Part shown: piece by piece, positions 1 through 15,530 of the stretch
Layout of the letters: each line of letters begins with the position of its first letter
Position numbering within the stretch: the stretch's first letter is position 1
Assembly: GCA_001798135.1 (NCBI GenBank)
Contig: MGRJ01000026.1
Coordinates: forward strand, 49,719-65,248
Reading direction: 5' to 3'
Length of the DNA: 15,530 nt
Source: Deltaproteobacteria bacterium RIFCSPHIGHO2_02_FULL_40_28
Lineage (GTDB): Bacteria > UBA10199 > 2-12-FULL-40-28
Notes under the pieces: model-generated
Databases searched by the model: none
What the model saw: the letters and a program-made list of their open reading frames with translations, nothing else
Told to the model about the DNA's origin: nothing
Position numbers and translations under genes: made by a program

Positions 1-16
1 GGGGGGGGGGGGGGGG
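1..16. other. Poly-G run at contig edge, probable artefact
   Basis: The window opens with 16 consecutive G. The sequence directly after it is ordinary coding sequence in an open frame (PAS domain of a kinase). A run of this kind at the extreme end of a sequence resembles the no-signal poly-G made by two-colour sequencing chemistry, so it should not be read as five real glycine codons. This is inference from position and composition. Confidence 0.6.
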
Positions 17-988
17 AGTTCCTACCAAGGTTTCATCGGCAAGGCCTGCTATTACAAACTCCACGGGTTTAAAGAGAGATGCCATAGTTGTACCGCCGAC
101 AAGACCTTTGCAACGAGAAAAAAGACTTCTCAACTTGGTCCTCTTCTTAAGGTCAAGGCCAACGCGGAAGATTCTATCTACCAGATCACCTGTTACCCTC
201 TAAAAGATGCTGCAGGAAAAATCACGGGGATCGCAGAGTCTTACCGGGATATCACCGATATCAAGCGGGTTGAAGAAGCACTCTACGAGTCGGAGCGGAA
301 CCGAATCATGGAACCACTAGCCGCAGGTATTGCCCATGAGGTGCGCAATCCCTTGGCCATTATCCGATCAACAGCACAGTATTGCTTAGGCGAGGTTGTT
401 AACAACAAGGACTTGGAGGAGAGTCTTCAGACGATCATTAAAAGTTCTGAAACTGCAAACCGAGTTGTGAGCGATCTTGTCGAGTTTGCCAGACCCGAGG
501 CGGTCGACTTTAAGCAGCAGTCCTTGGCACCCATTATCAAAGAGGGGCTTCGCATGGTCCATGGACGGGCGAAAACCCAGAAGGTTAAACTCTCCAAATC
601 GGTTGCCCGGAACCTGCCACAACTTTTTCTCGATAAAAAGCGTTTTCTTCAGGCTTATATAAATTTTCTTGTGAATGCACTCGATAGCATGCCAAACGGG
701 GGAAAACTAAGGGTTGAGGCAGCTCGAGATAACAGTCACCGGGGAGTGCGTCTGATCATTCATGATTCAGGAAAGGGAATCCCGGAAGAGGTACTTTCCA
801 AAATTCTGCAACCTTTTTATAGCACCAAAAAAGAGGGGGTGGGATTGGGTCTTCCCATTGCCGAAGGAATTATACGCTCACATGGTGGAAAGGTTGATTT
901 TAAGAGTCAGCCAAGAGAAGGGACTGAGGTGATGGTTTTGCTCCCTGTTAGAAAGAGAAATATCAATGGAAACCATTCTCGTTATTGA
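17..988 (+). CDS. Sensor histidine kinase with PAS domain (5' partial)
   Basis: The frame is open from the left edge, so the N-terminus is missing. The visible part begins in a PAS/PAC domain with the pattern CYYKLHGFKERCHSC (bases about 47-91) and a PAC-type end, SYRDITDIK (about 239-265). A HisKA H-box follows, AGIAHEVRNPLAII, with the phosphorylatable His at bases 335-337. The HATPase domain shows an N box (NFLVNALDSMPNGG), a G1 box (DSGKGI), an F region (FYSTKK) and a G2 box (GVGLGLPIAEG). No membrane segment lies in the visible part; one may be upstream. The 3' end overlaps the next gene by 23 bp, so this is very probably the cognate sensor of the NtrC-type regulator. An internal ATG at 308 directly before the H-box is not the true start, because the PAS domain upstream is in frame. 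The signal sensed is unknown. Confidence 0.93.
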   Translation, partial: SSYQGFIGKACYYKLHGFKERCHSCTADKTFATRKKTSQLGPLLKVKANAEDSIYQITCYPLKDAAGKITGIAESYRDITDIKRVEEALYESERNRIMEPLAAGIAHEVRNPLAIIRSTAQYCLGEVVNNKDLEESLQTIIKSSETANRVVSDLVEFARPEAVDFKQQSLAPIIKEGLRMVHGRAKTQKVKLSKSVARNLPQLFLDKKRFLQAYINFLVNALDSMPNGGKLRVEAARDNSHRGVRLIIHDSGKGIPEEVLSKILQPFYSTKKEGVGLGLPIAEGIIRSHGGKVDFKSQPREGTEVMVLLPVRKRNINGNHSRY

Positions 989-2345
989 TGATGAAGAGGA
1001 TCTTTGTCGCACACTGGAAAAAGTCCTTACCAAAGAAGGCTACCGAGTGATTTGGATTACTTCCCCTGGTCCTGCCTTATCCCTCCTCCAGAAGGAATCC
1101 CCTTCTTGTGTCCTCTTGGACCTTAAAATTGGCGAGACCGACGGATTGACGGTCTTAAAGGAAATTCAGGAGCATGACCTGCATCTTCCCGTTATTATCT
1201 TGACCGCCTATGAAACCGTCAAGACTGCTGTCTATGCCATGAAACAAGGAGCCTTTCATTACATGGCCAAACCCTTTGACAATGAGGAGTTAAAGATTTT
1301 CCTACTAAAAGCTATTGAGCATAGAAAGCTCCAATTCCAGTTACACAATCTTAAAGAGAACTTGGCTGGGGCTTCTGAGCTGGAAAATACCATGGGCTCA
1401 TCTTCCAAAATTCGGGAGATCATTAAGCTAGTATGGTCGGTTGCAGAAACAAACATCAACGTCCTACTTTTAGGCGAATCGGGGACCGGCAAAGAACTTG
1501 TGGCCCAGATGATCCATAATCTCTCTGATCGAAAGGGAGGTTCTTTTGTCAGGGTCGATTGTGCGGCAATCCCGGAAACTTTAATTGAAAACGAACTATT
1601 TGGACATGAGAAAGGAGCCTTTACCGGCGCAACGAACCTACAGAAGGGAAAATTTGAAATCGCCGACGGGGGGACCCTCTTTTTGGATGAGGTTGGAAAT
1701 ATTCCAGCGAACGTTCAGTCAAAACTCCTGGGAATCCTCGAAAGTCACACATTTGAGAGAATCGGCGGGAGGCAACCGATAAAAACCTCCGTTCGCGTGA
1801 TCGCGGCAACAAACTCTGATTTGATGAAAAACTCAGAAAAAGATCTCTTTCGGCTTGATCTCCTCTACCGATTAAATGAATTTCCGATTCACCTTCCGCC
1901 GCTTCGGGAGAGGAAGGAAGATATCCCCCTTCTTTGCACACGGTTTATCAGACAGCTTCAACCCGAAGTCAAAAAAGAAGTCAAAGAGATTGCCACTGAA
2001 GTGCTTGAAAGACTGATGGAGTATCATTTTCCTGGAAATGTTCGAGAGCTTCGCAATATTATCAAGCGAGCCATGGTTATGTCGTCTAATGGTTGTATCT
2101 CGCTTAGTGAACTCCCCACCGAAATCAAAAACCGCGAAAAAAGAACCTTTACCAAAGAGATAAGCGTGCCAATCTCCTACGGACTCCCCTTAATCGAGGT
2201 TTCCCGTCAGGCAACTGTTCAGATTGAAAAGCAACTGATTCTGGATGCCTTGGCGAGAACCCACAATCATCAGGGAAAGGCGGCAAAAATCCTGGGGATC
2301 GGGCAAAAAACCCTCTACAACAAGATCAAAGAATATGGGATTTGA
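966..2345 (+). CDS. NtrC-family sigma-54-dependent response regulator
   Basis: This 459-residue protein has the full three-part NtrC layout. The receiver domain (about 1-120) has acidic D8/D9, a phosphoacceptor D52 in VLLDLK, T80 and K102. The AAA+ sigma-54 interaction domain (about 142-375) has Walker A GESGTGKE (170-177), the sigma-54 contact loop GAFTGA (217-222), Walker B LFLDEV (238-243), and the arginine-rich segment RLDLLYRLNEFPI. A Fis-type helix-turn-helix lies at the C-terminus (about 436-455, KAAKILGIGQKTLYNKI). It should bind an upstream enhancer and use ATP hydrolysis to open sigma-54 promoters after phosphorylation by the adjoining kinase. Its start overlaps the kinase end, so the two are translationally linked. 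The closest sigma-54 promoter seen in the window lies before gvpA, about 1.6 kb downstream, which makes the gvp operon its likely target (inference). Its last 20 bp overlap convergently with the antitoxin-like gene on the other strand. Confidence 0.95.
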   Translation: METILVIDDEEDLCRTLEKVLTKEGYRVIWITSPGPALSLLQKESPSCVLLDLKIGETDGLTVLKEIQEHDLHLPVIILTAYETVKTAVYAMKQGAFHYMAKPFDNEELKIFLLKAIEHRKLQFQLHNLKENLAGASELENTMGSSSKIREIIKLVWSVAETNINVLLLGESGTGKELVAQMIHNLSDRKGGSFVRVDCAAIPETLIENELFGHEKGAFTGATNLQKGKFEIADGGTLFLDEVGNIPANVQSKLLGILESHTFERIGGRQPIKTSVRVIAATNSDLMKNSEKDLFRLDLLYRLNEFPIHLPPLRERKEDIPLLCTRFIRQLQPEVKKEVKEIATEVLERLMEYHFPGNVRELRNIIKRAMVMSSNGCISLSELPTEIKNREKRTFTKEISVPISYGLPLIEVSRQATVQIEKQLILDALARTHNHQGKAAKILGIGQKTLYNKIKEYGI

Positions 2346-2910
2346 TAACATATTTTGGAAACCGACGCGCGTAGAGACGTAGCTTCTTTTTATTTAACTG
2401 CTCCCAATTCAATTCATCCAGCGATGGTTTTAAACCCTTACGAGACATAAGGTACAACCAATCCAAAAGCGCCTTCTCTGGTTCTGCAATGCGAAAGCCT
2501 GGTTTTTGTGTGAATCCCCAAAAAAGGGAGAAGGCCATTTTGTGGTAGATGAATGCGTTGTTTTTCACGCGCATCCGCCTGCTTTTTCGCGTTGAAACGC
2601 TGACAATAACAAAGGGGGCCTGGTCGATGACTCCGTAATGGAAAAGAGCGGTTTCACAAGAGATATAGGAGGGAGGATAGATGGTATTGGCTACCTCTTC
2701 CGCCTGATAATTACAAAAGGAATTCGCAAAAAATTCCGGCCTTAGTTTTACCAAGATATCTTCCCGAACAAGCCGATAGGCAGCCTTGCGGGCCGCATCT
2801 AGCTTTAAGCCGCTCAATTTCATCAAGTCGGCAAGATGATAAAATTTGCGCCCCCTTTTGAAAATTTGAATCCATTGGGAAAGAGTAAATTTTGTTTTGG
2901 AATTTTTCAT
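2326..2910 (-). CDS. AbiEi-like antitoxin (type IV toxin-antitoxin)
   Basis: The 194-residue protein has an N-terminal winged-helix-like region (about 20-60, YHLADLMKLSGLKLDAARKA) and then the AbiEi-type C-terminal region: SYISCETALFHYGVI, a basic stretch STRKSRRMRVK, and AEPEKALLDWLYLMSRKG, a typical AbiEi signature. AbiEi proteins bind DNA to repress their own operon and counteract an AbiEii nucleotidyltransferase without forming a stable complex. It lies 11 bp after the AbiEii-like gene on the same strand. In classical AbiE the antitoxin gene comes first and overlaps the toxin gene; here the order is toxin then antitoxin. Its 3' end overlaps the convergent response regulator gene by 20 bp. 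Family assignment rests on residue patterns, not a search; a non-toxic regulatory or immunity role remains possible. Confidence 0.8.
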   Translation of the reverse strand: MKNSKTKFTLSQWIQIFKRGRKFYHLADLMKLSGLKLDAARKAAYRLVREDILVKLRPEFFANSFCNYQAEEVANTIYPPSYISCETALFHYGVIDQAPFVIVSVSTRKSRRMRVKNNAFIYHKMAFSLFWGFTQKPGFRIAEPEKALLDWLYLMSRKGLKPSLDELNWEQLNKKKLRLYARRFPKYVIKSHIL

Positions 2911-2921
2911 TCACAAAGCCC

Positions 2922-3746
2922 TTATTTATCCAATTTTTCCAGAAGCGTGTGAATCAATTTCTGATTCGTCTCAATAACCTCCCTGTATTGGTTTGTCTGA
3001 AAAGTGTGGCGGTATTTTTCGGGAAGAAATTTTTCCATGCTGATTGCCAGCGCTTTAGGATCCATTTCGGCAAGACGTTTTTTTAACGTCTGGACCGGCT
3101 TTTCCGTTCGATAATCCTCGAATTTTTTAATCAACAAATCAAAGTCAATTTGCGGATTAAAAATTTTTGTCAAGTACCACATATCCAAAAGATCCCTCTC
3201 CTTCATGTAGGATCTTCCAGCCAGGGCATTGATTTTATCGAGATAAAGTTCTTCGATGGATATAGAGAGAATTAAGGGTTGTACTTCCAGAAAAGGTTGT
3301 CTCCGTGTCACGGGGAGGGGTTTTGGTTGATAGGCTGGGTATTGACCAAACTCGAGTTTGACATGAATTTTTCCATGATACCCAGGAGGGGAGACGCGTA
3401 ACCACCAGGCAAAAATCCTCTTTTGCTTTGGCGGCCTGGCTTTCAGTTCGATATGAACAGGCCCCATGGAAAGCATGAGAAGATTTTTTGTTGTAGAAAG
3501 AGATTTTTCAACAGCCTTTCGAATCTGCTCATAGCTAGATTGATTGCCGGTAAAGTCCAAATCTTCGGAATAACGATAGCCCCCATGTAGCAGTCGAATC
3601 GCTGTGCCCCCATGAAAGATAATGTTTTCACTCTCCTTTTGGGAGTAGAGTCCTTCCAAAAAGGCGATTTGGATAATTTCAGCCGCGACGGTATGAAGCG
3701 GAAGGCTCTCCTCTGCGGCCATTTTTTTGATATCTTCCCAAGACAT
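2922..3746 (-). CDS. AbiEii/AbiGii-family nucleotidyltransferase (putative toxin)
   Basis: This 274-residue protein carries the nucleotidyltransferase signature near residues 43-66: FHGGTAIRLLHGGYRYSEDL followed by DF, i.e. GG-T then an ExDxD-type acidic pair that binds the catalytic metal. Further on, INALAGRSYMKERDLLDMWY matches the conserved helix of the AbiEii family that supports the active site. AbiEii toxins are NTP-using transferases; characterised relatives act on tRNA or other cellular targets and arrest growth, often as phage defence. It is the first gene of a two-gene minus-strand unit, with the AbiEi-like gene 11 bp downstream. The ribosome site is weak (GGAA shortly before the ATG). 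A sigma-70-like promoter lies just upstream. Housekeeping relatives of the family exist, so toxin activity is inferred from pairing. Confidence 0.85.
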   Translation of the reverse strand: MSWEDIKKMAAEESLPLHTVAAEIIQIAFLEGLYSQKESENIIFHGGTAIRLLHGGYRYSEDLDFTGNQSSYEQIRKAVEKSLSTTKNLLMLSMGPVHIELKARPPKQKRIFAWWLRVSPPGYHGKIHVKLEFGQYPAYQPKPLPVTRRQPFLEVQPLILSISIEELYLDKINALAGRSYMKERDLLDMWYLTKIFNPQIDFDLLIKKFEDYRTEKPVQTLKKRLAEMDPKALAISMEKFLPEKYRHTFQTNQYREVIETNQKLIHTLLEKLDK

Positions 3747-3773
3747 AATATAATTCCGATATAAGACAATAAT

Positions 3774-3802
3774 ATCCTATTTTAGAAATGAATTTTTTTC
3801 AA
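3774..3802 (-). promoter_or_regulatory. Candidate sigma-70 promoter for the AbiE-like pair
   Basis: Reading the minus strand, TTGAAA (3802-3797) and TAGGAT (3779-3774) are separated by 17 bp, five and four matches to the consensus hexamers. The predicted start near 3767 leaves a leader of about 20 nt before the ATG at 3746. The region is AT-rich, so chance matches are possible. Confidence 0.4.
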
Positions 3803-3842
3803 GTAAATAGATCATAGGATGACAAAGATTATTATTTTCCCC

Positions 3843-3876
3843 GGTAAACTCTTGCCGAATAACGTAACACGTTACC
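3843..3876. promoter_or_regulatory. Candidate enhancer (upstream activating) site with palindrome
   Basis: A perfect 5-2-5 inverted repeat, GTAAC-AC-GTTAC, occupies 3864-3875, inside a wider pair GGTAA (3843-3847) and TTACC (3872-3876). Its centre lies about 140 bp upstream of the predicted start of the sigma-54 promoter, a usual distance for NtrC-family binding sites. Only one full copy is seen, whereas such activators often use two. Assignment to the regulator at 966-2345 is inference. Confidence 0.4.
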
Positions 3877-3984
3877 TAAAAAACTAACCGATTTCCCAGA
3901 CTTGTAAAGAGCCTATTTTGTGAATGTTTCTTTATAACTATTTGAATTAAAATAATTTTTTCAAAAAAAAAAAAAGAAACAAAT

Positions 3985-4000
3985 CGGCACACCCTTTGCT
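3985..4000 (+). promoter_or_regulatory. Sigma-54 (-24/-12) promoter of the gvp operon
   Basis: The 16-mer CGGCACACCCTTTGCT matches the sigma-54 consensus TGGCAC-N5-TTGCW except for the first base. The invariant GG (3986-3987) and GC (3998-3999) are 10 bp apart, exactly as required. Transcription is predicted to start near 4011, about 70 nt before the gvpA ATG. A 13-A tract (3963-3975) directly upstream may bend DNA. The neighbouring NtrC-type activator gene supports the call. Confidence 0.82.
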
Positions 4001-4046
4001 AATAAAAATAGTTAAGTAAAACAGGGCTTGATTGATTCATTAACCC

Positions 4047-4063
4047 GTCCGCCTTTGGCGGAC
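4047..4063 (+). promoter_or_regulatory. 5'-UTR hairpin before gvpA
   Basis: GTCCGCC-TTT-GGCGGAC forms a perfect 7-bp stem with a 3-nt loop in the gvpA leader, ending 6 nt before the AGGAGG ribosome site (4070-4075). Its core CCGCCTTTGGCGG recurs before gvpN (5447-5463). It could stabilise the transcript or modulate translation. It has no T-run after it, so it is not a standard terminator. Confidence 0.6.
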
Positions 4064-4081
4064 ATAAACAGGAGGTTTAGT

Positions 4082-4297
4082 ATGGCAGTACAAAAATCAA
4101 TGGCTAGTTCATCGCTAGCTGAAGTTATCGACCGAATCCTTGACAAAGGGATCGTCATCGATGCTTGGGCACGTCTCTCACTTGTAGGGATTGAATTTTT
4201 ATCCCTTGAAGCCAGAGTTGTTGTTTCTGGTGTCGAAACCTATTTAAAGTATGCCGAAGCGATTGGCTTAACAGCCACAGCCGCTCAACCCGCCTAG
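4082..4297 (+). CDS. gvpA: Gas vesicle major structural protein GvpA
   Basis: The 71-residue product is a near-textbook Gvp[19 protein letters not shown], then [18 protein letters not shown] and [14 protein letters not shown], with a short Ala-rich tail. GvpA self-assembles into the low-pitch rib helix of the gas-permeable, water-excluding vesicle wall; the alpha-beta-beta-alpha fold presents the hydrophobic strands to the gas side. The start at 4082 is chosen because AGGAGG lies 6 nt upstream and the N-terminus MAVQKS is family-typical; an in-frame ATG at 4028 would add 18 unrelated residues. It is the only canonical gvpA in the window and the first gene after the sigma-54 promoter. A strong hairpin follows it, which probably raises its transcript level over the downstream genes. 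Confidence 0.97.
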
Positions 4298-4345
4298 TCC
4301 TTAAGCGATAAGTCGCAGGACGTAAGGTGTGAGAAGTAAAAAGGG

Positions 4346-4383
4346 TTTAAGAGGGTTCGCCAAGCAAACCCCCCACTCTTAAA
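4346..4383 (+). promoter_or_regulatory. Hairpin between gvpA and the next gene
   Basis: TTTAAGAG (4346-4353) pairs perfectly with CTCTTAAA (4376-4383); inside, GGTT (4354-4357) can pair with AACC (4367-4370). No U-run follows, so this looks like a partial terminator or a 3' stabiliser allowing more gvpA mRNA than distal mRNA. A smaller hairpin, GCGA-TAAG-TCGC (about 4305-4316), lies just upstream. Function is inferred from structure and position. Confidence 0.55.
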
Positions 4384-4428
4384 TGGAGGTTTTGTTCGCC
4401 GGGCCATCTGACTCTGAAAGGAAAAGGT

Positions 4429-4983
4429 ATGTCTGTTCCAAATGAGATCAAACGTTTGACCGAAGAGGTGATAACCTCCTTCGATGCTGGTATTGGCGCT
4501 GTCGGACTCTTGATCGAAAAGGGTCTGGAGATCCTGGACGGCTATCGAAGGGAACAGGAGGCGGTGAACGGCTCGCTCCGCGATTCGCTCGCCTCGATTG
4601 TGAGTCTCCGCCATAAAGACTTTGATGAAGTGATGTCTCGAATCTTGAGCTTTCAGTCGAAGCGCGAGATTGAAATCAAGACCCTCATTAAGGGATTTCT
4701 AGCCGAACAGCGGGAGATTACAGGGAAGATCAAACGATCTCTTGAGGCTGGGATTTTTCAGGAGGTTGAGAAGGGAAAGAGGGAGTTGAAAAAGATGATT
4801 GATCAGGCAAAGGAAGGGATCCTTTCTTTTCAACAGGAACAGGAGAGAATCCGTGCCACCTTTGCCCAATTGGAGTCTCAAAAGGATAAACTCTCGGTCA
4901 TGGAGTTTAAGAAAGTAATTCAGGATCTCGAAGAGGAACTATTAGGAGAAAAACCGGCTGCTAGCATTCAGCAATCAGCCTGA
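4429..4983 (+). CDS. Coiled-coil protein of the gas vesicle operon (possible GvpC-like role)
   Basis: I do not recognise a named family for this 184-residue protein. It is highly charged and predicted to be almost wholly alpha-helical, with long Glu/Lys/Gln-rich heptad-like stretches (about 60-175) and no signal peptide or membrane segment. It contains an imperfect internal repeat: ILSFQ at 72-76 (followed by SKREIEIKTLIKGF) and at 131-135 (followed by QQEQERIRATF). Residues 6-20 (EIKRLTEEVITSFDA) match the start of the next protein, with SFDA at positions 17-20 in both, so the two look paralogous. Position right after gvpA, helical character and Phe-containing repeats recall GvpC, the outer-surface strengthening protein, but this is inference. 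An alternative is a scaffold or tethering factor. The ribosome site AAAGGA lies about 6 nt before the ATG. Confidence 0.85.
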   Translation: MSVPNEIKRLTEEVITSFDAGIGAVGLLIEKGLEILDGYRREQEAVNGSLRDSLASIVSLRHKDFDEVMSRILSFQSKREIEIKTLIKGFLAEQREITGKIKRSLEAGIFQEVEKGKRELKKMIDQAKEGILSFQQEQERIRATFAQLESQKDKLSVMEFKKVIQDLEEELLGEKPAASIQQSA

Positions 4984-5033
4984 AGGGCTTGAAGCTGAAT
5001 CGGGCGGTCATAACAGAAAGGAAGGTTAGGAAC

Positions 5034-5417
5034 ATGAGCTTTGCCGAAGAACTATCTAATCTGGGAAAAGAGATCAATGCATCGTTTGATGCAAGAGTCA
5101 ATTTTCTTGGAAAAAACATTACTGACGTTAAAAACATGCAATTAGATGCCAAAAAACTGATTAGTCATTTTTCAAAAGATCGCAAGGCCATGGGGCGCAA
5201 GCTTCGTGCAGACCTTGGCGGTTTTGTGGAAGACCTGACAGACACGGTGGATGGACTGAAGGCCAAGTTCCATAAGGAACAAAACGCCATACATCGCGAA
5301 TGCAAAGAAGCGCATTCTGCCTGGATGGGCGCCGCAAAAAGCATGACATCGAAAAGACGAAACTTTGGCGGGAACCTAACAAAGGCAAAACAAAAGGCAT
5401 CTCAAAAAAGTCATTAA
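5034..5417 (+). CDS. Small helical protein, paralog of the preceding one, putative GvpC-like
   Basis: The 127-residue product has a start region like its neighbour (EELSNLGKEINASFDA, SFDA at 17-20). It then has amphipathic helix with spaced Phe/Leu: HFSKDRKAMGRKLRADLGGF and LTDTVDGLKAKFHKEQNAI. The FHKE and repeated 'F + charged helix' pattern resembles the 33-residue repeats of cyanobacterial GvpC, which clamps GvpA ribs from outside. The C-terminus is strongly basic (Lys/Arg-rich, about 105-127). The start at 5034 is preferred, with AGGA 5 nt upstream; an in-frame ATG at 4989 would add 15 residues without a better ribosome site. It lies between the first coiled-coil gene and gvpN. No catalytic motif is seen. 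GvpC homology needs profile testing; confidence refers to it being a real gene. Confidence 0.82.
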   Translation: MSFAEELSNLGKEINASFDARVNFLGKNITDVKNMQLDAKKLISHFSKDRKAMGRKLRADLGGFVEDLTDTVDGLKAKFHKEQNAIHRECKEAHSAWMGAAKSMTSKRRNFGGNLTKAKQKASQKSH

Positions 5418-5446
5418 GAAATTAAAGCCTTTTCATGGAAGATTAC

Positions 5447-5463
5447 CCCCGCCTTTGGCGGGG
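5447..5463 (+). promoter_or_regulatory. Hairpin before gvpN
   Basis: CCCCGCC-TTT-GGCGGGG makes a perfect 7-bp stem with a TTT loop, sharing the core CCGCCTTTGGCGG with the hairpin before gvpA. It ends 12 nt before the GGAGG ribosome site of gvpN. No U-run follows. It may punctuate the operon through mRNA processing or stability. Confidence 0.6.
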
Positions 5464-5485
5464 CTGATCCCCCCTGGAGGATAAA

Positions 5486-6454
5486 ATGACCACAAAAAGC
5501 TACGAAGTCAATGAAGGAACAGTCACTGTCGTACAACCCGTTGCCAGCAAAGATTTTATCGAAACCCCTTTTGTCAGGGATGTCATCGACCGGGCCATGC
5601 ATTATCTGAAGGCTGGTTTTCCGGTTCATTTAAGGGGCATTGCAGGCACTGGTAAAACCACCATGGCCCTTCGCCTTGCTGAATTTTTGGATAAACCAGT
5701 TGTTTGGCTTCAGGGGGATGAAGAACTTTCCACAACTCACCTGATCGGAGGCGATATTGGCTATCACCGAAGAAGCCTCCGCGACAACTTTATTTCCTCG
5801 GTTTTAAAAGTTGAGGAGGATGCTTCCAGGGAGTGGGTCGACAACCGGTTGACCCATGCCTGCCAGAATGGCTATACGCTTATCTATGATGAATTTACCC
5901 GTTCGCGCCCCGAAGCCAACAACGTTCTCCTTTCGGTTCTCCAAGAAGGGGTCTTGAACTTTCCGACAAGCCGGGGGAAGGGAGAGCAGGTTATCAGGGT
6001 GCATCCTGATTTTCACGCCATTTTTACCAGTAATCCAGAGGAATATGCCGGGGTACATCGATCCCAAGATGCGCTCAGGGATCGTCTGGTTACTCTTGAT
6101 CTTGAGTGCTTTGACCGTGAGACGGAGATGAGGATCACCCATAAAAAATCGGGGACTGCTCTTCCTGACGCGGCCAAGATTGTTGATATTGTCCGGAGTG
6201 TGCGGGAATCTGGGCAATACGAGTTTGCCCCAACTGTTCGTGGTTGTCTGATGATTGCCAAGGCGGTCCATGCCTACAAGGGGAAGGTAAAAATCCAAAA
6301 GACCGACCCCCTCTTCCGCCAGATTTGCCTGGATATTTTGACCTCCGAGACATCACGGATCGGTAGCAAAACAACGGCAAAAAAGGTGAAGGATATTGTG
6401 TTAAAGGCGATCAGCCAGTACTGCAAAAACGGAAATGGGAATGGGCATGGATGA
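5486..6454 (+). CDS. gvpN: Gas vesicle AAA+ ATPase GvpN
   Basis: This 322-residue MoxR-type AAA+ ATPase matches GvpN: Walker A GIAGTGKT (51-58), Walker B TLIYDEFTRS (131-140), sensor-1 region FTSNPEEYAGVH (180-191) and a downstream Arg-containing helix (DALRDRLVTLDLE). The phrase WLQGDEELSTTHLIGG after the P-loop domain start is family-typical. GvpN is needed for enlarging the initial bicones into full-size vesicles and is thought to act with GvpO or the growing GvpA shell, using ATP hydrolysis to remodel it. The C-terminus ends in a Gly/Asn/His-rich tail (GNGNGHG). It has a GGAGG ribosome site 5 nt upstream and follows a hairpin that may separate its expression from the structural genes. Confidence 0.96.
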   Translation: MTTKSYEVNEGTVTVVQPVASKDFIETPFVRDVIDRAMHYLKAGFPVHLRGIAGTGKTTMALRLAEFLDKPVVWLQGDEELSTTHLIGGDIGYHRRSLRDNFISSVLKVEEDASREWVDNRLTHACQNGYTLIYDEFTRSRPEANNVLLSVLQEGVLNFPTSRGKGEQVIRVHPDFHAIFTSNPEEYAGVHRSQDALRDRLVTLDLECFDRETEMRITHKKSGTALPDAAKIVDIVRSVRESGQYEFAPTVRGCLMIAKAVHAYKGKVKIQKTDPLFRQICLDILTSETSRIGSKTTAKKVKDIVLKAISQYCKNGNGNGHG

Positions 6455-6482
6455 TAATACAAGTATCAACGAAAGGAGCTGT

Positions 6483-6812
6483 ATGAATAGTTTAGGAAGA
6501 ATACAAAAGGGTTGCGCCTCGATCAAGGGGACATCACGCATCAGACATCTGGCATCCTTGGGTGGCGAGCTGGCCCACGAAGCCAACAGACTCTATATGC
6601 TGACGGTCAAGAGGGAAAGCTTGACGAATAAAAAACGCTCTCTTGAGAACAGGTTAAAGGAGATCAATCGGGTGTTAAAGGAGATTGAGGCGGAAACCGA
6701 TGTCAGCAACAAAAAATATATGCGTTTAAGTGGCAAGACCACCCCGCGGCAAAGTCGTTTAAAATCAGGTAATAGGGGCTCTTCCCTCAAGGCGTTCTCC
6801 ATGAAATATTAA
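6483..6812 (+). CDS. Small basic coiled-coil protein of the gas vesicle operon
   Basis: I do not recognise this 109-residue protein. The middle (about 40-75, including LTNKKRSLENRLKEINRVLK) is a clear heptad-type coiled coil, and the C-terminal third is basic and Ser/Gly/Arg-rich, probably disordered. No signal peptide, membrane segment or catalytic motif is visible. The start at 6483 is favoured by AAGGAG about 6 nt upstream; an in-frame ATG at 6435 would overlap gvpN without such a site. It lies 28 nt after gvpN and 14 nt before gvpH. Coiled coil with a basic tail could bind nucleic acid, the acidic shell proteins or another coiled-coil partner, but nothing in the sequence decides this. Confidence 0.82.
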   Translation: MNSLGRIQKGCASIKGTSRIRHLASLGGELAHEANRLYMLTVKRESLTNKKRSLENRLKEINRVLKEIEAETDVSNKKYMRLSGKTTPRQSRLKSGNRGSSLKAFSMKY

Positions 6813-6826
6813 AAGAGGAGTCATTT

Positions 6827-7420
6827 ATGGCTAAAAAAGATTCAACAAAAAAGGAAGACGAAAAACCAAAGGTTGACTTTGAGATTGGCGCCAAGGGGCT
6901 CCTCGGTGGGTTCTTTAAAGGGCTCGGAAGCTTAATCGATCTTGCCGATAAACTCGACAAGACGGGAGGAATTGAAAAAAGCGGTGAATTTGGAGTCAAG
7001 GGACAAAAGGATTTAACAGGGGTTTATGGTTTTTCCATCCGCTCCATGGCTGGACCTGGAGGGGTAGCACGTCCCGTGGTACGCCCTTTCGGGGACATTT
7101 CAAAGTTCAAAAGCGAAGTCCATCCGTCCCAAAAAGCACCTCCCAAGGGACCTGTTGTCGAAGAGACCACAGAGCCATTGACAGATCTTTTTGACGAAGG
7201 GGACTACCTCCGCATTGTGGCAGAGCTTCCCGGTGTGAATGAATCGGAAATTACCTGTGAGGTGCAAGGGGATGATGTAATCCAAATTACAACCAAGGGA
7301 AAAAGAAAATATTCCAAGGAGATTCTTCTTGAAAGCAAGATTGATCCGCAGTCGTTAGAAAAATCTTATGTCAATGGTGTCCTTGAACTCAAACTGAAGA
7401 AATCGGTGAGGGAAAAATGA
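6827..7420 (+). CDS. gvpH: Hsp20/alpha-crystallin-like gas vesicle protein GvpH
   Basis: The 197-residue protein has a Gly-rich N-terminal part (about 18-45, AKGLLGGFFKGLGSLIDLAD), a conserved linker (GVYGFSIRSM, 65-74; RPFGD, 86-90) and a C-terminal Hsp20 core (about 115-192) with LRIVAELPGVNESEI and the closing NGVLELKLKK. This layout is that of GvpH. Hsp20 proteins hold unfolding or aggregation-prone clients without ATP; haloarchaeal GvpH interacts with GvpA and other Gvp proteins, so here it probably keeps shell proteins soluble before assembly. The start has a GAGGAG site about 7 nt upstream. Its stop overlaps the ATG of the CDC48-type ATPase (ATGA, 7417-7420), which links the two chaperone-class proteins in expression. 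Confidence 0.9.
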   Translation: MAKKDSTKKEDEKPKVDFEIGAKGLLGGFFKGLGSLIDLADKLDKTGGIEKSGEFGVKGQKDLTGVYGFSIRSMAGPGGVARPVVRPFGDISKFKSEVHPSQKAPPKGPVVEETTEPLTDLFDEGDYLRIVAELPGVNESEITCEVQGDDVIQITTKGKRKYSKEILLESKIDPQSLEKSYVNGVLELKLKKSVREK

Positions 7421-9606
7421 TGCCTATGCGAAAAGAAAAAATAGCGGAAGGCTCCAAAGAGGCCCCTCTCGGGGGAAAATGGGTAACTCTTCGTGTTGGT
7501 GAAGCCCTCTCCAAGGATGTGGGGCGTGGTGTGGCACGGATCGACCCCGAAGAAATGAAAAAATTGGGAGTTAAAGTAGGAGAAGGGATCCATATTGAGG
7601 GGGAAAAAACCGTCGGCGCCAAGGTCATGCCAACCTTTTCAGACCACCGTGGTCGGGGGATTGTAGAGATTGACGGCATCCTGCGCGAAAATGCCAAGGT
7701 GAGCCTTGATCAAAAAGTCCGTGTGATTCGCGGCAGCTTTCCACCTGCCCAATCAGTAACGCTAAAGGCCCTTTCGCGATTGGGGGTTGTGGACCAATCG
7801 GGACAAACCCGCTATCTTGGCCGCATGGTTGAAGGGCTTCCGGTGGCCAAAGGAGACAAGGTACAGGTGGCCCTTTTTGGATCAAGAACCCGGCAATTTC
7901 ATGTGGTGCAAACTTTCCCTGAAGGGATTGTTTTGGTGACGCCGCAGACATCAATACGGATTGAGGAACCAAAAAATAAAGAGGCAGGAAAAGAAGAGGG
8001 AGAAGACAGCGCAACCATTTCTTACGAAGACATCGGTGGCCTTGGAAAAGAGATTCAACGTGTTCGCGAGATGATCGAACTCCCTTTTAAAAGCCCCCAA
8101 ATTTTTGAACGTCTGGGAATTGACCCTCCCAAGGGGGTTCTTTTGTACGGCCCTCCCGGCACCGGAAAAACACTTATCGCCCGCGCAGTCGCCCACGAAT
8201 CGGATGCCAATTTTTATACGATCAATGGCCCCGAGATCGTGCACAAGTTTTATGGAGAAAGTGAAGCTCATTTAAGATCAATTTTTGAAGAGGCTTCGAA
8301 AAATGCCCCGGCCATTATCTTTATTGATGAAATTGATTCAGTCGCTCCCAAGCGAGCCAATGTGCAGGGAGAAGTCGAAAAAAGAATTGTCGCGACACTT
8401 TTGAACCTGATGGACGGACTTAAGTCTCGCGGCGAGCTGATTGTGATTGGCGCAACCAACATGCCCGATCTCCTGGATCCAGCCCTACGACGTCCAGGTC
8501 GGTTTGACCGAGAGATTACCATTGGGATCCCCGATCGGAACGGTCGTTTGAAGATCCTCGAGATTCATACTCGCGGGATGCCTTTGGCCGAGGATGTCAG
8601 TTTAGAAAAACTTGCGAATATCACACACGGTTATGTCGGGGCCGATTTGGAGGCCTTGGCCCGAGAAGCGGCCATGATTTGCTTAAGAGAATCGATGGAA
8701 AAGGGGGATATTACCTTGGAGGAGGTTCCTTTTGAAGTTATCGAATTGCTGGAGGTAACTCACGCGCACTTTATGCAGGCGTTAAACGAGGTGGAACCGT
8801 CCGCTATCCGCGAGGTCTCCATTGAGACCCCGAACGTGCGGTGGTCTGACGTCGGAGGACTCGACGACGTGAAACGGATCTTGCGGGAGACAGTCGAATG
8901 GCCTCTCCGCTACGCAAAACTTTTTGAAAAGGCCAATTTCAAACCAACAAAAGGAATACTTCTGGGAGGCCCACCGGGCACAGGAAAGACCCTCTTGGCA
9001 AAGGCCCTGGCCACCGAGTCGGAGGTCAATTTTATTTCCATTAAGGGACCGGAACTCATTTCAAAATTTGTCGGGGAAAGCGAAAAAGGGATTAGAGAAG
9101 TGTTTAAGAAGGCAAAGTCCGCGGCCCCCTGTATTCTATTTTTTGACGAGATGGATTCTGTAGCCCCCAGGCGGGGTTCCGGTGAGGGAGATTCTGGGGT
9201 GATGGGCCGGACGATCAGCCAGTTTTTGACCGAACTCGATGGACTGGAGGAATTGCGTGGTGTGGTTATCTTGGGGGCAACCAATCGCATCGACCTGATC
9301 GATCCGGCCTTAATTCGCCCGGGGCGGTTTGATCACTTGATTGAATTGCCTTTGCCCGATCTGGTGGCCCGCAGGGAAATCTTCGGGATTCATACAAAGG
9401 GGGCTCCGATTGAAAAGGGGGTCGATTTTGAGGAACTGGCCCGTGCGTCGGAGGGAAAAAGTGGGGCTGAACTTGAGGCACTCTGCCGGCAGGCAGTAAG
9501 TCTCGCACTGCGTGAGTTTATTGACGATCACGGAACAAAAGCAAATGATAGGACCGACAAGTTCGTCGTCCGAAAAAAACATTTTAGCGAGGTGATGCAA
9601 AAATGA
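7417..9606 (+). CDS. CDC48/p97-type double AAA+ ATPase
   Basis: This 729-residue protein follows the CDC48/VAT plan. An N-terminal substrate-binding domain (about 15-185) has the CDC48_N double-psi-barrel signature ([20 protein letters not shown]). D1 has Walker A GPPGTGKT (245-252), Walker B IIFIDE (300-305) and [11 protein letters not shown]2 has Walker [10 protein letters not shown] (517-525), Walker B ILFFDE (573-578) and [15 protein letters not shown]. Both ATPase sites look intact. p97/CDC48 hexamers extract and unfold proteins by threading them through a central pore. In bacteria such N-D1-D2 proteins are uncommon. Placed between gvpH and four gvpF/L-type genes, it probably remodels gas vesicle assembly intermediates or dismantles misassembled shells (inference). 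D2 has GG in place of the usual YG before PPGTGKT, a minor change. Its stop overlaps the next ATG. Confidence 0.94.
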
Positions 9607-10616
9607 GTCTTTATCTCTACGGTATTATCGGACAGACAGAGGCGATTGATTTCGGGCCCATTGGATTTAAAGGGGGGAAGGTCATTTCTTTGCCCGCAGG
9701 AGAAATTGCCGCCGTTGTAGGTCCACCGCCTGCTGAGATCTTCGCAAAGTTGCACAAAGAGATCCTGATTGCCTTTCTTCTCGCCCATCAAAAGACGCTC
9801 GAACAGGTCATGAAGAAAAATTTTGTCCTGCCATTCAAATTTGGAACGATTCTGAAAAATGAATCGGAAATGATAGAAATTTTAAAAGAGGGAAGAAAAC
9901 CCCTGATTGATCTCATGGAGAGCATAAAAGAACGCACGGAAATCGATGTCATTGCAACATGGGAGGTGACCAGAATGCTTCAGGAGATTTCGGAAGAAGA
10001 TCCGGAGGTTTTAGTCCTGAAAAAGGAGATGGCGAAAGGGAATGCTGACCCTGTTTTGATCGGAATGTGTCTGGCAAAGGCTTTGAAAAAACGGGCGGAG
10101 GGGTGGCAAAAAAAGATCAAGGAGAAGCTTAAAGGCCATTCTGTCGCGTGTGCGGATCATGACCTGTTGAACGATACGATGATCCTCAACAGCTCTTTTC
10201 TCATCCACCATGATAAAGAAAGGGAGTTTAACCGGGCGCTGGAGGCGACCGATAGCGATTTTCAGAACAAGCTCCGCTTTAAATGTGTCGGGCCTCTTCC
10301 CCCTTACAGTTTTGCAACGGTGACCATCAAGCGGTTTGATCCCGAGGAGATTCGACGGTCTGCAAAGATTCTGGGGCTTAATGGCAAAGCAGAATTAACG
10401 TTTGTCAAAAAGGTTTACAAGGAACTTTCAAGACAGTGCCATCCTGATATGGATCCAAATCTTTCTGTACAGAAGTTTGAGGAACTCAATCGAGCCTATG
10501 AGCTTATTTTTGATTACTGCAAGGATAAACCCCGTTTTCTTTCGAGGGAAGCGGTCGAAGGATCTGTCAGGCTGGAAAGCGCCATACCACAAGGAGGGCT
10601 CTCTGATGCCGCATGA
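9603..10616 (+). CDS. GvpF/GvpL-family protein with C-terminal J domain
   Basis: The 337-residue product has two parts. Residues 1-243 are GvpF/L: an opening [21 protein letters not shown] (74-84), MILNSSFLI (193-201) and the family-ending CVGPLPPYSFATVTI (228-242). Residues about 246-312 form a DnaJ-type J domain: FDPEEIRRSAKILGLNGKAE, helix II KKVYKELSRQ, the HPD triad at 280-282 and helix III FEELNRAYELIF. The HPD motif is what stimulates Hsp70 ATPase, so this assembly protein probably recruits a host DnaK to nascent shells. GvpF/L proteins bind GvpA and are needed early in assembly; ordinary members are about 210-270 residues, so the extra length is due to the fusion. It overlaps the CDC48 gene by 4 bp (ATGA) and the next gvpF/L gene by 11 bp. 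The last 25 residues are unassigned. Confidence 0.93.
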   Translation: MSLYLYGIIGQTEAIDFGPIGFKGGKVISLPAGEIAAVVGPPPAEIFAKLHKEILIAFLLAHQKTLEQVMKKNFVLPFKFGTILKNESEMIEILKEGRKPLIDLMESIKERTEIDVIATWEVTRMLQEISEEDPEVLVLKKEMAKGNADPVLIGMCLAKALKKRAEGWQKKIKEKLKGHSVACADHDLLNDTMILNSSFLIHHDKEREFNRALEATDSDFQNKLRFKCVGPLPPYSFATVTIKRFDPEEIRRSAKILGLNGKAELTFVKKVYKELSRQCHPDMDPNLSVQKFEELNRAYELIFDYCKDKPRFLSREAVEGSVRLESAIPQGGLSDAA

Positions 10617-11364
10617 AGGAAAATATATCTACGGGATTATTGCAACGGAGGAGGCCCCTAATTTTGGCCCCATAGGCATTGGAGGAAAAAGGGATGAAGT
10701 CGTCACGATCGGTGTAAAGGGACTCGCCGCTGTTATTAGTAATTCTGCTCTCGATCATTACGCCGCCTCCCGTGAGAACCTTCAGGGACACACGAAAGTG
10801 ATCGAAAAGGTCTTTGAGAATTTTACCATTTTGCCGCTGCAGTTTTGTACCGTTGCAGAATCAACGGATGAAATTCTCAATTTCCTGGAAAAAAACAGAC
10901 GGGAACTTAACAATCATCTCAAGGATCTTGAAGGAAAGGTCGAGGTGGGGATCAAGATTATTTGGAAAAATATGAAGAAAATATTTGATGAAATTGCCCA
11001 GGAAAACAAGGTGATCCATAAACTTAAAGAAAAAGGGGTCAAAGGAGGGGGGCAGTCAGCCTTGATTCATGCCGGAGAGCTTGTGGAGGCTGCCTTGGAA
11101 GAAAAAAAGGCGGTTGAAGGGGAAGATTATTTAAGACCCTTAAAGAAAGGGCCGGTTACGTGCAAGGAAGGAGAAAAAAAAACAGAAGACATGGTGGTCA
11201 ATGCCTCGTTTCTTTTTAGCCATGATTGGATAAAGGAATTTGATGCTCGTGTAGAAAAACTGGGTGAAGAAAATGAGGCGAGGGTGCAAATTAAATACAT
11301 TGGGCCCATGCCACCATTTAGTTTTGTGAACCTAGAATTGCATTGGAATGGAGGAACAAGATGA
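10606..11364 (+). CDS. GvpF/GvpL-family assembly protein (second copy)
   Basis: The 252-residue protein has the full GvpF/L plan without an extra domain: KYIYGIIATEEAPNFGPIG at the start, ILPLQFCTVAES (75-86), DMVVNASFLFSHDWIKEFD (195-213) and the closing YIGPMPPFSFVNLELHW (231-247). GvpF/L proteins have an N-terminal alpha/beta domain that contacts GvpA and a C-terminal ferredoxin-like domain; they act at nucleation and sit at the gas-facing surface or tip. The start at 10606 is fixed by AAGGAGG (10591-10597) 8 nt upstream; an in-frame ATG at 10402 would overlap the J domain by 200 bp. The N-terminal GPIG block resembles copy one most (FGPIGF), pointing to tandem duplication. It overlaps both neighbours. 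Confidence 0.94.
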   Translation: MPHEGKYIYGIIATEEAPNFGPIGIGGKRDEVVTIGVKGLAAVISNSALDHYAASRENLQGHTKVIEKVFENFTILPLQFCTVAESTDEILNFLEKNRRELNNHLKDLEGKVEVGIKIIWKNMKKIFDEIAQENKVIHKLKEKGVKGGGQSALIHAGELVEAALEEKKAVEGEDYLRPLKKGPVTCKEGEKKTEDMVVNASFLFSHDWIKEFDARVEKLGEENEARVQIKYIGPMPPFSFVNLELHWNGGTR

Positions 11365-12149
11365 GTGATCCAATCGGATTATGGCTGTATTGCATTATTG
11401 AGAACCGAGGAGAAATGGCCTGGGACTGTCTTGGTATTCATGGGACTAGTCAGGTTGTAGCTATAGCTGGCGGAAAGTTCGCTGCCGTTGTCTCTGCCGA
11501 ACCGATAAAAAAATATCCCCTTGTCCGGGATTATCTCATAACCCACCAGAAGGTGAATGAAACCGTCATGCAAACCCATCGGGTTTTGCCGGTTAGATTT
11601 TGCACCATGGCGGAGAATAAAGAGAAGATTATTGACGAAGTTTTGGTGCCCAAGGAGAGTGAACTGCACGACAAACTTGCCGAGGTTGCAGGTAAAGAGG
11701 AATACGGTTTACGCGCCCGCTGGAAGGATCTCGATAAGGTTTTTAAAGAAATCGGCGAAACCAATGAGAAGGTACAGAAAAAGAAAAAGCTGATCCTGGA
11801 TCTTCCGGAGTCCAGTCGCCGGACTGAGCTGATTGATATTGGGCATCTGGTCCAAGAGGCTGTTCAGACCAAAAATGAAGAGACCGCCCGTACCTTGATG
11901 GATGAACTTTTTCCACTTGCCTGCGCATCGAAGAGAAACAAAAACCTGGGAGATGCCATGGTCCTGAATGCCTCTTTTTTGGTAAGAAAAGAACAAGTAC
12001 CCCATTTTGACAAGGCTGTTCAAACCCTCGATGCCCGGTACGGTGGGGATCTGCAATTTAAATATGTTGGACCTGTGCCGCCATTTAATTTTGTGGAGAT
12101 TGTGATCCAGTGGAAGGAGGAGGAACTCAAAAATGTTTCTATTGGATGA
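11361..12149 (+). CDS. GvpF/GvpL-family assembly protein (third copy)
   Basis: The 262-residue product begins SDPIGLWLYCIIENRG, carries RVLPVRFCTMAENKEKII in the middle, AMVLNASFLVRKEQVPHFD, and ends with YVGPVPPFNFVEIVIQW, so it is a complete GvpF/L protein. Between the domains is a charged helical insertion (about 120-160, EIGETNEKVQKKKKLILDLP). The start at 11361 has GGAGG 6 nt upstream and overlaps the preceding stop (ATGA); an in-frame ATG at 11343 is less likely. It overlaps gvpG by 17 bp and holds the gvpG ribosome site. Divergence from the other copies is well beyond a recent duplication, so it probably has a separate contact in the assembly complex. Confidence 0.93.
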   Translation: MSDPIGLWLYCIIENRGEMAWDCLGIHGTSQVVAIAGGKFAAVVSAEPIKKYPLVRDYLITHQKVNETVMQTHRVLPVRFCTMAENKEKIIDEVLVPKESELHDKLAEVAGKEEYGLRARWKDLDKVFKEIGETNEKVQKKKKLILDLPESSRRTELIDIGHLVQEAVQTKNEETARTLMDELFPLACASKRNKNLGDAMVLNASFLVRKEQVPHFDKAVQTLDARYGGDLQFKYVGPVPPFNFVEIVIQWKEEELKNVSIG

Positions 12150-12363
12150 CATTTTGCTTGCCCCCATCAAGGGGGTTAAATGGATCAGCGAAAAACTCCG
12201 GGACGTAGCGGACAAGGAGCTCTTTGATCCAGAGAAGATTCATGAGGAACTCATGACTCTTCAGGCGAAGCTTGATATGGGAGAGATGACCGAGGAAGAA
12301 TACGGGATTCGAGAAAAAGATCTTTTGGAGCGCTTAAGTGCGCTCCGTAAAAAGGAGGAATAG
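12133..12363 (+). CDS. gvpG: Gas vesicle protein GvpG
   Basis: The 76-residue product matches GvpG: a hydrophobic start with FLLDDILLAPIKGVKWISEK followed by a helical, acidic C-terminal part with EELMTLQAKLDMGEMTEEEY and LLERL. GvpG is a small accessory protein required for vesicle formation and interacts with GvpF/L and other minor proteins. It overlaps the third gvpF/L gene by 17 bp and uses a GGAGGAGGA ribosome site inside it. Its own tail holds the AAGGAGG site for gvpO, which starts 3 nt after its stop, so the three genes are tightly coupled. Confidence 0.93.
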   Translation: MFLLDDILLAPIKGVKWISEKLRDVADKELFDPEKIHEELMTLQAKLDMGEMTEEEYGIREKDLLERLSALRKKEE

Positions 12364-12366
12364 ACT

Positions 12367-12657
12367 ATGACGGCAATCCATGAGGTGCAGGCAAAGGTGA
12401 TTGAATTTTTTACCAAGGAGATGGGGAACGAGCGGGAGGCGATCCACTTGATCAAGCTCGGCAGATTGGAAGATGGATGGGAGGCCAAGGTTGAGGTAAC
12501 CGAACCCAACGAATACTTGAAGAAACTGGGTCATCCCTCAATCTTTGACCGGAACATCTACACTATCGGTCTCGATTCTGCGCTTGAGGTCACCGGCTAT
12601 GCTTTGTCCTCGTCAAGAGAACGAAGTTACGCCGAGACAGAGCGGGAGGAGATTTAG
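12367..12657 (+). CDS. gvpO: Gas vesicle protein GvpO
   Basis: The 96-residue protein shows the GvpO core, LEDGWEAKVEVTEPNEYLKK followed by IYTIGLDSALEVTGYAL (about 58-74), where the family has 'GW.V.VEV.E..R.P....D.lA.Y.V.lD..G....Y.R'. It is shorter than haloarchaeal GvpO because the acidic N-terminal extension is absent. GvpO is essential for gas vesicle formation in haloarchaea and affects gvp transcript or protein levels and assembly. The usual Arg in 'E..R.P' is replaced by N-E here. It begins 3 nt after gvpG and ends 2 nt before gvpJ. Confidence 0.9.
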   Translation: MTAIHEVQAKVIEFFTKEMGNEREAIHLIKLGRLEDGWEAKVEVTEPNEYLKKLGHPSIFDRNIYTIGLDSALEVTGYALSSSRERSYAETEREEI

Positions 12658-12659
12658 CC

Positions 12660-12893
12660 ATGCAACATTCAACTCAAGGGGAAAGCCTTGCAGACGTTGT
12701 TGAACGTGTACTTGACAAGGGGCTTGTTATCAATGCGGATATTGTGATTTCGCTTTGCAAGACCGAGCTTTTGTCGATCAAGCTTCGTGCGGCCATTGCC
12801 TCGTTTGAAACCGCCGCTAAGTGGGGACTTGCTTTTCCGTCAGATATGCGTATTGGGACGCCAGTGCCAATCAAAAGAGAACCCGCCGTATAA
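12660..12893 (+). CDS. gvpJ: Gas vesicle GvpA-family minor protein GvpJ
   Basis: The 77-residue product is a GvpA paralog of the J type: LADVVERVLDKGLVINADIV (10-29), then TELLSIKLRAAIASFETAAK (35-54) and WGLAFP, which matches GvpJ 'NADI..S...TELL...LRAAIASFETAA.YGL.FP' closely and differs from the '[11 protein letters not shown]' of GvpA. GvpJ is a minor shell component, thought to act at the tip or nucleation point and to influence vesicle shape. The C-terminus (SDMRIGTPVPIKREPAV) is short and basic. A GGAGGAG site lies in the end of gvpO. Confidence 0.93.
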   Translation: MQHSTQGESLADVVERVLDKGLVINADIVISLCKTELLSIKLRAAIASFETAAKWGLAFPSDMRIGTPVPIKREPAV

Positions 12894-12915
12894 CAAACTG
12901 GCCAAAGGAGGATTG

Positions 12916-13101
12916 ATGAAAGAAAAAGACAAAAAATCTAAAGAACCCGAGATAGCCAATGAAATCCTGGGAAAGATAGGCAAGGTTGTTCCCGGATTTG
13001 AAGGATTTTTTAAGAAGATGGAGGGATCAAAGACCTTTGGGTTTCGGATGAAGGAAATCCGAAAGGAAATAAACCGAAGATTTGGCGGAACCAAAAAATG
13101 A
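12916..13101 (+). CDS. 61-residue basic protein, possibly GvpH N-terminal-like
   Basis: The start at 12916 is set by AAGGAGG (12905-12911) 4-5 nt upstream; longer in-frame reading into gvpJ is unlikely. The protein is Lys/Glu-rich with a small hydrophobic centre: EILGKIGKVVPGFEGFFKK (16-34), FGFRMKEIRKEI (41-52) and a closing RRFGGTKK. The order 'IG..(L/V)(L/P)GF..FFK ... (Y/F)GF ... R.FG' also occurs in the N-terminal half of the GvpH protein at 6827-7420 (GGFFKGLG ... GVYGFSIRS ... RPFGD), so it may be a short form lacking the Hsp20 domain. That comparison is weak and by eye. Its stop overlaps the gvpK start (ATGA). The function is unknown, but the ribosome site and operon packing make it a real gene. 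Confidence 0.82.
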   Translation: MKEKDKKSKEPEIANEILGKIGKVVPGFEGFFKKMEGSKTFGFRMKEIRKEINRRFGGTKK

Positions 13102-13379
13102 AATTAGAAATCAATGACAAAGAGTTGAAGCACGGAGTGCTGGGGCTTGTTCTAGCTATTGTGGAAGTAATTCGCGACACGCTGAAAATTCAGTCAGTCA
13201 AAAGAATGGAGGGGGGAAGCTTGACAGAAGAACAGATTGAACGGTTAGGGAATGCCCTCTTGGAGTTAGACAAAGCAATTGACCAGATCAAAGAAGAACA
13301 AGGGGTCTCCGAGGCAGTTCGGTCCGTCCGCGACGGTTTGGATGACCTTGTGGATCAGATGATTCACATGGAGGCATAG
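13098..13379 (+). CDS. gvpK: Gas vesicle protein GvpK
   Basis: The 93-residue product matches GvpK: ELKHGVLGLVLAIVEVIRDT (9-28), KRMEGGSLTEEQIERLGNAL (35-54) and an acidic helical end with LDKAIDQIKEEQGV and LDDLVDQM. GvpK is a small accessory protein needed for vesicle formation in bacteria and found next to GvpL and minor GvpA paralogs, as here. It overlaps the 61-residue gene by 4 bp and has only a weak ribosome site (GGCGGA), so it probably depends on translational coupling. A GGAGG in its end serves the next gene. Confidence 0.93.
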   Translation: MKLEINDKELKHGVLGLVLAIVEVIRDTLKIQSVKRMEGGSLTEEQIERLGNALLELDKAIDQIKEEQGVSEAVRSVRDGLDDLVDQMIHMEA

Positions 13380-13382
13380 GAA

Positions 13383-14162
13383 ATGGCAGACAAAGGACTT
13401 TATCTCTATTGTGTAGCTCTTCCTTCGACAACGCTTCCTACTCAAAAGGAGGATCTGGGTATCAAGGGAATTGAGGGGAGGGATGTTTTTGTCTTCCAGA
13501 CCCCCACTCTCCTTGCTGTTGTTCAGGAGTGCGAACAATCTTACGGGTCCGATGACATGAAGACAGTTTCCCAGTGGATTTTAAGCCACCAAGCCGTGGT
13601 CGACCTTGCCTGGGAAAAATTCGATATGGTTGTCCCCTTTTCTTTTGGCACCGTGATTGTGGCCAAAGAGGGAAAATCAGCGCGTGAGAATCTTTTGGAT
13701 TGGCTGGAAAAAGAACAGGGAAATCTCAAATCCAAAGGAGAAAAACTCAAAGGGAAAGCTGAATATGGAATCCAAATAACCTGGGACCCGATGAAGGTGG
13801 CCCCACGTATTGTAAAGACTGATCAGGAGATTCAAAAACTGGAGAAGGAAATAGCCTCTAAATCAAGCGGGACGGCTTATTTGTTAAGGCAAAAACTAGA
13901 GGTTCTTGTCGGAAAAAGAATGGAACAGGCGGCCGATATTTATTTTAATGAGTTGTATCAAAAGATAAAACGGTGCGTTGAAGATATCCATGTTGAAAAG
14001 GTGAGAAAAGAGGAGCCGCCGCGACAAATGCTTATGAATCTCTCTTGTTTGCTCCCCAAGGGGGAAATGGACCCACTAGGAGAGGAACTCGATAAGATAG
14101 AAAAAATGGAGGGATTTTTTGTCCGATTTACCGGTCCCTGGCCCCCTTATAGTTTTGTGTAA
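13383..14162 (+). CDS. gvpL: GvpF/GvpL-family assembly protein (fourth copy)
   Basis: The 259-residue protein has the family features: GLYLYCVALPS at the start, VVPFSFGTVIVAKEGKSARE in the middle, MLMNLSCLLPKGEMDPL, and FTGPWPPYSFV at the very end. It stops directly after PPYSFV, lacking the last beta strand of about 10 residues that copies one to three carry (for example VNLELHW). A charged helical insertion (about 135-185, IQKLEKEIASKSSG) is longer than in the others. Separated from copies one to three by gvpG, O, J and K and next to gvpM, it occupies the position usual for gvpL; the symbol rests on context and similarity and is tentative. The last residues were checked in frame, and no obvious frameshift restores the missing strand. 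Confidence 0.9.
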   Translation: MADKGLYLYCVALPSTTLPTQKEDLGIKGIEGRDVFVFQTPTLLAVVQECEQSYGSDDMKTVSQWILSHQAVVDLAWEKFDMVVPFSFGTVIVAKEGKSARENLLDWLEKEQGNLKSKGEKLKGKAEYGIQITWDPMKVAPRIVKTDQEIQKLEKEIASKSSGTAYLLRQKLEVLVGKRMEQAADIYFNELYQKIKRCVEDIHVEKVRKEEPPRQMLMNLSCLLPKGEMDPLGEELDKIEKMEGFFVRFTGPWPPYSFV

Positions 14163-14164
14163 TC

Positions 14165-14395
14165 ATGGAACCAACACGAACAGGCAAAGCAACAATAGTA
14201 GATCTTTTGGACCGGGTCTTGGACAAGGGGCTTATCCTCAATGCGGATCTGGTCATCTCTCTGGCCGGCATTCCACTCATTGGTGTTTCACTTCGCACCG
14301 CCATTGCCGGTGTGGAAACAATGCAAAAATATGGCATGATGAAAGAGCTACTTCCCGTGCCCCTCCCTTCCCCAAGTGAACCAACCATAACATGA
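14165..14395 (+). CDS. gvpM: Gas vesicle GvpA-family minor protein, GvpM/GvpS type
   Basis: The 76-residue GvpA paralog has IVDLLDRVLDKGLILNADLV (11-30), then IPLIGVSLRTAIAGVETMQK (36-55) and YGMMKELL. The 'IPLIG.SLR.AIAG...TM..YG' pattern and the start MEPT fit GvpM (GvpS in Bacillus naming), not GvpA or GvpJ. GvpM is a minor, aggregation-prone shell protein needed at nucleation; in haloarchaea GvpF, GvpG, GvpH and GvpL contact it. It begins 2 nt after the fourth gvpF/L stop, lacks a ribosome site of its own, and is probably translated by re-initiation. It is the last gene of the operon. Confidence 0.92.
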   Translation: MEPTRTGKATIVDLLDRVLDKGLILNADLVISLAGIPLIGVSLRTAIAGVETMQKYGMMKELLPVPLPSPSEPTIT

Positions 14396-14839
14396 GAGCT
14401 GGAAAAAATGGATAATGGAAAATCGAAAATGGAGGACGCCTTTTCTGGCGAAAAGGCGTTGCGCACTGAAAGGGCCTAAATGTTTAGGATTGCTTGTTCC
14501 TGACAGCAGAGCCAACCCCTGTTGCCCCTAGAAGGAGGCCTGTAGGGAGTAGTCTTCCCTGCAATTCGAGCCATCGCCGGCGTGAGTCATCCAGGCATCA
14601 GCCGAATTAATATTGCCGTCAGGCCTCTTTACAATCTTGATCAGGACGCATGCAGGATCATGACGAACACAGATCACGGTGAAAAAAAACCCAAAATACA
14701 CGATATTGTTCTGCAGAATCTGTTTGGTGCGCCCGGCGTCTCACTGTGCGAACATTTTAAAACAAATAGTTTGCGAGCCAATTTGGGTTAAAATTAATAT
14801 AAACATTTAAAAATTACCTTTTTTATACTTTCAAAACCA
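14396..14839. other. Intergenic stretch after the gvp operon
   Basis: There is no convincing gene here. A GTG-started frame at 14582-14791 gives 69 residues that match no family I know and lacks a good ribosome site; the frame upstream is broken by a TAG. The only structure I can support is the hairpin at 14436-14459. The segment from 14760 to 14839 is AT-rich and would form the 3' side of the minus-strand gene that ends at 14840. No tRNA or known riboswitch pattern is evident. Confidence 0.5.
14436..14459 (+). terminator. Hairpin after gvpM, possible operon end
   Basis: ACGCCTTTTC (14436-14445) and GAAAAGGCGT (14450-14459) form a perfect 10-bp stem around the loop TGGC, 40 nt after the gvpM stop. 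Only one T follows, so it lacks the U-tract of a classic intrinsic terminator. It may act as a 3'-end stabiliser or weak terminator. Confidence 0.5.
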
Positions 14840-15433
14840 TCATTGCATCTTATCTCTCTCCTGCGTGTGGCAATCGGATGATTTTATCTTGGTTTTTGCC
14901 TTATGTGCGTAAATAAGATGTAATTGGCATTGTGCCTTGGCGAGCCACTCAAGGCATTTAGGAGAAAGTGCTTCCAAACGTCTTTCTTTATCCAAAAAAA
15001 TGGAGTTTATAGGATGGCCATCGATCAGGCTTGAATATATTGCATTTCTCTCATGAAGTAACGAATTATAAGAATTAAAACATTGATTTGTAAAATTTAG
15101 TGAAATGACAACGTTTGTGTCTTCCACATACTTTATAATATTATTTAAATCAAAACTTGGTAATTGATCAATTGTGTCTAGAGAAAGGATGCCAGTTTGT
15201 AAATTGCTCCGGTTTGTTTGAATATTTTTAATATTTTCCTCAATTGTGCTTTTTGCATAAGGCAAACTCAATTTTAGATTAAGCACGAATTGATCTTTCT
15301 GATTATGAAACTCGATATAGTAGCTAAAATAAAAGACGATCAGTGCAACAGTTGCCGGAAAAAAAGCATGTTCCAAAAACCAAACTAAACGTTTTTTATA
15401 ACTTCCTTTATTCGGATTAACTTTTTCGCCCAT
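14840..15433 (-). CDS. Hypothetical protein with one N-terminal membrane segment
   Basis: I do not recognise a family for this 197-residue protein. A short basic start (MGEKVNPNKGSYKKR) is followed by one strong membrane segment (about 20-41, containing FFPATVALIVFYFSYYI) and then a 155-residue soluble part that should face the periplasm or outside, by the positive-inside rule. This part is Asn/Ser-rich with helical stretches and several Cys (near residues 119, 155, 165 and 189). Base composition is more AT-rich than in the gvp genes, which suggests a different history. The ribosome site AAGGAGAG lies just before the ATG, and an IS3-type end begins about 10 bp upstream, so the native promoter is separated or lost. 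There is no sign of a link to gas vesicles; it is convergent with the operon. Confidence 0.75.
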   Translation of the reverse strand: MGEKVNPNKGSYKKRLVWFLEHAFFPATVALIVFYFSYYIEFHNQKDQFVLNLKLSLPYAKSTIEENIKNIQTNRSNLQTGILSLDTIDQLPSFDLNNIIKYVEDTNVVISLNFTNQCFNSYNSLLHERNAIYSSLIDGHPINSIFLDKERRLEALSPKCLEWLAKAQCQLHLIYAHKAKTKIKSSDCHTQERDKMQ

Positions 15434-15442
15434 GACTCTCCT

Positions 15443-15469
15443 TGATCTTCCCCCGAAAAAGTGGACACC
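15443..15469. repeat. Terminal inverted repeat of the IS3-family element
   Basis: This 27-bp end begins with the IS3-typical TG and contains the GTGGACAC block. Its partner is outside the window. Target-site duplication cannot be checked from one end. Confidence 0.75.
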
Positions 15470-15473
15470 AAAA

Positions 15474-15530
15474 TTAAGCGGCGAGAGCCGTTAATTGTTG
15501 ATGAGAACTTTCATACTCCACCGGGGTTTT
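15474..15530 (-). CDS. IS3-family transposase, C-terminal end (partial)
   Basis: Only the last 18 codons and the TAA stop (15476-15474) are visible: KTPVEYESSHQQLTALAA. The 'TPVEYE' ending is characteristic of the OrfB/OrfAB integrase-type (DDE) transposase of IS3 elements, where it follows the catalytic core. It lies directly inside the terminal repeat, the usual IS3 layout. The catalytic residues and any frameshift site are beyond the edge. Confidence 0.78.
   Translation of the reverse strand, partial: KTPVEYESSHQQLTALAA

Follow-up and report, generated by a model that had tools for sequence, protein, structure and literature searches.

We analysed a stretch of 15,530 nucleotides (hereafter the window) that lies at a contig end in a genome of 2.16 Mb and holds a gas-vesicle (gvp) cluster. 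The 5' part encodes, in this order, a sensor kinase, an NtrC-type regulator, GvpA, two coiled-coil-like open reading frames (ORFs), GvpN and a small ORF. The cluster continues with genes for an Hsp20 protein, a CDC48-type AAA ATPase, a GvpF/L protein with a C-terminal J domain (GvpF-J), two GvpF/L proteins, GvpG, a GvpO-like and a GvpJ-like protein, GvpK, a further GvpF/L protein and a GvpM-like protein (Table 1). The GvpA model begins at residue 19 of the listed gvpA ORF, and the true start of this gene is probably at about position 4082. The start codon of gvpF-J overlaps the stop codon of the CDC48-type gene (ATGA), and its 3' end overlaps the second GvpF/L gene. These two overlaps suggest that translation of the three genes is coupled.

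Several further ORFs were observed in the window. The sensor kinase and the NtrC-type sigma-54 activator (2-2345) lie upstream of the cluster, and genes like them occur close to several further gvp clusters. On the minus strand, the interval from the NtrC gene to gvpA encodes an AbiEii-type toxin (2922-3746, Pfam E 6e-26) and, adjoining it, an unmatched ORF (2326-2910) that may be the antitoxin. The two coiled-coil-like ORFs between gvpA and gvpN (4429-4983 and 4989-5417) gave no Pfam match above cutoff, and homologs of both occupy the same position in many gvp clusters. The small ORF in the interval between gvpN and the Hsp20 gene (6435-6812) had no family match and is also present in the clusters of four relatives, L231, L234, L235 and L236.

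Table 1. Coordinates of gvpF-J, its domains and the surrounding gas-vesicle genes in the window
Feature	Position	Strand	Evidence or remark
gvpA (listed ORF)	4028..4297	+	NCBIfam PRK09371 E 2e-37
gvpN AAA ATPase	5486..6454	+	TIGR02640 E 1e-98
Hsp20-type small heat-shock protein	6827..7420	+	Pfam HSP20 E 5e-5
CDC48/p97-type double AAA ATPase, directly upstream of gvpF-J	7417..9606	+	Pfam CDC48_N, CDC48_2, two AAA
GAGGTG, likely ribosome-binding site of gvpF-J	9589..9594	+	Sequence
gvpF-J (GvpF/L + C-terminal J domain)	9603..10616	+	337 aa; ORF, Pfam, AlphaFold2
GvpL_GvpF domain, residues 3-238	9609..10316	+	Pfam E 4.9e-50; Foldseek 6l5d E 6.7e-16
J domain, residues 247-307	10341..10523	+	Pfam DnaJ E 2e-8; AlphaFold2
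HPD motif, residues 280-282	10440..10448	+	Invariant in 71/71 aligned sequences (HPD-less L074 and L082 excluded)
Tail after J domain, residues 308-326	10524..10580	+	Conserved columns; short helix and strand in model
Second GvpF/L, without J domain	10606..11364	+	Pfam E 2e-53; 11-base overlap with gvpF-J end
Third GvpF/L, without J domain	11343..12149	+	Pfam E 2e-57
gvpG	12133..12363	+	Pfam E 1e-21
gvpO-like	12367..12657	+	Pfam E 0.0013, below cutoff
gvpJ-like minor shell protein	12660..12893	+	NCBIfam E 2.5e-27
gvpK	13098..13379	+	Pfam E 9.5e-18
Fourth GvpF/L, without J domain	13383..14162	+	Pfam E 6e-55
gvpM-like	14165..14395	+	NCBIfam E 2.6e-23; dnaK after this gene in ten other clusters

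The gvpF-J gene is a single frame with an ATG start and no internal stop. Its GvpL_GvpF match (PF06386) scored 171.3 bits against a cutoff of 23.6 and covered positions 2-244 of the 245-position profile, and the domain ends with the motif GPLPPYSF. The DnaJ family (PF00226) matched residues 255-304 with 34.7 bits (gathering cutoff 27.8), and the C-terminal part searched alone gave an E-value of 2.3e-9. Among PDB sequences, the GvpF proteins 4qsg (E 1.5e-16) and 6l5d (E 9.4e-16) were matched, as were the J domains 2lo1 and 4j7z (E about 5e-5). An AlphaFold2 model built from a 71-sequence alignment reached a mean pLDDT of 94.3 and placed J helices I, II and III at residues 247-256, 265-279 and 289-305, the last two being joined by the loop that contains the HPD. 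The original prediction of a full GvpF/L protein joined in one frame to a DnaJ-type domain, with the HPD at exactly residues 280-282 and recognisable helices II and III, is thereby borne out, and the model contains the J hairpin. Compared by Foldseek, the model resembled the GvpF structure 6l5d_B (TMt 0.82) and gave many local J-domain matches, including the DnaK-bound J domain 5nro_B, with probabilities of 0.99-1.00 and rmsd values mostly of 1.3-2.3 A over 50-60 residues. The E-values of these J-domain matches were weak (about 0.07-0.5), because the J domain makes up a small part of the query. Helix III is followed in the model by no more than a short helix (residues 315-319) and a strand (residues 322-326), and no canonical helix IV was seen. 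The family consensus of this tail is CSFxxExVxxxxxLVxV, the first part of which is also present in free-standing small J proteins. No Pfam match to the class A/B features, that is, a G/F-rich region, zinc fingers or the DnaJ C-terminal domain, was obtained for GvpF-J.

J domains normally activate the general chaperone Hsp70 (DnaK), and in known ones the HPD touches Hsp70 and is not part of the core. In the 71-sequence alignment, which excluded the HPD-less L074 and L082 although the J model still matched both, this motif is invariant, whereas the adjoining residues 277-279 are among the most variable positions of the J domain. Contact with Hsp70 is thus the expected source of selection on the HPD. 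Moreover, helix II is basic, with a net charge of +3 in the window protein and a mean of +1.6 across the 71 sequences. Three related Chloroflexota loci (L074, L082 and L098, which group together) have lost the HPD and retain a remnant of the domain, and despite this loss they keep a dnaK gene in the same gvp cluster. L098 has the most degraded J domain, and its DnaK carries Met at the position of E. coli R167, an arginine that contacts the HPD. In L074 and L082 the HPD is gone, yet the DnaK arginine is retained. As judged from these sequences, the J domain of this lineage cannot drive the in-cluster DnaK in the usual way.

We then considered the distribution of the fusion. It was found in 6 of 98 other genomes in a first search, and a scan of named genomes with an alignment query gave a GvpF ORF with a J-domain match at 77 of 80 loci, a figure that is no prevalence, since loci were sampled with the help of a motif from the fused subfamily. 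The Prosthecomicrobium locus (L096), additional to these 77, carries a diverged fusion that initially gave no J match and has the HPD. Altogether about 80 loci, spread over more than 20 phylum-level groups, share the fusion; isolates are among them, although many records are metagenome bins whose taxon assignment may be wrong. Record titles name Chloroflexota, Planctomycetota, Nitrospirota, Omnitrophota, Acidobacteriota, Desulfobacterota, Pseudomonadota and others. The distribution is confirmed by the isolates Ktedonobacter, Dictyobacter, Oscillochloris and Ancylobacter and by the complete plasmid pOA238_160 of Octadecabacter arcticus, which encodes the fusion in a gene annotated only as GvpL/GvpF. 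The suggestion that homologs might exist unannotated was therefore correct but understated: GvpF-J belongs to a widespread orthologous subfamily and is not a local oddity. Recurrence across genomes also led us to reject a chance J match. That two genes were joined by an artefact of assembly or annotation is refuted, since about 80 separate assemblies, isolates and the complete plasmid among them, show this joint; we assign that reading a negligible probability.

A cluster usually has a single GvpF with a J domain, accompanied by unfused GvpF/L genes. Among the matches listed for a 338-genome sample, strong GvpF matches came from 13 genomes with the fusion and 9 without, one of the latter having its match near a contig edge. 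Several plasmid-borne GvpF genes of Streptomyces and Nostoc lack the J domain, as do the solved GvpF proteins, and the J domain is thus not universally needed.

A quick tree was made from 140 GvpF domains without the J columns. All 40 fused proteins fell on one side of a single branch, and the fused label required one change, whereas shuffled labels needed a mean of 35. Of the 40, 39 formed a branch supported at 99%; the branch adding the last, a KSB1 sequence, had 44%. The tree is consistent with one origin, a single fusion being its simplest reading, and GvpF-J probably arose once. Free-standing J proteins of 95-132 aa (L180-L187, G255:C84:3929-4168, G137:C85:20100-20354 and G299:C13:34323-34559) have both the J domain and the SFxxExV segment in common with GvpF-J, and their C-terminus is of a conserved DWL type. 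Such proteins are a possible source of the fused module.

Some gvp clusters contain a dnaK gene of their own. A DnaK homolog follows gvpM on the same strand at ten loci (L028, where the end of the locus truncates it, L050, L061, L063, L067, L074, L082, L098, L224 and L234). The gap measures 4-75 bp wherever the start is clear, and 1.4 kb in L063. Where at least 1 kb was visible downstream, dnaK was present in 9 of 14 clusters ending K-F-M and in none of 32 others; this count includes L082, added by hand since the start of its open frame lies far upstream, and the split by gene order was chosen after seeing the data. The eight gvp-linked DnaKs placed in a tree form one clade (100/99) separate from the housekeeping DnaKs of the same genomes, an unlabelled row in this clade (L145) being the L063 gene listed twice. 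The L224 DnaK, outside the tree, has the gvp-linked DnaK of L074 as its best match. Another Hsp70 is encoded elsewhere in eight of the nine genomes with a gvp-linked DnaK, in one as fragments only, so the gvp-linked DnaK is a second paralog there. G011, the genome with the GvpF-J closest to that of the window (56%), has a canonical DnaK as its sole full-length one; the gene begins 75 bp after gvpM, and the adjoining ORFs showed neither grpE nor dnaJ. Most J-bearing gvp clusters, including that of the window, have no linked dnaK. The one full-length DnaK of the window genome (G000:C15) is encoded away from the gvp cluster and adjoins dnaJ.

In class C J proteins, a J domain carried on a client-binding protein serves to bring specific clients to Hsp70. 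In published work (PMC11445434, PMC9501494), a chaperone-like role has been proposed for GvpF as the primary and transient partner of GvpA, and GvpA binding has been published for other GvpF proteins. Together these points favour a hand-over of clients to DnaK, and we consider it likely that GvpF-J is a client-specific J protein of the class C type that passes GvpA-type shell proteins to DnaK. We infer client binding, DnaK stimulation and hand-over as follows. By analogy with GvpF elsewhere, the GvpF part would bind aggregation-prone shell proteins of the GvpA family. The HPD-bearing J domain would then engage DnaK, trigger ATP hydrolysis and pass the client to Hsp70, keeping it in solution until it is taken up into the shell by GvpG, GvpN and the remaining GvpF/L proteins. 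The partner would be the single full-length chromosomal DnaK in the window genome and the DnaK encoded in the gvp cluster in other lineages. The original prediction had proposed that the fusion tethers Hsp70 to the vesicle nucleation machinery. The link to Hsp70 has been strengthened by the invariance of the HPD, the tree consistent with a single fusion and the dnaK genes in gvp clusters, whereas the tether to nucleation is still an inference. Delivery of GvpA to DnaK fits the published GvpF data better than a role in nucleation only.

The main rival to such an assembly hand-over is a role in gas-vesicle disaggregation or recycling, in which Hsp20 would hold aggregated or collapsed shell protein, GvpF-J would recruit DnaK and the CDC48-type AAA protein would unravel the material, in parallel to the action of sHsp, DnaK-DnaJ and ClpB on general aggregates. 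The gene neighbourhood points in this direction: the CDC48-type gene is the nearest recognised upstream gene of GvpF-J in 35 of 48 loci, an Hsp20 homolog is present in 41 of the 48, the window has the overlapping order Hsp20-CDC48-GvpF-J, and in L074 a DnaK-Hsp20-CDC48 run follows gvpM. However, L050 and L061 have dnaK with no CDC48 in view, in others GvpN takes the upstream position instead, and GvpF acts early on GvpA in other organisms (PMC11445434). We regard disaggregation as rather unlikely to be the function, although GvpF-J may serve both roles together. A J domain that is a structural or dimerisation add-on devoid of Hsp70 function would suit the three loci that lost the HPD and kept a domain remnant, the lack of a recognisable canonical helix IV and the conservation of the tail as well. 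The invariance of the HPD in the 71 aligned sequences speaks against this reading, which also leaves the linkage of dnaK to gvp clusters unexplained, and we consider it very improbable.

Work on gas vesicles faces the question of what prevents the hydrophobic GvpA from aggregating and how this protein reaches the growing shell. GvpF was proposed as a GvpA chaperone without an energy source, and the architecture of GvpF-J points to Hsp70 for many bacteria. Indeed, the presence of GvpF-J in dozens of unrelated bacteria, some with a dnaK in the gvp cluster, suggests that many use Hsp70 for gas vesicles. We give about even odds to a wider reading, in which Hsp70 drives assembly across a large part of the bacterial phyla that make gas vesicles, and GvpF-J, joined in several lineages by a gvp-dedicated DnaK, constitutes a private Hsp70 system for a protein-only organelle. 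The HPD offers a point-mutation handle on the role of Hsp70 in gas-vesicle assembly, and GvpF-J offers a reason for the adjoining Hsp20 and AAA genes. For engineering, heterologous gvp clusters of the GvpF-J type may require a matching DnaK. In the parts of the open-access literature covered, we found no description of GvpF-J or of a gvp-linked DnaK.

In comparison with known systems, GvpF-J shares the complete GvpF fold with GvpF/GvpL proteins (PF06386; 4qsg of Microcystis, 6l5d of Anabaena) and also their location in gvp clusters, the window also encoding GvpA, GvpN, GvpG, GvpK, J/M-like proteins and three further GvpF/L proteins. The solved GvpF proteins are 250-253 aa long, none has a J domain, and they end where the J domain of GvpF-J starts. 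The free-standing small J proteins of about 95-130 aa (L180-L187) match the GvpF-J profile over about positions 249-329 (E 1e-17 to 1e-21) but are not fused to GvpF, and a DWL-type tail replaces the LVxV strand. Like class C (type III) J proteins, GvpF-J carries an HPD-bearing J domain on an unrelated client- or site-specific domain and lacks a G/F region and zinc fingers. Unlike them, it has its J domain at the C-terminus, no recognisable canonical helix IV and a conserved tail of its own; we know of no class C J protein with a gas-vesicle client-binding domain. An earlier report described an ArsA-like ATPase and the chaperone Hsp20 in gvp operons, and the relevant passages of that paper (PMC2963123) do not mention DnaJ or an Hsp70, unlike the GvpF-J and gvp-linked DnaK found here. 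Finally, gvp clusters resemble the sHsp, DnaK-DnaJ and ClpB pathway in bringing Hsp20, a J protein, an AAA+ ATPase and sometimes DnaK close together, but their AAA protein is of the CDC48 type rather than the ClpB type, and their J protein bears GvpF.
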